From Acidimicrobiales bacterium (lineage in GTDB: Bacteria; Actinomycetota; Acidimicrobiia; Acidimicrobiales; SHLQ01), in NCBI GenBank assembly GCA_020629635.1, contig JAHDCX010000003.1:1-64000 (forward strand): a stretch of DNA of 64,000 nt, given 5' to 3'. Below, piece after piece: positions 1 to 64,000 of the stretch. The position numbers and the translations under genes were made by a program. Position 1 is the stretch's first letter; each line of letters begins with the position of its first letter. Below the pieces are notes generated by a model. It saw nothing but the letters and a program-made list of their open reading frames with translations. It was not told where the DNA came from and made no database searches.

Positions 1-43
1 CCGCCACCACAAGAGCAAAGAGCCGTCGCCGAACGACAAACAT
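1..43 (-). CDS. N-terminus of an unidentified membrane or secreted protein (partial)
   Basis: Only the first 14 codons lie in the window; the gene continues past the left edge. The ATG (complement of 41-43) is preceded by an AGGGGG stretch about 7 nt upstream, a reasonable Shine-Dalgarno site. The residues begin MFVVRRRLFALVVA, a positively charged n-region followed by a hydrophobic stretch, as in a signal peptide or signal anchor. It points the same way as the two glycosyltransferase genes behind it, which end at 143. Function cannot be inferred. Confidence 0.5.
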   Translation of the reverse strand, partial: MFVVRRRLFALVVA

Positions 44-142
44 GCCGTATCCCCCTATGTGATCAAGGACCAAAGTGGTCCGCCGTGGTCACGTTCTTAG
101 CACAACCGGACGCCCAGATGCGCCGATCCGAACCGCACCAAC

Positions 143-1018
143 TCAGAGGTAGCGGACGCCGTGGCGAAGGCTGCCTTCGATGCGGCCGACGACTTGGCCG
201 AAGCGGCGGATCCAGAGTCCGCGGCGGCCGGGATCGAGCAGGTATGGCATCCGCGTCAACGACCAGATCCAGTCACGAACCGTGTCTGCGGTTGACCGGC
301 CAGCCAGACCTTCGGCTCGGTAGTCGCCATACAACTGGGCCATCGATCGGCCGCTTCGCCGCGCCTGATCGAAGATTCCCCGCGTCGTCGTTCGATGGCG
401 ATAATCGATCACCGCATCGGGCGCCCATCCGATCGAGTGACCGGCAGCCGCGGCGCGCCAGCTGAAGTCGATGTCCTCAGACGTCTCGTAGTCGACGCGC
501 ATCCCGCCGAGTGCGTCCCAGACATCTCGACGGACCGCCAGATTGCATGACGCGGCGAACGGCCGAAACCCCGACGGCGCAGGCAGGCCATGAGCGGATG
601 GACTGGGCCGGCTACGGCGCTCCAGGTCGTTGAGTCGTTGGTCGTCGAGTCGACCCCCGACAACTCCATGGCCGACGAGTCCCGTCAGCAGGGCGGCCAT
701 CCATCCGGGCCTCACCTGATCGTCGGCGTCACAGAAGAGCAGGTCGGCCGATCCCGCATGGATCGCCCCCACGTTGCGTGCGGGCCCCGCACCAGGTGTG
801 TCGCTCGCGTCGACGACCGTGATGTCGAGACCCGGCCGGTCGTGGCACGCAGAGACCAGATCGTCGGTGCTGCCGTTGTCGGCCACGATCACCGTCACCG
901 CCTCGCCACCGCGACCGTCGAGGAGTGACGTCGCGTCGGCGGCGAGCGCATCGAGTTGCGCGCCGATCGTCGACGCGCCGTTTCGGACAGGGATCACCAC
1001 GGCGAACTCGCGGGTCAT
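143..1018 (-). CDS. Family 2 glycosyltransferase
   Basis: This 291-residue protein should transfer a sugar from a nucleotide donor at the cytoplasmic face of the membrane; donor and acceptor are unknown. It has the GT-A opening VIPVRN (residues 9-13), ADNGSTDD (46-53), a DXD-type metal site in CDADD (96-100) and a catalytic-base-like ED pair in TSEDIDF (181-182). A longer upstream reading exists, but the ATG at 1018 starts just before the first beta strand and overlaps the upstream gene's stop as ATGA, so I chose it. The C-terminus (GRIEGSLRH) matches the upstream glycosyltransferase (GRLQGSFRH), suggesting tandem duplication. No transmembrane segment is obvious. Confidence 0.85.
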   Translation of the reverse strand: MTREFAVVIPVRNGASTIGAQLDALAADATSLLDGRGGEAVTVIVADNGSTDDLVSACHDRPGLDITVVDASDTPGAGPARNVGAIHAGSADLLFCDADDQVRPGWMAALLTGLVGHGVVGGRLDDQRLNDLERRSRPSPSAHGLPAPSGFRPFAASCNLAVRRDVWDALGGMRVDYETSEDIDFSWRAAAAGHSIGWAPDAVIDYRHRTTTRGIFDQARRSGRSMAQLYGDYRAEGLAGRSTADTVRDWIWSLTRMPYLLDPGRRGLWIRRFGQVVGRIEGSLRHGVRYL

Positions 1019-1887
1019 GGCGCAAATACCCGATGCCGGAACGAGCCCTGGAGCCGTCCAAACCGGCGGCCCGCTCGCCGCGCCCAGGTCGCGCGTCGGC
1101 TGGCGTCTCGAGAGATCGGCGCACGGGTGAGGATCCACCACCAGTCCTTGGCCGCACGTCGGAGCTCGTCTGGCGGCAGAGCTCGTCCGTCGCCGTGTCG
1201 TGACCAGAGCATGGCCTGGCTTGCGCCGTACGCCTTGGCCTGCCCCCACACGGCATCGGGATCGTCACGCAAGCGGAGGTGATAGATGGCCCGGGGTTCG
1301 AAGACGGGTTCGATCCCGTGTGCACGTGCTCGCAGCACGAAGTCGAAGTCCTCGCCCGTCGCCAGCAGCGCCTCGTCGTTGCCGCCCACGAGATTCCAGA
1401 CATCCACCCGCACCCCGCACGCTCCCGCGCACACGGGCATGCCGAAGAGGGTTTCGAGCTTCGACGCCTGAAAGGTGGTTCGGCCAGCGGAGGTGTCGCT
1501 GGCGTTGAGCCGTTCGTACTCGAAGGCGGGGGCGACGATCGGGTGCGTGCCGAGGGCGTCGAGCATTGCCGAAGCCCAGGATTCGGCAACGACGTCGTCG
1601 TCGTCGCAGAAGGCCACCTGGGGTGCTCGCGCTGCGGCGACACCCTGGTTGCGGGCGTGCGCGAGACCCGGACGGGTGGAGGCGTCGATCACCCGAGCGA
1701 CCGTCGGGAAGGTCGTGGCCTCGAAGACGGCGACGGTCGAGTCGGTGCTGCCGTTGTCGACGAGCAGGATCTCCCAGGGCCGATCGATGTCCTGGCCAGC
1801 CAGTGCGTCGAGTTGGTCGGCGATGGTGCGCTCGCCGTTGCGTGAGCACAAGATGACGCTGAGCTCGGGAGCGACGTCTGCCGACAT
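1015..1887 (-). CDS. Family 2 glycosyltransferase (tandem paralog)
   Basis: This 290-residue GT2 enzyme has VILCSRNG (residues 11-18), LVDNGSTDS (42-50), the acidic metal site CDDDD (94-98) and an ED motif in TGEDFDF. It is first in a two-gene leftward operon, with its stop overlapping the next start by 4 nt. Its own start has a TACGAT box 7 nt upstream (1895-1900), so the message is probably leaderless. It is divergent from the epimerase gene at 2010; the 122-bp gap holds a palindrome and three spaced direct repeats. Substrate unknown. Confidence 0.87.
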   Translation of the reverse strand: MSADVAPELSVILCSRNGERTIADQLDALAGQDIDRPWEILLVDNGSTDSTVAVFEATTFPTVARVIDASTRPGLAHARNQGVAAARAPQVAFCDDDDVVAESWASAMLDALGTHPIVAPAFEYERLNASDTSAGRTTFQASKLETLFGMPVCAGACGVRVDVWNLVGGNDEALLATGEDFDFVLRARAHGIEPVFEPRAIYHLRLRDDPDAVWGQAKAYGASQAMLWSRHGDGRALPPDELRRAAKDWWWILTRAPISRDASRRATWARRAGRRFGRLQGSFRHRVFAP

Positions 1888-1894
1888 GACGCCG

Positions 1895-1900
1895 ATCGTA
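1895..1900 (-). promoter_or_regulatory. Leaderless promoter -10 box for the GT2 gene
   Basis: TACGAT on the minus strand, followed by 7 nt and the ATG at 1887. Spacing matches a TANNNT -10 box of a leaderless transcript. No clear -35 element. Confidence 0.5.
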
Positions 1901-1911
1901 CGCTCGGGGCG

Positions 1912-1981
1912 ACCTGAGTCGAACGACTCAGGTGTTGCAGTGTCGAACGACTCAGGTCGAGCAGGGCCGAACGACTCATGG
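1912..1981. repeat. Three 24-bp-spaced repeats with a palindrome (operator candidate)
   Basis: Three copies of (T/C)CGAACGACTCA(G/T)G start at 1919, 1943 and 1967, exactly 24 bp apart, with unrelated spacers. The first copy is also the right half of a perfect inverted repeat, ACCTGAGT (1912-1919) and ACTCAGGT (1926-1933). The third copy merges into the CTCATG promoter element of the epimerase gene. Regular spacing between two divergent promoters suggests cooperative binding of a regulator; no regulator gene is visible nearby. Confidence 0.55.
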
Positions 1982-2002
1982 TGGGCACCCGCGTGCCGAC
2001 GA
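1975..2002 (+). promoter_or_regulatory. Shared alternative-sigma promoter element, epimerase gene
   Basis: CTCATG (1975-1980), 14 nt, GCCGACGA (1995-2002), 7 nt, ATG at 2010. The same geometry occurs at 10160-10187 and, on the minus strand, at 6993-7020. The downstream box resembles the GCCGATAA -10 of the FliA/WhiG sigma family. Confidence 0.6.
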
Positions 2003-2009
2003 GCACGGT

Positions 2010-2993
2010 ATGCACGTGTTGGTCACCGGCGGCGCCGGTTTCATCGGTTCGAATCTCGTCCGCGAGCTCGAGACGCACGGTCACCATGTGGCCGTACTCG
2101 ACGACCTCTCCACCGGCCACGAGTCGAACCTCGACGGCACGTCGGCCGAGTTCGTCCACGGATCGATCCTCGATCGCACGACCCTCGATGGGCTCGTTCG
2201 CTCGGCCGACGCGATCGTGCACCTCGCCGCCCGTTCCTCGGTGCCCCGTTCGCTCGACGACCCGATCGCCTCCCACGAGGTCAATGCCGGTGGCACGCTG
2301 AACGTGTTGGAGTCGGCGCGCCTCGTGTCGGGCGCATCGACGCAACGACAGGTCATCGTGGCCTCGTCGTCGTCGGTGTACGGCGCCAACGCCGAACTTC
2401 CCAAGCGGGAGTGGTCGCCGACTCGGCCGATGAGTCCCTACGCCGCCTCGAAGCTCGCCGCCGAGTCCTACACGCTCGGCCATCGCAGCTCGTTCGACCT
2501 GCCCACCGTGGCATTCCGATTCTTCAACGTGTTCGGCCCGAGGCAGATGCCCGGGCACGCGTACGCGGCGGTGATCCCCGCATTCATCCATGCCGCACTG
2601 ACCGGGACGACGCTGACCGTCCATGGTGACGGAACCCAATCGCGTGACTTCACTCCGGTGGCGACGGTCGTCGCCACCCTGCGGACCGCAGTCGAGTGCC
2701 AGATGTCGTCGGCCGAACCGCTCAACCTCGCCTTCGGCCTGCGGATCACGCTCAACGAGCTGATCGACCGGTTGGCGACACTCGTCGACGCTCCCCTGCT
2801 CGTCGAACACGTCGAGAACCGTCGAGGCGACGTCCCGCACTCCCAAGCCGATCCAACGCTTCTCCGGGAGCACTTCCCCACGATCGAACCGACGTCGTTC
2901 GACGACGCGCTCCTCGCCACGGTCGACTGGATGCGCGGTCACCTCGCGTCGAGTTCGGACACCGTCGTCGATCTGGCGGCGTCCGAACGCTGA
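2010..2993 (+). CDS. NAD-dependent nucleotide-sugar epimerase/dehydratase (extended SDR)
   Basis: This 327-residue cytoplasmic enzyme should interconvert a nucleotide sugar, most plausibly a UDP-hexose 4-epimerase type reaction. It shows the Rossmann motif TGGAGFIGS (residues 6-14), DDLSTG (31-36), HLAARSS (71-77), the catalytic serine region ASSSSVYG and the YAASK motif (Tyr144, Lys148). A longer upstream reading is possible, but ATG 2010 starts exactly at the first beta strand and sits 7 nt after a GCCGACGA promoter box. It overlaps the following phosphoglycosyltransferase start by one base, so both are co-translated. Exact substrate is not readable from sequence. Confidence 0.85.
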   Translation: MHVLVTGGAGFIGSNLVRELETHGHHVAVLDDLSTGHESNLDGTSAEFVHGSILDRTTLDGLVRSADAIVHLAARSSVPRSLDDPIASHEVNAGGTLNVLESARLVSGASTQRQVIVASSSSVYGANAELPKREWSPTRPMSPYAASKLAAESYTLGHRSSFDLPTVAFRFFNVFGPRQMPGHAYAAVIPAFIHAALTGTTLTVHGDGTQSRDFTPVATVVATLRTAVECQMSSAEPLNLAFGLRITLNELIDRLATLVDAPLLVEHVENRRGDVPHSQADPTLLREHFPTIEPTSFDDALLATVDWMRGHLASSSDTVVDLAASER

Positions 2994-3613
2994 TGGGCAC
3001 GACGGCTGGCGCAGCACGGCGCAGCACGGGGCGGCTCCGCCTCGTCGACCTGGCGATCGTGTGCGCAACCGCACCGATCTGGGCGCCGGCGCTGGCCGTG
3101 TTGTCGGCGGTCGTGCTGGTCACGAGCGGCCGACCGGTCCTGTTTCGCCAGGAGCGGATCGGACGTCACGGCCGACCGTTCGTGATGCACAAGTTCAGGA
3201 CCATGCGCACCGGCCCGAATCCGCTGGTGCCCGACCCCGACCGGATCACGCCGATCGGCCGGTGGCTCCGGCGCACCTCGCTCGACGAGCTGCCCCAGCT
3301 GGTCGACGTCCTCCGAGGCGACATGAGTCTCGTCGGACCTCGCCCGATGCTGCCGACCCAAGCCGACCGTCTGGACCGCCGACAGTCCGCTCGCCACGAC
3401 ACCCGCCCCGGCATGACGGGCATGGCCCAAACCCGGGGACGCAACCGGCTCGACTGGTCCGAACGCATCGAACTCGACCTGCGATGGACGACGACGGCGA
3501 GCGTGTCGGTGTACCTCGACGAACTCCGCCGAACCCCGTCGGCCGTGCTCGACCTCCGAGGCGTGACCGGCCACTCCACCGCTGATCGATTCGTCCGTGA
3601 GGGCACCGAATGA
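2993..3613 (+). CDS. Polyprenyl-phosphate phosphoglycosyltransferase (PglC-like)
   Basis: A 206-residue monotopic bacterial sugar transferase that should move a sugar-1-phosphate from a UDP-sugar to undecaprenyl phosphate, the committed step of glycan assembly. It has one hydrophobic segment (about residues 19-45), HKFRTM (66-71), the catalytic Asp-Glu pair in TSLDELPQ (98-99) and MSLVGPRP (111-118). It lacks the large four-helix N-terminal region of WbaP-type enzymes, so it is the small PglC size class. It starts in TGATG with the epimerase and ends in ATGA with the acetyltransferase, giving a tight three-gene operon. The CapD-like dehydratase at 5120-6985 would fit the same pathway. Confidence 0.9.
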   Translation: MGTTAGAARRSTGRLRLVDLAIVCATAPIWAPALAVLSAVVLVTSGRPVLFRQERIGRHGRPFVMHKFRTMRTGPNPLVPDPDRITPIGRWLRRTSLDELPQLVDVLRGDMSLVGPRPMLPTQADRLDRRQSARHDTRPGMTGMAQTRGRNRLDWSERIELDLRWTTTASVSVYLDELRRTPSAVLDLRGVTGHSTADRFVREGTE

Positions 3614-4326
3614 ACTCGCCCCGCCTCCGCCCCGCCGCACCGGTCCCCGAAGTGGGTCCCGGCCAGAAGGCGACCCAAGCCACGCCCGCTCCCCGAGGCC
3701 GCACCGCGCAGGGGGTGATCATCGGCGCTGGCGGACACGGCCGAGAACTCGCCGACATCGTCCGCGAGATGGACGGACTCGACGTCGAGCTCCTGGGCAT
3801 CGTCGACGATGGTGAGCCCGACCGTCTTCTGCTCGCACGCGGCGGTCTGCGCCTGCTCGGCAACACCGACCACCTTCGTGAACGCCTTGACCTCGTCGTG
3901 TGGATCGGCGTGGGCGCCCCGCACGTTCGGGCCCGGCTCGACGCCGAGTTCGGCGAACGAAGCAGCGGACCGCTCATCCACCCAACGGCGTCCGTCGGCA
4001 GCCTGTGCGACCTCGCACCCGGTGTCGTCGTCGCCCAGAACAGTGTGGTCACGACCAACGTGACCCTCGGCCGACACAGCCACTGCGGCGTCGGATCGAC
4101 GATCTCCCACGACGTCCGGATCGGCTCGCACGTCACGATCTGCCCCGGCGTTCGGATCACCGGAGCGGTCGACATCGGCGACCGGGTGTTCGTCGGCGCT
4201 GGCGCCGTCGTCCTGCCCGGCATCCGCGTCGGCGACGACGCGTTGATCGGTGCCGGCGCAGTCGTCACCCGCGACGTCGCCGCCGGTGCCACCGTTGCCG
4301 GCGTCCCGGCACGTAGCGTCGACTGA
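3610..4326 (+). CDS. NDP-sugar acetyltransferase, PglD/NeuD family
   Basis: This 238-residue protein has an N-terminal Rossmann-like sugar-binding part (GAGGHGRE, residues 39-46) and a left-handed beta-helix of hexapeptide repeats from about residue 120 to the end (IGSHVTI, IGDRVFV, VGDDALIGAG). TISHDVRIGSHV aligns with the PglD segment carrying the catalytic histidine, here His167. It probably acetylates the amino group of a UDP-4-amino-sugar using acetyl-CoA. The first ~30 residues are an unusual Pro-rich extension; a later start is possible. It follows the phosphoglycosyltransferase with a 4-nt overlap. No PglE-type aminotransferase is present in the window. Confidence 0.82.
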   Translation: MNSPRLRPAAPVPEVGPGQKATQATPAPRGRTAQGVIIGAGGHGRELADIVREMDGLDVELLGIVDDGEPDRLLLARGGLRLLGNTDHLRERLDLVVWIGVGAPHVRARLDAEFGERSSGPLIHPTASVGSLCDLAPGVVVAQNSVVTTNVTLGRHSHCGVGSTISHDVRIGSHVTICPGVRITGAVDIGDRVFVGAGAVVLPGIRVGDDALIGAGAVVTRDVAAGATVAGVPARSVD

Positions 4327-4370
4327 CGGACGCACTTCCGTCGTCCACGGCGGAGCAAGGCAGAGAAGTC

Positions 4371-5108
4371 ATGGACGTGATCGACGAGGACCAGCTCGCG
4401 GCCGCCCTCGGTCTCCGACCGAGAGAAGTCGTCTCGCTCGTCGGCGGCGGCGGAAAGACGTCGTCGATGTTCGCCATCGCCCGCAGCCTGCCCGCCGGCG
4501 CGCTCATCACGACGACGACGAAGATGGGCGCCGAGCGCACCGGTGGCTTCCCGGTGCTGGTCGCTCCGACCGACGATCAGGTGCGGGCCGAGACCGCCCA
4601 CCGAAGCGTGCTCGTCTGGGGCGGCGCGTCAGAGAAACGTGCGGTCGGCGTTCCTCCCTCGCAGTGCGATCGCTGGTCGGGCTTCGTCGACCAAGTGCTC
4701 GTCGAAGCGGACGGCAGTCGCGGCCGACCGTTCAAATCGCCGGAGAGCTTCGAACCGGTGATCCCGCAGCGGACCAGCCTGGTCATCAACTGCCTCGGAG
4801 TCGCCGCGCTCGGTCAGACGATCAGCGATGTGTGCTTTCGTCCGGACCGGGTTGCCGCCGTCGCCGGTTGCGGGGAGTGGGACCGGCTGACTCCCGCCCG
4901 AGCTGCCGCCGTGTTGCTGGACCGGCGTGGCGGACGAAAGGGCATCCCCGCGTTGGCCCGCCAGGCGATCGTGGTGACCGGCGTGACGCAACGCACCACC
5001 CATCACTTCGAGGAGTTGTCGATTGCGCTCGGCGACGACGTGACCGTGCTCGCTGTCGCACCGAACGGCCGCACCCGTGCGGACGCTCCCGACCTCGACC
5101 ACTCGTGA
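4371..5108 (+). CDS. YqeC-like P-loop protein (selenium-dependent hydroxylase accessory family)
   Basis: A 245-residue protein with P-loop GGGGKTS (residues 25-31), followed by ITTTTKMG and VEADGSRGRPFKSP, the signature order of the YqeC family associated with selenium-dependent molybdenum hydroxylases. The family's biochemical role is not settled. It follows the acetyltransferase gene by 44 bp in the same direction and is convergent with the capD-like gene (11-bp gap). No molybdenum hydroxylase or selenium gene is visible here, so the context gives no support for the usual role. Family assignment is fairly sure, function is not. Confidence 0.7.
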   Translation: MDVIDEDQLAAALGLRPREVVSLVGGGGKTSSMFAIARSLPAGALITTTTKMGAERTGGFPVLVAPTDDQVRAETAHRSVLVWGGASEKRAVGVPPSQCDRWSGFVDQVLVEADGSRGRPFKSPESFEPVIPQRTSLVINCLGVAALGQTISDVCFRPDRVAAVAGCGEWDRLTPARAAAVLLDRRGGRKGIPALARQAIVVTGVTQRTTHHFEELSIALGDDVTVLAVAPNGRTRADAPDLDHS

Positions 5109-5119
5109 GCTGGCGCTGA

Positions 5120-6985
5120 TCAGACGAGGGTGATCGAGTCGACTCGCTCCTCGCCGGCGAGCATCGCCAGCGAATCTCTTGCGCGGTCCGGCGTGGAGTC
5201 GTCGAATCGCCCGAGCTGACCCGGCGCCAGGGGCGGGATCGCCACGTGGGAGATCAGCGGGTGGCTGCGGCGAATGTCGAGTTCGCCCTCGCCGACCAGG
5301 TCCTCGTGCAGCTTCTCTCCCTGCCGAAGACCGGTGAACTCGATGTCGACCGGACCCGGAGCGGCCACCGCGAGGCGACGAGCCACGTCGAGGATGCGGA
5401 CGGGTTCGCCCATGTCGAGCACGAGCGCTTCGCCCCTCGACCCGACGGCAGCGGCCTGCACCACGAGCTGTGCGGCCTCGCTCGGCGTCATGAAGTAGCG
5501 GGTGACCTCGGGATGGGTGACGGTGATCGGGCCACCGGCCGCGACCTGGGCCCGAAACGCCTCGAGCACCGAACCTCGGGAGCCGAGTACGTTGCCGAAG
5601 CGCACGCTCACCCAATCGCCGTGCACCCGGTTGGCGTACCAGGCGGTGAGGAGCTCGGCGACGCGCTTGCTGTACCCGAGCACGCTGCTCGGCGACGCTG
5701 CCTTGTCGGTGGAGATGTTGACCACGTGGGTCGCGCCGACCTGCGCCGCGGCACGCAGCACGTTGTTGGTCCCGAGCACGTTCGTCTTCCACGCCTCGGT
5801 CGGATACATCTCGAGCAGCGGCAGATGTTTGAGTGCGGCGGCGTGAAACACCACGTGCGGTTGATGTTCGGCGAAGACGCTGGCGATCCGGCCGGCATCA
5901 CGAATGTCGGCGACCACGAGGGTCCGCTCGTCGAGCAGGGCGCGACCTTCGAGCGACAGCTGCACACCGTGCAGACCAGACTCGTCCCGGTCGACCATGA
6001 TCAGTGACTCGGGGCCGAAACGCGAGAGCTGACGGCACAACTCCGATCCGATGGAGCCTCCGGCGCCGGTCACGAGGACCCGGCGACCGGTCACATACGA
6101 CGCGATCGCGTCGAGATCCATGTCGATGGCTCGGCGGCCGAGCAGGTCGTCGTCGGCGAGCTGACGAATGTCCTCGAGCCGAACGACACCATCAACGAGC
6201 TCCTGCGTCGGCGGGAGGATTCGCACGTCGAGACCGGCGTCTTCGGCAAGCGTCGCCACCTCTCGGATGACCGATGCGCCTGCGCTCGGGATGGCGATCA
6301 GCAGTGTGCGACAGCGCGTCGCACGAGCGACCGCGGCGAGGTCGTGTCGCCCCCCGGCGACCGGAATACCACCGAGTCGCAGGTTCTGTTTGCGGGGGTC
6401 GTCGTCGAGCATGGCGACCGGCCGATACCGCGAGTTCCGGTTGCGCTGCATGGCGGAGATCACTTGTGCCGCACCGTCGCCGGCGCCGAAGACCAGGACG
6501 GGCGCCAGATCGTCGACCCGGCCCGCCGGTCGTGGTGAGCGTTGTGCGCGATGGATCGCTCGCACCGCGCCCGCCGCGAACAAGGCGACAAACGGAGAGA
6601 GGGTGTCGAAACCGATCGCGACGCCTCGCCAGGCGAAAACGGTGCGGACGGACAGCAGGATTGCGCTGGTCGCTGCGGTGCAGGCCGTCAGCGCGACGGC
6701 TTCGTCGTAGCTCCCGATCCGCCAGCGTCCGCGGTAGAGGCCCGCAACGCTGCCGACCACGAGGTTGACCGCAACAGCAACCAACGACGCGGCCACGAGA
6801 TGGCGAATCGACGTCCCGGCCGCCGCCGCGCCGATCGCGACGGCGCAGAACCAGATCAAGGAGTCGACCACGACACGGAGACTCCGGAGATCGGCGAAGA
6901 CCCGACGGAGGCGTCCGACCCCCGAGGCGTTGCCGCCCCGGGGGGACGCGTGCCTACTCCGCTCGCGTTGAAATGTGTTGGCCAT
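5120..6985 (-). CDS. CapD/PglF-like nucleotide-sugar 4,6-dehydratase, membrane-bound
   Basis: This 621-residue protein has four N-terminal transmembrane helices (about residues 38-60, 64-86, 95-118, 126-145), a first Rossmann-type domain with VFGAGDGAAQ (166-174), and a C-terminal extended SDR domain: TGAGGSIGSE (306-315), HAAALKHLP (381-389), STDKAASP (425-432) and a conserved lysine in LGYSKR (440). Length and order match UDP-N-acetylglucosamine 4,6-dehydratases such as PglF/WbpM/CapD. It would make the UDP-4-keto-6-deoxy sugar for the nearby transferase and acetyltransferase. The ATG at 6985 is 7 nt after a TCCGACGG box, so the transcript is probably leaderless. It is divergent from the DUF4012 gene. 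Confidence 0.88.
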   Translation of the reverse strand: MANTFQRERSRHASPRGGNASGVGRLRRVFADLRSLRVVVDSLIWFCAVAIGAAAAGTSIRHLVAASLVAVAVNLVVGSVAGLYRGRWRIGSYDEAVALTACTAATSAILLSVRTVFAWRGVAIGFDTLSPFVALFAAGAVRAIHRAQRSPRPAGRVDDLAPVLVFGAGDGAAQVISAMQRNRNSRYRPVAMLDDDPRKQNLRLGGIPVAGGRHDLAAVARATRCRTLLIAIPSAGASVIREVATLAEDAGLDVRILPPTQELVDGVVRLEDIRQLADDDLLGRRAIDMDLDAIASYVTGRRVLVTGAGGSIGSELCRQLSRFGPESLIMVDRDESGLHGVQLSLEGRALLDERTLVVADIRDAGRIASVFAEHQPHVVFHAAALKHLPLLEMYPTEAWKTNVLGTNNVLRAAAQVGATHVVNISTDKAASPSSVLGYSKRVAELLTAWYANRVHGDWVSVRFGNVLGSRGSVLEAFRAQVAAGGPITVTHPEVTRYFMTPSEAAQLVVQAAAVGSRGEALVLDMGEPVRILDVARRLAVAAPGPVDIEFTGLRQGEKLHEDLVGEGELDIRRSHPLISHVAIPPLAPGQLGRFDDSTPDRARDSLAMLAGEERVDSITLV

Positions 6986-6992
6986 CCCCGCT

Positions 6993-7020
6993 CCGTCGGA
7001 TGGGCCGAGCGGATCATGAG
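6993..7020 (-). promoter_or_regulatory. Shared alternative-sigma promoter element, capD-like gene
   Basis: On the minus strand: CTCATG (7015-7020), 14 nt, TCCGACGG (6993-7000), 7 nt, ATG at 6985. The geometry is identical to the elements before 2010 and 10195. Confidence 0.6.
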
Positions 7021-7068
7021 CTGCCGCTGGGTCAAAGTTCCTGCGGACCAGCGATGGGGGCCAAACGG

Positions 7069-7096
7069 CTCATGAGCGGGGCGTGTCGTCCGACCG
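7069..7096 (+). promoter_or_regulatory. Shared alternative-sigma promoter element, DUF4012 gene
   Basis: CTCATG (7069-7074), 14 nt, TCCGACCG (7089-7096). Here the predicted start site is near 7104, leaving a leader of about 49 nt before ATG 7153. The hexamer sits in the palindrome GCTCATGAGC (7068-7077) and is preceded by CCAAACGG, as at 10152. A second palindrome, GCGTCCGGACGC, lies in the leader. Confidence 0.5.
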
Positions 7097-7152
7097 GAAC
7101 CCGATTGTCCGGAGCGTCCGGACGCTCGCCGCCCCACCAGCGGGCACACCGA

Positions 7153-9447
7153 ATGACCATCACGCACAGCATCGACGACGTGCTCGTCATCGACACCGGT
7201 ACCTCGCCGACAGAGAAACCGTCGCGTCATGATCCGATCGGCGCGATCGGGCTCGTGGCCGGACTCATCGTGGCCGGTCTCACCAGCGCTCAACCCACCG
7301 GGCTGCGCGCCTTCGACCTGATCGAGGTCGTCGCCGCGATGGCCGCCGTGGTCTGGTTTGGCTCTCGGGCTCGCACGCTCCCCCGAGCGATCGCCTCCGG
7401 ACTGGCGTTCGCCGTCTCCGCCACCCTTGTCGCTCAGCTTCTGGCGTTGCTGTCGCTCGTCGGAGTTGCCTGGACGTTGCGCCACCGTCGGCACCGCACG
7501 GCCATCGACGCCGTCGTGGTCGCGCTGATCGGCCCCGCCCTCGCAACACAGGGCGAAGGGCTCCTCGGACCCGGGTCGAGCACCGCGATCGCCGTCGCGG
7601 TCGGGGCGCTTCTGATCGGTTCGGGATGGACCCGGACCTCGCGGAGGAAACGCCGTCGGTATCGACACGCCATCCGCTGGGCCACGATCGCCGTCGTCGC
7701 GTTCTCCACGGTCGCCGCGGCCGCCGCCCTCTCGGTGCGCGGGCCGCTGCTCGACGGACTCGCCGCAGCAGAGTCCGCGGTCGATCACACTCGCGCCGGC
7801 GAGCTCGATGCCGCCGTCGATGCATTCGAAGATGCATCCGACGCCTGGCGGACTGCCGAACGACGACTCTCGGGCCCGTGGATGCTTCCCTCGCGAGCCG
7901 TGCCCGTCGTCGGCCAACACGTTCGCGCCACCCAGATCGCCGCAAGCCAGGCCGCCGCCATGGCCGACGCTTCCGCCGAAGTATTCGATCGGGCGGGCGC
8001 CCGGCCGATCATTGCGGACGGCCAGGTCGACCCGATCGCCGTCGGCCGGGTCGAACCCGCGTTGGACGCGCTCGCCCAAACGGCCTCCGCCTCGGCCGAA
8101 CGCCTCGGTCAGGCCCGCTCGATGTGGCTCCTCCCCCCGGTGGGCGACCGACTCGACCAGGCGTCGTCCATGCTCGATCCGGCCGCCGACCTGCTCCAGG
8201 CTTCCGCGGACGCCGTCGGCATCGCGGCCGCGGTGCTCGCCACCGAGCAGGCCGACGTGGTGGTCGCCTTCAGTACGCCGGCCGAATCTCGGGCCGGTGG
8301 CGGGTTCGTCGGCAGCTGGGCGCACCTTCGTGTCGTTCGTGGAGACGTCGAACTCGTCGACGTGCTCCGGTCGAAGCAACTCAACGACGCTCTCGAAGCC
8401 ACCAACGCCCAACTTCCCGAAATCGCCGACTACGAACGTCGGTACGGGCGCTTCGACGTCGAGCGCCACATCCAGGATGTCGCCTTGCACCCCGACGGCC
8501 CGACCTCTGGCGCCGTCGCTGCGTCCCTGTTCGAACAAGCCACCGGCATCGCGCCGGACATGTTGGTCGTCGTCGACCCCCGGGTCTTCGACGTGCTGTT
8601 GAGCTTCACCGGCCCCATCGAGGCGGCGGGCCTCCGGGTCGGCGCAACCAACGCGAGCGACGTGCTGCTCCGGACGCAGTACTCGGCGTTCGCCGAGGAC
8701 GATCCGGCTCGCGAGGTCCTGCTGGCCACCCTGCTCGCCGAGGGCGTCGATCGGCTCCTCGCCGAACCGCCTCCGCCGACCGCCCTCGCGAGCGAGCTTG
8801 CGCCGCTCGCCCGCCGTGGTCACCTGCGGGTCTGGATGCCATCCGAAGCCGATGCCGCGACCTTGGCGGCGTTGGGCATCGACGGGGCATTCGGGGCACC
8901 GCCTGCCGGCGAGGACGTCATTGCGCTCACCCACCAGAACGCCGGGCAGAACAAGATCGACGCATGGCTTCGCCGCGACCTCGACATCGCCAGCTCGGTG
9001 AGGGTGGTCGACGGACGCCCACACCTCACTCACGAGATCGCCGTGACGCTGCACAACGACGCCACGCTCGACGGCTCGTTGCCCGACGCCGTAATCGGAT
9101 CGAACGACCAGGGCCTGCCACCCGGCAGCAACCGCATGACCCTGTCGGTGTACTCCACGCTCGAACTCCGAGATGCTCGAGTCGACGGAGAGACTGCCGC
9201 CGTCGATGCCGACCGAGAGGCTGGCCTCGCCGTCTATTCGCTGCATGTCGTGGTTCCGGCCGGAGAGTCGGTCCGGGTCGAGCTCGAGCTCGATCACGAA
9301 CTCGCATCGCTCGACCAGGCGGTGCCTGTGGAGCTGCGCGTCCGGCCGAGCGCCCAACCAGACCAGGTGCGCTGGGCGGTGGGCGACGCGGTCGTCTTCG
9401 ACGACCGCCAGCTCGACGATGTGCGTGTCGTCGTCGAGGCCCCATGA
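7153..9447 (+). CDS. DUF4012 membrane protein
   Basis: A 764-residue envelope protein with several hydrophobic N-terminal segments (roughly residues 25-150) and another near 165-185, then a long extracytoplasmic region. The segment with FSTPAESRAGGGFVGSWA and the following GxF-type repeats are typical of DUF4012 proteins of actinobacterial polysaccharide loci; their biochemical role is unknown. ATG 7153 was preferred over the longer reading because upstream codons cross the divergent promoter region and look non-coding. The Gly-Gly-Phe segment recalls the LytR-CpsA-Psr-like region seen in this group, but I would not call it an LCP enzyme. The LPxTG-like protein follows 49 bp downstream. Confidence 0.75.
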   Translation: MTITHSIDDVLVIDTGTSPTEKPSRHDPIGAIGLVAGLIVAGLTSAQPTGLRAFDLIEVVAAMAAVVWFGSRARTLPRAIASGLAFAVSATLVAQLLALLSLVGVAWTLRHRRHRTAIDAVVVALIGPALATQGEGLLGPGSSTAIAVAVGALLIGSGWTRTSRRKRRRYRHAIRWATIAVVAFSTVAAAAALSVRGPLLDGLAAAESAVDHTRAGELDAAVDAFEDASDAWRTAERRLSGPWMLPSRAVPVVGQHVRATQIAASQAAAMADASAEVFDRAGARPIIADGQVDPIAVGRVEPALDALAQTASASAERLGQARSMWLLPPVGDRLDQASSMLDPAADLLQASADAVGIAAAVLATEQADVVVAFSTPAESRAGGGFVGSWAHLRVVRGDVELVDVLRSKQLNDALEATNAQLPEIADYERRYGRFDVERHIQDVALHPDGPTSGAVAASLFEQATGIAPDMLVVVDPRVFDVLLSFTGPIEAAGLRVGATNASDVLLRTQYSAFAEDDPAREVLLATLLAEGVDRLLAEPPPPTALASELAPLARRGHLRVWMPSEADAATLAALGIDGAFGAPPAGEDVIALTHQNAGQNKIDAWLRRDLDIASSVRVVDGRPHLTHEIAVTLHNDATLDGSLPDAVIGSNDQGLPPGSNRMTLSVYSTLELRDARVDGETAAVDADREAGLAVYSLHVVVPAGESVRVELELDHELASLDQAVPVELRVRPSAQPDQVRWAVGDAVVFDDRQLDDVRVVVEAP

Positions 9448-9496
9448 GCAGATTCGCTCATCTCATGTCCCGCGGGCTTTCGCCGACTGAATTGGC

Positions 9497-10138
9497 ATGA
9501 CGGCTGCGGTGCTTCCCGCGCTCCCGGCCCCCCGACGGGTGGTTCGGACACCGATGCTGATCGTCGCGCTCGCCCTCGGACTCGTCCTGTCGATGCCCTC
9601 GCCTCTGGCCGCCCAGTACGGCGGCATCAGCGGTCTCTTCGTCACCCCATCACCCACCGACGACAACCGTGCCGACTTCGACGGCCTGGGCTGCGAAGGA
9701 GGCGTCGAAGTCGTCCTGTATTGGCCGGGCCTCGACCCGACCCCCAGCGACCCAACGGCGACCCAGTCGGTTCCGGGCCGAATCCTCGCCGTCACGACCT
9801 CCGTCTCCAGCGACGATCCCCTGCTCGACGGGACGTTCTCCTTCCCGAATGTGCTCCTCCCCGACGTCGAACCCGGGGTCTACGAAGTCCGGGCTCGCTG
9901 CGGCGACCTCGACCTCTCGGTGCTGGTCCAGATCGATGCCGACGGCGTGATCACGACCAACCCCGATCCCGACGAACCGGTCCTCAACCCCGCACCGCCC
10001 GGCGAACTCCCGATCACCGGCGGCTCGCCGAGTCGTCTCCTCTCGATTGCCGGCGCCTTGGTGGGCGGCGGCATCATCCTCGTCGCCGCAAGCCGACGCC
10101 GAGCGAGGAACGACGAGTTGGCCACACACACTCGGTAG
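9497..10138 (+). CDS. Secreted surface protein with LPxTG-like anchor
   Basis: This 213-residue protein has a signal peptide (hydrophobic residues about 20-38, probable cleavage after PLAAQ) and an acidic beta-rich ectodomain with two cysteines. At the end it has the sorting-signal order LPITGG (about 172-177), a hydrophobic helix and a basic tail RRRAR. That arrangement is the classic substrate of sortase transpeptidases, or at least a C-terminal membrane anchor. No sortase gene is in the window. The ectodomain (SFPNVLLPDVEPGVYEVRARC) resembles Ig/CNA-B-like segments. It follows the DUF4012 gene by 49 bp and is probably co-transcribed. Confidence 0.7.
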   Translation: MTAAVLPALPAPRRVVRTPMLIVALALGLVLSMPSPLAAQYGGISGLFVTPSPTDDNRADFDGLGCEGGVEVVLYWPGLDPTPSDPTATQSVPGRILAVTTSVSSDDPLLDGTFSFPNVLLPDVEPGVYEVRARCGDLDLSVLVQIDADGVITTNPDPDEPVLNPAPPGELPITGGSPSRLLSIAGALVGGGIILVAASRRRARNDELATHTR

Positions 10139-10159
10139 TCCGTCTTCTGGGCCAAACGA

Positions 10160-10187
10160 CTCATGTCCGGCCAAGCCCTGCCGATCG
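10160..10187 (+). promoter_or_regulatory. Shared alternative-sigma promoter element, UDP-sugar dehydrogenase
   Basis: CTCATG (10160-10165), 14 nt, GCCGATCG (10180-10187), 7 nt, ATG 10195. The upstream flank GGCCAAACGA matches the flank at 7059 and resembles that at 1965. Confidence 0.62.
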
Positions 10188-10194
10188 GACAACC

Positions 10195-11496
10195 ATGATG
10201 CAGTGGAGCGTTCCATCGACCTGGCCAGCGAAGTGCCGGGTTGTCGTCATGGGCCAGGGGTACGTGGGCCTTCCGTTGGCCATGCGAGCCGCCGAAGTCG
10301 GATTCGACGTGGTCGGCTACGACATCGACGACGCCCGAATCACCGGACTCGCCGAGGGCCGCTCACACGTGGAAGACATCGACGATCACACCGTCGCCAC
10401 TCACCTCGACAGCGGCCGATACCGCCCAACGAGCGACGCAGCCGACCTCGCCGCATTCGACCTCGCCATCATTTCGGTCCCCACACCGCTGCGCGACGGA
10501 GCACCCGACCTCAGCTACATCGAATCGGCCGTCGACACGCTCGCCCCGCATCTCACGACCGGCTCGACCGTCGTGCTCGAATCGACCACCTACCCCGGCA
10601 CCACCGAAGAACTCGTCGGCCCGAGGTTCGCCGCGGCGACCGGCCTCGAACCCGGCCGGGACTTCCGGCTCGGCTATTCGCCCGAGCGGATCGACCCCGG
10701 CAACCAGAAGTGGACCCTCGTCAACACGCCGAAGGTCGTCTCCGGGGTCGACCCGGACTCGCTCGCCTCGGTCCGGTGGTTCTACAACCAATGCGTCGAC
10801 GCCACCGTGCCGGTTCGGTCACCGCGCGAAGCCGAGATGACCAAACTGCTCGAGAACACCTTCCGCCACGTCAACATCGCGCTCGTCAACGAGCTCGCCA
10901 TGTTCGCCCACGACCTCGGCGTCGACATCTGGGAAGTCGTCGACGCCGCCGCAACCAAACCGTTCGGGTTCATGCGGTTCACGCCCGGCCCGGGCGTCGG
11001 CGGGCACTGCCTGCCCGTGGACCCCAGCTACCTGTCCTGGGCGGTCGAGAAACAGCTCGGCAAGACGTTCCGCTTCGTCGAGCTCGCCAACGACGTCAAC
11101 TCCCACATGCCCGACTACGTGATCCGTCGGCTCGAGGCCGGACTCGCCGAACGCATCCAAACCAACGCAACCCCGATCGCCGGCGCCGAGGTCGTCCTCG
11201 TCGGAATGGCGTACAAACCCAACACCTCCGATGCCCGCGAGTCACCCGCAGTCGACGTCGCCGAACGGCTGATCGACCTCGGCGCCAACGTGCGCGTCGT
11301 CGACAGCCACGTCGACCCTGACCGGCTTCCCGCAGGGTCGATCGAGATCGACCTGACGGCCGACGCCCTCGAAGCCGCCGAAGCCGTCATCGTGCTCGTC
11401 GATCACGACGACCTGGACCTCGACCTGATCGAACGACACGCCGACTACGTGCTCGACTGTCGAAACGTCGTCGGCGGCAACGCCGACACGCTCTGA
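10195..11496 (+). CDS. UDP-sugar 6-dehydrogenase (UDP-ManNAc/UDP-glucose dehydrogenase family)
   Basis: A 433-residue cytoplasmic enzyme that oxidises C6 of a UDP-hexose to the uronate with two NAD+. It shows the NAD-binding GQGYVGLP (residues 20-27), the central helix region ENTFRHVNIALVNELA, the catalytic cysteine in GVGGHCLPVDP (Cys272) and the C-terminal motif GMAYKPNTSDARESP. GGHC(L/I)PVDP and its neighbours are closer to the WecC/WbpA branch (N-acetylated substrates) than to UDP-glucose dehydrogenases. Two ATGs (10195, 10198) are possible; 10195 lies 7 nt after the promoter box. It would supply an acidic sugar to the polysaccharide. Confidence 0.9.
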   Translation: MMQWSVPSTWPAKCRVVVMGQGYVGLPLAMRAAEVGFDVVGYDIDDARITGLAEGRSHVEDIDDHTVATHLDSGRYRPTSDAADLAAFDLAIISVPTPLRDGAPDLSYIESAVDTLAPHLTTGSTVVLESTTYPGTTEELVGPRFAAATGLEPGRDFRLGYSPERIDPGNQKWTLVNTPKVVSGVDPDSLASVRWFYNQCVDATVPVRSPREAEMTKLLENTFRHVNIALVNELAMFAHDLGVDIWEVVDAAATKPFGFMRFTPGPGVGGHCLPVDPSYLSWAVEKQLGKTFRFVELANDVNSHMPDYVIRRLEAGLAERIQTNATPIAGAEVVLVGMAYKPNTSDARESPAVDVAERLIDLGANVRVVDSHVDPDRLPAGSIEIDLTADALEAAEAVIVLVDHDDLDLDLIERHADYVLDCRNVVGGNADTL

Positions 11497-11497
11497 A

Positions 11498-11704
11498 TTT
11501 CCCGCTTCGCTCCCGGGCTCGGATCCGTCGCCGCACAGCGGCTCCTCGACCTCGCACCGGCTTCCTTCCCGCTTCGCTCCCGGGCTCGGATCCGTCGCCG
11601 CACAGCGGCTCCTCGACCTCGCACCGGCTGCGCACGCGCCACCCCGCTCCGGGACGGCAAAGCCGCCCTCCGCTCGCCATTTCCCGCTTCGCTCCCGGGC
11701 TCGG
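11498..11704. repeat. 67-bp tandem repeat with a third partial copy
   Basis: A unit beginning TTCCCGCTTCGCTCCCGGGC starts at 11499 and again at 11566; the two copies run about 66 bp with near-identity and each contains the small hairpin GCCGC-ACA-GCGGC. A third, truncated copy (first ~24 bp) starts at 11681, after a 45-bp segment of related low-complexity sequence. It lies between the dehydrogenase stop and the 11758 start. It could be an intergenic repeat family, a transcription-attenuating structure, or a slippage product. Confidence 0.8.
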
Positions 11705-11745
11705 CTACCCCCTCGCTTCGTCCGACCTTGGTGGGGGCGGGTCGG

Positions 11746-11751
11746 TACGTT
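11746..11751 (+). promoter_or_regulatory. Leaderless promoter -10 box, TIGR01777 gene
   Basis: TACGTT followed by 6 nt and ATG 11758, the TANNNT spacing of a leaderless start. No strong -35 seen. Confidence 0.45.
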
Positions 11752-11757
11752 GAGCAC

Positions 11758-12645
11758 ATGAGAGTTGCCATCACCGGGTCCTCCGGACTCATCGGATCCC
11801 GTCTCAAGCAGGCCTTGATCGACCGCGGAGACACGCCTGTTCCCGTCGTCCGCCGCTCGGCGGCCGAAGGAGAGATCCACTGGGACCCCGACGCCGGATC
11901 GATCGACACGGCCGCCTTCGAAGGCATCGATGCCGTCGTGCACCTCGCCGGAGAAGGTGTCGCCGCAAAGCGATGGACCGACGAGCAGAAGCAGGAGATC
12001 CTGACCAGTCGGACCGAAGGCACCGCGCTTCTCGCAGAAGCGCTCGCAGCGCTCGACGCAAAGCCGGCCGTGTTCGTCAGCGGATCCGCAATCGGGATCT
12101 ACGGCGACCGCGGAGCCGAGACGCTCACCGAAGACAGCGCCCGCGGCACCGGCTTCCTGAGCGATGTCGTGGTCGCGTGGGAAGCCGCCGCCCAGCCCGC
12201 CGTCGACGCCGGCATCCGCACCGCCTTCATCCGGACCGGCATCGTGCTCACGCCCGACGGCGGCGCACTCGCCGAACAGCTGCCGTTCTTCAAGCTCGGC
12301 ATCGGCGGACGCATCGGCGACGGCAAGGCCTGGTGGCCGTGGATCTCGATCGACGACGAGATCCGAGCGATCCTTTTCCTCATCGACAACGAGGCGGTGA
12401 GTGGCCCCGTCAACCTCACCGCACCCAACCCGGTCACGAACGCCGAGTTCGCCTCGGCGCTCGGCAAGGCGCTCGGTCGGCCGACCTTCATCCCGACCCC
12501 GACGTTCGCCGTCAGCCTGCGACTCGGCAAGGAGCTCGCCGACTCGATTCTCGCAAGCACGAGGGTCCTCCCGACCGTCCTTCAGGAGCACGGATTCGAG
12601 TTCGTGCACCCCACGATCGAGCCGGCCCTCGAGGCGATCCTGTGA
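11758..12645 (+). CDS. TIGR01777 family SDR epimerase (YfcH-like)
   Basis: This 295-residue protein has TGSSGLIGS (residues 6-14), the family-typical HLAGEGVAAKRW, SGSAIGIYGDRG and a C-terminal region with TPTFAVSLRLGKE followed by EHGFEFVHPTIEPAL, matching the DUF1731 tail of TIGR01777 proteins. These proteins are widespread but their substrate is unknown. It is first of a compact group: its stop overlaps the GTG start of the SRPBCC gene by 4 nt. This group has a housekeeping character, unlike the flanking glycan genes. Confidence 0.85.
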   Translation: MRVAITGSSGLIGSRLKQALIDRGDTPVPVVRRSAAEGEIHWDPDAGSIDTAAFEGIDAVVHLAGEGVAAKRWTDEQKQEILTSRTEGTALLAEALAALDAKPAVFVSGSAIGIYGDRGAETLTEDSARGTGFLSDVVVAWEAAAQPAVDAGIRTAFIRTGIVLTPDGGALAEQLPFFKLGIGGRIGDGKAWWPWISIDDEIRAILFLIDNEAVSGPVNLTAPNPVTNAEFASALGKALGRPTFIPTPTFAVSLRLGKELADSILASTRVLPTVLQEHGFEFVHPTIEPALEAIL

Positions 12646-13112
12646 CCGATCGCCGCATCGACGGCGCGGTCGACACGGACGCCCGCAAGACGTGGGCGAC
12701 GCGATGGATCGCAGCAGATCCGCAAACGATCTTCGACGTACTCGCCGACCCAACCCAGCACGGCGTCATCGACGGGTCGGGCATGGTCCAGACCGCCGTC
12801 GGCACGCCCGAGCGACTGTCGATGGGTTCGACGTTCGGCATGAACATGAAGATCGCGCGTGTCCCCTACCGGATCGGCAACACGGTCGTCGAGTTCGACG
12901 AACCCAACCAGATCGCCTGGCAACACCTCGGCAAACACCGCTGGCGCTACCAGCTCGAGGCGGTCGACGGCGGAACGCTCGTCACCGAGACCTTCGACTG
13001 GTCGACGGCACTCGTCCCGAAGGCCATCGAGCTGGTCGGCTACCCCGAGCGTCACCTACCCGGCCTGCACAAGACGCTCGAAGGGCTCGCCGAGCTCGTC
13101 GAAACGGAATGA
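12642..13112 (+). CDS. SRPBCC-fold (polyketide cyclase/START-like) protein
   Basis: A 156-residue small protein of the SRPBCC ligand-binding fold: N-terminal helix-strand ATRWIAADPQTIFDVLADPTQ, a central beta sheet with NTVVEFDEPNQIAWQ and RWRYQLEAVDGGTLVTETFDW, and a long C-terminal helix. Such proteins bind hydrophobic ligands or act as stress-related accessory proteins; no ligand can be named. Start is GTG at 12642, overlapping the previous stop as GTGA. Pairing of a TIGR01777 epimerase with an SRPBCC protein is common in bacteria. Confidence 0.8.
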   Translation: MTDRRIDGAVDTDARKTWATRWIAADPQTIFDVLADPTQHGVIDGSGMVQTAVGTPERLSMGSTFGMNMKIARVPYRIGNTVVEFDEPNQIAWQHLGKHRWRYQLEAVDGGTLVTETFDWSTALVPKAIELVGYPERHLPGLHKTLEGLAELVETE

Positions 13113-13140
13113 CACCAACAGAAGCACGGTTGGAGACACC

Positions 13141-13422
13141 ATGATCACCGCAACGTTCAACGGACGCACCATCGCCCAGAGCGACGACACCACCATAGTC
13201 GAGGGCAACCACTACTTCCCTCTCGAGTCCCTCGACAAGAGCGTCGTCACCGACACCGACCACCACACGTCCTGCTACTGGAAGGGCACGGCGTCGTACA
13301 TGACCATCGAGGTCGATGGCGAAGTCGCCGAGAACGCCGCCTGGTGGTACCCCGAGCCAAAGGACGGCGCCGAGGACGTCGCCGGACGAGTCGCGTTCTA
13401 TCCCGTCGTCACGGTCGGGTAG
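13141..13422 (+). CDS. DUF427 family protein
   Basis: A 93-residue protein that matches DUF427 along its length: FNGRTIAQSDDTTIVEGNHYFP near the start, then the family hallmark TSCYWKGTASYMTIEVDG and AAWWYPEPKDGAEDVAGRVAFY. Function is not established. GGAGACACC gives a good ribosome-binding site 5-9 nt before the ATG. It lies 28 bp after the SRPBCC gene and is convergent with rnhA (21-bp gap). Confidence 0.88.
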   Translation: MITATFNGRTIAQSDDTTIVEGNHYFPLESLDKSVVTDTDHHTSCYWKGTASYMTIEVDGEVAENAAWWYPEPKDGAEDVAGRVAFYPVVTVG

Positions 13423-13443
13423 CGCGCAAGACCCGAGGAGCGC

Positions 13444-14052
13444 TCAGAAGCCGAGGATTGCGCCGCCCGACCCTTCGCCGCGAGACGCTTCCACGGCGAG
13501 CCGGTCGGCCTCGTCGTTGAAGTGGTCGCCGGCGTGGCCCTTCACCCATGTGAACGTGAGGTCTTCGCGCGTCTTGTACAGCGCGACGAGCGGCTTCCAC
13601 AGGTCCTGGTTGGCAACCTCTTTCTTCTGGCTGTTTCGCCAGCCGCGTTTCTCCCATCCGGCCCACCAGCGATCCCGAAAGCAGTTGACGACGTAGGTCG
13701 AGTCGCTGACGACCTCGAGTGGCCCCTCGACGTGACGGACGGCGTGCAGGACGGCGGCGAGCTCCATCCGTTGATTGGTCGACGGGTTCTCGGCGCCGGA
13801 CGCCCAGGGCCCCTCGGGCATCACCCACCCCCAGCCGCCCGGTCCGGGGTTCCCCGAGCAGGCGCCGTCGGTGTACACCCGCCGCTGCTCGCCGGTGCCC
13901 GGAACGGTCAACCCCGCGGGGTCGACGAGGCCGTCCGGTGGGGCGGCCCGATCCGCCGCGAGGGCGTCGCCGGGTTCGGGTTCGGGAGGGTCGAAGAGGG
14001 TCACCGGGACATCATGTCGTGTTCTGGCGGTCATCGGGAGGTGTTGCGTCAT
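13444..14052 (-). CDS. rnhA: Ribonuclease HI
   Basis: This 202-residue enzyme should cleave the RNA strand of RNA-DNA hybrids. The RNase H core runs from about residue 55: YTDGACSGNPGPGGWGW (first catalytic Asp), NQRMELAAVLHAV (Glu), VVSDSTYVVNCFRDRW (second Asp) and WVKGHAGDHFNDEADRLA (His and last Asp). The ~50 residues before the core are Pro/Asp-rich and non-conserved; starts at 14052 or 14034 are both possible. It is divergent from aceE, with an 80-bp spacer. Confidence 0.9.
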   Translation of the reverse strand: MTQHLPMTARTRHDVPVTLFDPPEPEPGDALAADRAAPPDGLVDPAGLTVPGTGEQRRVYTDGACSGNPGPGGWGWVMPEGPWASGAENPSTNQRMELAAVLHAVRHVEGPLEVVSDSTYVVNCFRDRWWAGWEKRGWRNSQKKEVANQDLWKPLVALYKTREDLTFTWVKGHAGDHFNDEADRLAVEASRGEGSGGAILGF

Positions 14053-14079
14053 CGACCGCTCATCGAAATCGCAGGATCA

Positions 14080-14097
14080 AAACTTCGACAAAAGTTT
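14080..14097. promoter_or_regulatory. Inverted repeat upstream of aceE (operator candidate)
   Basis: AAACTT (14080-14085), 6 nt, AAGTTT (14092-14097): a perfect 6-bp inverted repeat in an unusually A/T-rich patch 36 bp before the aceE ATG and in the rnhA-aceE divergent spacer. It could bind a dimeric regulator; no regulator can be named. Confidence 0.4.
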
Positions 14098-14132
14098 CTG
14101 TTGGGCCGACTTGCTTGCGAGACTGAGCACAT

Positions 14133-16835
<2,703 letters not shown>

Positions 16836-16883
16836 CGGAACGGCTTCGGCGGCGAACTGGGCAAATCTCCCCAACGTCTCATC

Positions 16884-16911
16884 TGGACAACTCGACCACT
16901 GCGAGTAGCCT
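16884..16911 (+). promoter_or_regulatory. SigA-type promoter before the GT2 gene at 16922
   Basis: TGGACA (16884-16889), 16 nt, TAGCCT (16906-16911), then 10 nt to the ATG, so the message would have almost no leader. Confidence 0.5.
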
Positions 16912-16921
16912 TGGCCTCGCC

Positions 16922-17890
16922 ATGGACGCCATCACACCGCGCGTTGATGGGAGAGAGCGGACGGTGGCGGTCGCCGTTGTCACCTACCGACGACCACACG
17001 GGCTTCAACGCCTTCTCGACAGCCTTGCATTGCTCGATGCGTGCGCGGCCCCGTGGACGCAGATCGAGCCGATCGTGGTCGACAACGATCCGGACGAATC
17101 GGCCAAGGACGTCGTGGCTCTCGCCCCCACGCCAACCCGCTACGTGGTCGAACCCGAACCCGGGATCTCGGCGGCCCGCAACCGGGCCATCGCTGAGGCC
17201 ATCGACGCAGGCGCCGGTTGGATCGCGTTCATCGACGACGACGAGACCGTCACCTCCAACTGGCTGAACGAACTGCTCGCCGTTGCCGAAGGCGAGTCGG
17301 CCGACGCCGTGATCGGCGCGGTGCGCTACCACCACCCGGAAGGCACCCCCGGTTGGTTCGTCGGCCTCGGCGTCTTCGCCGACCAGCTCGTCACGGACGA
17401 GGACGGCTTCTACTTCACGACCAACAACACGTTGCTCCGGATCGACCCCTCCCCCATCGAACCGCCCTTGTTCGACCCTCGATTCGGCCTCACCGGCGGC
17501 TCTGATCACCACCTCGGCGCGCGCCTGCGTCAGGCGGGCAGGACGGTCGCCTACGCACCGGCATCGTTCGCCGATGAGATCGTGCTTCCGGAACGCGTCG
17601 GGTTGCGGTCCGCGATGCAGCGCCTCCTCCGGAACGGCAACGTGATGGTCCGAGTCGATCTCGCGACTGCCGAGTACGACGGCACTCCCGAGGCCAAGGT
17701 GCGGGCCCGCGCCGGGCTCGAGGGCCTCGCCCGCATCGGCCTGGGCGTGGTCCGCGCCGCCCGGCAGTCGCCGGACGGGGCCGAGGGCGTCGCGCGGGGA
17801 TTGCGAACATCGGTTGTCGGCGCCGGGCAGATCCTGGCGAGCGTGGGCGCGACCGTCGAGGAATATCGGCGAGAGAGCGAAGCACCATGA
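16922..17890 (+). CDS. Family 2 glycosyltransferase
   Basis: This 322-residue GT2 protein has VAVVTYRRPHGLQRLLDSL near residue 17, VVDNDPDES, EPGISAARNRAI, the metal site FIDDDET (about residues 102-108) and GGSDHHLGARL as the catalytic ED-like region. The C-terminal helices after VPERVGLRSAM are typical of lipopolysaccharide-type transferases. ATG 16922 starts the conserved region and fits the promoter spacing. Its stop overlaps the next glycosyltransferase by ATGA. Donor and acceptor unknown. Confidence 0.85.
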   Translation: MDAITPRVDGRERTVAVAVVTYRRPHGLQRLLDSLALLDACAAPWTQIEPIVVDNDPDESAKDVVALAPTPTRYVVEPEPGISAARNRAIAEAIDAGAGWIAFIDDDETVTSNWLNELLAVAEGESADAVIGAVRYHHPEGTPGWFVGLGVFADQLVTDEDGFYFTTNNTLLRIDPSPIEPPLFDPRFGLTGGSDHHLGARLRQAGRTVAYAPASFADEIVLPERVGLRSAMQRLLRNGNVMVRVDLATAEYDGTPEAKVRARAGLEGLARIGLGVVRAARQSPDGAEGVARGLRTSVVGAGQILASVGATVEEYRRESEAP

Positions 17891-18810
17891 TCGACGAGAC
17901 CCGACCACGGGTGTCCGCCTTCCTGTCGGTGTACAACGGCGGCGACTGGCTGGACGAGGCCATCGACTCCGTGATGGATCAGACCGAGCAGAACTTCGAG
18001 TTCGTCATCGTCGATGACGGCTCGACGGACTCGACCCCGGACCGCCTTGCGGCGATCACCGATCCTCGGGTCGTGGTGTTCACGAAGGAGAACGGCGGGC
18101 AGGGAGCACCCCTCAACCCGTATCTGCACAAGTGCCGCGGCGAGTACATCATGCGGCTCGACGCTGACGATCGGTGTCACCCCGATCGCATGCGAGCCCA
18201 GGCAGACTTCCTCGACGCGAACCCCGACGTCGTGATGGTCGGGACGCAGTTCCGCCACTTCGTCGACGATTCATTCGGATCTCCGAGCCATCTCCCGACC
18301 GGGCACGACGAGATCCTCGGCGGCATGCGGCGAGGGCTTCACACGATGTCGCATGCCACGACCATGTGGCGCACGTCCGTGCTGGAACAGACCGGCGGGT
18401 ATCGATGGACCGGGGCCGGTGAGGACTGGAGCCTCCTCCTCGAGGCCGCCCGCTACGGACGGTTCGCCAATTTGGACGAGCCGTTCTACGACGTGCGACT
18501 GCATCGTTCGAGCAGCTCGGTGTCGGGGACCGACGCCGTGATCCGAGGGTTCGCCTTTGCCCGACGGCGCTACGAGGCCTACCTCGCAGGCGAAGCGGAC
18601 TACACGCTCGAGGACTTCGAACGCGACCAACCTCACGATGCGGTGACCCGGGCACGTCGTTTCGCCAAGGCCAAGTCGGTTCACCTGCACCGTGACTCGA
18701 CCGTCGCCCGTTTCGAGGGCGACACGGCCCGCTGGATCGCGCTCCTGGGTGCGGCAGCCGTCCTGGATCCACGCAAGTCGGTCGGCGCGGTGTGGAAACG
18801 CATCAGCTGA
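17887..18810 (+). CDS. Family 2 glycosyltransferase
   Basis: A 307-residue GT2 enzyme with VSAFLSVYNGGDWLDEAIDSV, FVIVDDGSTDSTPDRL, the metal site MRLDADDRCHPDRM (DADD near residue 98) and a catalytic region TGAGEDWSLLLEAARYG. It is the second gene of a rightward three-gene glycosyltransferase run and overlaps the first by 4 nt. It probably adds one sugar to a lipid-linked intermediate. C-terminal residues are basic and helical, consistent with membrane association. Confidence 0.86.
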   Translation: MIDETRPRVSAFLSVYNGGDWLDEAIDSVMDQTEQNFEFVIVDDGSTDSTPDRLAAITDPRVVVFTKENGGQGAPLNPYLHKCRGEYIMRLDADDRCHPDRMRAQADFLDANPDVVMVGTQFRHFVDDSFGSPSHLPTGHDEILGGMRRGLHTMSHATTMWRTSVLEQTGGYRWTGAGEDWSLLLEAARYGRFANLDEPFYDVRLHRSSSSVSGTDAVIRGFAFARRRYEAYLAGEADYTLEDFERDQPHDAVTRARRFAKAKSVHLHRDSTVARFEGDTARWIALLGAAAVLDPRKSVGAVWKRIS

Positions 18811-18863
18811 GCGCGACTTCGCCCCCATCGCCGTCAGCAGCCGGTGTACCCTCGCGACCGACC

Positions 18864-20081
18864 ATGGTCCGCGTCGCTCAGATCGTCTACGACTGCATTC
18901 CCAACGCCGGCTCAGACCCCGGCATCGGCTGGCACGCCGTCGTGTCGGCGAGCCGCGCCGGCCATCACGTGCATGCGCTGACCCGGGAGTCGAACCGTCC
19001 CGCGATCGAGGCGGCGCCCGAAGTCCCGAACGTGCACTGGCACTTCATCGACGTTCCCGAGGACATCGGCCCGCTGTCGACTGGTCGGAGCCTCGGCGAC
19101 ACCGTGCACCTCCTGCGATGGTTGCGGTCCGCTCGCTCGGTGTGCGAACAACTGGCGCGCCGCAACGCGATCGACCTCACACACTTCGTCACATTCTCTG
19201 CGTTCTGGATGCCGGTGCCTTTCGGCGATCTCGGAATCCCGCACGTGTTCGGTCCCGTCGGCGGCGGCGAACGGACGCCGATGCAACTCGTCAGCGATCG
19301 TCGTGATTCGTTGGCCGCGACCGGCCGGAATCTCGCGCAGACCACGCTCACGAGGGTGCCCGCGTGGGGACGCCTCCTCGGCCGCGACGACTCGGTCGTC
19401 GTTGCCGGTGGGGCAGCCACCGAAGACCGACTCGCTGCGCTCGGCGTCATCGCAGACGAGGTCCGGCCGCCGGGGTGCATCACCGACGCGCTGGTGGCCC
19501 AGCTCGACGCGATCGAACCGATCGAGACCGGGCGTCCGACCATCGTGGCGTCGGGCCGTCAGCTCCGCTGGAAGGGACACGACCTGCTCCTCGCCGCCAT
19601 GCCGAGAATCGTGGCAGAAGTTCCCGACGCGCAGCTCGACCTGATCGGTGACGGTCCCGAACATCAGCGCCTCCGCGCCGCCGCAGCAGAACTCGGCGTT
19701 GCTTCGCACGTCAACTTCTTGACGGGCGTCGGCCGCGACGAAGAACGAGCCCGGATTGCGGGTGCGAGCTGCTTCGTCCTTCCGTCGCGACGAGACACGG
19801 GCTCGACGTTGCTTCCGCTGGTCCAGATCCTCCGAGTGCCGATCGCCGGGTTCGCCACCGGGGCCATCCCCGACGCCACGGGAGGACACGCGTCGCTGGC
19901 GTCCGTCGACGGGGCCGGGGATCCGAGCGGTCGTCTTGCGCATGCGATCGTGAAAGCGCTCGAGGGCGAGACGATCTCACTCGACGAGGCGAGGGCGCAC
20001 GCGTTGGAACTCTACGGCGAAGAATCCGCCGGTAAAGCACTCACCCGCTGGTACGAACAGGCAACGACGGTCAGCGCCTGA
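18864..20081 (+). CDS. GT4-type (GT-B fold) glycosyltransferase
   Basis: A 405-residue retaining-type glycosyltransferase. The N-terminal domain opens MVRVAQIVYDCIPNAGSDPGIGWH, and the C-terminal domain has PTIVASGRQLRWKGHDLLLAAMP, LDLIGDGPEHQRL and a degenerate donor-binding region CFVLPSRRDTGSTLLPLVQ. In canonical GT4 enzymes the last motif is an E-x7-E; here the first Glu is replaced, which weakens the donor-site prediction. I chose ATG 18864 at the first beta strand over 18792, which would overlap the previous gene by 19 nt with a non-conserved Ser/Pro-rich extension. It is convergent with the nucleotidyltransferase gene (6-bp gap). Confidence 0.8.
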   Translation: MVRVAQIVYDCIPNAGSDPGIGWHAVVSASRAGHHVHALTRESNRPAIEAAPEVPNVHWHFIDVPEDIGPLSTGRSLGDTVHLLRWLRSARSVCEQLARRNAIDLTHFVTFSAFWMPVPFGDLGIPHVFGPVGGGERTPMQLVSDRRDSLAATGRNLAQTTLTRVPAWGRLLGRDDSVVVAGGAATEDRLAALGVIADEVRPPGCITDALVAQLDAIEPIETGRPTIVASGRQLRWKGHDLLLAAMPRIVAEVPDAQLDLIGDGPEHQRLRAAAAELGVASHVNFLTGVGRDEERARIAGASCFVLPSRRDTGSTLLPLVQILRVPIAGFATGAIPDATGGHASLASVDGAGDPSGRLAHAIVKALEGETISLDEARAHALELYGEESAGKALTRWYEQATTVSA

Positions 20082-20087
20082 AGACGC

Positions 20088-20843
20088 TCAGGCGTCGCCT
20101 TCGAGGCGGCGACGAATGGCCATGTCCTGGGCGGCTTCGAGGCTCGCGACGTCGTTGAGATTGACGTACTCCCCACCCAGATCGAAGGCGACGACGCGAT
20201 GCCCGTCACGGATCATGTCGTCGATGAAGTTGACGAATTCGATCATGGGGCGTCCGCCGTCATACGCCGACTCGAGTTCGTCCATGACCTTGCGTCCAAT
20301 GATGAACGTTGCCATTCCGAGGATGTCGTTGGGAAGAGCGACGGGATTCTCGACCAGGCGAATCACCCGATCGCCGTCCTTTTCGACCGAGAAGTTTCGC
20401 TTGATCAACTCGGGGTCGTCGACGGTCTTGATCGTCACCGCCGCGTCGTAGCTGTCCGGATCGAGCGCGGCGAGTTCGGCGTGGCGGGAGTCCAGGTAGA
20501 ACTCGTCGGCCAACATCACACAACCCTGACGTCCGCCGAGGAACGGCTTGGCGAGGAGCACCGACCATGCCCACCCCTTGTCGAGATGGTTGTTCTCGAC
20601 CCAGTGAATTCGGACGCCGTGTTGGCTGCCGTCACCGAAATGCGCCTGGATCGAGTCGCCCATGTAACCGAGAACGATGACGATCTCCTCGATGCCCATC
20701 TCGTCGCGCATCGTCTCGATGAGCCGTTGAAGATTCGGTTTCCCGTCGATGAGGAACATGCCCTTGTGTTGCTCGTAGGTGTACGGGCGGGCGCGGATAC
20801 CGCTGCCGGCAGCCGGAATGATGCCGACGAGGTTCGATGACAC
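20088..20843 (-). CDS. Sugar-1-phosphate-type nucleotidyltransferase
   Basis: This 251-residue protein has the nucleotidyltransferase signature IIPAAGSGIRARPYTYEQHKGM (lysine near residue 27), GKPNLQRLIE, IVIVLGYMGDSIQAHFGDG and the metal Asp in MLADEFYLD. It should join an NTP to a phosphorylated substrate, releasing pyrophosphate. GTG start at 20843 has a strong GAGGAG site that overlaps the stop of the MtnK-like kinase gene upstream. With that kinase and the phosphatase it forms a leftward three-gene operon. The substrate may be an unusual pentose or an alcohol such as choline (LicC-like), not a common hexose. Confidence 0.8.
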   Translation of the reverse strand: MSSNLVGIIPAAGSGIRARPYTYEQHKGMFLIDGKPNLQRLIETMRDEMGIEEIVIVLGYMGDSIQAHFGDGSQHGVRIHWVENNHLDKGWAWSVLLAKPFLGGRQGCVMLADEFYLDSRHAELAALDPDSYDAAVTIKTVDDPELIKRNFSVEKDGDRVIRLVENPVALPNDILGMATFIIGRKVMDELESAYDGGRPMIEFVNFIDDMIRDGHRVVAFDLGGEYVNLNDVASLEAAQDMAIRRRLEGDA

Positions 20844-20854
20844 GATGGATCTCC

Positions 20855-22093
20855 TCAGATCTGGGTGTTCGAGTAGTAGTCCCGGACAAGATCCTGGACG
20901 CCTGCGATGGTCCCAAGCGTCGACCGCTTCGACATGAGCATCCTGGACAGTTCGAGGTTGGCGATCTCGAGCGAGGCTCGGACTTCGGTGTCCTCGATGT
21001 CTCGGATGTCGGCAACGCCAGCGATGCCCAGTGTGCGCCGGGCCATCGAGCAGGCGGCGAAGCCAATGGTGTCGACGAAGATGTTGGCCATGGTCGACCG
21101 CCGGAACTCGGCAACTTCCTCATCGCTCAACAGGCCATCGACGAGCATCGCCGAATGGGAGGCCGACTCCCAGAGCGCCACAAAGCGCTCGGCGAATCCG
21201 TTCCAAATCGGGGCGATCTGATCGATGCACCACTCGCGGTACTCCGCTCCACCGGGGAGTTGGGACTGGGCGGTTGCGCAGAGCAGGAAGTTCGAGATGA
21301 TCTTGCCGACGTCGAAACCGATCGGACCGAAGTACGCGAACTCCATGTCGATCACGTAGGTCTCGTCCTGATTGACCATCAGCGACCCGGTGTGCAGATC
21401 GGCGTGCAGCAGCGCCTCGGTCTTGGTGAGGAAGAGGTCCTTGTGGTGCAGGACGCCGAGCTTGTACGCGGTGTCGCTGCGGAGGTTCTCGTCGGCCCAT
21501 GCGTCCGTCGTCGGGTTGACGTAGTTGGAGTCGTGGGTCATGTACGGGAACGTGAAGATGAACTCTTCGGTCAACTTGCAGAGCTCGGTGTTGAGCGTGA
21601 ACCGGTCCATCAACTGGCGGCGTTCGATGCTCTCCATCCCGAACGCGCTGGTCCGGAACAGCGTCTCGGCGAGGAACTCGCCGATGTGGCCGGCCACCTT
21701 CGGATAGGTGATTCCGTCGATCATCCCGCGCCGAAGGATGATGTGATCGTCGAGGCACTGCATGACGAGGGTGCTCATCTCCTCGTCGGCGTGGAAGATC
21801 GTCGGCACGAGTTCGGGCACGAGCTCGTTGTAGGCGGTGAGCGCTCGGATCTCGAAGGTCATGCGGTCGCGGCTGAGCGGCCACTCCTCGCCCACCATGC
21901 GCAGGTACGGCACGGCTTGCTTGAGCACGACGGATCGCTCCGGGTGGTCAGCGTTGCGGACCTTGTAGACGTAGTTGAGGTTGCCGTCGCCGACCTCGTC
22001 GATGAGGAGCTCACCGGCGCCGAGATGTTCGTCCACCGCAGCGATGCCCCGCAGATAGGGCGCGACGGCCTCACGGTCGAGAATGCGATACAT
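20855..22093 (-). CDS. S-methyl-5-thioribose kinase (MtnK)-like kinase
   Basis: A 412-residue kinase of the aminoglycoside/choline-kinase fold that most resembles MtnK: DGNLNYVYKV (36-45), VLKQAVPYLRMVGEEWPL (56-73), LCKLTEEFIFTFPY, the catalytic loop LLHADLHTGSLMV (228-240) and metal-binding VIDMEFAYFGPIGFDVG (247-263). MtnK phosphorylates C1 of 5-methylthioribose in methionine salvage. Here no mtnA or other salvage gene is present; instead it sits 5 bp after a phosphatase gene and 11 bp before a nucleotidyltransferase gene. ATG 22093 was chosen because the longer reading runs into the phosphatase. I infer a repurposed kinase for nucleotide-activated sugar synthesis. Confidence 0.75.
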   Translation of the reverse strand: MYRILDREAVAPYLRGIAAVDEHLGAGELLIDEVGDGNLNYVYKVRNADHPERSVVLKQAVPYLRMVGEEWPLSRDRMTFEIRALTAYNELVPELVPTIFHADEEMSTLVMQCLDDHIILRRGMIDGITYPKVAGHIGEFLAETLFRTSAFGMESIERRQLMDRFTLNTELCKLTEEFIFTFPYMTHDSNYVNPTTDAWADENLRSDTAYKLGVLHHKDLFLTKTEALLHADLHTGSLMVNQDETYVIDMEFAYFGPIGFDVGKIISNFLLCATAQSQLPGGAEYREWCIDQIAPIWNGFAERFVALWESASHSAMLVDGLLSDEEVAEFRRSTMANIFVDTIGFAACSMARRTLGIAGVADIRDIEDTEVRASLEIANLELSRMLMSKRSTLGTIAGVQDLVRDYYSNTQI

Positions 22094-22098
22094 CGGGC

Positions 22099-22923
22099 TC
22101 AGCTCTCTCGGACGAAGTTGGTGATGCCGGCACCCTGGATGACCTCGAGCACCTGGTCGTGCACGTGACCGTTGGAGACCAACATGTCGGTCTTGTCGAG
22201 GTTCCATGGGTTGCCGTCGAAATCGCTGACCCGACCACCGGCTTCTTCGGTCGCAAGCGCTCCGGCGGCGACGTCCCACGGCGAGATGTTGAGCGTGGTG
22301 AATGCGTCGACGCGGCCTGCAGCGACCATGTAGGCCTCGATGGCGGCCGAGCCGATTTTGCGGAAGTCCTTGTTTTGCTTGTGAAGGGCGAACTCCATCG
22401 TCGCAAACCGTTGGTTGTCAGGGTCACCACCGGGGCAGCCGACGATGTAGGTGCGATCGAGTTCGGTCGTGTCCGAAACCCGGACCGGCCGACCGTTTAC
22501 CGTGCAACCGTGGCCGCGGCGGGCAACGACGATCTCCTCGATGTACGGGGCGACGATCACACCGGTGATCGGCTCGTTTTCGTACGCCAAGCAGATCGAG
22601 ACGGCGAAGAACGGGTTGTGGTTGAGGAAGTTGCTGCTCCCGTCGAGCGGGTCGACAATCCAGGTGTAGGGGCTGCCGTTGTCGATGTGGCCGGTCTCTT
22701 CGGTCATGAGGTTGTGATCGGGGCACCGGTCGGTGATCAGATCGATGATGATCTTGTCGGCCTCGTGGTCGTTGGACGAGGTGATCTCCTTCGACAGCGT
22801 TCGGGATCCGACCGATTGGATCTCGTCCCCGCCGACCTCGGCCTGATGACGGCGGAAGTTGGCGAGCAGCTGCTTGCCGGCGAGCGTTCCGGCTTCGACG
22901 GCGATGTCCGAGAAGTGGTACAC
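22099..22923 (-). CDS. Inositol monophosphatase family phosphatase
   Basis: This 274-residue Mg-dependent phosphatase has the motifs MTEETGH (73-79), WIVDPLDGSSNF (88-99) and SPWDVAAGALATEEAGGRVSD. The family acts on inositol phosphate, histidinol phosphate, bisphosphate nucleotides and sugar phosphates, so the substrate is open. I chose the GTG at 22923 because GAGG lies 9 nt upstream; the ATG at 23010 is far from the conserved start. It is first in the operon with the MtnK-like kinase and nucleotidyltransferase. A possible TACGCT -10 lies about 41 nt upstream. Confidence 0.82.
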   Translation of the reverse strand: MYHFSDIAVEAGTLAGKQLLANFRRHQAEVGGDEIQSVGSRTLSKEITSSNDHEADKIIIDLITDRCPDHNLMTEETGHIDNGSPYTWIVDPLDGSSNFLNHNPFFAVSICLAYENEPITGVIVAPYIEEIVVARRGHGCTVNGRPVRVSDTTELDRTYIVGCPGGDPDNQRFATMEFALHKQNKDFRKIGSAAIEAYMVAAGRVDAFTTLNISPWDVAAGALATEEAGGRVSDFDGNPWNLDKTDMLVSNGHVHDQVLEVIQGAGITNFVRES

Positions 22924-23181
22924 GGTGATGATCCTCACAAGGATGGCGAAGGGGCGTTGGCCTGAGCGTAGCGTCCACCGGCCTGCCGGGTCAGCGGTCA
23001 GATGCCCCATATGGGCCGGGTCAGACGACCCTCACGCTCTGCGTGGCGACGTGAACGCGAGGGAGGTGGCGACCTCACCTGAGGCGGTAGCCTGACCGCC
23101 ACCAGCGGTGCGGCGACCGGGCCCCGGAAGGGCGCCGGCGCCGCCGGTTCGCACGACAACTTTCCTTCTCGAGGTCGTTCA
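22924..23181. other. Divergent intergenic region
   Basis: The 258 bp between the phosphatase operon and the RfbE-like epimerase hold no convincing gene. They contain three CGG(G)TCAG(A/C) copies near 22987-23024, an inverted GGCGGT/ACCGCC pair at 23083-23101 around TAGCCT, and a GAGG ribosome-binding site before ATG 23182. Promoters for both directions are expected but not certain. Confidence 0.4.
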
Positions 23182-24264
23182 ATGTCAGTCACCGTCGTCA
23201 CGGGATCCGGGGGCCTGATCGGCTCACAGGCCGTCACCCACTTCGCCTCGTCTGCCGACCTCGTCGTCGGCATCGACAACGACATGCGCCAGGAGTTCTT
23301 CGGCGCCGAGGCATCGACCGCGTGGGTCGTCAACGACCTGACGTCGTCGCTCGGCAACTACCGCCACGAATCGCTCGACATCCGAGACGCCGACGCCATG
23401 AACCGGCTCTTCGCCGAGTTCGGCTCCGACATCGAGTTGGTGGTCCACACGGCGGCGCAGCCGTCTCACGACTGGGCGGCTCGCGATCCCCACACCGATT
23501 TCTCGGTCAACGCCAACGGCACGCTCAACCTCCTCGAGGCCACCCGACAGCACTGCCCGAACGCCGTCTTCATCTTCACCTCGACCAACAAGGTCTACGG
23601 AGACACGCCGAACTTCCTTCCGCTCGTCGAACTCGACACCCGCTGGGAGCTCGACCCCACACACGTTTGGGCCGAACACGGGATCCCCGAGGAGATGAGC
23701 GTCGATCAATCGACGCACAGCCTGTTCGGCGCCTCGAAGCTCGCCGCCGACGCGCTGGTCCAGGAGTACGGCCGCTACTTCGACATGAAGACGGCGTCGT
23801 TTCGTGGCGGCTGCCTCACCGGTCCGGATCATTCGGGGGCCGAGCTGCACGGGTTCCTCGCCTACCTCGTGAAGTGCACGGTCATCGGCAGGCCGTACAC
23901 CGTCTTCGGGTACAAGGCGAAGCAGGTGCGAGACAACATTCATGCGAGCGACCTGATCTCGGCGTTCGATCACTTCGCTCGGGCGCCCCGTGTCGCCGAG
24001 GTCTACAACATCGGCGGTGGTCGGGACATCAACTGCTCGATGCTGGAGGCCATCGAGATCGCCGAACGGCTGTCCGGCAACACGCTCGAGTGGACGTACT
24101 CCGACGAGAACCGAATCGGCGATCACATGTGGTACGTCAGCGACATCCGCCGCTTCAAGAACCACTATCCGGACTGGTCGTTCACCTACGACCTCGAGGC
24201 GATCATGGCCGAGATCCACGACAAGATGGCCGAACGCTGGCTCGCCGAGGGCGACGACGCGTGA
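23182..24264 (+). CDS. RfbE-like NAD-dependent epimerase (CDP-paratose 2-epimerase relative)
   Basis: A 360-residue extended SDR. It has [10 protein letters not shown] (7-16), [13 protein letters not shown] (132-144), [23 protein letters not shown] (178-200), [20 protein letters not shown] and [18 protein letters not shown]. These are hallmarks of the subgroup related to CDP-paratose/tyvelose 2-epimerases. The usual catalytic YxxxK reads FxxxK (Phe182, Lys186), which I recall as a feature of this subgroup and not a local mutation. It overlaps the WecG/TagA gene by GTGA. It may convert the product made by the kinase/nucleotidyltransferase set next door. Confidence 0.8.
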
Positions 24265-25034
24265 TCGCCACCACACGCCCGGACAAGGTCGACGTCTTCG
24301 GGGTCGGCTTGTCGGTGACCGATTACGCCGACGCCACCGCCCGGATCATCGAGGCCGCTCAGGCGGGAGAGTCCTTCGGCGTGTCTGCCCTCGCCACGCA
24401 CGGACTCATGGAGGCGGTCCACGACCCGGCGTTCATGGAGGTCGTCAACGGCCTCGACCTCGTCACCTGCGACGGCCAGCCGGTCCGCTGGGCGATGAAC
24501 CTGCTCCACGACGACGTCCGGCTGACCGATCGTGTGTACGGACCGGATCTCACGTGGAAGGTGTGTGGTGCGGCGGCCGATGCCGGCGTCGGAATCTACC
24601 TCTTCGGCTCGACTCCCGAGACGTGCGATGCGTTCGTCGACGCCATCCGCGCCGAGTGGCCGCACGCAATCATCTCCGACGTTCAACCCGACCGCTTTCG
24701 TGATGCGACCCCCGAAGAAGACGCCGCCGACATCGCTCGGATGAACGAGTCCGGGGCGGGTGTCGTGCTCGTTGGCCGCGGCTGCCCTCGCCAGGAGAAG
24801 TGGGTCGGCGCCCATCTCGGTTCGGTCAACGCCGCGATGCTCGCGGTCGGTGCGGCATTCGACTATCACGCCGGCGAGCTGCGCAAGCCCCCGGCGGTCA
24901 TGCAGCGTGTCGGACTCGAATGGTTGTGGCGGCTCGGACTCGAACCGAAGCGGTTGTTTCGGCGCTACGCCATCACGAACACGCAGTACCTCGTCGAACT
25001 CGCCAAAGCCCTCGTCGCCAAGCGTCGAGGCTGA
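24261..25034 (+). CDS. WecG/TagA/CpsF family glycosyltransferase
   Basis: A 257-residue GT26-type transferase with [18 protein letters not shown] (Asp-Gly near residue 75), a donor-binding region [30 protein letters not shown] and [11 protein letters not shown]. These enzymes add the second sugar (ManNAc or its uronate in known cases) to the lipid-linked first sugar. The GTG start overlaps the epimerase stop. The C-terminal [14 protein letters not shown] is a basic amphipathic tail that suits membrane association. Together with the UDP-sugar dehydrogenase at 10195 it could place an acidic second residue. Confidence 0.88.
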
Positions 25035-25070
25035 CGCACGCAGAGACGCGCACTAAGGGCGCAGCGCAGG

Positions 25071-25880
25071 TCAGCTCGCGGCGAAGTCGAGACTCTGCGC
25101 CGGAAGTCCGCGCCGGTCGAGCCAGCCGATCGCGATCGCCATCGCTCGTGGGTCGTGGCGGAGGTGATGACGTGCGCCGTCGAGGATTCGGAGCTCGGCG
25201 TCGCCGTGCGCGTCGGCGACCAGGCGCGCATCGAGCTGAGGTACGGCGTCGTCTTCGCTGCCGTGCATGACGAGCAGTCGTGCCTCGTCGAGCTTGGCGG
25301 CCGAGTCGACTGCGGCGATCTGCGTCAGCTCCTTGGCCCACCTCCCGAAGTCCGCAGGGTGATTGGGGTCGTCGATCGCTCCGCATCGTCGAGCGTGAGA
25401 GAGCAGCTCGCGCGGACGACCGGCCCAGTCGGTGAAGTCCGCCGGTGCGGCCACGCTGACGACGCCCGAGACGCGACGGTCGTCTGCTGCGGCGGCGACA
25501 CACAGCGCACCGCCGGTGCCGAAGCCCATCATCCAGATCGTGCTCACGTTCTCGACGCGTCGGATCTGCTCGAGTGCCGTGTGGAGGTCGCGCTTCCATC
25601 CGAGGAGCGAGAAGTGACCGTCAGAGCTCGCCAGCCCGCGGTACGCGATCGTGAGCACACTCATTCGGGCGCCGGCAGCGATGCGTTCGGCGAGCGCGGG
25701 GAACGTCGTGAACGAGTTGGCGCCGCCGCCCGGGTCGGTCGGAAACCCCGGGGCGAGGACGAGGCCGGGATGGCGACGGTCCGTGTCTCCCACGGGTTCG
25801 GCCAACCATGCCTCGATCGATCCGGCGCCGCCGTGCAACGTCAACCGCTGCGCCGTCGGGGCGGCGTCGTCACGCTCCAC
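25071..25880 (-). CDS. Alpha/beta-hydrolase-fold protein lacking the usual nucleophile
   Basis: A 269-residue alpha/beta hydrolase with LVLAPGFPTDPGG near residue 41, AYRGLASSDGHFS, the nucleophile elbow GFGTGGAL (119-126), LLVMHGSEDDAVP with the acid residue, and a late histidine in GARHHLRHDP. The elbow is normally GxSxG; here Gly121 replaces Ser, so hydrolysis is doubtful unless Thr122 substitutes. It is preceded 5 bp upstream by a 63-residue conserved small gene and forms a leftward pair with it. The C-terminal residues are typical for the fold. Confidence 0.75.
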   Translation of the reverse strand: MERDDAAPTAQRLTLHGGAGSIEAWLAEPVGDTDRRHPGLVLAPGFPTDPGGGANSFTTFPALAERIAAGARMSVLTIAYRGLASSDGHFSLLGWKRDLHTALEQIRRVENVSTIWMMGFGTGGALCVAAAADDRRVSGVVSVAAPADFTDWAGRPRELLSHARRCGAIDDPNHPADFGRWAKELTQIAAVDSAAKLDEARLLVMHGSEDDAVPQLDARLVADAHGDAELRILDGARHHLRHDPRAMAIAIGWLDRRGLPAQSLDFAAS

Positions 25881-25885
25881 GTGGG

Positions 25886-26077
25886 TCAGCTCGACGCAAG
25901 GCGATACCCGCGGTTGCGGGCCTCGGCGGCCGAGTCGGGGCCGAATGTCGCCACCTTCTCGCTGGCGACGAGCTCTTCGATGACCTCGGGGTCGTGCTCC
26001 TCGTCGAGGTCGTACGCAATCTGCGTGCGCTTGTCACCGATGAAGCGGTGTTCCGCATAAGCCTTGGGACGGTCCAT
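25886..26077 (-). CDS. Small hypothetical protein
   Basis: A 63-residue charged protein beginning MDRPKAYAEHRFIGDKRTQ, with a run of acidic residues (DLDEEHDPEVIEELVASE) and ending in NRGYRLASS. I do not recognise a domain. The start at 26077 is supported by a TAGCGT box 8 nt upstream; the longer reading to 26125 would pass through it. It is 5 bp ahead of the alpha/beta hydrolase gene and probably co-transcribed. Its charge pattern suggests a soluble cytoplasmic protein. Confidence 0.6.
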   Translation of the reverse strand: MDRPKAYAEHRFIGDKRTQIAYDLDEEHDPEVIEELVASEKVATFGPDSAAEARNRGYRLASS

Positions 26078-26110
26078 GACCTGCAACGCTAACGGAAACC
26101 CAGACGCGAA

Positions 26111-26141
26111 GAAGGGCCGGGGCATGACGCCCCGACCCTTC
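26111..26141. terminator. Hairpin, probable terminator of the leftward 26.4-28.0 kb transcript
   Basis: GAAGGGCCGGGGC, loop ATGA, CGCCCCGACCCTTC: 13 bp paired with one C-A mismatch. No U-run follows. It lies between the leftward transcript ending at 26415 and the leaderless start at 26077. Confidence 0.6.
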
Positions 26142-26253
26142 CCGATTCGTTCGCTGGAAGACCACTCCCGGCCTCATTCGACGGAGGAACGACGTCCGTC
26201 GGCCGACGAGTGGGGTGCCTGGCTGGAATTCGCCAAGTGGTCCAGCGGGCCCG

Positions 26254-26320
26254 ACCTACCGGCCAGACACCTCCAAGGTTCCAAAATCAGTATGAATGTG
26301 GACCACCTCCTTCCTTTGGT
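26254..26320 (-). other. Orphan strong ribosome-binding site with a possible short ORF
   Basis: Minus strand: AAGGAAGGAGGTGG (about 26303-26316), the strongest Shine-Dalgarno-like sequence in the window, is followed 8 nt later by ATT CAT ACT ... reading IHTDFGTLEVSGR then TAG (26256-26297). A +1 shift near the stop would open another 26 codons (reading SGPLDHLANSSQAPHSSADG...). There is no ATG/GTG/TTG at the right distance, so translation is speculative. Part of the 337-bp gap between 26078 and 26414, which otherwise holds only the hairpin and the inverted-repeat element. Confidence 0.25.
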
Positions 26321-26339
26321 GACCCCAACCTACCTCAAT

Positions 26340-26428
26340 GGGGTCAGGTCTGACATAGCAAGAGGTTGCGGCATCGTCCGCATGGTGAGCGCCGTGACCA
26401 AACCTGTTGCTATGTCAGACTTGACCCC
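26340..26428. repeat. 89-bp element with 22-bp terminal inverted repeats
   Basis: The left arm (26340-26361, GGGGTCAGGTCTGACATAGC then AA) and the right arm (26407-26428) are inverse copies with one mismatch in 22. The 45-bp centre has no gene. Arms of this GGGGTCAG/TCTGACAT type resemble REP-like or MITE elements mobilised by Y1 transposases; no transposase is in the window. The right arm supplies the last codons and TGA of the neighbouring gene. Confidence 0.8.
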
Positions 26429-26852
26429 CGACGGCGCCGATGTCGCGCAGGTAGGTGAGGAACTCGTCGACGACGACGGTGACGTGCACGCTCTCGAGGT
26501 CGGGGCGCTCGTCCAATCCACGGGCAACGGCGTGTTCGGCGGCGCCGATCTCATCGGCGACGGCCCGTTCTTCTTCGACCCAATCGCCGCCGAGCTCTTC
26601 GCCGAAATCGCTCGCCATGCCGAGCTCGTCGAACCAGTCCAACACCCACCGAATGATCTGGTCGACGTCGTCGTGCGACAGCACCGCCGACACCTCGAAC
26701 GGCAGCGCTTCTGCAACGACCTCGACGGCGTCATCGACCTCGAGCAACGCCGGGGCCATGGTCGACTCGAGCTCGACCGAGACCCGTGACACGGCCACGA
26801 TCGCCACGATGACGACGGCCAACGCGCCCAAGGCAACGAGGAGCCAGATCAT
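26415..26852 (-). CDS. Hypothetical single-pass membrane protein
   Basis: This 145-residue protein starts with a transmembrane helix (MIWLLVALGALAVVIVAIVAVS, about residues 2-20) followed by an acidic soluble region with VDQIIRWVLDWFDELGM and VVVDEFLTYLRDIGAV. I recognise no family. It follows the acyl-CoA dehydrogenase gene in the same direction with a 21-bp gap. Its final residues and stop codon lie inside the right arm of an inverted-repeat element, so the native C-terminus may have been altered. Confidence 0.6.
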   Translation of the reverse strand: MIWLLVALGALAVVIVAIVAVSRVSVELESTMAPALLEVDDAVEVVAEALPFEVSAVLSHDDVDQIIRWVLDWFDELGMASDFGEELGGDWVEEERAVADEIGAAEHAVARGLDERPDLESVHVTVVVDEFLTYLRDIGAVGGQV

Positions 26853-26873
26853 TGCCCGAGACGTTGTGGCGGC

Positions 26874-27989
26874 TCAGATGCCGATGCGTTGCGCCAGCAG
26901 CTCGCGGTGATACGTCGGATCGCCGAAGAGGAGCTCGCTCGACTTTGCCCGCTTGAAGTACAGGTGCGCCGGGTGCTCCCAGGTGAAGCCGATGCCGCCG
27001 TGGATCTGGATGTTCTCCGACGCCGCATGGAAGTACGCCTCCGAGCAGTAGCTCTTGGCCAGCGACGCCATCGCCGGAAGCTCGTCGTTGTCCTCCGCGG
27101 CGCACCAGGCCGCGTAGTAGGCCGCCGACTTGGCCGACTCGACCTCGAGAAGCATGTCCGCGCACTTGTGCTTGATCGCCTGGAAGGAACCGATCGGGCG
27201 GCCGAACTGGATCCGGTCCTTGGCGTACTGCACGGACATCTCGAGGACCATCTGCGCGCCCCCGACCTGCTCGGCGGCGAGGCCAACGGCCGCACGATCG
27301 AGCACCTTGGTGATCGTGTCCCAGCCTGCGCCGTCGGTGCCAACGAGGCGCCCGAAGACGCCGTCGAGCTCGAGCTTGGCCTGCTTGCGAGTCTGATCCA
27401 TCGTGGAGAGCGGGGTACGGGTGAGGCCGTCGGCGTCGCCGTCGACCGCGAAGATCGAGACGCCTGCAGCCGTGCGGGCGGCGACCAGGATCAACCCGGC
27501 CGTGTGGCCGTCGATCACGTAGTGCTTGGCGCCGTTGAGGGTCCACGCGTCACCGGCCGGTTCGGCCGTGGCAGTCACGCCCGATTCGTCCCAGCGTCCG
27601 TTCTCTTCGGTGAGGGCCAGCGTGGCGGTGAGCTCGCCAGACGCGATGGCGGGCAGGTATTCGCCCGAGGCGTCGGCATCGTCGGCGCAGAGCAGTGTCG
27701 ACGTGGCGAGCACGGCGGTCGAGAAGAACGGCGCGCACAGCAACGCACGGCCCATCTCCTCGAGCACGACGACGAGCTCGACCCAGCCGTAGCCCTGGCC
27801 ACCGAACTCCTCGGGGACTGCGAGTGCGGGCAACCCCATCTGTTCGGCCATCTGGGACCAGACCGCTTCGTCGTAGCCCGACTCGGTCTCCATGAGCTCG
27901 CGGACCGTGTCCTCTGCGGACTTCTCCTCCAAGAACTGGCGGACGAAGTCACGGAGCTGATCTTGTTCTTCGGTGAAGGCGAACTGCAT
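26874..27989 (-). CDS. Acyl-CoA dehydrogenase family protein
   Basis: A 371-residue flavoenzyme that should oxidise acyl-CoA to enoyl-CoA. It shows the N-terminal helical region (MQFAFTEEQDQLRDFVRQFL), PEEFGGQGYGWVE, the middle beta domain with WTLNGAKHYVIDG, and the C-terminal helices with RIQFGRPIGSFQAIKHK and IHGGIGFTWEHPAHLYFKR. No clear catalytic Glu is present at the usual positions, so it may be of the IbpD/FadE-alpha-like type. The ATG at 27989 begins the conserved region and has a TACGGT box 8 nt upstream. It is divergent from the MBL hydrolase. Confidence 0.9.
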   Translation of the reverse strand: MQFAFTEEQDQLRDFVRQFLEEKSAEDTVRELMETESGYDEAVWSQMAEQMGLPALAVPEEFGGQGYGWVELVVVLEEMGRALLCAPFFSTAVLATSTLLCADDADASGEYLPAIASGELTATLALTEENGRWDESGVTATAEPAGDAWTLNGAKHYVIDGHTAGLILVAARTAAGVSIFAVDGDADGLTRTPLSTMDQTRKQAKLELDGVFGRLVGTDGAGWDTITKVLDRAAVGLAAEQVGGAQMVLEMSVQYAKDRIQFGRPIGSFQAIKHKCADMLLEVESAKSAAYYAAWCAAEDNDELPAMASLAKSYCSEAYFHAASENIQIHGGIGFTWEHPAHLYFKRAKSSELLFGDPTYHRELLAQRIGI

Positions 27990-27997
27990 GAGTCCAC

Positions 27998-28003
27998 ACC
28001 GTA
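27998..28003 (-). promoter_or_regulatory. Leaderless promoter -10 box, acyl-CoA dehydrogenase
   Basis: TACGGT on the minus strand, 8 nt before ATG 27989. Confidence 0.4.
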
Positions 28004-28031
28004 GCGGGCCCCGCAAAGCGGCGGCGATCTG

Positions 28032-28037
28032 TACCGT
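28032..28037 (+). promoter_or_regulatory. Leaderless promoter -10 box, MBL hydrolase
   Basis: TACCGT followed by 6 nt and ATG 28044. Confidence 0.4.
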
Positions 28038-28043
28038 TGCGCC

Positions 28044-28670
28044 ATGTCGCTCGATCTCACCCACACGCTTCATCACGCCGACTCGGGCTTTGAGATCCAC
28101 AAGCTCGTGGTGGGACCAGTCGACAACAACGTCTTTGTCCTGCGATGCACGGAGACCGGCGAATCGCTCCTGATCGATGCCGCCAACGAGCACGACAAAC
28201 TGCTCGAGCTGGCACGTGCGCTCGACGTGCGGCGCATCGTCGAAACCCACGGTCACTGGGATCACATCGCCGCCATCCCGCAGATGCGTGACGCCGGCTA
28301 TTCGGTGGGCGTCACCGCGGAGGACGCCTCGATGCTCGACAGCTACGACGAGATCCTCGCCGACGACGACGTCATCGAGGTCGGACGACTGCGACTGAAG
28401 ACGATCCACTCCCCCGGCCACACACCGGGCTCGATGTCGTTCAAACTCGAGGGAGCGCCGATCCTGTTCACGGGCGACACCCTCTTCCCGGGCGGAGCAG
28501 GGGCCACAAAGTTCCCCGGCGGCGACTTTCCGACGATCATGAGGTCGATCGAGGACCGCTTCTACCGGGTCATGGATGACGACGTGCTCGTCCTGCCGGG
28601 CCACGGCGACGACACGACGATCGGCACGGAAAAGCCGCATTTCGACGATTGGGTCGCCCGCGGCTGGTGA
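28044..28670 (+). CDS. MBL-fold metallo-hydrolase (glyoxalase II-like)
   Basis: A 208-residue zinc hydrolase with VDNNVFVLRCTETGESLLIDA, the metal motif ETHGHWDH (about residues 67-74), HSPGHTPGSMSF (His near 132), FTGDTLFPGGAG with the bridging Asp, and LPGHGDDTTIGTE. The family includes thioesterases and glyoxalase II-like enzymes; the substrate is not readable. It stands alone between the acyl-CoA dehydrogenase and the suf genes. Confidence 0.88.
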   Translation: MSLDLTHTLHHADSGFEIHKLVVGPVDNNVFVLRCTETGESLLIDAANEHDKLLELARALDVRRIVETHGHWDHIAAIPQMRDAGYSVGVTAEDASMLDSYDEILADDDVIEVGRLRLKTIHSPGHTPGSMSFKLEGAPILFTGDTLFPGGAGATKFPGGDFPTIMRSIEDRFYRVMDDDVLVLPGHGDDTTIGTEKPHFDDWVARGW

Positions 28671-28728
28671 CCCGTCACATCTGTGGTGACACCCACGATG
28701 AGGCAATCGAGAACGGCGCCACCGCCCA

Positions 28729-28734
28729 TACAAT
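28729..28734 (+). promoter_or_regulatory. Leaderless promoter -10 box, sufC-S-U operon
   Basis: TACAAT, the best -10 match in the window, followed by 7 nt and ATG 28742. No clear -35. Confidence 0.55.
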
Positions 28735-28741
28735 CCAGATC

Positions 28742-29496
<755 letters not shown>

Positions 29497-29500
<4 letters not shown>

Positions 29501-30732
29501 CCGGTTTCGACACGGATCGCATCAAGAAGGACTTCCCGATCCTCGATCGGCGTTTCGACGGTGAGCGCCTCGTGTACCTGGACTCGGCGGCGTCGAGTCA
29601 GCGTCCGAACGCCGTGATCGATGCCATGTCGGACTACTACCGGACGTCGCACGCCAACGCGAACCGTGGCGCCTACAAGCTGGCCGTCGAGGCGACCGAC
29701 GCGCTCGAGAAGGGCCGGGCCAACGTGGCCCGCTTCATCGGGGCTCCCCACGTTCACGAGGTGATCTTCACGAAGAACGCCACCGAGGCGATGAATCTGT
29801 TCGCTCGCTCGTGGGGCGACGCCAACGTCGGCGAGGGCGATGCGATCGTGCTCACCGAAATGGAGCACCACGCCAACATCGTCCCGTGGCATCAGCTCCG
29901 CGAACGTACGGGCGTCGAGCTCCGGTGGGTCCCGGTCGATGACAACGGCGAGCTCGACCTGTCCGATCTCGACCGTCTGCTCGACGGCGCCAAGCTGCTG
30001 TCGGTGTCGGCGATGTCCAACGTGCTCGGCACGCTCAACCCGATTCGCCGATTGGCGGACGCAGCGCACGCAGCGGGTGCGATCTGTGCTGCCGATGCCA
30101 GCCAGTACGTTCCGCACCTACCGACGGACGTGACCGAGCTCGGCGTCGATGCGATGTTCTTCACCGGCCACAAGATGCTCGGCCCGACTGGCATCGGCGT
30201 GATGTGGGGCACCACCGAGCTGCTCGAGGCGATGCCGCCGTTCCTCGGTGGCGGAGACATGATCCTGCAGGTCACCAAGGACGGCTTCACCACCGCAGAT
30301 TTGCCCCACAAGTTCGAGGCGGGCACGCCATCGGTGGCCGAGGTGGTCGGCCTCGGCGCTGCTGTCGAGTATCTCGAGGCCTTGGGTATGGAGAACGTCC
30401 GAGCGCATGAGGTCTCGCTCACGGCGTACGCCATGCGCACCCTCACCGAACGCTTCGGCGACGACATCACGATCCACGGTCCGGCAGAACCCGCAGCGCG
30501 GGGCGGGGTCTTGTCGATCATCTACAAGGACGTCCACGCCCACGATCTGTCTCAGGTGCTCGACGGACGCAACGTCTGCGTACGTTCGGGGCATCACTGC
30601 GCAAAACCCTTGATGCAGAAGCTCGACGTCGCCGCCACGGCCCGAGCCTCGATGTACGTGTACAACGACGAAGCTGACGTCGACATGCTCGCCGACGCGA
30701 TCGACGAAGCCGGCGACTTCTTCGCCTTCTGA
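29497..30732 (+). CDS. sufS: Cysteine desulfurase SufS
   Basis: A 411-residue PLP enzyme that takes sulfur from cysteine as a persulfide and passes it to SufU. It shows YLDSAASSQRP, TKNATEAMNL, EHHANIVPWH, the PLP lysine in FFTGHKMLGPTGIGV (Lys226), and the catalytic cysteine in RSGHHCAKP (Cys368), features of the group II desulfurases. It overlaps sufC by 4 nt and precedes sufU by 32 bp; the three genes form an operon. Confidence 0.97.
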
Positions 30733-30764
30733 ACGCACCCAACACCTCAACGAAGGACAGCGCC

Positions 30765-31223
30765 ATGCCGGGACTCGAAGATCTCTACAAGGAGATCATC
30801 ATGGACCACTACCGCAGCCCTCGGAACCAGGGCGAGCTGGCGTCTCCGCCCGCCCACCACGCCCTCGGCATCAACCCGAGCTGTGGTGACGAAATCACGG
30901 TCTACGTGTCCGTCGACGACGACGACATCATCACCGACGTGGCCATCGACGGCCGGGGGTGTTCGATCAGTCAGAGCGCCGCGTCGATGATGAGCGAGGC
31001 GATCAAGGGCAAGACGACGGCAGAGGCCGCTGAGCTGTCCGACGCGTACAAGGGCATGCTCGCCATCACCGATTCGGGCGACAAGCCCGACCTCTCGATG
31101 GGCGACTTGGTGGCCCTGCGGGGAGTGTCGAAGTTCCCGGCCCGAATCAAGTGCGCGACGCTGGGTTTCAACACCTTGCTTCAGGCGCTCGAGAACTCTG
31201 GTTCGACCACGTCGACCGAGTGA
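30765..31223 (+). CDS. sufU: Zinc-dependent sulfurtransferase SufU
   Basis: A 152-residue protein of the NifU N-terminal family that accepts sulfur from SufS. It has the three conserved cysteines in PSCGDEI, GRGCSIS and IKCATLGF, plus the SufU insertion (TAEAAELSDAYKGML) absent from IscU. AAGGACAGCGCC gives a fair ribosome-binding site. It is the last gene of the operon; the polysaccharide block begins 70 bp downstream. Confidence 0.95.
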   Translation: MPGLEDLYKEIIMDHYRSPRNQGELASPPAHHALGINPSCGDEITVYVSVDDDDIITDVAIDGRGCSISQSAASMMSEAIKGKTTAEAAELSDAYKGMLAITDSGDKPDLSMGDLVALRGVSKFPARIKCATLGFNTLLQALENSGSTTSTE

Positions 31224-31279
31224 CCGCTGGCCGCCCGTCGGGGGCGGTGACCGGCTAACTCTCCCCGTCGGTTCCGCAG

Positions 31280-31285
31280 TACCAT
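31280..31285 (+). promoter_or_regulatory. Leaderless promoter -10 box, Wzz/BY-kinase gene
   Basis: TACCAT followed by 8 nt and ATG 31294. Confidence 0.4.
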
Positions 31286-31293
31286 CGGCGGCG

Positions 31294-32946
31294 ATGTTGT
31301 ACGAGATCCCGCAGTCGAGTCGCGACGTTCCTGGCCTCGAGGACTACCTGCGCGCCATCCGCGAGCGTTGGCAGATCATCGCGCTGCTGGCGATCGTCGG
31401 CACCGTGCTTGCGCTGTTGTTCGCCAACACCCGCGAAGACGTGTTCGAGTCGGAGGCGAAGGTCGTCATCAACCCGACGATCGTCAACTCCACCAACACC
31501 AATCTGGTGAGCCCCCGACTCGAACGTGAGCGCGAGGTCATGCAGAGCGTGGCGGTGATCGAACAGGCGCTCGTCTCGGCCGGAATCCCGAAGACGCCCG
31601 CCGCCGTCGTCGAGGATCTCGAGGTCACGTTCGTCAACAACTCCGACACCTTGGCCGTGGCGTATCAGTCCACGGACGCCTCAGAGGCCGCCGTCGTCGC
31701 CAACGAGATCGCGGCCGCCTACGTGGCTCGGCGAGAAGCGGCGTCGATCGCGGTGTACGAGTCCGAGATCTCGAGCCTCGAAGCCCAGGCCGCAGCGCTC
31801 GACGAATCGCTCGGGGAGATCAGCACCGAGCTCGGCGCGGCACAGGCGGATCGGCTTGCGGCGACGGCGCGCGCGTTCGACGACCCGGCCCGACAGGGCC
31901 TGATCGAGGCGGCGACCGAATCGATCAGCGCGCTCACGGCTCGACGAAACTCGGTGACCAACGATCTCGGCCAGATCAACCGAGACCTCCGGGAGAGCCA
32001 GCGGGCGCTGACGTCACGTGCGGTGACCGCAGAGGTCATCCAGGCGGCCGAGTCCGATGATGCCCCGGTCGGTCTCGGACGCAATCTGCTGCTCGCCGCC
32101 GGCTTCATCCTCGGTGCGCTCGCCGGCGCCGCGTTGGCGTTCACCCTGGACCGGCTCGATCGGACGGCGAAAGGCGCCACCGAGATCGAATCGGCACTCG
32201 GGGCCAACGTGCTCGGCTCGGTGCCGTCGTTCGGCATCGGCAATCGCCGCAGCGGTGTCGTCATGCTCAGCAATGCCAAGAACTCGAAGATGCAGCGGGC
32301 GCGGGAGTCGTACCGGCGGCTGCGGGCGTCGCTGTCGTTCCTGCAGAGCGCAGAGAACAAGAAGTCGTTCATCATCACCAGCGCCCGGCCCGGCGAGGGC
32401 AAGAGCGTGACCGCCGCCAACGTCGCGGTCGCCGCGGCGCAAGCTGGTAGCCGAGTTGCGTTGGTGTCGGCGGATCTTCGTCGGCCGATGATCGAGAAGC
32501 TGCTCAACATTCGCGCCGAGGTCGGCCTGGCCGATCACCTTCGGGATCCGACGATCACCGGCATCGTCCAAGCCGTGCCGGACGTGAACGGTCTGGTGGT
32601 CGTGCCCTCCGGGCCGCTCCCCCACAATCCGGGCGAACTGCTCGCCTCCCCGCGCTTCGGGAATCTCGTGAATCAGCTCCGAGACCAGTTCGACACCGTG
32701 ATCATCGACATGCCGCCGGTGCTCGCCACCGCCGACGCTGGCGCGGTCGCACCCAGCGTGGACGGCGTCTTGGTGGTCGTCGACGGCCAGAGCACCGACA
32801 CCAACGAGTTGATGAGGGTCCGAGCCTCACTCGAGCGTGCGGGCGCCAACATCGTCGGCGCCGTGCTCAACCGCGACTCCTCCGACAGCGGCGTGTCGCT
32901 GCGCAAGGACCGCTACGCATACGAGCGGGTCGCCGGGCAGCGATGA
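31294..32946 (+). CDS. Polysaccharide co-polymerase with BY-kinase-like domain (Wzz-Wzc type)
   Basis: A 550-residue membrane protein controlling polysaccharide chain length and export. It has a Wzz domain flanked by two transmembrane helices (about residues 30-47 and 262-283), with a coiled periplasmic region between. The cytoplasmic P-loop domain shows Walker A ARPGEGKSV (364-372, Lys370), an A' region LVSADLRRP (normally D-x-D) and Walker B VIIDMPPV. The C-terminal tyrosine cluster that BY-kinases autophosphorylate is reduced to RYAY. It begins a three-gene Wzz-Wzy-Wzx run, overlapping the next gene by ATGA. Confidence 0.9.
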   Translation: MLYEIPQSSRDVPGLEDYLRAIRERWQIIALLAIVGTVLALLFANTREDVFESEAKVVINPTIVNSTNTNLVSPRLEREREVMQSVAVIEQALVSAGIPKTPAAVVEDLEVTFVNNSDTLAVAYQSTDASEAAVVANEIAAAYVARREAASIAVYESEISSLEAQAAALDESLGEISTELGAAQADRLAATARAFDDPARQGLIEAATESISALTARRNSVTNDLGQINRDLRESQRALTSRAVTAEVIQAAESDDAPVGLGRNLLLAAGFILGALAGAALAFTLDRLDRTAKGATEIESALGANVLGSVPSFGIGNRRSGVVMLSNAKNSKMQRARESYRRLRASLSFLQSAENKKSFIITSARPGEGKSVTAANVAVAAAQAGSRVALVSADLRRPMIEKLLNIRAEVGLADHLRDPTITGIVQAVPDVNGLVVVPSGPLPHNPGELLASPRFGNLVNQLRDQFDTVIIDMPPVLATADAGAVAPSVDGVLVVVDGQSTDTNELMRVRASLERAGANIVGAVLNRDSSDSGVSLRKDRYAYERVAGQR

Positions 32947-34235
32947 CCTCGCCAGCGACCGCTCCGGGGCGGTTCGAACATGGCGCAATGTGGGTGGCGC
33001 TGTTCGTCCTGACGGCGGGCATGCCCTTCGAGTGGTCGCGTGTCGCGGGCCGCGGCGAAGTCATCGGCGGCGACACCCGCGTCGCCGCGTTCTTCATCCT
33101 GATCAGCGGCTTCCTCGCGATCCAGATGAACGGTCGCTGGCCCGAAGTCCTGCGCGTGCTCGGGCGCGAGCCCGTCATGCTCATGCTGCTCGGCTGGACA
33201 GCGCTGTCGTTCATCTGGTCCGACGCTCCGGACACGACCATTCGCCGTTCGGTCGCCGTGATCGTGACGAGCTACGTCGGTGCACACCTCGTCCTGCGGT
33301 TCTCGCAGTTCCAGATCCTGCGAATGGTCGCGTCGGTGCTGGCTGCGGTCGCCATGGTCAACCTGTCGTGGATTCTGCTCTTCCCGCAGTGGAGCGGACC
33401 CCGCGGTGGCGGCATCGGCCCCGACGCCGACGAGCGCCTCACCGGGATCTACACCCACCCCAACCCGCTGGGACGGGCGATGGCGCTCGCGGTCTTCACG
33501 CTGCTGGCCGCCTACAAGCTCGATCGGCGCCGTCGCCCCGCGTACGCCGTGTCGGCGGCGGTGGCGATGGTCGTGTTGACCCTGTCGGAGTCGAAGACCG
33601 CGCTTGTCGTTGCGGTGCTGACGACGACCCTGTTGTTCGTGTACCTCGTGTTCCGGGCTCGGCGCACCCTGTTCGGGGCGGTCGCGGTGTCGATGATCGG
33701 GGCGGGGGCGGCGTCGGTCTTCCTCGTGGTCAACAATCTCGGTTTGCTGACGTCGTGGCTCGGCCGTGATGTTTCGCTGACGGGTCGGGTGCCGTTGTGG
33801 CAGGACCTGATCCCGATCGCCCTCGAACGACCCGTGTTCGGCCACGGGTACGACGCGTTCTGGCTCGGCTGGGGGAGCCCCGCCCAGGAAGTCTGGAACG
33901 AACACCCCTGGCTGCCCCCGCACGGCCACAACGAGTTCCTCGACGTGACGCTCGATCTGGGACTCGTCGGGCTCGTTCTGTACGCGGTCATGCTCTACCG
34001 GACCGCCCTGCGCGCCACCCGGTACGTGCGGGACGTCCCGACGGTTTTCGGTCTGTGGCCGTTGACGTTCGTGTCGTTCTATCTCTCGGCGTCGATCACC
34101 GAATCGGGCATCTTCAACCGCGACATCACGTGGGCGTTCCTCGTGGGTACGGTCGTGTTGATGACTTCGAAGAACCCGTCGGTCGACCGCCGACACGACC
34201 CATCGCTTTTGGTCGAGCCGCCGGTCCGCACCTAG
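32943..34235 (+). CDS. O-antigen polymerase/ligase-like membrane protein (Wzy/WaaL)
   Basis: A 430-residue protein with ten or more predicted transmembrane helices and a large loop containing GHGYDAFWLG then WLPPHGHNEFLDVTLDLGLVG, the histidine-rich signature of the O-antigen ligase family. It should polymerise repeat units on the outer leaflet or ligate the polymer. Overlap with the co-polymerase gene by 4 nt supports a Wzy role for the same polymer. The flippase follows. Confidence 0.87.
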   Translation: MTSPATAPGRFEHGAMWVALFVLTAGMPFEWSRVAGRGEVIGGDTRVAAFFILISGFLAIQMNGRWPEVLRVLGREPVMLMLLGWTALSFIWSDAPDTTIRRSVAVIVTSYVGAHLVLRFSQFQILRMVASVLAAVAMVNLSWILLFPQWSGPRGGGIGPDADERLTGIYTHPNPLGRAMALAVFTLLAAYKLDRRRRPAYAVSAAVAMVVLTLSESKTALVVAVLTTTLLFVYLVFRARRTLFGAVAVSMIGAGAASVFLVVNNLGLLTSWLGRDVSLTGRVPLWQDLIPIALERPVFGHGYDAFWLGWGSPAQEVWNEHPWLPPHGHNEFLDVTLDLGLVGLVLYAVMLYRTALRATRYVRDVPTVFGLWPLTFVSFYLSASITESGIFNRDITWAFLVGTVVLMTSKNPSVDRRHDPSLLVEPPVRT

Positions 34236-34238
34236 CGT
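34233..34238 (+). promoter_or_regulatory. Leaderless promoter -10 box, flippase gene
   Basis: TAGCGT followed by 7 nt and ATG 34246, with TTGGTC 18 nt upstream. It overlaps the stop codon of the Wzy gene, so the flippase can be both co-transcribed and independently started. Confidence 0.4.
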
Positions 34239-34245
34239 TCGGTCC

Positions 34246-35598
34246 ATGCCGGACACCGGATCGTCGTCGGCGACGACCGCTCGAGGACGGGTCGCCAACG
34301 CCGTCTCGGCATTGGGTGGCGAAGTCGTTCAGGCCCTGCTTGGCGTCCTGATTTTCTTCGGCCTGTTCTCCCAGCTCTCCGACACCGACTGGGGCGACTA
34401 TGTGGCGGTCATCACGACGGGACTGATCATCGGGACGGTCGCCAATCTCGGTTCTCAAGAGCTTCTCGTCCGCAACGTGGCCCGTCGCGCCAGCCTCGAG
34501 GTCGAGTGGGGTCAGACCCTTGCGACACAGTGTGCGGGCGGGGCGGTCGGTCTGGCCATCGGCATGGCGGTGCGGCCGGTGTTCTTCGAAAACGTCGCAC
34601 CTTTGACGGCGTTCATCCTCTTGGCCACCAACATCGTCTTGTTCTGGCTGGTCGAGAGCACCGTCCGCGTGGGACAGGCGACGAATGACCTGTCGATCGG
34701 GCTTCGGGGGCGGCTGGTCTTTGCGATCGGTCGGCTCGCCGCCGTGGCAACCTTCGCCTTCAGCGGCGCCGGAGACCTCGACCGGTACGCCTTGTTGTCG
34801 GCGCCGCCCGTTCTCGCCGCCACGGCGGGGGCCTTGTGGGTGGCGACGCGTGGTTCGGGGACACCACAGACCTTTCGCCGACCTCCTGCGGCGCGGCTAC
34901 GGCGAGGGCTGCCCTTCGTCGGCACCGCGGGCGCGCAGGACCTGTTGGCTGGGTTCGATCGCCCGCTGCTCAACGCCAACGGGTTGACCGTGGAGACCGG
35001 GCAGTACGGGATCGCCGATCGGCTGGTCCGGATCGCCAGCATCCCGACGATGGCGTTGGTCCGCATGACCGCGGCGGACTTCTTCGCCAAAGGCGAGCAC
35101 GATGATCGGGCGACCTTCGACCTCGCCGTGCGGTATGCGCAACCTGCGGCGATCTACGGCTTTGCCGCGTCGCTCGGCATGGTTGCCTTCACGATCATTC
35201 TCCACGACCTCGTCCCCGAGCGCTTGCAGCCGCCCCTCCCGATGCTGGCTGCACTCGCGCCGATGGCCGCCCTGCATGCGCTGCAGCTGTTCCCGGCCAA
35301 CATGTTGACCGGCACGGACCGCCAGGGGTTGCGGATGACGCTCTACGCCATCGCCGCGGGCCTCAACATCGTGGCCAACCTGATCCTGATCCCCCGCGAG
35401 GGTTGGCAGGGAGCGGCATGGGCGACGCTGGGCGCAGAGGTCTTCCTGGCCATTACGTTGTGGGTGACGGCGTGGAGGGTGTCTCGAGGTCGGCCTGCGC
35501 CGAGCAAACCGGCCGAGCTCACCGCTGGCCCACCCACGGTGGAGCACCCCGAAGTACTCGTTGGCGATGGACCGACGTCGGCGGCGGGCGATCAGTGA
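34246..35598 (+). CDS. Wzx-like polysaccharide flippase
   Basis: A 450-residue integral membrane protein with about twelve to fourteen hydrophobic helices, a basic start (TARGRVANAVSALGGEVVQ) and the MATE/MOP-superfamily arrangement seen in lipid-linked oligosaccharide flippases. A helix-loop motif FDRPLLNANGLTVETGQYGIADR is typical of the second half of Wzx proteins. Sequence conservation in this family is weak, so the assignment rests on topology and position after wzy. Its last 7 nt overlap the convergent lyase-like gene. Confidence 0.82.
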   Translation: MPDTGSSSATTARGRVANAVSALGGEVVQALLGVLIFFGLFSQLSDTDWGDYVAVITTGLIIGTVANLGSQELLVRNVARRASLEVEWGQTLATQCAGGAVGLAIGMAVRPVFFENVAPLTAFILLATNIVLFWLVESTVRVGQATNDLSIGLRGRLVFAIGRLAAVATFAFSGAGDLDRYALLSAPPVLAATAGALWVATRGSGTPQTFRRPPAARLRRGLPFVGTAGAQDLLAGFDRPLLNANGLTVETGQYGIADRLVRIASIPTMALVRMTAADFFAKGEHDDRATFDLAVRYAQPAAIYGFAASLGMVAFTIILHDLVPERLQPPLPMLAALAPMAALHALQLFPANMLTGTDRQGLRMTLYAIAAGLNIVANLILIPREGWQGAAWATLGAEVFLAITLWVTAWRVSRGRPAPSKPAELTAGPPTVEHPEVLVGDGPTSAAGDQ

Positions 35599-36983
35599 CT
35601 GATCGGGCCGGTTGACACGACGAAGTCGTCGAAGTCGATGTGCTCGTTGCGAGCTGCTGCCCACGAGGAGTCGTTGCCACCGAAGAAGGTCGAGAAGAAG
35701 AGGTTCTCGATCTTGAGGTTGGCGGTGTCGCGGAATCGAAGGCCGGTGCGTTCGAACACGAGCCGTCCGTTCATCCAGCCCTGGATGAGGCCATCACGTT
35801 GGCCGGGCGTGTTGAGCTTGACCCGGGTCTCGACGGTGTTCCAGTTGCCGGTGCCGAAGCTGGCGTTCCACGCCATGCCGTCGCCGTAGGAGGCCGTCTT
35901 GTCGGGGTGGTAGACGTAGCTGATCGCCGATCCGTTGTCGACCCACATCATGCGGGTCGACCAGCCGTTGTAGCCGTCGGGCTGGCGGCCGCCGCTGTGA
36001 GCCGAACCGGCACCGAATCCGGGGAGCTTGCCGCCCTTGCGGAAGTCGAAGCCGTCGGCGAAGCGCACCTTGTAGGAGAGGTAGAGCTCGTCGTGGAGGC
36101 CGATCGAGTTCTCGAAGTCGGTCACGAACTGGGCGCCACCCTCGTGCGGGCCGACCGATCCGGCGGGGAACGTGACTCGGAGGAAGTCGTTCTTGCCTTC
36201 TCGGACGACCGTCGCCCGGTCGGTGACCGCCCAGTCGATCGCTCCGAAGTCCGCGGCGACGTCGGCGCCGGAGTAGCCGCCGGTGCCCGTGCGACTGAAG
36301 TCGACACGGAGCAGCTGTCGGGCGGGCGCGTTGGTGGTGGTGGGCGCTGGGGCCTTGGTGGTGGTTGGGGCGGCCGTCGTGGGGGCGCTGGTGGTGGCCG
36401 GGGCCTTCGTGGTTGCGGGTGCCGCCGTGGTGGTGGGTGCGGGCGCCTTGGTCGTGGTGGGTGCCGTGGTCGGTGCGGCCGTCGTTGCCGGGCGGGCCGG
36501 GGTGCTCTTCGACGCCGACGACGTGGACGAGACGGATTTGGTGCCTGCCGTGGCTTCGGTGGCCAACGAGGACGACGACGAGGTCGACGATGGACCCGAC
36601 GCCGGGCTCGCTGCGGCGACGCCGGAGGTGGTGTCGTCGGCGGCCGCCTCGGCTTGCGCGATCGCTTCTTCGACGACTTCGCCCGATGTGCGGGGAAGTT
36701 GTGCGTCGATCTCGCCGGGCTGGGTGCGGGCTCCGACGCCACCAGCCAACGCAGTGGCGGGCTCGGCGTCTTCGACGTCGAGCGGTGCGACAAACATGCG
36801 CGCCGAATCGAGGTCGGCATCTCCGGCGCTCTCGACGAGCGTGCGTCCGATGGCGCCGTTGGTCGTGACCGTCGCTGCAGCGACGAGCGAGGCGCCGAGC
36901 ACTACGCTCACAACGAACAGCAGCGTCGCCCGGAGCAGGCGATTGACGGAGCGCACGGACGGCACTTTAGTCATGTCCTTCAT
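35592..36983 (-). CDS. Secreted polysaccharide lyase-like protein with Thr/Pro/Ala linker
   Basis: A 463-residue exported protein. It has a signal peptide (about residues 15-38), a low-complexity Thr/Pro/Ala-rich linker (about 100-220, repeats of TTTKAPAPTTT) and a C-terminal beta-jelly-roll-type domain with ELYLSYKVRFADGFDFRKGGKLPGF (about 295-320), GWSTRMMW and WNTVETRVKLN. That last domain resembles PL14-type polysaccharide lyase/heparin-lyase-like folds. It probably trims or binds the cell's own polysaccharide. ATG 36983 overlaps the stop of a 20-codon leader ORF (ATGA). Confidence 0.6.
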   Translation of the reverse strand: MKDMTKVPSVRSVNRLLRATLLFVVSVVLGASLVAAATVTTNGAIGRTLVESAGDADLDSARMFVAPLDVEDAEPATALAGGVGARTQPGEIDAQLPRTSGEVVEEAIAQAEAAADDTTSGVAAASPASGPSSTSSSSSLATEATAGTKSVSSTSSASKSTPARPATTAAPTTAPTTTKAPAPTTTAAPATTKAPATTSAPTTAAPTTTKAPAPTTTNAPARQLLRVDFSRTGTGGYSGADVAADFGAIDWAVTDRATVVREGKNDFLRVTFPAGSVGPHEGGAQFVTDFENSIGLHDELYLSYKVRFADGFDFRKGGKLPGFGAGSAHSGGRQPDGYNGWSTRMMWVDNGSAISYVYHPDKTASYGDGMAWNASFGTGNWNTVETRVKLNTPGQRDGLIQGWMNGRLVFERTGLRFRDTANLKIENLFFSTFFGGNDSSWAAARNEHIDFDDFVVSTGPISH

Positions 36984-37042
36984 GGAAATGTCACACTTTC
37001 GACGCTGAAATCTGGGATTTTCCGCGCCTTGATGACGAACAT
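36980..37042 (-). CDS. 20-residue leader peptide coupled to the lyase-like gene (putative)
   Basis: A 20-codon ORF starting MFVIKARKIPDF ends in TGA that overlaps the lyase ATG as ATGA. Its ATG is 7 nt after the octamer GTCGATGT, which itself sits 14 nt after TCAAGC, the same geometry as the shared promoter elements elsewhere. I read it as a leaderless leader peptide that couples translation of the lyase gene. Too short for homology; no repeated codons that suggest attenuation. Confidence 0.4.
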   Translation of the reverse strand: MFVIKARKIPDFSVESVTFP

Positions 37043-37049
37043 GTTGCAG

Positions 37050-37077
37050 ACATCGACGGAATGGGTCAGTTGCTTGA
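37050..37077 (-). promoter_or_regulatory. Variant of the shared alternative-sigma promoter, leader peptide/lyase
   Basis: Minus strand: TCAAGC (37072-37077), 14 nt, GTCGATGT (37050-37057), 7 nt, ATG 37042. Same spacing as the elements before 2010, 6985 and 10195, with a weaker sequence match. Confidence 0.42.
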
Positions 37078-37090
37078 CCAATATCTCACG

Positions 37091-37096
37091 TAGAGT
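37091..37096 (+). promoter_or_regulatory. Leaderless promoter -10 box, beta-helix lipoprotein
   Basis: TAGAGT followed by 7 nt and GTG 37104. Confidence 0.45.
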
Positions 37097-37103
37097 GGCC
37101 CTC

Positions 37104-38567
37104 GTGGAGAAACGCCCGCGCAAGGCGGCCGTTCGGCGGGTACGAGTTCTTCTCGGGCTGACGGCTCTCGCAACACTCCTGAGCTGTGGCACGCCGAACT
37201 ACGACGACGTCGACCTCGCTCCCCCGACGACCCTCGCCGATCAGACCTCAACCGGGCTCGAGTCCGGCACCGTGTCGCCGGCAACGACCGATGTCGCTCG
37301 TTCCCTCGCCGACACCGAGGTGGCCGCCGAGTCGACCGACGCACCAACCACCACCGCCAACCCCGCGGACCTGGGTATGAACCAGGAGCCCGGCGTGATG
37401 TACGTGGGCCCGGACGGCGACGACGACAACGATGGGGCCCTGCCGTCGCGGGCGTTCCGCACGCTCGGACGTGCGGTGTCGGATCTGGAGCCGGGCGAAA
37501 CACTGTTCGTGCTCGAGGGCGTCTACGACGAAGACTGGCGGTCGGACACGTCGGTGTACGTGGACGCCCAGGGAACCGCCGAGGCGTGGATTCGGATCGC
37601 GGCGTTCCCCGGTCATGCCGTCGAGGTTCTCGGCGTCGAGAGCAACGCATTCAAGATCGAAGGCGCGGCGTACGTCGAGTTGTCGGGCTTCGAGCTGGTG
37701 GGCTCCGGCACGGACCTGCTCGGTGCCGGGGTGCACGTCGAGCACCCGTCACATCACATCCGGATCGTCGACAACGTCGTCCACGGGTTCCCGGCCGGGG
37801 GCATCAACGTGACGGGGAGTTCGCACATCACGATCGAAGGCAACGAGGTGTACGGCAACGCCAATCATCACCCCGGGCAGCACAGCGGCATCTCGATCTG
37901 GCGGCCGCAGGATCTCGGCTTCGACGACGACGACGCGGGCTACACCAACTACGTGTTGGGCAACCTCGTCTACGACAATCGCAACACGGTGGCGGGCGAA
38001 CGTGGGCTGACCGACGGCAACTGCGTGATCATCGATCAGACCAACATCACCGGGTTCTCGGGCCGCACGCTCGTGGCGAACAACGTGTGTGTGAACAACG
38101 GCGGGCGAGGCGTCAACATCCACCAGTCGTCGAAGGCCGATGTGGTCAACAACACGCTCTTGGGCAACCTGACGACGCCGGATCTGGTCGGCGACAACGG
38201 CGAGCTCACGGCGTTCGAGTCGAGCGATGTCCGGTTCGTCAACAACCTCGTCGTTCCCCGGAACGGCACACCTGCGGCGCGCGACGGCGCCAGTCGCGAT
38301 GTCATCTTTGCCGGCAATCTTTTCGTCGCCGACGACCGGGGTATCGGCGACGGCGAGAACAACATCGACCTGCCGGCGAGCGAGGCGCTCGCCGTGTTGC
38401 CCGCTGCAGGAATCGACCCGTCTGCAGCCGACTATTCGCCGGCGCCCGATTCGCCCGCGATCGATGCCGGCCGGGACGACTTCGGCGCGGTGGTGACCGT
38501 CGACGCCCTCGGCAACGACCGGCTGGTCGGTGCCGCAACCGACATCGGCGCCATCGAACTCCACTGA
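37104..38567 (+). CDS. Lipoprotein with right-handed parallel beta-helix
   Basis: A 487-residue exported lipoprotein. A basic n-region and hydrophobic segment end in the lipobox LLSC (Cys near residue 25), followed by a Thr/Ala-rich linker and MYVGPDGDDDNDGALPSRAFRTL (DUF1565-like start). Repeats such as HITIEGNEVYGN, YVLGNLVYDNRN, LVANNVCVNN and DVVNNTLLGN then form beta-helix coils. Such proteins bind or cleave polysaccharides (lyase, hydrolase or epimerase). GTG 37104 is supported by the -10 spacing. It is divergent from the lyase-like gene. Confidence 0.78.
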   Translation: MEKRPRKAAVRRVRVLLGLTALATLLSCGTPNYDDVDLAPPTTLADQTSTGLESGTVSPATTDVARSLADTEVAAESTDAPTTTANPADLGMNQEPGVMYVGPDGDDDNDGALPSRAFRTLGRAVSDLEPGETLFVLEGVYDEDWRSDTSVYVDAQGTAEAWIRIAAFPGHAVEVLGVESNAFKIEGAAYVELSGFELVGSGTDLLGAGVHVEHPSHHIRIVDNVVHGFPAGGINVTGSSHITIEGNEVYGNANHHPGQHSGISIWRPQDLGFDDDDAGYTNYVLGNLVYDNRNTVAGERGLTDGNCVIIDQTNITGFSGRTLVANNVCVNNGGRGVNIHQSSKADVVNNTLLGNLTTPDLVGDNGELTAFESSDVRFVNNLVVPRNGTPAARDGASRDVIFAGNLFVADDRGIGDGENNIDLPASEALAVLPAAGIDPSAADYSPAPDSPAIDAGRDDFGAVVTVDALGNDRLVGAATDIGAIELH

Positions 38568-38578
38568 ACCCCACGGCT

Positions 38579-38623
38579 TCTGTGGACTGCTAGCCCCGCT
38601 ATGCGGGGCTGAGCGTCCACAGA
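38579..38623. terminator. Composite hairpin, bidirectional terminator
   Basis: Outer arms TCTGTGGAC (38579-38587) and GTCCACAGA (38615-38623), 4-nt internal loop on each side, inner arms AGCCCCGC (38592-38599) and GCGGGGCT (38603-38610), loop TAT. It lies between convergent genes. There is no U-tract. Confidence 0.8.
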
Positions 38624-38639
38624 TGCCAGAGAGGGAGGG

Positions 38640-39698
<1,059 letters not shown>

Positions 39699-39805
39699 TT
39701 ACTTTGGACATGACATCCGTTGATCCGCTCACCGTCCGCGGTGTACAACGGACCCTGCGTCAACAACCGGCGCGAGGCGTGACGGACAGGCGGTAGGGCG
39801 AACAC

Positions 39806-40759
39806 ATGGATCACGAGAGCAAGATTTACGTTGCGGGGCATCGAGGTCTCGTCGGCAGCGCCATCATGCGGCGTTTGGCTGGCGCGCATCGCCATGAGCT
39901 GCTCACCGCCACTCGGGACGAGCTCGACCTGCGCGACCAGCAGGCGGTGTTCGACTGGTTCGAGGCGGAGCGCCCCGATTACGTGTACCTGGTCGCCGGC
40001 ACTGTCGGCGGCATCATGGCGAACAGCACCCGACCAGCTGAGTTTCTCTACGACAACCTGATGATCCACGCGAACGTGCTCGAGGCGGCTCGCCGGGTCG
40101 ACGTGACCAAGCTGCTCTACCTGGGGTCGTCGTGCATCTATCCCCGGCTCTCGCACCAGCCGATCGCCGAGCACCAGTTGTTGCAGGGCCAGCTCGAGCC
40201 CACCAACGAGCCCTACGCCTTGGCCAAGATCGCCGGCATCAAGATGTGTTCGAGCTACCGCACCCAGTACGGCTGCAACTTCATCTCGGCGATGCCCACC
40301 AACCTGTACGGGCCCAACGACAACTTCGATCTTCAGGGCAGCCACGTGTTGCCGGCGCTCATCCGCAAGTTCCACGAAGCGAAGGTCACCGGCTCTGACG
40401 AAGTCGTGGTGTGGGGCACCGGATCCGCGCTGCGAGAGTTCTTGCACGTCGACGATCTGGCCGACGCCTGTGTCTTCTTGATGGACAACTACGAAGAGGC
40501 CGGTCACATCAACGTGGGCACCGGAGACGACCTCTCGATCCGTGCACTCGCCGAGATCATCCGTGACACGGTGCACCCCGATGCCCAGCTGCGGTTCGAT
40601 TCGAGCAAGCCCGACGGTACGCCTCGCAAGGTGCTGGACGTCTCGAGGATCGAGTCGATGGGCTGGAAGGCGTCGACCAACCTTCGTGACGGCATCGAAT
40701 CCACGTACGCGTGGTTCTTGGAGCACTACGACGCTGGCGACCTGCGCGGGGCCGCGTAA
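39806..40759 (+). CDS. fcl: GDP-L-fucose synthase
   Basis: A 317-residue SDR epimerase-reductase converting GDP-4-keto-6-deoxymannose to GDP-L-fucose. It has VAGHRGLVGSAI (8-19), AGTVGGIMANSTRPAEF, GSSCIYPRLSHQPI, the YALAK motif (Tyr-Lys, in EPYALAKIAG), MPTNLYGPNDNFD and the Fcl-specific HVLPALIRKFHEAK. About 200 bp separate it from gmd. Its stop codon TAA forms part of a TAACCT -10 box for the following sulfotransferase. Confidence 0.95.
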   Translation: MDHESKIYVAGHRGLVGSAIMRRLAGAHRHELLTATRDELDLRDQQAVFDWFEAERPDYVYLVAGTVGGIMANSTRPAEFLYDNLMIHANVLEAARRVDVTKLLYLGSSCIYPRLSHQPIAEHQLLQGQLEPTNEPYALAKIAGIKMCSSYRTQYGCNFISAMPTNLYGPNDNFDLQGSHVLPALIRKFHEAKVTGSDEVVVWGTGSALREFLHVDDLADACVFLMDNYEEAGHINVGTGDDLSIRALAEIIRDTVHPDAQLRFDSSKPDGTPRKVLDVSRIESMGWKASTNLRDGIESTYAWFLEHYDAGDLRGAA

Positions 40760-40762
40760 CCT
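40757..40762 (+). promoter_or_regulatory. Leaderless promoter -10 box overlapping the fcl stop codon
   Basis: TAACCT, whose TAA is the fcl stop, followed by 6 nt and GTG 40769. Confidence 0.4.
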
Positions 40763-40768
40763 GCGACG

Positions 40769-41473
40769 GTGATCGTCTTCGTCAATGGCGGGTTCAAGAC
40801 CGGGTCGACCTGGCTGTTCACTTGCGTCCGGTTCCTGACAGGCGGTCAGCCCGTACCCGACCACTTCCAACGCGAGGGCTGGGGCAACAGCGGCGTCGCC
40901 GAGGACCGGCTTCCCGAGTTCTTGGCCGAACTCGGTCCCGCCGACGAGATCACGTACGCCAAGTCGCACATCGACGATCCGGTGCTTCGAGAGCTCCTCA
41001 CCGGCGACGTGAACACCCGGACGCTGTTGATGCATCGAAACGCCCCGGACATCGTGTTGTCGGCATACCACCACCGAATTCGCCACGGTGAGCTCGATCC
41101 GTCGGTGTCCTTCGAGGAGTTCTTCTGGCGAGACGACCAGCCGAGTGGCCGGTCGACGCTACGCGGAATTGCGAGCTACAGGGAGGCCTGGGCAGAGCCG
41201 CATGACCGAGTGTGGGCGACTTCGTTCGAACGCTTCAGCGAGGATCATCTGGGTGAGCTCGAACGGCTCCGGGCGTTCTTCGGATTCACCGTGAAGCCGG
41301 GCGCCCTCGATTGGATCGCCGAGCGGACCGAGTTCGGCAACTGGAAGGCGCAGACGGGGAGCGATCACCTGCGAACGGGGCGGGTGGGCGAAGGTGCCGA
41401 GCGCTGTGACGAAGACATGTTGCAGCTGATCGACGAGAGTGTGCCGCCGATCGACGACGCCTGGTTCGCCTGA
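40769..41473 (+). CDS. Sulfotransferase family protein
   Basis: A 234-residue protein of the PAPS-dependent sulfotransferase fold. It has the 5'-phosphosulfate loop NGGFKTGSTWLF (residues 6-17), the 3'-phosphate site LMHRNAPDIVLSAYHHR (about 87-103) and a C-terminal RTGRVGEG that matches the family's RxGxxG loop. It should transfer sulfate from PAPS to a sugar hydroxyl. GTG start. It follows fcl and is convergent with the large glycosyltransferase, suggesting it modifies the fucose-containing polymer. Confidence 0.78.
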   Translation: MIVFVNGGFKTGSTWLFTCVRFLTGGQPVPDHFQREGWGNSGVAEDRLPEFLAELGPADEITYAKSHIDDPVLRELLTGDVNTRTLLMHRNAPDIVLSAYHHRIRHGELDPSVSFEEFFWRDDQPSGRSTLRGIASYREAWAEPHDRVWATSFERFSEDHLGELERLRAFFGFTVKPGALDWIAERTEFGNWKAQTGSDHLRTGRVGEGAERCDEDMLQLIDESVPPIDDAWFA

Positions 41474-41497
41474 GCGTCGCTTCAGGACCGTCCAGGG

Positions 41498-43462
41498 TCA
41501 GCCGAGCGCGTCGGCGAGAGACATCCGGGGGAAGACCTCGAGCGCTCCCCCGACGGTTGCGTTGATGACCTCGACCCCCTGAAGGTCGAGCACAGTCTTG
41601 GCCGCCTCGTAATGGCGGATCATGTGGTCGACCTTGGGGTGGTGCCAGGCACGTCCGGCGCCGAAGTAGTCGGGCCGGAAGTGGTTGACGTCGTCGTCGG
41701 CGGTGCTCGTCAGCAGCATGCCTTCGTCGTGGCCCTCGGCTTTGGGGCCGCTGATCTCCACCGTGTCGGGGATCGAGTAGCTCGTGTCGCAGCCGATGAG
41801 CACGATCCGGGCGAATCCCATGTGGGCGGCGAGCTGCATGAGGGTGATCGTGACGGTGCTCGGCTGGATGAGGCCGCCGACGGCGTCGAGTGAGAAGGCG
41901 CCGGTGTGTGTTCCCGCGGGCTTGCGGTGTTGGGAGAGGAAGAGCACCCGGTTGGGTTGGTCCTCGAGCAATTGGCGCACGGGGACGACGTCGCCGGATC
42001 CGTCGTGCAATTCGAGCATCGTCGGGAAGAAGCCGGTCATCTGCGGGTGGGTCCGGAGAAGCTGGTCGACGTCGTCGTGTCGGTCGGGAAGGAACCGGCT
42101 GTCGACCGACGCGTAGTAGGTGGGTCGCCAGTCGACCTCGTCGAAGAGCAGGAAGATCGCGTTGGACGCGAAGACGACCTCGTCGTCGAGCAACTCGAGG
42201 GGCGTGTCGTTGAGCGAGGGGCCGTTGCCGACGACGACACACGTCTCGCCGGCGTGCGCGTTGCGCAAGGCGCGCAGTCGGTCGAGGTCGGCTGGTGATG
42301 GAAGGCTGGTGGTGGGGGTCTGCGGCGACGAGCGCACGAGCGAGCGTGGCCCGTGGATCGGTTCGGATGTCTCGCCGTGGGCGATGGCACGGAGCCGCTC
42401 GTGGAAGGCGGGGACGGTCGATTCCCACTCGAAGGCCGTCGCGGTCTCCTTGGCCGCCGCTGCGAGCTCGGCTCGGTACTCGCCATCGGAGGCAAGAAGG
42501 CTGATGGCTCGGTGCAGCTCGACCGCGTCGGGCGACGTCACGACGTGTGCGGCGCCCGACCGCTGGAGAAACCGGATGGAGGCGAGATCTGGTGGCCCGA
42601 CGGCCAGGATCGGCCGACCGGCGGCGAGGAGCTCGGGGATCCGATTGGCGAAGGATCCAGCGAGGTAGCCCCGGGTGGCCGAGTCGAAGTTGAAGGCGAC
42701 CACGTTCGCCCCGGCTCCGGCCAGGTACGCCCGGTAGTCGGCCTCGGTGTCCGCATACGGCTCGATGCGGATGCGGGACAGTCCGTCGAGCCCGGCGAGA
42801 TAGGTGGCGTCGTGGCCGGCACCGGCACTACGGACGACGAGTTCGGCGTCGACGTTGGTGGCTCCCTGAACTCCAAGGGCGATCGCGGCCACCGTGGAGC
42901 CGCCTTTCCGGTACGCCAGTTGGCCGCTGAACCGGAACGAGATGGGGCCGGACTCCGGCGGCCCGGCGAGGCCGTCCCAGTCGGCGAGGCGGACGACGTT
43001 GGAGATCACGTCGAAGGGGGTGCCGTAGCGATCCTTCAGGGTGGCCGCGAGTTCTGGCGAGATGGCGAAACAGGCGTCGGATCGCTCGATCAGCGAGCGG
43101 AGCCGGTCTGCCCAGCGCTCGACGGCATCGGGTTGCTCCACCTCGAGGCGGGCGATCCAGTCGTCGACGACCTCGACGACGAGCGGAACCCGCAGGTCGA
43201 GTGCGTCCAGCACGTCGAGCAGTGCCGCCGAGCGGGCGTCGGGCCGGGCGAAGACGAGCTCTGGTGCGAAGTCTTCGATCGCTCCCTGCAGCGCGTCTCC
43301 GGTGACGGCTCCGGCCGAAGAGGTGAGCGTCGGCTCGCCGGCGTCGGCCCACAGCTGGCATCGCAGCTCGGCCGGCCACGAGTCGAATCGGGTGGCGAGG
43401 AAGTGGCCCGTGGCGCTTGGGCCGCCCATCGCCGAGGCGTCCACCAACAACAGACGTGGCAT
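41498..43462 (-). CDS. GT-B glycosyltransferase fused to a DUF115/MptE-like domain
   Basis: A 654-residue two-domain protein. The N-terminal ~390 residues look like a GT4-type glycosyltransferase (ISFRFSGQLAYRKGGSTVAAI, RIPELLAAGRPILAVGPP). The C-terminal ~250 residues contain CVVVGNGPSLNDTPLELLDDEVVF, DWRPTYYASVD, IVLIGCDTSYSIP and DVNHFRPDYFGAGRAWHHP, matching the DUF115 domain of Maf/PseE flagellin glycosyltransferases. I chose ATG 43462 for the GGAG site 6 nt upstream. A paralog with the same architecture and near-identical length is at 53195-55198. TAAGGG-N14-GCCGATAG lies upstream. Confidence 0.78.
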   Translation of the reverse strand: MPRLLLVDASAMGGPSATGHFLATRFDSWPAELRCQLWADAGEPTLTSSAGAVTGDALQGAIEDFAPELVFARPDARSAALLDVLDALDLRVPLVVEVVDDWIARLEVEQPDAVERWADRLRSLIERSDACFAISPELAATLKDRYGTPFDVISNVVRLADWDGLAGPPESGPISFRFSGQLAYRKGGSTVAAIALGVQGATNVDAELVVRSAGAGHDATYLAGLDGLSRIRIEPYADTEADYRAYLAGAGANVVAFNFDSATRGYLAGSFANRIPELLAAGRPILAVGPPDLASIRFLQRSGAAHVVTSPDAVELHRAISLLASDGEYRAELAAAAKETATAFEWESTVPAFHERLRAIAHGETSEPIHGPRSLVRSSPQTPTTSLPSPADLDRLRALRNAHAGETCVVVGNGPSLNDTPLELLDDEVVFASNAIFLLFDEVDWRPTYYASVDSRFLPDRHDDVDQLLRTHPQMTGFFPTMLELHDGSGDVVPVRQLLEDQPNRVLFLSQHRKPAGTHTGAFSLDAVGGLIQPSTVTITLMQLAAHMGFARIVLIGCDTSYSIPDTVEISGPKAEGHDEGMLLTSTADDDVNHFRPDYFGAGRAWHHPKVDHMIRHYEAAKTVLDLQGVEVINATVGGALEVFPRMSLADALG

Positions 43463-43491
43463 GTCGAGCTCCATCGCGTCGTGCACATTAC

Positions 43492-43519
43492 CTATCGGCG
43501 TCAACCGACGGAGCCCTTA
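43492..43519 (-). promoter_or_regulatory. Shared alternative-sigma promoter element (WhiG-like), GT-DUF115 gene
   Basis: Minus strand: TAAGGG (43514-43519), 14 nt, GCCGATAG (43492-43499), 29 nt to ATG 43462. TAAG-N16-GCCGATAG is the closest match in the window to the WhiG/FliA consensus TAAA-N15/16-GCCGATAA. Confidence 0.58.
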
Positions 43520-43559
43520 CGATTGGGATCCGAGATCTGGCGAACGGCGGGAGCCCTGG

Positions 43560-44264
43560 GTGGACCACAACAGCAACAGTCGATTCATGCTGATCTTCAA
43601 TGCTCGCTGCGGTTCGACGTGGCTGATGCAGCTGCTCAACAGCCGTCCTGGCGTGTGGTGCGAGGACGAGGTCTTCGCACCAGAACACTTGGATCCTCAA
43701 CGACAGCTCGCGTCCATTCGAGACTTCTTCACTCACCCACATGAACAGACCCACGTCGGATTCAAGTTGAAGGTCAACGACATTGCCGATCCGCAGGGTT
43801 TGCGAACTCTCGCCGACGAGTTGGGCGTCCGGGTCCTGCTGTTGACGCGACGCAATCTCGTTCGGCGTGCCATCTCGCTCTATCGCGGATGGGCGCTCTC
43901 TGAGCGTTCGGGTGATTGGAACCTCCGCGATCCGGACGCAGAGCGGATCGGCGCTGTGGAGATCCCTGCGAAGAACTTCGTGCAACGAGTGGAGGAGTGC
44001 ATCCGCGAAGACGAGGCGTTGTGGGACTTCGGCGCAGGTCTCTCGACGGCACCCGTTGCCCTCTGGTACGAGGACCTTCATGCGTCGCTACCGAACGAGG
44101 CGATCCGGATCGGCCTCGCGCTCGGGTTGGAGCGTCCGTACGGGTTCGGCGAGGTCGAAATTCGCAAACACAGCCCGGGCTCACTCGACGAGCTCGTTTC
44201 AAACGTGGGGACCCTCCGCAGCGCCTCCGAGGGCAAGTGGTGGTCGTGGGGGTTCGACTACTGA
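43560..44264 (+). CDS. Sulfotransferase family protein
   Basis: A 234-residue sulfotransferase-fold protein with FMLIFNARCGSTWLMQLLNSR (5'-phosphosulfate loop, residues about 8-28), WCEDEVFAPEHL, FKLKVNDI, and VLLLTRRNLVRRAISLYRG (3'-phosphate site). This arrangement is closest to NodH-like sulfotransferases. GTG 43560 has GGGAG 6 nt upstream. It is divergent from the GT-DUF115 gene (97-bp spacer), which makes a sulfotransferase-glycosyltransferase pair. Confidence 0.78.
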   Translation: MDHNSNSRFMLIFNARCGSTWLMQLLNSRPGVWCEDEVFAPEHLDPQRQLASIRDFFTHPHEQTHVGFKLKVNDIADPQGLRTLADELGVRVLLLTRRNLVRRAISLYRGWALSERSGDWNLRDPDAERIGAVEIPAKNFVQRVEECIREDEALWDFGAGLSTAPVALWYEDLHASLPNEAIRIGLALGLERPYGFGEVEIRKHSPGSLDELVSNVGTLRSASEGKWWSWGFDY

Positions 44265-44316
44265 GCAGCCTGGACAACTGGGACAAACGACCGTGTTCCG
44301 GGCAGTGAGTGAGAAG

Positions 44317-44322
44317 TACTTT
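44317..44322 (+). promoter_or_regulatory. Leaderless promoter -10 box, TPR-glycosyltransferase
   Basis: TACTTT followed by 7 nt and GTG 44330. Confidence 0.4.
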
Positions 44323-44329
44323 GGGAGTC

Positions 44330-46786
44330 GTGACAACACCGGCGGAACGACTGGCACCAGCTCGGGCTGCGCTCGATCGCGGCGACGACGACGCGGCGCG
44401 CGTCCTCATCGATGAGGTAGCCACTGACTATCCAGAGAGCCCCGAACCTCCGAAACTGGCCGGAGAGCTCCTCATGCGCTCCGGCGACTGGGCAGGCGTA
44501 CTCGCGCTGAGCGAGTCAGCCGCGATGCAGTTTCCCACCCATCAGTGGTGGCGACAGATGCGAGGCGACGCGCTCGTTGGCCTCGGACGGGCAGACGATG
44601 CGCGAGCGTTCTACCAGGACGTCCTCGCCGAGGACCCAACCTCGGTCGCCGCGCTCAAGGCGCTGTTGGACGACGCCTTCAACGCCGCACGCTTCGACGA
44701 GGCCCACACCTATGCGGCACGGGGCCGAGACGCGCATCCGGACCATCGGTGGTGGCGCCAGACCGGCGGCTGGGCGCTCGAGAAATCGGGCCGGACCGCT
44801 GAGGCTGCCGCCTGGTACCAGGACCTCGTGGACCGTGACCCGATGGATCAGGTCGGCCAGACCGGCCTGTTGCATCTCGAAGGCGCGGCGCACGACTGGG
44901 ACGCCCTCTTCGAACGCTGCCGGAATCTGCTCGAGCAGTTCGACCACGCCCCGCCGAGCGTCTGGGGTTACTTGATGCTGCTGGCGCTCACGACCGAGCG
45001 AGCCGACGACGTGCGGGGCGAGCTGCGTCTTCACCTGTCCCCGGACGCGGAACCGCATCGACGTCTCAAGAGCCTCGAGACGTTGCTCACCGTCGAGAAC
45101 CACTTCGGCCGCCACGAAACCACGCTCGGTCTCGCCGCCGCTCACGCTGACATCGTCAGCGAACGGATCGACATGGCTCGCGCGTATGCGCTGATGGGCT
45201 CCAACCGCAGTGATGAAGCCTTCGACGCGTTCGAGGCGATCGACGGGGAAGGTGCTGCCGAGGCCGGCGTGGCGCAGGCGCTTCTTCGGGCCAAGCAGCT
45301 ACGCCTCGAAGACGCCTACAAGATCATCACGGTCACCCACGATCGTTTCCCCCACGACGAGCGCGTCTGGCGGACGGCGTTCTACCTGCTCCAGGAGACG
45401 AGCCGCTTCGACGAGGCCGAGCGTTGGCTCGAGGAGAAGCGGGCGGTCGATGGCGCCACGCCCCGCCTGAAGCTCGAAGAGGCGGGCCTGCATCGGAGCC
45501 GCATGGACTTCGATCTCGCCAACAACCTGCTCGACGACCTACTCGCCGACGACTCGGTTGACGAGAAAACCCGACGGGCCGCACTGCTCGTACGGGCCGA
45601 CACGGCGCGGCGCTCTCAGGCAGAACCCACAAGGCTTGCCGAGCTGAGGGGGATGCTCGTCGACGACCCGGGCCGTGATCTCAATGGCGATTACGTCTTG
45701 ATCCGGACCCACATCTCGCTCGGCGAACGCGAGGCGGCGCTGTCGGAGATCGATGAGTTGCCGCCGGACCTCGACTCGTTCGATGCCAACGTCTACCGCG
45801 GCTGGGCCGCGATCGAACGAGGCGACGTCATCGCCGCCAAGGAACATGGCCGCCGTTTCGTCGCCCGTCGCTACTACCCCCAGATCCACTCGTCGATCCG
45901 CCAGCTCGAGCAGCGGACCTCCGCCCCCACGAACCCTGGAGCAGTCGTGGCGTTCGCCGCGTGCCGGGACGAGGAGCGGCGCCTTCCGGACTTCTTGCGG
46001 CACCATCGTGCGCTCGGTGTCGACCACTTCGTGATCGTCGACAACAACTCGACCGACCGAACGAGCGAGTACCTCGCGAATCAGGAGGACGTGTCGCTCT
46101 TCTACACCGAGGACGACTACGTGATGAGCGGTCTCGGCATGCGCTGGATCAACGAGTTGATCGCCGGGCTCGACGCCCCGCACTGGTGCCTGTTCGCCGA
46201 CGTCGACGAGCTCCTGATCTACCCGGACTGCGAGACCCGGTCGATCCACGACTTCACCGAGGACCTCGGCCGCCGGGGCTTCGAGGGGGCGGGTGGCTAC
46301 ATGCTGGACATGCACGGCGAGACGCTCAACGGCACGGTCGACTTCAGAGCCGGCGACTCGATGGTCGAGACGAGCCCGTACTTCACGAACGCCTATGATT
46401 TCCAGGACTTCCACCTCGGCCCGTACGTGGATGTTCGTGGTGGCTTCCGTTCGGAGACGCTCGGCATCCGCAATCTCCAGATGACCAAGACCCCGCTCAT
46501 CCACTCGGACTCCGGCATTCAGTTCTTGTCGAGCAGTCACGAGACCACCCCCGGCCGCATCGCCAAGGTGGCGACGCTCTTCCTGCACTTCAAGTACATC
46601 GGCGACGCCATGGCCCGCGCCGAGAAGGAAGCCGCCTGGACGCCGTACATGTACTACGGCAACAACACCGAGAAACTCCGCCAACTCTCGAATGGCGAGG
46701 ACTTCTCCCTGATGACCGACAACACCCACCGCTACGAGTCCAGCCGACAGCTCGTCGAGCTCGGCTTGCTCCGGAGCATGAGCTGA
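44330..46786 (+). CDS. TPR protein with C-terminal glycosyltransferase domain (PF13704-like)
   Basis: An 818-residue protein. Residues ~1-540 are tandem TPR helices (alternating AEPxxx, GRADDARAFYQDVLAEDP, GRTAEAAAWYQDLVDRDP). From ~545 to the end it is a glycosyltransferase 2-like domain: AFAACRDEERRLPDFLRHHRALGVD, IVDNNSTDRTSEYL, FADVDELL as the DXD motif (DVDE) and HSDSGIQFLSSSHET. GTG 44330 is preferred to the reading from 44309 because of the -10 box. The TPRs may tether the enzyme to a partner or measure chain length. It is followed by a coiled-coil gene (37-bp gap). Confidence 0.78.
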   Translation: MTTPAERLAPARAALDRGDDDAARVLIDEVATDYPESPEPPKLAGELLMRSGDWAGVLALSESAAMQFPTHQWWRQMRGDALVGLGRADDARAFYQDVLAEDPTSVAALKALLDDAFNAARFDEAHTYAARGRDAHPDHRWWRQTGGWALEKSGRTAEAAAWYQDLVDRDPMDQVGQTGLLHLEGAAHDWDALFERCRNLLEQFDHAPPSVWGYLMLLALTTERADDVRGELRLHLSPDAEPHRRLKSLETLLTVENHFGRHETTLGLAAAHADIVSERIDMARAYALMGSNRSDEAFDAFEAIDGEGAAEAGVAQALLRAKQLRLEDAYKIITVTHDRFPHDERVWRTAFYLLQETSRFDEAERWLEEKRAVDGATPRLKLEEAGLHRSRMDFDLANNLLDDLLADDSVDEKTRRAALLVRADTARRSQAEPTRLAELRGMLVDDPGRDLNGDYVLIRTHISLGEREAALSEIDELPPDLDSFDANVYRGWAAIERGDVIAAKEHGRRFVARRYYPQIHSSIRQLEQRTSAPTNPGAVVAFAACRDEERRLPDFLRHHRALGVDHFVIVDNNSTDRTSEYLANQEDVSLFYTEDDYVMSGLGMRWINELIAGLDAPHWCLFADVDELLIYPDCETRSIHDFTEDLGRRGFEGAGGYMLDMHGETLNGTVDFRAGDSMVETSPYFTNAYDFQDFHLGPYVDVRGGFRSETLGIRNLQMTKTPLIHSDSGIQFLSSSHETTPGRIAKVATLFLHFKYIGDAMARAEKEAAWTPYMYYGNNTEKLRQLSNGEDFSLMTDNTHRYESSRQLVELGLLRSMS

Positions 46787-46823
46787 CCCATGAACACCAA
46801 ATCCCGCAAAGAAGGAAGATGAG

Positions 46824-47210
46824 ATGACCACGTCCCCTGAACAGATCGAGGAGCTCCTCTACCAGCTCCACGACACAAGGCAACGACTCTCGCTCACCCA
46901 GCAGGAACTCATCGTCGCGAAAGCCAACCTCAACACCCTCATCGAAGACCCTGAACAAGGGTGGGTCGACCCGTCCGAGCTCAGAAGGGAACTCGATGAT
47001 GCCTATTCGCGCATTGGTGGATTGGAGACCGAGCTTCAACGCGCCCGACACGATGCCAGGGCCGAGAAGGAGGAGCGCCTCGAGTTGTGGTCGTGGGCGG
47101 GCCCCGAGATCGAGAAGCTGAAGCAAGAGATCGCGATCCTCCAGCGTGAGAAGCAGGAGATCTGGTCGATGACTGAACCAATGTCCAAGAACAACGATCG
47201 GCGCCCCTGA
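46824..47210 (+). CDS. Coiled-coil protein
   Basis: A 128-residue protein with almost continuous heptad-like alpha-helix: EQIEELLYQLHDTRQRLSLTQQELIVAKANLN, then RRELDDAYSRIGGLETELQRARHDARAEKEERLE and IEKLKQEIAILQREKQEIW. No signal or membrane segment is seen. The start has AAGGAAG upstream. It ends 1 nt before the next gene and so is co-translated with the composite glycosyltransferase. It may act as a scaffold or as a molecular ruler for chain length, as coiled coils do in some O-antigen systems; this is inference. Confidence 0.7.
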   Translation: MTTSPEQIEELLYQLHDTRQRLSLTQQELIVAKANLNTLIEDPEQGWVDPSELRRELDDAYSRIGGLETELQRARHDARAEKEERLELWSWAGPEIEKLKQEIAILQREKQEIWSMTEPMSKNNDRRP

Positions 47211-47211
47211 A

Positions 47212-49458
47212 ATGGCCGAGACGAACCCTGACCCGAAGCTCGCAGCGTTCTCGAGAATCCAAGATGAGATTCGATTTGGACCATCAGTCGAGACGCACAT
47301 TCGAGAGCTCGTTGAACGCAAGTCACACCAGCCGGTGCACGTTCTCACCAGCCTCGAGTTCGACGGCCTTTTCCAGAACGGCGGGATCGGAACCTATTTC
47401 CGGCAGCTCTCGCATCAGTTGCACGAGTCGGGTGCACCGGTCATCGGAATCGTGGTCGACGACAATTCTTGGTGGCCAAATAATCGACCACCGATTGATG
47501 ATTTCGACCTCGTGTTCACGCTGGCCGATGCAGCCCGCTTGTTGTCGCCGGACACCTTCAGCCTCAAGTCCTACTGGGGTTGGGGGCACCTCAGCTGGGC
47601 GATGGAACGGTCGTTTCTCGTCTACCTTCTCCACCTCGCAGTTCAACGGGCGTTGCCCGACACAACTCCCGTCGTCGCGGAGTTTCATGAGATGGCTGGC
47701 GTGGGGCACCTGACGATTCAGGCCGGCCGCAGCGGCATCCTCGGGGACAACTTTGTCTCGATCGTTGGACAACACAGCAGCGAGGAGTGGATCCGTCGCG
47801 CAAACCGTCAGTTCGACAGGCTTGACTTCCAGTGGCTCGACACTCTCCACATGGAAGGCGAACGGGTCAGCATGGAGTCGGCCAACATCTCGTTCGGGCC
47901 GTCGAGGTACCTCTTGGACTACTCCCTCAGCATGGGTTGGGACACAAGAGACAGCGTTGTCCTGCCCTACCCGGTCGGCGCTCTCGACGAAATGGTCGAA
48001 GAATCAGCTGTGCCCGTCCACCCCACCGTTGACGAACCGACGGTCGTCTTCTTCGGTCGCCTCGAGGAGCGAAAGGGTCTCGTCACCTTCTGTGACGCCG
48101 TCAACCTCGTTCGCGCTACTCCTGGCTTGGAGAACACGAGAGTCCTCTTGCTTGGACGTGTGACTGACCTTCACGAACAGGGAATGGACGCACGTTCGTA
48201 CGCGCTCCGCGAACTCGGTTCGAAGAACCTCCAGATCGAGACCGAGCTGGATCGAGAGGCTGCGATCAGTCTTCTGAAGAGTCTCAAGCGGGCGGTCGTT
48301 TTCCTTGGCTCGCCCTACGACAACTTCCCGAACACGGCGCTCGAGATGTCCCAACTGCCGGTGAGAGTCGTCGCATGTTCTGGCTCTGGACTGCAGGAAG
48401 CACTCCAACACTGCGAGAACTGGGATCCGTCGTTTGGTTTCGCCCCCTACGACGTACAGCAGGCTGCAGCGGCAGTGCATGCTGCTCTTGAGGAGCCTCC
48501 CGTCCTCAGTGCGCCGTTCACTGACGCAGTGCGGCGTAAGAAGAACGCAGAGGTCATGCGACGGCGGGCCGAGCTTGTGGACGCTGAGCTCCAATCCCGA
48601 AAGCGAACGCCGTCTGAACATCCAGCTGTCATGATCGGCGTGACGTACTTCAACCTCGGCCACTACCTGCTCGATGCCCTACGGTCAGCGTGTGCTCAGT
48701 CATACTCGAACGTCCACGTGGTCGTGGTCAACGACGGAAGTACTGGGGACTTCTCCGAAGCGCGACTCATGAGTGCGCGTCGGATGTTTCCGCAGGTCGA
48801 GTTCATCGATCACGCGGAGAATCTCGGCCTGAGCGCAGCTCGCAATCGACTCATCGAGATAGCCATCGAGCGCAAGGCCGACTACCTCTGCTTCCTCGAC
48901 GCGGACAACTTGTTGTTGCCTACGGCGATTGAAGACCTGGAGCGAGCCGCTCGGACGAGCTCAGCCGACTTGGTGATTCAACCGATGATCCACTTCACCG
49001 ACGTCGGCAGCGTTCCCTCACCGAACGACGTGAGCTCCTTTGTCGCCATTCCGGGCTGGATCGGAACTGGCTTCAGTCAGAACCTCGCCGGCGATGCGCT
49101 TGCGTTGTTCTCGGTCGAGCTTCTTGAGCGCTTTCCCCATCCCGAGGGCAGACGCCAGCACACGCAGGACTGGATCACAATCACCAAAGCTTGGCTCCAC
49201 GGGCATCACATCACGGTTCTCCCTGACGCCGCTGGCCTCTACCGCCTTCGGGACGATTCAATGATGCACCGTGATGGCGTAACGGCGGAGGATCACTTCA
49301 ACTTGCTCGAGCAAGTGATCGCTCAGGTAGACGATCCACGCCTCAGAAGAACCCTCTGGGCCTTGATTCGCCAGTCGCAGAGCGGCTTCGTTCCCGACCG
49401 GAACGAACACGGACCACACCTCTACGACACCCACAGCGACACGATCTATACGCCCTGA
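47212..49458 (+). CDS. Bifunctional glycosyltransferase (GT4-type plus GT2)
   Basis: A 748-residue composite enzyme. The first ~430 residues are a GT-B domain (GGIGTYFRQLSHQLHESG, VVFFGRLEERKGLVTFCDAV, DNFPNTALEMSQLPVRVVACSGSGLQE) and from ~465 a GT2 domain (VMIGVTYFNLGHYLLDALRSA, VVVNDGSTGDF, CFLDADNLL as DXD). A and T use is visibly higher here than in flanking genes (47.2-50.9 kb), suggesting acquisition by transfer. It probably adds two successive sugars. ATG 47212 follows the coiled-coil stop after one base. Confidence 0.82.
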   Translation: MAETNPDPKLAAFSRIQDEIRFGPSVETHIRELVERKSHQPVHVLTSLEFDGLFQNGGIGTYFRQLSHQLHESGAPVIGIVVDDNSWWPNNRPPIDDFDLVFTLADAARLLSPDTFSLKSYWGWGHLSWAMERSFLVYLLHLAVQRALPDTTPVVAEFHEMAGVGHLTIQAGRSGILGDNFVSIVGQHSSEEWIRRANRQFDRLDFQWLDTLHMEGERVSMESANISFGPSRYLLDYSLSMGWDTRDSVVLPYPVGALDEMVEESAVPVHPTVDEPTVVFFGRLEERKGLVTFCDAVNLVRATPGLENTRVLLLGRVTDLHEQGMDARSYALRELGSKNLQIETELDREAAISLLKSLKRAVVFLGSPYDNFPNTALEMSQLPVRVVACSGSGLQEALQHCENWDPSFGFAPYDVQQAAAAVHAALEEPPVLSAPFTDAVRRKKNAEVMRRRAELVDAELQSRKRTPSEHPAVMIGVTYFNLGHYLLDALRSACAQSYSNVHVVVVNDGSTGDFSEARLMSARRMFPQVEFIDHAENLGLSAARNRLIEIAIERKADYLCFLDADNLLLPTAIEDLERAARTSSADLVIQPMIHFTDVGSVPSPNDVSSFVAIPGWIGTGFSQNLAGDALALFSVELLERFPHPEGRRQHTQDWITITKAWLHGHHITVLPDAAGLYRLRDDSMMHRDGVTAEDHFNLLEQVIAQVDDPRLRRTLWALIRQSQSGFVPDRNEHGPHLYDTHSDTIYTP

Positions 49459-49498
49459 CGCGGTTGATATGGCCTCGCTGTCTCGTTGGGGATCCTCG

Positions 49499-50227
49499 TT
49501 ACGGCTCGGGCGTGAGTAGGTGACTCGCCCCGGTGTGTTCGAGATCCTCGCAGAACCGGTGCATCCACAGTTGCGACATCTCGTCACGTTGTACCTGTAG
49601 ACGGGTCTCATGGAGACCTTCGAAGCCGCTCAGCACTGCTTGGTCGATGCCGTCAGTAATGGCGACATGCTGCAGAATCGACCGCACCGCCTGAACTGGG
49701 TCGCTGATCAGAGCCTCGTAGTGCAATCGAAGCGGAGCAACTTTGGACGCGGAGAATTCTGCTTCCCAGTTGTGCTCATCCCGAAGGATCCAATCGAGGG
49801 CAGATCGAGTCAGCGAGTAGTCATACTCTGGCTCAGCTGCTTCTTTCGCCGTCGACATCCAAGCAGAAGTCTGCATGGCTCGTGCCCAAGACACCGCTTG
49901 CGACGCCCGGTCAAGTCGAGTCAGGTAAAGATACTGGGGGTTGTCGAGAATGTCATGCAGCGGTTCATCCGGCGAAGCGCTGCGCCAGTGCTGATTCATG
50001 ATCTTGATCGACGCGAGCCCTTTGGATGCGGTCCGTTCGTGCACCAGCTCGAGATACTCGCGAGGTGGCAGCGACGGCTCGATTGAAAGATCAGACTCGT
50101 GTGTTTCACGATCCTCGGGCAGGAGATACTCACGTGGCTTCCCCATTACACCAAGATCGCTCAACAGCTCACACAGCAGATTGCTACCTGACCGCGGTAC
50201 CGCGGCAATGACGCACCAGCGGAGCAT
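49499..50227 (-). CDS. Stf0-type sulfotransferase
   Basis: A 242-residue protein with the Stf0 hallmark VPRSGSNLLCELLSDLGVMGKPREY (residues ~10-34), in which PRSGSNLL is the 5'-phosphosulfate loop, and LTRLDRASQAVSWARAMQT for the 3'-phosphate site. Stf0 enzymes sulfate trehalose in mycobacteria; here a sugar acceptor is likely but unknown. It follows the methyltransferase gene by 8 bp in a leftward operon and is convergent with the GT4-GT2 gene. Base composition is lower in GC than the surroundings. Confidence 0.85.
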   Translation of the reverse strand: MLRWCVIAAVPRSGSNLLCELLSDLGVMGKPREYLLPEDRETHESDLSIEPSLPPREYLELVHERTASKGLASIKIMNQHWRSASPDEPLHDILDNPQYLYLTRLDRASQAVSWARAMQTSAWMSTAKEAAEPEYDYSLTRSALDWILRDEHNWEAEFSASKVAPLRLHYEALISDPVQAVRSILQHVAITDGIDQAVLSGFEGLHETRLQVQRDEMSQLWMHRFCEDLEHTGASHLLTPEP

Positions 50228-50235
50228 GATGATCG

Positions 50236-50901
50236 CTAGCTCGCGTCAATCCGGACGAGGGCGACGTCTTGGTAACCGAGGTTTGCATCCAACGCGAGGT
50301 ACTTCAGCTTCCAACCATCATGGATGCAAAGCTCATTCACTGCCCGTGGAACGCCGTAGCTCTCGATCTCGATTGGTGACCAGTGGGTGTAATCGTTGAA
50401 AATGAGCACTCCGTCACGCTTGACCTTGTCTTTCGCTACTCGAGCGTCGCGACATACTCCCGCGTACCGGTGATCGCCATCGATGTAGATCCAGTCGAAG
50501 TACTCATCGGGATAGTTGCTGAGCGTCTCTGCTGAGTCACCCAAGACGAGCTCAACATCACCACGCTCCAACCCAGCTTTCAACGCAGGGTGCTCTCCGA
50601 GCGTGGCGTCGAACAGATCGAAAGAGATGTCGAACAGTACGAGATTTGACGGTTCGGTTTCCTGGAGGATCAGCTCCGCGAATCTCCCGTATTGTGTGCC
50701 GACCTCAGCGACCCGAGCGCTGCTCTCGAGAAGGCTCAGCCCGGCATCACGATTCGGGAGAACGACGCACTCGTCGACGTGATGTGCTGAAAGCCGAGGT
50801 GCGCGATGGAACATCGGGTGGTCGTCCCAGCGGTCCCAGTCGTCGTCCGAAACACTTGCGGTCCGCTCGAGAAATCGATTCCGAAAGTCCGCGAATCTCA
50901 T
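50236..50901 (-). CDS. Class I SAM-dependent methyltransferase
   Basis: A 221-residue methyltransferase: ARVAEVGTQYGRFAELIL as the SAM motif I, VLFDISFDLFDATL, GDSAETLSNYPDEYFDWIYIDGDHRYAGV and RDGVLIFNDYTHWSP, matching the Methyltransf_24 group. It probably O-methylates a sugar of the polymer. ATG 50901 has GGAG 5 nt upstream and overlaps the stop of the large glycosyltransferase by ATGA; the longer reading (50922) was rejected for this reason. Confidence 0.82.
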   Translation of the reverse strand: MRFADFRNRFLERTASVSDDDWDRWDDHPMFHRAPRLSAHHVDECVVLPNRDAGLSLLESSARVAEVGTQYGRFAELILQETEPSNLVLFDISFDLFDATLGEHPALKAGLERGDVELVLGDSAETLSNYPDEYFDWIYIDGDHRYAGVCRDARVAKDKVKRDGVLIFNDYTHWSPIEIESYGVPRAVNELCIHDGWKLKYLALDANLGYQDVALVRIDAS

Positions 50902-53069
50902 GACAACTCCTCTTCCGGCCAACGCTTCTCACGCCGACCGGCACGCCTATTCTGCACCGCGTTCGACAACAGTCGCGCATTCGCGGTCCCTGACGGCCCC
51001 CACCCAAGTCCTGCTACCACGTGTGCAAGTGCCCGCGAGCGCGGTTTCGCCTCTCGAACGGCGTGTCGGAACAGCTTCGTCGCAATCCGAATCTCCCGAC
51101 GCTTCAGCCTTTTCAAGCCAGACACGGCATGAACAGCTGCGACCTCAGGTCGGAACGCCTCCGGCACGACGGCGCCGATGTGTGGCTCCATGACCCGTAC
51201 GAACTCCTCGGCGCGCTCGGATCCGCCTTGCGCGGTCTTGGCGCCGCCGCGGAGTCGTTCGAGCGAGAAGATCACCGGCTCGTAGTGGAGCTCGGTGTCG
51301 CGAGCGATGTCGAGGAAGAACGCGTAGTCGAAGGTGTAGTGCAGCGTTTCGTCGAGCGGGCCATGCGCCTCGTGCACGCTGCGTCGCCAGAACGCCGACG
51401 GCTGCACGATGAAGTCGCCCTTCACCAGATCGTCGTACTGGCCGGCCTTCACGTTGGATCGGAGGCCGAACTGGCGACCGCTTTCGTTGATGGCCATCGA
51501 GTCGCCGTAGAGGAACCCGGCGTCCGGGCGACTGGCGAACCAGTCGAGGACCCACGGGATCGCTCCGGGGGCGAGGATGTCGTCGCCGTTGAGCCATCCG
51601 AAGATTTCGCCGCGGGCCTGAGAAAATCCGAGGTTGAGCGCTGCGGTCTGGCTGAGGCCCGGCGCATCGACCATGCGTACATGACCGTTCGCGGCGACCA
51701 GTTCTCGGGTCCCGTCGGTCGACCCGCCGTCGACGGCGATGACTTCCATCGAGGCATCGCGTTGGTCCGACAACGAGGACAACGCGTGGCCCACCCAGGG
51801 CATCGCATCGAGCAGCGGCATGATGAGCGTGAGCTTCGGCGCTGGCCCGGTCACTGACCAGGTCGGCTCAGACGCTGGCAGGAGTGGAGGCGTCGGGACC
51901 GAGACCGGCGCCAACGCCGTCGACAGATCGACGTGTGGAGCTGGGCCGGACAGCGCGTCGTGCGAGTCGCCGATTGCGACGAGATCGTCCGGTCGAGCGA
52001 AGCGGGCGGCGAATGCGGTGGACCGCTCCGCCAGCATGGCCCGGTGTGCAGGGTCGGCGAGCGCCGCGAGGGCACGCACCACCTGCTCGAGCTCCGGATC
52101 GGTCACGACCTCAGCCATCTCGTGCTCGATGCACAGCGAGACGGGCTTGAGGTCAGCGGGAGCGAGCACGAGCATCGGGCGTCCAGAAGCGGCCGCCTCC
52201 ACGAAACTCTGAGGGACGTCATGGCGCGCCGTCTCGATGGACGCCTGGTCGAATCCGGCCGCCCACACCACAACGTCATCGAGCGCCGCGAGGCCGAGGC
52301 GTGCGGGCTCCGACGCGACGTACGGTTCAGAGACGACGCCGGGCAGATCACGGAGGCCACGCAGCCAAAACCACTCGGTCCCGCTCAACGGCGTCCGGAG
52401 CGTGAATGACCCGACGTGCTCGTCGGGGCCGGCCGCCAAGGCGACCATCGCAACCGACGGTCCAGAAGTGTTCAGCGATCCCGAAAAGCCGAGCGCGATG
52501 TGGCGCCGGTCGTTCGTCAGCTGCACGACAGGCTGCTGGCCGTGCGTCGGCGAGACGCAGACGACATCTCGACCGAGACGATGCTCCAACGAGACTCGCT
52601 GGGCCGCGCTCGAGGTCACGACGGTCGAGGCTGCGGCGGCGAGACGCTCGAGCATGCCGTCCCACAGCGCTCCGTCGGAGACGCGTGCGTCAGAAAGTCG
52701 CTTCGGCCACCACTCGTCGATCACGACGACGAGATCCGTGCCCAAACGTGCGCTCCGGAGCGCGAGGTGCGCCCCCGGAAGGGCATCGGGCGTCGGCACG
52801 ATCAGACAGACGTCGATCTCGGGCAGATGATCCGCCGCGTCGGCAAGCGCCTCGTCGGCGGAGAACTCACGCACCAACCCCTCCGTGGTCAGCGAGAGCC
52901 CGTCGGGGGCCGAGTGGATCTCCGCAACGACGTCGAGGCCCCACAGGGCGGCGAGGGCGCGGGCACGTGCGTGCGCCGGAGTCGCGCTGCCTGCGCCGTC
53001 GACGACCACGAGGGCCCGCCGACCGGCGCGAGCCGCCGTCGAACGAGGTTTCGCTTCGGTCATCGACAT
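50898..53069 (-). CDS. Bifunctional glycosyltransferase (degenerate GT4-like plus GT2)
   Basis: A 723-residue protein. The N-terminal ~400 residues form a degenerate GT-B domain (VVVDGAGSATPAHARARALAAL, HIALGFSGSLNTSGPSVAMV, PQSFVEAAASGRPMLVLAP). From ~420 there is a GT2 domain: KLTLIMPLLDAMPWVGHALSSL, AVDGGSTDGTRELV, WLNGDDILAPGAIPWVLDWF and FLYGDSMAI. The last motif group is shared with the GT2 at 57948. Starts at 53069 or 53063 are both possible. It heads the leftward operon GT - methyltransferase - Stf0 and is divergent from the second GT-DUF115 gene. Confidence 0.78.
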   Translation of the reverse strand: MSMTEAKPRSTAARAGRRALVVVDGAGSATPAHARARALAALWGLDVVAEIHSAPDGLSLTTEGLVREFSADEALADAADHLPEIDVCLIVPTPDALPGAHLALRSARLGTDLVVVIDEWWPKRLSDARVSDGALWDGMLERLAAAASTVVTSSAAQRVSLEHRLGRDVVCVSPTHGQQPVVQLTNDRRHIALGFSGSLNTSGPSVAMVALAAGPDEHVGSFTLRTPLSGTEWFWLRGLRDLPGVVSEPYVASEPARLGLAALDDVVVWAAGFDQASIETARHDVPQSFVEAAASGRPMLVLAPADLKPVSLCIEHEMAEVVTDPELEQVVRALAALADPAHRAMLAERSTAFAARFARPDDLVAIGDSHDALSGPAPHVDLSTALAPVSVPTPPLLPASEPTWSVTGPAPKLTLIMPLLDAMPWVGHALSSLSDQRDASMEVIAVDGGSTDGTRELVAANGHVRMVDAPGLSQTAALNLGFSQARGEIFGWLNGDDILAPGAIPWVLDWFASRPDAGFLYGDSMAINESGRQFGLRSNVKAGQYDDLVKGDFIVQPSAFWRRSVHEAHGPLDETLHYTFDYAFFLDIARDTELHYEPVIFSLERLRGGAKTAQGGSERAEEFVRVMEPHIGAVVPEAFRPEVAAVHAVSGLKRLKRREIRIATKLFRHAVREAKPRSRALAHVVAGLGWGPSGTANARLLSNAVQNRRAGRREKRWPEEELS

Positions 53070-53182
53070 GGGGAAATCACCGGAATCCGAGTGTAGAACG
53101 CGCCCCTCATCCGGTCGGTGAGGAGAACGCCTTGTTTCGTGGACGGGCGAACGGCCTACAGCGTCGCGGACGGCGCTCCACG

Positions 53183-53188
53183 TACTCT
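53183..53188 (+). promoter_or_regulatory. Leaderless promoter -10 box, second GT-DUF115 gene
   Basis: TACTCT followed by 6 nt and ATG 53195. Confidence 0.4.
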
Positions 53189-53194
53189 TGGGTC

Positions 53195-55198
53195 ATGACC
53201 CTGCGGACGGCGGCCCGAGGCCTTGCGAGCCGAGCCCGCGACCGTGTTGTCGCCGCTCGTTCGGCCCGACCGCAGGCCCAGCCCGGGACCCGGATCCTCG
53301 TGCTCGACCCTCGGTTGGGCGCTTCCCGTCACGCCATCGGCGTGGTCCATCGCTGGGCGAGCGACCTCGACGCCGATCAATCCCTCGCCATCACCTGCGA
53401 TGGCGACTGGGCACTTCGTATCGTCGACGATCCGGCATCTGCGGCGCGCGGCCGAGCCGCCTCGGTCGACGAGGCCCTCGAGGCCGTGGAGCGCTTCGCC
53501 CCGCACCTCGTCGTCTTCCACGCCGGGCCCAACACCACTCCCCTCTTTGCGCTCGCCACCCGACTTCATCGACGCGGGGTACCGGTCACCCTCGCGATCG
53601 AGACCCTCTGGTACGAATCGCTCCGCGACACCTGGCCAGACCGCCACAACCACCAACGCGACCAGGTCGACGCCCTCGGCCGAGACGCCGCCCGCGTGGT
53701 CGCCTCGTCACCCGCCCTCGCCGAGGAGCTCGCCAGCCGCTGGGGCCGGCCCGTCGAGCGGTGGTCGCCGAGCTCGGCCGTCACCAGATCGGCAAAGGCG
53801 AGCACGAAGTCGGACACGTTGCTACGCGTCGCTGCGGCATCGACGGTGGAGTTCGGCACGGGCGGATCGTCGTTGCTCATGGCCGCCGCCGCAGCGCACG
53901 CCGATCCGACCACACACCTTGCCGTCCGCACCCCAGCCGCCGGACTCGGCCACTCCCTCAGCGACATCCTCGAGACCTTCGATGGGGTCGACGTGACCCA
54001 GATCGACGGCGACAGCGGTGGCATCGAAGCCTTCTACGCTCACGCCGACGCGCTGTTGTTCTGCCAGGACTTCGCGGTGGGGCGAGGCCACACCGATCTT
54101 CTCGGCCATCCGGCGGCCCTTGGCCCGCTGCTCGATGCGGGGCGCCCGATCATCGCCGTCGGCCCCGCCGGCAACGACGCCATCGAATACCTCCGAAGCA
54201 CCGGAGCGGCGCTCGTGGTCGACACGGCCGAACCGGCACGACTCAACTGGTGCTACGACGCACTCCGGACCCAGCCGGAGTATCGAACCAAGTTGGGCGC
54301 AGCGGCCCGCCGCGCCGCCACCGATCGCGCCGTCGAACAGCCGACCGTCGGCAGCTTCGCAACGCGCTCAAACACCCCGCCGGTCAGTGACGATTCGACG
54401 TTCGGTCGGCTGCGCGACCGCCACCTCGCCACGACGGCCGTCGTTGTCGGCAACGGCCCGTCGCTCAACGAGACCGACCTCGATCTGCTCGACGACCAGA
54501 TCGTCCTCGGCTCCAACGCCATCCACCTCTTGTTCGACCGGGTGGCCTGGCGACCCACCTACTACTGCGCCGTCGACCCGCTGTACCTCCACGAACGCCA
54601 CGAAGACATCGCCTCACTCCTCGAAACCAATCCGACGACAACCGGCATCTTTCCTGCACGAGTCCCCATGCACGACGGATCCGCCAGGACCATCGAGCCA
54701 CCCGAGCTGCTCGGGAACCTGCCCAACGCGCACTTTGTCGAACCCCTCGGCGAGATGTCGGCGACGTCACCGTTCGGCTCGTTCTCGACCGATCTGCGCG
54801 CCGGCATGGTGCAGCCCGCCACGGTCACGATCGCCCTGATGCAGATCGCCGCACACCTCGGCGTCGACCGAATCGTGCTCGTCGGCTGCGACACCAGCTA
54901 CACGATCCCCGCATCGGCCAAGACGTCGGGTCCGCCCGTCCCCGGCCACGAGGACGCGCAGTTGATCATCACGTCCACCGACGACGACCCCAACCACTTC
55001 TCCCCCGACTATTTCGGGCGCGGTCGCACCTGGCATCACCCACGCGTCGACAACATGATCCGCCACTACGCCCTCGCCAGGGACGTGCTCCATATGCTGG
55101 GAGTCGACGTGATCAACGCAACGGCTGGCGGCAACCTCGAAGTCTTCCCACGGGCGGCACTCGCCGACGCGCTCCACCCCACAGACGAGGCCTCGTGA
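53195..55198 (+). CDS. GT-B-like domain fused to a DUF115/MptE-like domain (paralog)
   Basis: A 667-residue protein with the same plan as the gene at 41498: an N-terminal glycosyltransferase-like half (RILVLDPRLGASRHAIGVVHRW, GRPIIAVGPAGNDAIEYLRSTGA) and a C-terminal DUF115 half with AVVVGNGPSLNETDLDLLDD, WRPTYYCAVDPLYLHERHED, IVLVGCDTSYTIP and NHFSPDYFGRGRTWHHPRVDN. The C-terminal halves are clearly homologous over their full length. It overlaps the following sulfotransferase start (GTGATG), making a second glycosyltransferase-sulfotransferase pair. Confidence 0.78.
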   Translation: MTLRTAARGLASRARDRVVAARSARPQAQPGTRILVLDPRLGASRHAIGVVHRWASDLDADQSLAITCDGDWALRIVDDPASAARGRAASVDEALEAVERFAPHLVVFHAGPNTTPLFALATRLHRRGVPVTLAIETLWYESLRDTWPDRHNHQRDQVDALGRDAARVVASSPALAEELASRWGRPVERWSPSSAVTRSAKASTKSDTLLRVAAASTVEFGTGGSSLLMAAAAAHADPTTHLAVRTPAAGLGHSLSDILETFDGVDVTQIDGDSGGIEAFYAHADALLFCQDFAVGRGHTDLLGHPAALGPLLDAGRPIIAVGPAGNDAIEYLRSTGAALVVDTAEPARLNWCYDALRTQPEYRTKLGAAARRAATDRAVEQPTVGSFATRSNTPPVSDDSTFGRLRDRHLATTAVVVGNGPSLNETDLDLLDDQIVLGSNAIHLLFDRVAWRPTYYCAVDPLYLHERHEDIASLLETNPTTTGIFPARVPMHDGSARTIEPPELLGNLPNAHFVEPLGEMSATSPFGSFSTDLRAGMVQPATVTIALMQIAAHLGVDRIVLVGCDTSYTIPASAKTSGPPVPGHEDAQLIITSTDDDPNHFSPDYFGRGRTWHHPRVDNMIRHYALARDVLHMLGVDVINATAGGNLEVFPRAALADALHPTDEAS

Positions 55199-55953
55199 TG
55201 ACCCCCAAACCCGACGTCACCACCGTCGACGGCGTCATCGCCTCCTACCCCCGATCCGGACGAACCTGGCTCGCCGGCATGATCGGCGATGTTCTGCGCC
55301 AATCGCTGCAACTCCCCGTCGGGCACCGCTACTTCGTCAACACCGACGCCCAACAAGACCTCGAGGCGTTCTTCACCCAATTCGGCCCCGACGCACCGCC
55401 GATCCCCGCGCGGCTCGCCACCCACAAGCTGAGCCACAGCACTCCCCGCGCCGATCACCTCGTGATCGTCGTCCGGGACCCCTTCGACTCGCTCGTCAGC
55501 TACTACCACTACACCACCAAGCTCCGAGGCGAGTTCTCCGGAGACATGGACGACTTCCTCGGATCGAAGAACCACGGCGTGACCCGACTGGCCGAGTGGT
55601 TCAACAGCTGGGCCTCACGCAGGACCGCCGCCACGGTCGTCACCTACGAGCGCCTCCGGACCGACACGGCCGTGCAGCTCGGCCGGGCGCTCGACGGCCT
55701 CGGAATCGACCATGACGTCGACCTCGACGTCGTGGCGCGCCGATGGAACTTCGAGGATCGACAGGCTCGCGAGATCGACCGAACCGGAGAATCCGATGTG
55801 GACTCACGGTTCGTGCGGCGCGGCGAGGTCGGCACCGGCCGACTCGAACTGTCCCCCGCCCAGATCGTCACCATCGAAACCAACTTGGGCACGAACCTCA
55901 CGGCTCAGGCTCGCGCCTGGATGAGTGACCTGTCCTACGAGATCGGTGCGTGA
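55195..55953 (+). CDS. Sulfotransferase family protein
   Basis: A 252-residue sulfotransferase-domain protein (Sulfotransfer_1 type) with GVIASYPRSGRTWLAGMIGDV (PAPS 5' loop PRSGRTW, about residues 19-25), HLVIVVRDPFDSLVSYYHYTT (3'-phosphate site) and the C-terminal RRGEVGTGRLELS (RxGxxG loop). It starts at GTG 55195 or ATG 55198; both overlap the upstream gene's stop. Together with the GT-DUF115 gene, a short hypothetical gene and the ABC-like gene it forms a rightward operon. Confidence 0.85.
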   Translation: MMTPKPDVTTVDGVIASYPRSGRTWLAGMIGDVLRQSLQLPVGHRYFVNTDAQQDLEAFFTQFGPDAPPIPARLATHKLSHSTPRADHLVIVVRDPFDSLVSYYHYTTKLRGEFSGDMDDFLGSKNHGVTRLAEWFNSWASRRTAATVVTYERLRTDTAVQLGRALDGLGIDHDVDLDVVARRWNFEDRQAREIDRTGESDVDSRFVRRGEVGTGRLELSPAQIVTIETNLGTNLTAQARAWMSDLSYEIGA

Positions 55954-56405
55954 TGTTCGTCCTCGAACGGCTCCACGCAGACCACGTCCGCAAGATCCTC
56001 GTGTCGCCAGACCGCGCGGTCGTCTCGTCTCTCCTCGCCGACGTCTTCAGAGACCGCGCCTCACTCGACGCCGACAACCCCGAGTCCGAGCACCTCCGCG
56101 CGGCCGCCTACCGGCTCGACGCCAACCCGGAGACGTTCGACGGCATCATGACCCTCGCCGGTGAAGTGTTTCGGATTCGACACGACCCCGAGGAGACCCA
56201 GCCATCTCCAACCGGCCGACGGCTCCGGAAGCGCTTGGTGCGCAACCTCCGGGCGACCGCCGACAAGACCTGGGTCCCGTCCAACGCTGCCCTGGCCGTG
56301 CAGCGCGCCAACGCCGAAGAAGACACCTTCGACGTTCGGCCCGCACCCCTCGACGAAGAATTCCTTCTCGACGGCGAAGCGTTCGAGATCGGCCGAGACC
56401 AATGA
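55950..56405 (+). CDS. Hypothetical protein between sulfotransferase and ABC-like gene
   Basis: A 151-residue (GTG at 55950) or 150-residue (ATG 55953) soluble protein. No signal peptide or transmembrane segment. It is helical and charged: RKILVSPDRAVVSSLLADVFRDR, HLRAAAYRLDANPETFDGI, RRLRKRLVRNLRATADK and an acidic tail. I do not recognise a family. It overlaps genes on both sides by about 4 nt, so its product is made with the sulfotransferase and the ABC-like protein. Confidence 0.6.
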   Translation: MMFVLERLHADHVRKILVSPDRAVVSSLLADVFRDRASLDADNPESEHLRAAAYRLDANPETFDGIMTLAGEVFRIRHDPEETQPSPTGRRLRKRLVRNLRATADKTWVPSNAALAVQRANAEEDTFDVRPAPLDEEFLLDGEAFEIGRDQ

Positions 56406-58006
56406 CCGCGCCAGAGTCGACCACGTCGAACAACGATCGATCCAGCCAGCTCGCCGAGGTCGTGATCGCGTCTCGCTGGCTCGCCGAAGGCGTCGTCCGT
56501 CGCAATCCGCTCCGCATGGCGCTCATCTCGCTCGCCGCCCTCGCCGGGGCATTCGGCACCGCGTTCGGCACGCTCGCCGTCATCTTCTACCTGCGCGCCG
56601 CAGCCGGCGATGGCTCGCTCGGACCGTTCGCCATCGAGATCGGCGACCCGACCGACCCGATCACCGCCGGCACTTTCCTGATCGGACTCGTCATCGTCGT
56701 GTGCATTGCCGCCTGGGCGGTCTGGTGGAGCGACCGGGCCATCGCCGAGCTCGCCCGAAAACAGGCCGCCCGCATTCGCACGATGATCGTCTCGCTGCTC
56801 GGCGATCCGGCAAGCGCCGGGTGGCAGAGCGCCGTCGAACATCGCCGCCCTGCGCAGCTCCTCTACCAGGCGATGGTGGCGCGCGTCCGCAGCTCGACCA
56901 TCGCCATCACCGAAATTCTCGGACTCGGCCCGGCCATCCTCACGCTCGTCGTCTCGCTGATCGTCATGGTCGTCATCGACCCGTTCGCCACGTTCCTCGC
57001 CCTCCCGATCGCCGGTCTCTTCGGTGTGATCGGGGAGCGAATCAACCGAGAGGTCGCCAGCCTCACGCAGACGTACGACGGCCGACTCGAACGCACGCGT
57101 GACCAACTGGTCGAACAGCTCGAAGATCTCTCGGAGGGCTATATCGGCGCCGACGAAGTGTCCTTCTCCCGAGCCGACACCGACGACAGCCTCTTCCACG
57201 ACCGCCAGCTCGCCAGCACCAAACTCCAAGCACTCAGCCTCGTCAACGGCGCGTTCATGTTCGCCGTCATCGCCGCGTACTTCATCCTCGTCGACGGGAT
57301 CGAAGACTTCTCGATCGAGTTGCTCATCGCCTACACGTTCGCCGTGCGATTCGCCGCCCGCTCCGTCCAACAGACCTTCCGGGCGATGGTGCAGGTGAGT
57401 CGACGCCTCGAAGAGATCCGAACCGTCCACACGTTCATCGCCACCGTCGACGCACACCGGTACGAACGCACCATCCGCGCAGAGACCGCCGACGAGCTCC
57501 CCACGACCCTCTCGATCGATGTTGGCCACGGGTCGACCTGGACGATCGACCGCAAACGCCCCATGCTCGTCCTCATCAACCGGCCACCCGACGACTCCGA
57601 AGCCTGGACCGTCCTCCACGTCGTCGAAACCGCCGCGGCGACCGACGGACTCGACCTCATCGGCTCCGCCCGGATCGTCGAAGTCACCGAAGACAACCCC
57701 GTGCCCGACATGTTGGCCTCCGAGCCCGTCCGGGTGATCGTCACCGACGACCCGAGCCCGCTCGTCTCCGAATCCCGTCAGGCGTTCACGTTCATCGTGC
57801 ACAACCGACCCAAACTCGTGCTCGCCAAAGCCACCCAAGACCTCGCCGACCGGTTCGGCGGCGTGCTCGTGATCGTCGGCGACGAAATCGTGTGGTCCGG
57901 CACCGTCGCCCAAGCCAAGCCCCGGGCCGACCACATCCGAGATCTGCTCAAGCCCCGTAACGCACGAGCCCGAGCTTCCACAACGCCTGGTAAAGCGACG
58001 CCGTGA
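56402..58006 (+). CDS. ABC-exporter-like protein with degenerate nucleotide-binding domain
   Basis: A 534-residue protein. Residues ~35-310 look like a type I ABC exporter membrane domain (helices near 38-66, 90-112, 165-205, 275-315, plus long cytoplasmic loops with RLERTRDQLVEQLEDLSEGYIGADEV). Residues ~340-534 follow the ABC-ATPase layout but lack a Walker A: the expected site reads WTIDRKRPMLVLINRPPDD. The end (QDLADRFGGVLVIVGDEIVWSGT) mirrors the D-loop/H-loop end of true exporters. It may be a catalytically dead half transporter or a substrate-binding membrane protein. It heads no ATPase partner in the window. Confidence 0.65.
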   Translation: MTAPESTTSNNDRSSQLAEVVIASRWLAEGVVRRNPLRMALISLAALAGAFGTAFGTLAVIFYLRAAAGDGSLGPFAIEIGDPTDPITAGTFLIGLVIVVCIAAWAVWWSDRAIAELARKQAARIRTMIVSLLGDPASAGWQSAVEHRRPAQLLYQAMVARVRSSTIAITEILGLGPAILTLVVSLIVMVVIDPFATFLALPIAGLFGVIGERINREVASLTQTYDGRLERTRDQLVEQLEDLSEGYIGADEVSFSRADTDDSLFHDRQLASTKLQALSLVNGAFMFAVIAAYFILVDGIEDFSIELLIAYTFAVRFAARSVQQTFRAMVQVSRRLEEIRTVHTFIATVDAHRYERTIRAETADELPTTLSIDVGHGSTWTIDRKRPMLVLINRPPDDSEAWTVLHVVETAAATDGLDLIGSARIVEVTEDNPVPDMLASEPVRVIVTDDPSPLVSESRQAFTFIVHNRPKLVLAKATQDLADRFGGVLVIVGDEIVWSGTVAQAKPRADHIRDLLKPRNARARASTTPGKATP

Positions 58007-58847
58007 CCAAATAGGGCCGGACGTGCCCGTGGATCTCCGGATGCCCCACCGAGCGACCGAGCATTCGCTCCCGGAGCCGCATCATCTCGTCCTCGCCCGT
58101 CGACGCCATCTGCGCGGACGTCTTCTGAGACTCATGCACCCGGAAGCCGCCCAGGAACCGAGGGATTCGGGCAAATCGGGCGCCGGCGTCACGGAAGCGG
58201 GCGATCAGGTCCCAGTCGACCGCAAACCGGAACGACTCGTCGATCTCACCGCCGGCCGCTTCCCAGATCTCCCGACGCCAAAACATCGTCTCCTGCGGGA
58301 TGTAGTCCGCCCATCGCAAGATGTCGTCGTCATGAGGCGGCATGATCCACCGCCCGATGTCGCGACCCTCGGCGTCCACGATGATTCGATGCCCGTACAC
58401 GACGTCGATGTCGGGCCGTGCGGCAAACACGTCGGCGACGGCAGCCAGCGCTCCGGGCAGGAGCAGATCGTCGCTGTTGAGCCACCCCATCACGTCGCCG
58501 TCGACCCGGGCGAAACCACGATTGATTGCGTTCGCCTGACCCGAATCCGCCTCGATCACCGTCTGCACACCCCGCGCACCCCACCGGTCGAGGACCGCTG
58601 CCGTCGAGTCGGTCGAACCGCCGTCCTGCACGACGTAGTCGAGCGACCGATACCCCTGACGCATGACACTGGCGATCGTCGCATCGACGAAGTCGCCCTG
58701 CTCGAACGACGGCGTCACCATCGCAATCGACGGCCCACCCGGGACCGGCATCGAGGGGCGCCCCCACTCGAGCGGAAGCGGCTGTGGCGCATACTGGTGC
58801 AACCGGCCGAGCCCGGTCCGCCACGTGGCAACGCGTCGTGCACCCAT
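57948..58847 (-). CDS. Family 2 glycosyltransferase
   Basis: A 299-residue GT2 with SIAMVTPSFEQGDFVDATIASV, YVVQDGGSTDSTAAVLDRW, WLNSDDLLLPGAL (metal site NSDD) and YIPQETMFWRREIWEAAGGEIDES. It resembles the GT2 half of the 50898-53069 protein. ATG 58847 was preferred over the GTG at 58910 because a TAGTCT box lies 7 nt upstream and the longer form would overlap the divergent reductase. Its 3' end overlaps the ABC-like gene by 59 bp on the opposite strand. Confidence 0.85.
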   Translation of the reverse strand: MGARRVATWRTGLGRLHQYAPQPLPLEWGRPSMPVPGGPSIAMVTPSFEQGDFVDATIASVMRQGYRSLDYVVQDGGSTDSTAAVLDRWGARGVQTVIEADSGQANAINRGFARVDGDVMGWLNSDDLLLPGALAAVADVFAARPDIDVVYGHRIIVDAEGRDIGRWIMPPHDDDILRWADYIPQETMFWRREIWEAAGGEIDESFRFAVDWDLIARFRDAGARFARIPRFLGGFRVHESQKTSAQMASTGEDEMMRLRERMLGRSVGHPEIHGHVRPYLVTASLYQALWKLGLVRYGA

Positions 58848-58854
58848 GCCGGCG

Positions 58855-58860
58855 AGACTA
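58855..58860 (-). promoter_or_regulatory. Leaderless promoter -10 box, GT2 gene
   Basis: TAGTCT on the minus strand, 7 nt before ATG 58847. Confidence 0.4.
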
Positions 58861-58888
58861 CGGATTCGGGCCACCCAACCGGTGGAGC

Positions 58889-58894
58889 TACGCT
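58889..58894 (+). promoter_or_regulatory. Leaderless promoter -10 box, reductase gene
   Basis: TACGCT followed by 6 nt and ATG 58901. The two divergent starts are only 54 bp apart. Confidence 0.4.
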
Positions 58895-58900
58895 CCGGGC

Positions 58901-59824
58901 ATGCGGGCACTCGTCACCGGAAGCTCCGGCTTCGTCGGCCAACATCTCGTCACCCATCTCCGTGCCCAAGGAGACGACGTCGTTGCGCTCGACCGCACCG
59001 ACGGCATCGACATCCGCAACCGAGACGCCATCCACGCTGCGATCGCGGCCGCCGGACCAGACGTCGTCTACCACCTCGCCGGCCAAAGTGACGTCGCCGC
59101 GTCCTGGCAAAACCGCAAGGAAACCGAAGGCATCAACGTCGAAGGCACCCACAACGTCGCCGAAGCAAGCGCAGCGGCCGGCGTGCACCGACTCCTCGTC
59201 GTCAGTTCGGCGCTCGTCTACGGACACGTCGAAGCGTCCAGCCTTCCGATCGACGAAGACCGGCCCACCCAGCCCGTCAGCCCGTACGCGGCGAGCAAGG
59301 TCGGCGCCGAATCGGTTGCCTCCGTCGTCGGACGCACCACCGACCTCGATGTCGTCATCGCCCGACCGTTCAACCACATCGGCCCGGGGCAGCGCACCAA
59401 CTTCGTCGCCTCCGGCCTCGCACAACGGATCGCCAAGGCGGCCGCCGACGGCGCCGACTCGATCGAAGCTGGATCGCTCTCTCCCACACGGGACTTTCTC
59501 GACGTGCGAGACGTCGTTCGGGCGTACCGGATGATGATGGTGTCGCCTGACACCAGCGGCGTCTACAACGTGTGCTCCGGCCTCGAGACGTCGATCGAAG
59601 AGATCGCCCATCAGCTCATCGACATCTCCGGCGCCAACATCCGTCTCGACGTGGCCGAACATCTGCTGCGCCCCACCGATCTGCCACGGATCTGCGGCGA
59701 CAACCGGCGACTGCGCACCGACACCGGCTGGCAGCCCCAAGTCTCGCTCGAGGCCTCGCTGGCCGACGTCTATCGAGAGCAAGCCCAGCAGGTCGAAGCG
59801 GACCGCCGTTCCGAGCCCCGCTGA
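58901..59824 (+). CDS. GDP-6-deoxy-4-keto-mannose reductase-like SDR (Rmd-like)
   Basis: A 307-residue SDR with ALVTGSSGFVGQHLV (3-17), YHLAGQSDVAASW, SSALVYGHVEASSLPIDEDRPTQPVSPYAASK (Tyr-Lys pair in YAASK), ARPFNHIGPGQRTNFVAS and SPTRDFLDVRDVV. HIGPGQ and the RDFLDVRDVVRAY order fit the Rmd/GDP-deoxymannose reductase branch. It would convert the Gmd product to GDP-D-rhamnose, competing with Fcl. A generic NDP-sugar reductase is the alternative. Confidence 0.75.
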   Translation: MRALVTGSSGFVGQHLVTHLRAQGDDVVALDRTDGIDIRNRDAIHAAIAAAGPDVVYHLAGQSDVAASWQNRKETEGINVEGTHNVAEASAAAGVHRLLVVSSALVYGHVEASSLPIDEDRPTQPVSPYAASKVGAESVASVVGRTTDLDVVIARPFNHIGPGQRTNFVASGLAQRIAKAAADGADSIEAGSLSPTRDFLDVRDVVRAYRMMMVSPDTSGVYNVCSGLETSIEEIAHQLIDISGANIRLDVAEHLLRPTDLPRICGDNRRLRTDTGWQPQVSLEASLADVYREQAQQVEADRRSEPR

Positions 59825-59872
59825 CCCACCCTCACCCCCGGACCCTCACCCCACACAGCACCGCGGACGCAG

Positions 59873-59878
59873 TAGTAT
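59873..59878 (+). promoter_or_regulatory. Leaderless promoter -10 box, beta-propeller lipoprotein
   Basis: TAGTAT followed by 7 nt and ATG 59886. Confidence 0.45.
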
Positions 59879-59885
59879 CTCGGGG

Positions 59886-61370
59886 ATGGGCGAACGTTGC
59901 CGAATGGCAGCGTTGGGGGCGACGTTCGCCCTGCTCGTCGCCGCCTGCGCTGCCGACGATGCATCCCGAATCACCCGACCGTCCCCACAGCCGGTCGACC
60001 CCGCCGCCAACTCGGCGACCGCCGAGCCGGTGGGCACCTCGACGACCCCCGGCGACCCCGGACCCGACGTCGACGCCGCCATCGTCTTCCCCGAAACGCT
60101 CGCCGACGCAAGCTTCGTCGACCGTACGACCGCTCGCGGCAAGTGCATCGGTGGCGATGAGTCACAGCTGTCCCTCTTCGACTCCCGAGACGGCACGCCC
60201 CTGTGGGAATTCCCCATCCCGCGCCCGGGAGGCCTGAGCACCCATGTCGGTGACATCGTCCACGTCTCGTTCGCCTGGGACACCGAACAACCACCCGGAA
60301 TCGGCACCATCGACCTCGCCAGCAAGCGGCCACTCTGGCAACACTTCCTCCCCGAAACACCCCAACAGCTCGAACGACGCGGCGACCAACTCATCGTCTC
60401 GATGCGATCGTCGCTCCTGTCCCTCGACGCCCACACCGGCGAGATCCTCTGGGACACCTCCGACGAGTTCGCCTTCGAGCGACTCCTCCTCGACGACACG
60501 CTCGCGTACGTGCTCACGACCGTGGGCGTCACCGGCATCGACCTCCAGACCGGCGAACGCATCTGGACCGTGCCGCTCGAAGACGCCGACAACCTGGCCG
60601 CACACAGCGGCTTCCTCGTGGTCACCGCCGGCCCACGCGTCCTCGGGATCGACCTGACCGAACAAGTGCTGCGCTGGACCACCAACGTCGACCGACTCCG
60701 AGCAGGAGAGATCCACCTCACCGAGTCGGCCGTCGTCGTCGAAGCCTCTCCCGCCGCAGCGCCCTCCGGCGGCCGAATCACCCTCGACCGGACCACCGGC
60801 GCCGCCCTTCAGAGGATCGAACACACCTCCGCGATCCACATCGACGATGCCGGCAACATCATCACCACCACCGTGAACCCGGAAGGACGACCAGGACTCC
60901 CCTACCTCGTCGGCGCAATCGACCCCGTGACCGGCGTTCCGTTGTGGCAGAGCGGAGCGACCGCACCGCTGCGATCGAGCCTGCTGGGCGCGTCTGGACA
61001 ACAGATCGTCATCAACGACCCCCACCCCGCCATCTCCGGCGTCGACCGGCTCCGGCTCCTCGACACCACCACCGGCGACGCCATCTGGGAAACCGCAACC
61101 ATCGAAGAATGGGACGGCGCACTCGTCGAGCTCGGCGCCTTCGTGTCTCTCCACCGCACCGTCGACACGCTCGCCGGCGACCGCGGCCTGGCCGGAGTCG
61201 TCTTCTCCAACAATCGCTCGATCATCGTGACCGAAGGCGACGGGATCGAACAGCCGCCCACGCTCACCCCCCACGGTCTCCTCGTCATCTCGGGCGAGCA
61301 GGCCAACACCTGTGTCGGACGTCAGCTGGGCGAACCCGGCCGGGTGCCCCGAGTCGACGAACCTGCCTGA
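59886..61370 (+). CDS. PQQ-type beta-propeller lipoprotein
   Basis: A 494-residue exported lipoprotein: signal peptide ending in LVAAC (Cys near residue 21), a Pro/Thr-rich linker, then WD/PQQ-like blades with repeated (G)TPLWEF, KRPLWQHFL, GEILWDT, GERIWTVPL, VLRWTTN, VPLWQSG and DAIWETA. The regularly spaced Trp repeats (about every 35-45 residues) fit a BamB- or PQQ-like propeller. Its role is unknown; it may scaffold an envelope assembly machine. Convergent with galE (9-bp gap). Confidence 0.8.
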   Translation: MGERCRMAALGATFALLVAACAADDASRITRPSPQPVDPAANSATAEPVGTSTTPGDPGPDVDAAIVFPETLADASFVDRTTARGKCIGGDESQLSLFDSRDGTPLWEFPIPRPGGLSTHVGDIVHVSFAWDTEQPPGIGTIDLASKRPLWQHFLPETPQQLERRGDQLIVSMRSSLLSLDAHTGEILWDTSDEFAFERLLLDDTLAYVLTTVGVTGIDLQTGERIWTVPLEDADNLAAHSGFLVVTAGPRVLGIDLTEQVLRWTTNVDRLRAGEIHLTESAVVVEASPAAAPSGGRITLDRTTGAALQRIEHTSAIHIDDAGNIITTTVNPEGRPGLPYLVGAIDPVTGVPLWQSGATAPLRSSLLGASGQQIVINDPHPAISGVDRLRLLDTTTGDAIWETATIEEWDGALVELGAFVSLHRTVDTLAGDRGLAGVVFSNNRSIIVTEGDGIEQPPTLTPHGLLVISGEQANTCVGRQLGEPGRVPRVDEPA

Positions 61371-61379
61371 ACCCGCGAC

Positions 61380-62423
61380 TCAGCGGTAGCCGTTGGGGTT
61401 CTTCTGCTGCCAGCGCCAGTGATCGACGCAGATGTCGTCAAGATCCCGGGTGGCCTTCCAGCCGAGTCGCTGCAACGCCGCAGCCGGATCCGCATAGACC
61501 GTCACCGCGTCACCAGGTCGCCGATCGACGATCCGATGCGCAACGGGGGTGCCGACCGCACGTCCCGCGGCCGCGACGACCTCGAGCACTGACGAGCCGA
61601 CTCCCGTACCGAGATTGATCGGCTCGAACCCCTCGACCGTGTCCAAGGCGTCGAGCGCCGCCAGATGCCCCTCGGCAACGTCGACCACATGGATGTAGTC
61701 CCGGATGCACGTGCCATCCGGCGTCGGATAATCGCCGCCGAACACCGAAAGCTCTTCCCTGACGCCAACAGCCACCTGCATCGCGTAGGGCATCAGATTG
61801 TTGGGAATGCCGACCGGGTCCTCGCCGATGCGGCCGCTCGGATGGGCGCCAACCGGATTGAAGTACCGCAGACTCAACACACGCCACGGCTGGTCCGTGG
61901 CGGCGACATCCTGCAGCATCTCCTCGATGAACAACTTGGTGCGACCATACGGGCTCACCGCGTTGGTCGGAGACGATTCGATCAGCGGCATCGCGTCCAC
62001 ATCCGGACTGCCGTAGACCGTGCACGACGACGAGAAGACGAGATCGAAGACACCCGCCCGCGTCATCGCCCCGAGCAACGAGATCGTCGAGCCCACGTTC
62101 GTGTCGTGGTACAGCAGCGGCTCCGCGACCGACTGACCGACCGCCTTCAGACCAGCGAAATGGATGACGGCATCGACGTCGTGCTCCGCAAAGATCGCGT
62201 CGATCGCCGCCGAGTCGCGAAGATCGGCCTCCACGAAATCGATCGGACGCCCCGCGAGCTCGGCCACCCGCTCCAGTGCGACCGGCGAGCTGTTGTCAAA
62301 GTTGTCGACGCCGACCACGTCCCAACCCGCCTCGAGCAACACCACACACGTGTGACTCCCGATGTATCCGGCCGCGCCGGTCACCAGGACCTTCCGGCTC
62401 CGCCCATTCTCGCCTGTAGACAT
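61380..62423 (-). CDS. galE: UDP-glucose 4-epimerase
   Basis: A 347-residue SDR that interconverts UDP-glucose and UDP-galactose. It has VLVTGAAGYIGSHTC, GVDNFDNSSP, HFAGLKAVGQSV, SSSCTVYGSPD with the catalytic Ser, SPYGRTKLFIEE (Tyr-Lys) and the GalE-specific LRYFNPVGAHPSGRIGEDP and GDYPTPDGTCIRDYIHVVD. ATG 62423 is chosen as the closest to the first beta strand; 62432 is possible. It supplies galactose for the polymer and lies between the propeller lipoprotein and the suf operon. Confidence 0.95.
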   Translation of the reverse strand: MSTGENGRSRKVLVTGAAGYIGSHTCVVLLEAGWDVVGVDNFDNSSPVALERVAELAGRPIDFVEADLRDSAAIDAIFAEHDVDAVIHFAGLKAVGQSVAEPLLYHDTNVGSTISLLGAMTRAGVFDLVFSSSCTVYGSPDVDAMPLIESSPTNAVSPYGRTKLFIEEMLQDVAATDQPWRVLSLRYFNPVGAHPSGRIGEDPVGIPNNLMPYAMQVAVGVREELSVFGGDYPTPDGTCIRDYIHVVDVAEGHLAALDALDTVEGFEPINLGTGVGSSVLEVVAAAGRAVGTPVAHRIVDRRPGDAVTVYADPAAALQRLGWKATRDLDDICVDHWRWQQKNPNGYR

Positions 62424-62496
62424 GGCATCCATGATGCCGCGAAGCCGCCGGGCCATGTGGCCCAATCACGTCAACTCGCTGCGAGTTCGCGCCCGA

Positions 62497-63318
62497 TCAG
62501 CCTTCGTGGAGGTTGAGGCGGTCGGCGAAGGTGGTGTCGCCGAAAGGATCGTCGAACGCAGAAGGCCCGTCGTCGACCGCGACATTGGGATCGACCCATT
62601 CGCCATAGCCGGTGTCCTCCAGCTCGGCGGCCAACTCGGCACCGCCCGACTTCTGGATGACGCCATCGGCAAACACGTGCACGGCATCGGGCTCGAGCTC
62701 TTCGAACAAACGCTTGTAGTGCGTAATCGCAAGCACACCGAGCGGCTCGTCGGCGTTCGTGGCCTGCTCGATGCGCCGCGTCACCGCTCGCATGGCGTCC
62801 ACGTCGAGACCCGAATCGATCTCGTCGAGCACCGCGATCTTCGGCGCCAAGACTCCCAGTTGGATCGTCTCGTTACGCTTCTTCTCGCCGCCAGAGAGAT
62901 CCACGTTGAGTGCCCGGTCGATCAACTTCGCCTCGAAGCCGATCGTCTCGGCCTCATGCGCAATCGCCGCCGCCACGCCGCTTGCGTCGCGTCCTGCAGC
63001 GACCGCCGCCGCAGAGAGCATCGCCTCGAGCGACACACCCGGCACCTCGGTCGGGTACTGCATGGCGAGAAACAGACCGGCCCGAGCTCGCTCCCACGCC
63101 GACAACTCGAGCAGCTCGACCCCGTCGAGCAGGACCGACCCGCCCGTCACCGTGTATCCGGGCCGACCCGTGATCACGTGCGACAACGTCGACTTTCCGG
63201 AGCCGTTGGGGCCCATCACCGCGTGCACTTCACCGCTCCGGATGGTCAGCGAAACACCCTTGAGGATCTCCTTGTCGCCGACGCTCGCTCGGAGGTCGGT
63301 GATCACCAGTTCACTCAT
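62497..63318 (-). CDS. sufC: Fe-S assembly ATPase SufC (second copy)
   Basis: A 273-residue SufC with MGPNGSGKST as Walker A, FLAMQYPTEVPGVSL, signature LSGGEKKRNE and Walker B LDEIDSGLD. It is about 20 residues longer than the copy at 28742, with an acidic extension (about residues 245-273). It starts inside the last codons of the Rieske gene (8-nt overlap), so it belongs to the sufD-Rieske-sufC operon. Both copies retain all catalytic motifs. Confidence 0.95.
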   Translation of the reverse strand: MSELVITDLRASVGDKEILKGVSLTIRSGEVHAVMGPNGSGKSTLSHVITGRPGYTVTGGSVLLDGVELLELSAWERARAGLFLAMQYPTEVPGVSLEAMLSAAAVAAGRDASGVAAAIAHEAETIGFEAKLIDRALNVDLSGGEKKRNETIQLGVLAPKIAVLDEIDSGLDVDAMRAVTRRIEQATNADEPLGVLAITHYKRLFEELEPDAVHVFADGVIQKSGGAELAAELEDTGYGEWVDPNVAVDDGPSAFDDPFGDTTFADRLNLHEG

Positions 63319-63655
63319 CAGAAGCTCCACTCGCCGCGATCTCGACCCGAACCTCGCCGTCGACGACCGTCGTCGCATACGACTGCACCGGCTTGGTCGC
63401 CGGAAGCGTCAATGCCTCGCCCGTCCGCAACGAGAACAATGCCCCGTGCTTGGGGCACTCGATCGTGCAGTCGTCGGTGTCGACGATGCCGTCGGCCAAG
63501 GACACCTTGGCGTGGCTGCACGTGTCGTCGATGGCCAGCCACTCGTCACCGATGCGGGCATAGGCGATCGTCGCTCCATCGACCTCGGCCACGGCCACGA
63601 CACCGTCATCGAGGGAATCGACAGAACAAAGCGTCACGGTCCTCGTCTCGGTCAC
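63311..63655 (-). CDS. Rieske-type [2Fe-2S] ferredoxin in suf operon
   Basis: A 114-residue Rieske protein: the cluster ligands are CSHAKVSL (Cys-x-His) and CPKHGALF (Cys-x-x-His), with the beta-barrel strands around them. Such proteins are common within actinobacterial suf operons, where they may donate electrons. It overlaps sufD by ATGA and sufC by 8 nt. Confidence 0.92.
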   Translation of the reverse strand: MTETRTVTLCSVDSLDDGVVAVAEVDGATIAYARIGDEWLAIDDTCSHAKVSLADGIVDTDDCTIECPKHGALFSLRTGEALTLPATKPVQSYATTVVDGEVRVEIAASGASDE

Positions 63656-64000
63656 GATGCCTCCTCGGCTCGGTCGGCCTCAAGGGCGGCATCCACAATC
63701 GAGCGAAGCTCGGCGCGGACCTGCGGCACCGGCAACTGATCGATGACCTCGGCAAAGAAGCCCGAAACGAGAAGCTGCTCGGCAACCGTCGTCGGCACGC
63801 CCCGGCTCTCGAGGTAGAAGAGCTGGAGCTCGTCGATCTCTCCGACGGTCGACGCGTGACTGCAGGCCACCTGGTTCTGTTCGATCTCGAGGTTCGGGAC
63901 CGAATAGGCCCAGGCGTCGTCGCTCAACTTGAGGTTCCGGTTGGTCTGAAAGGCGTTCGTGCCAGGAGCGTCCTCGGACACCCGGATCAGCCCCGAATAC
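63652..64000 (-). CDS. sufD: SufD, C-terminal part (runs off the right edge)
   Basis: The visible 115 residues (first complete in-frame codon reads YSGLIRVSED) match the C-terminal beta-helix and helix of SufD/SufB: TNRNLKLSDDAWAYSVPNLEIEQNQVACSHASTVGEIDELQLFYLESRGVP. NLEIEQNQVACSHA contains the conserved Cys-x-His region; SufD rather than SufB because of the position next to Rieske and sufC and the FYLxSRG sequence. The reading frame is open to the window edge, so the start is outside. It is the scaffold subunit with SufB, which probably lies further right. Confidence 0.85.
   Translation of the reverse strand, partial: YSGLIRVSEDAPGTNAFQTNRNLKLSDDAWAYSVPNLEIEQNQVACSHASTVGEIDELQLFYLESRGVPTTVAEQLLVSGFFAEVIDQLPVPQVRAELRSIVDAALEADRAEEAS

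Follow-up and report, generated by a model that had tools for sequence, protein, structure and literature searches.

A kinase, a phosphatase and a nucleotidyltransferase acting together are a known logic for activating sugars, as for heptose and, in part, in LicA-LicC. In the GDP/ADP-heptose pathway (HddA/HldE, GmhB, HddC) these three enzyme types convert a sugar phosphate to an NDP-sugar, and LicA-LicC combines an APH-fold kinase with a nucleotidyltransferase. The bacterial ribofuranose routes described so far start from PRPP and are called a notable exception to the use of Leloir donors (PMC11127046); these routes, including those through polyprenyl-phosphoribose, use phosphoribosyltransferases and no sugar nucleotide. 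For the methylthioxylose of M. tuberculosis LAM, work cited in PMC11127046 gives MTA as the starting metabolite and a decaprenyl-phosphate-linked donor. The S-methyl-5-thioribose (MTR) kinases of the MtnK family (TIGR01767; structures 2OLC/2PUN and 2PYW) are annotated as methionine salvage enzymes, and their functional residues were assigned here from published structures (PMC2194712).

We analyzed the first 64,000 nucleotides of contig JAHDCX010000003.1 of an Acidimicrobiales bacterium (hereafter the window), in which three tightly packed genes encode these enzyme types:

22099-22923, minus strand, putative IMPase-superfamily sugar-phosphate phosphatase, operon gene 1 (PF00459, 194 bits)
20855-22093, minus strand, putative MtnK-type sugar C1 kinase, operon gene 2 (TIGR01767, 456.6 bits)
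20088-20843, minus strand, putative RmlA-type sugar-1-phosphate nucleotidyltransferase, operon gene 3 (PF00483, 57.5 bits)

The gaps between them are 5 bp (IMPase to kinase) and 11 bp (kinase to nucleotidyltransferase), and the gene positions and gaps are exactly as given in an earlier reading of the DNA from its letters (the sequence-only reading). The IMPase start codon position was fixed from homologs. A scan for promoters and terminators gave no signal exceeding that of shuffled sequence.

The Pfam families of the three products are named Inositol_P (IMPase), APH (kinase, PF01636) and NTP_transferase (nucleotidyltransferase). The kinase clears the TIGR01767 cut-off of 275 bits and matches the solved MTR kinases 2pyw (E 1.6e-87) and 2olc (E 6.8e-82), while neither of the other two proteins reaches any NCBIfam equivalog model. 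The closest solved structures to the IMPase are the inositol-1-monophosphatases 2p3n and 5zhh; it falls within the PF00459 superfamily and scores under the NCBIfam equivalog cut-offs for HisN (155 versus 275 bits) and inositol-1-monophosphatase (139 versus 332 bits). The AF2 model of the nucleotidyltransferase (pLDDT 76) retrieved RmlA 3zlk as its top Foldseek match (E 3e-14), a likeness of fold only, as the protein scores 101 bits against the rmlA_long cut-off of 320. It is likewise far below the NCBIfam HddC cut-off (27.5 versus 300 bits), and the phosphocholine cytidylyltransferase (LicC) model is absent from its 23 NCBIfam matches.

The sequence-only reading had compared the trio to the heptose and LicA-LicC systems, a comparison that stands as an analogy of enzyme logic but does not extend to the protein families. 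In contrast to the heptose pathway, the trio has an APH/MtnK-type kinase, an IMPase-type phosphatase and a nucleotidyltransferase that falls short of the HddC model. In contrast to LicA-LicC, its kinase belongs to the MTR kinase family and carries that family's ribose-binding residues, a phosphatase is added, and no LicC or phosphocholine model is matched. Its proposed end, a pentofuranose in surface glycans, is shared with the PRPP-based routes; however, the trio has a built-in nucleotidyltransferase, and none of its three genes encodes a glycan phosphoribosyltransferase or polyprenyl-phosphoribose synthase.

The trio is a well-supported three-gene unit. It was found in 17 distinct loci (8 in Acidimicrobiales, 8 in Granulosicoccaceae and other Gammaproteobacteria, and 1 in the alphaproteobacterium Erythrobacter), always in the order IMPase, kinase, nucleotidyltransferase and with spacings of -8 to +35 bp. 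The same order at 16 further loci shows that the arrangement in the window is not due to chance. The 17 loci are linked by descent and transfer and do not represent 17 independent events. Across them, the pairwise distance matrices of the three proteins correlate with r = 0.89-0.90. MtnK is rare in the phylum, with 2 of 396 sampled genomes above the cut-off, one of them the window genome. In a set of 59 genomes, that of the window plus its closest relatives, MtnK exceeds the cut-off in 8, and in 7 of these 8 it belongs to the trio; the congeneric relatives are Acidimicrobiales MAGs. When 84,980 species were scanned for the nucleotidyltransferase, 12 loci were retrieved, all of them relatives at 63-75% identity and spread over two phyla; they include Granulosicoccaceae (Gammaproteobacteria) and Erythrobacter, where all three genes are present. 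Four further trio loci were found in 369 sampled genomes of the class of Granulosicoccaceae, and in those 369 the nucleotidyltransferase profile scores strongly (397-499 bits) in exactly five genomes, which are the ones with the trio kinase.

The GC content of the trio (0.38-0.62) tracks that of each host, and we therefore regard the trio as resident in its hosts. Misbinning as the source of the cross-phylum spread is unlikely given this match and the several MAG series involved; the host-matched base composition points to transfer followed by amelioration. A tblastn search of PLSDB with the nucleotidyltransferase gave no plasmid match, and an IMG/VR scan gave no viral relative. Outside the trios, the closest relative of the nucleotidyltransferase is a distant one (155 bits, in the search of the 369 genomes); it lies in a glycan locus (L168 in G799, 6212-7660), fused to a GT2 protein that we named DPM1-like from its sequence; this fusion suggests that an NDP-sugar is handed directly over to polyprenyl phosphate.

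The sequence-only reading had noted that no methionine-salvage gene lies nearby, and indeed mtnA was not found anywhere in the window genome, which is 96.5% complete. Orthologs sitting mostly beside mtnA would have refuted the sequence-only reading, but mtnA adjoins the trio in 0 of 17 loci, whereas 13 of the 21 non-trio MtnKs in our comparison set have it nearby (10 within 1.5 kb; in L126, L127 and L083, where mtnA was recognized by sequence, it shares the operon or is a few kb off). Nor was mtnA found in 10 of the 13 trio genomes tested. The Erythrobacter genome (G451) holds, apart from its trio, a separate salvage mtnK-mtnA pair on another contig, with mtnA overlapping this second mtnK; in another trio genome (G447), mtnA adjoins an MTAP-like gene. 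MTAP-like phosphorylases occur in 9 of the 13 trio genomes, with scores that are under the curated cut-off and may belong to other phosphorylases. In the window genome, an MtnN-like nucleosidase is matched weakly and MTAP not at all. We also observed a non-trio MtnK gene located after a gene for a class II aldolase-SDR fusion (L025 in G011, 96-3294), possibly a variant deoxypentose shunt; no mtnA was found in that genome.

In an IQ-TREE phylogeny the 17 trio kinases form one clade with support of 100/100 and a long stem (1.44), apart from the salvage MtnKs. Each of the nearest MtnKs to this clade (L156 and L157) shares its operon with mtnA and with genes for a ribose-type ABC transporter and a GntR-like regulator, and these operons probably import methylthioribose or 5-deoxyribose; both MtnKs already have a Phe at the position of B. 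subtilis (Bs) L180. Because the AF2 model of the window kinase was too poor for geometry (pLDDT 68; active site poorly modelled), its pocket was compared on an alignment of the 17 trio and 21 other MtnKs, using Bs MtnK numbering. The following positions of the window kinase are of particular relevance (positions from the alignment, roles from PMC2194712):

21560-21562, minus strand, F178 (Bs L180, cap over the 5-methylthio group)
21398-21400, minus strand, catalytic Asp D232 (Bs D233, HxD loop)
21035-21040, minus strand, twin arginine R352/R353 (Bs R340/R341) of the ribose site, present in 17/17
21023-21025, minus strand, I357 (Bs L345, cap over the 5-methylthio group)

The kinase stretches 228-240 (with D232) and 249-263 (with D249/E251) are as the sequence-only reading had described them. 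All 17 trio kinases have the MtnK motifs described in PMC2194712, namely the GXGNXN loop, DXE, the twin arginine and the W-loop Trp, and invariant among them are the glycines and asparagines of the G-loop, K61, W74, D233, D250/E252, F253 and R340/R341. The catalytic, Mg-binding and ribose-binding residues are thus those of MtnK, and it is the cap around the 5-substituent that has changed: the Bs L180 position is Phe and the Bs L345 position is Ile in 17/17 trio kinases, versus Leu at each in 18 of the 21 others. D184F, K/E337S, H347G and D/E352R are also fixed in 17/17, and the signature F180, F184, S337, I345, G347 and R352 separates trio kinases from the other MtnKs compared here. The HGD catalytic motif, described as strictly conserved in MTR kinases (PMC2194712), is found in 8/17 and is replaced by HAD in the window and 9/17 in all, the Asp itself being kept in 17/17. 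We would like to note that even MtnKs do not strictly conserve L180 and L345, and that L180F and L345I alone do not exclude MTR as a substrate, because MTR kinases tolerate bulky and varied 5-substituents (PMC2194712). The straightforward reading, offered as a pointer from the alignment, is that the trio kinase would still act on a ribo-configured furanose, phosphorylating its alpha C1 hydroxyl, and that selection has reshaped its pocket near the 5-substituent.

The genes around the trio suggest where its product may go. The sequence-only reading had named an epimerase and a transferase divergent from the trio, and both their identities and their orientation are borne out:

23182-24264, plus strand, RfbE-like (CDP-tyvelose 2-epimerase-like) SDR, divergent; best solved structure 1orr, 122 bits
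24261-25034, plus strand, WecG/TagA (GT26-type) glycosyltransferase, divergent, of uncertain pathway membership (PF03808, 169 bits)

Close to the trio, L024 and L048 also encode the epimerase (82% and 67%, respectively), accompanied in both by the WecG/TagA gene; that it is a downstream C2 epimerase acting on the NDP-sugar of the trio is speculative. At 31-36 kb of the window, Wzc-like, O-antigen-ligase-like and flippase-like genes were recognized by eye, and the window at large has the appearance of a surface-glycan region. The trio is conserved in distant taxa, often with glycan genes: within a few kb of it, at one locus or another, are genes for GT2, GT4, GT61, DUF5672, O-antigen ligase, Wzm/Wzt, a WecA-like initiating transferase and UDP-glucose dehydrogenase. 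Several of the 17 loci are short fragments, and this context was judged at the longer ones; a glycan role of the trio is well supported. A GT2-like protein is encoded immediately after the trio in six Acidimicrobiales loci (L019-L022, L024 and L048) and was not found in the window; this protein could be the enzyme that uses the NDP-sugar. Five loci from two phyla (L019, L020, L048, L052 and L114) have a gene for a DXR-like (DRL) oxidoreductase near the trio, together with RmlC in L048 and L114 and with the CDP-glucose pathway genes RfbF in L114 and RfbG in L020. This glycan module, whose product may be an unusual or branched CDP-sugar, is recurrent and not obligate for the trio (DRL in 5/17 loci). 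Elsewhere in the window, the actinobacterial sRNA Ms_IGR-5 of Rfam is matched at 26156-26320 on the minus strand (50.8 bits, gathering score 45), with a short ORF (25886-26125) on one side and an ORF at 26415-26852 on the other.

We propose, at about even confidence, that the trio is a cytoplasmic pathway to a nucleotide-activated pentofuranose for surface glycans, for which we infer step order, substrate and nucleotide. The IMPase would strip the phosphate from its substrate, a sugar phosphate that is most likely ribose 5-phosphate, to give free ribose; the kinase would then phosphorylate the alpha-anomeric C1 hydroxyl of this ribofuranose-type sugar to give alpha-ribose 1-phosphate; and the nucleotidyltransferase would join the sugar 1-phosphate and an NTP into an NDP-ribofuranose-type donor for the neighboring glycosyltransferases. 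The RmlA fold of the nucleotidyltransferase acts on sugar 1-phosphates, the product of an MtnK-type kinase, and the phosphatase gene in every trio fits a phosphorylated input that is opened before C1 phosphorylation. The NDP-pentose guessed in the sequence-only reading is consistent with these data. That the substrate is ribose itself is plausible at somewhat short of even confidence, the remainder being shared by other ribo-configured sugars. Against the proposal, a phosphopentomutase could provide ribose 1-phosphate without the phosphatase and the kinase, leaving the detour unexplained, and the kinase scores well over the cut-off for MTR kinases. More tentatively, and with some doubt, the trio may lead to cytoplasmic NDP-D-ribofuranose as a Leloir-type donor, which the RfbE-like C2 epimerase, where present (the window, L024 and L048), could convert to NDP-D-arabinofuranose, avoiding the lipid-linked route.

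The main rival to the NDP-ribofuranose reading, which we consider rather unlikely, is an NDP-methylthiopentose route in which methylthioribose derived from MTA is converted to MTR 1-phosphate and then to NDP-MTR, perhaps epimerized, and ends as a sulfur sugar comparable to the methylthioxylose that caps mycobacterial lipoarabinomannan. The TIGR01767 score of the kinase (456.6 versus 275 bits) and the retention of W74, the twin arginine, D233 and F253 in the trio kinases fit such a route, as does the window genome's enzyme content, an MtnN-like nucleosidase match (weak) without an MTAP match. The methylthioxylose of M. tuberculosis LAM, derived from MTA in work cited in PMC11127046, is a precedent: pentose 1-phosphate-type chemistry that feeds a glycan from an adenosine metabolite would be analogous, although the MTA start and the decaprenyl-phosphate-linked donor are known from that pathway and not from trio loci. 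However, the route leaves the phosphatase, present in 17/17, without a job; the methylthio-capping residues are replaced in 17/17; no trio includes a nucleosidase gene; and the MTAP-like phosphorylases of 9/13 trio genomes (sub-cut-off matches) would yield MTR 1-phosphate without any kinase. Fairly improbable, too, is a different ribo-configured furanose, such as 5-deoxyribose or a larger or branched 5-substituted sugar, whose phosphate ester the IMPase would open. The changes in the kinase pocket are compatible with an altered 5-substituent, and DRL reductases accompany the trio at five loci, some of which also have RfbF, RfbG or RmlC genes; but these are five of 17, and the DRL genes seemingly form a separate glycan module without a direct link to the trio.

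Two further explanations would give one of the three genes a more ordinary role. The kinase and nucleotidyltransferase could perform the activation by themselves in the style of LicA-LicC, with the IMPase as a general helper, for example in by-product clean-up. Enzymes of the IMPase family are broad, and the best equivalog models score below cut-off for this one (HisN, 155 versus 275 bits); yet its gene heads the operon in 17/17 and its distances track those of the other two proteins (r about 0.9), which makes the helper role highly doubtful. Lastly, the kinase could be an ordinary enzyme of methionine salvage or the DHAP shunt that happens to adjoin glycan genes, as its family name and TIGR01767 score would have it. 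Gene context and genome content led us to reject this very improbable role, which is already contradicted by the absence of adjacent mtnA in 17/17 loci and of any detected mtnA in 10/13 trio genomes, by the separate clade, and by the genome that holds both salvage and trio forms. The trio kinase gene always lies between phosphatase and nucleotidyltransferase genes.

We found no description of an MtnK-type kinase in a nucleotide-sugar operon in the open literature (most subscription journals lie outside this scope), and the words nucleotidyltransferase and polysaccharide are absent from the text of a methionine salvage review. The trio is probably an unrecognized candidate way of activating a five-carbon sugar, which may be ribose, and a whole clade of a kinase family annotated as methionine salvage moves to apparent glycan precursor synthesis. 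If the product is NDP-ribofuranose, a nucleotide-sugar route would be added for a sugar described as the PRPP-made exception; if it is an NDP-methylthiopentose, sulfur sugars would be revealed outside the mycobacteria.
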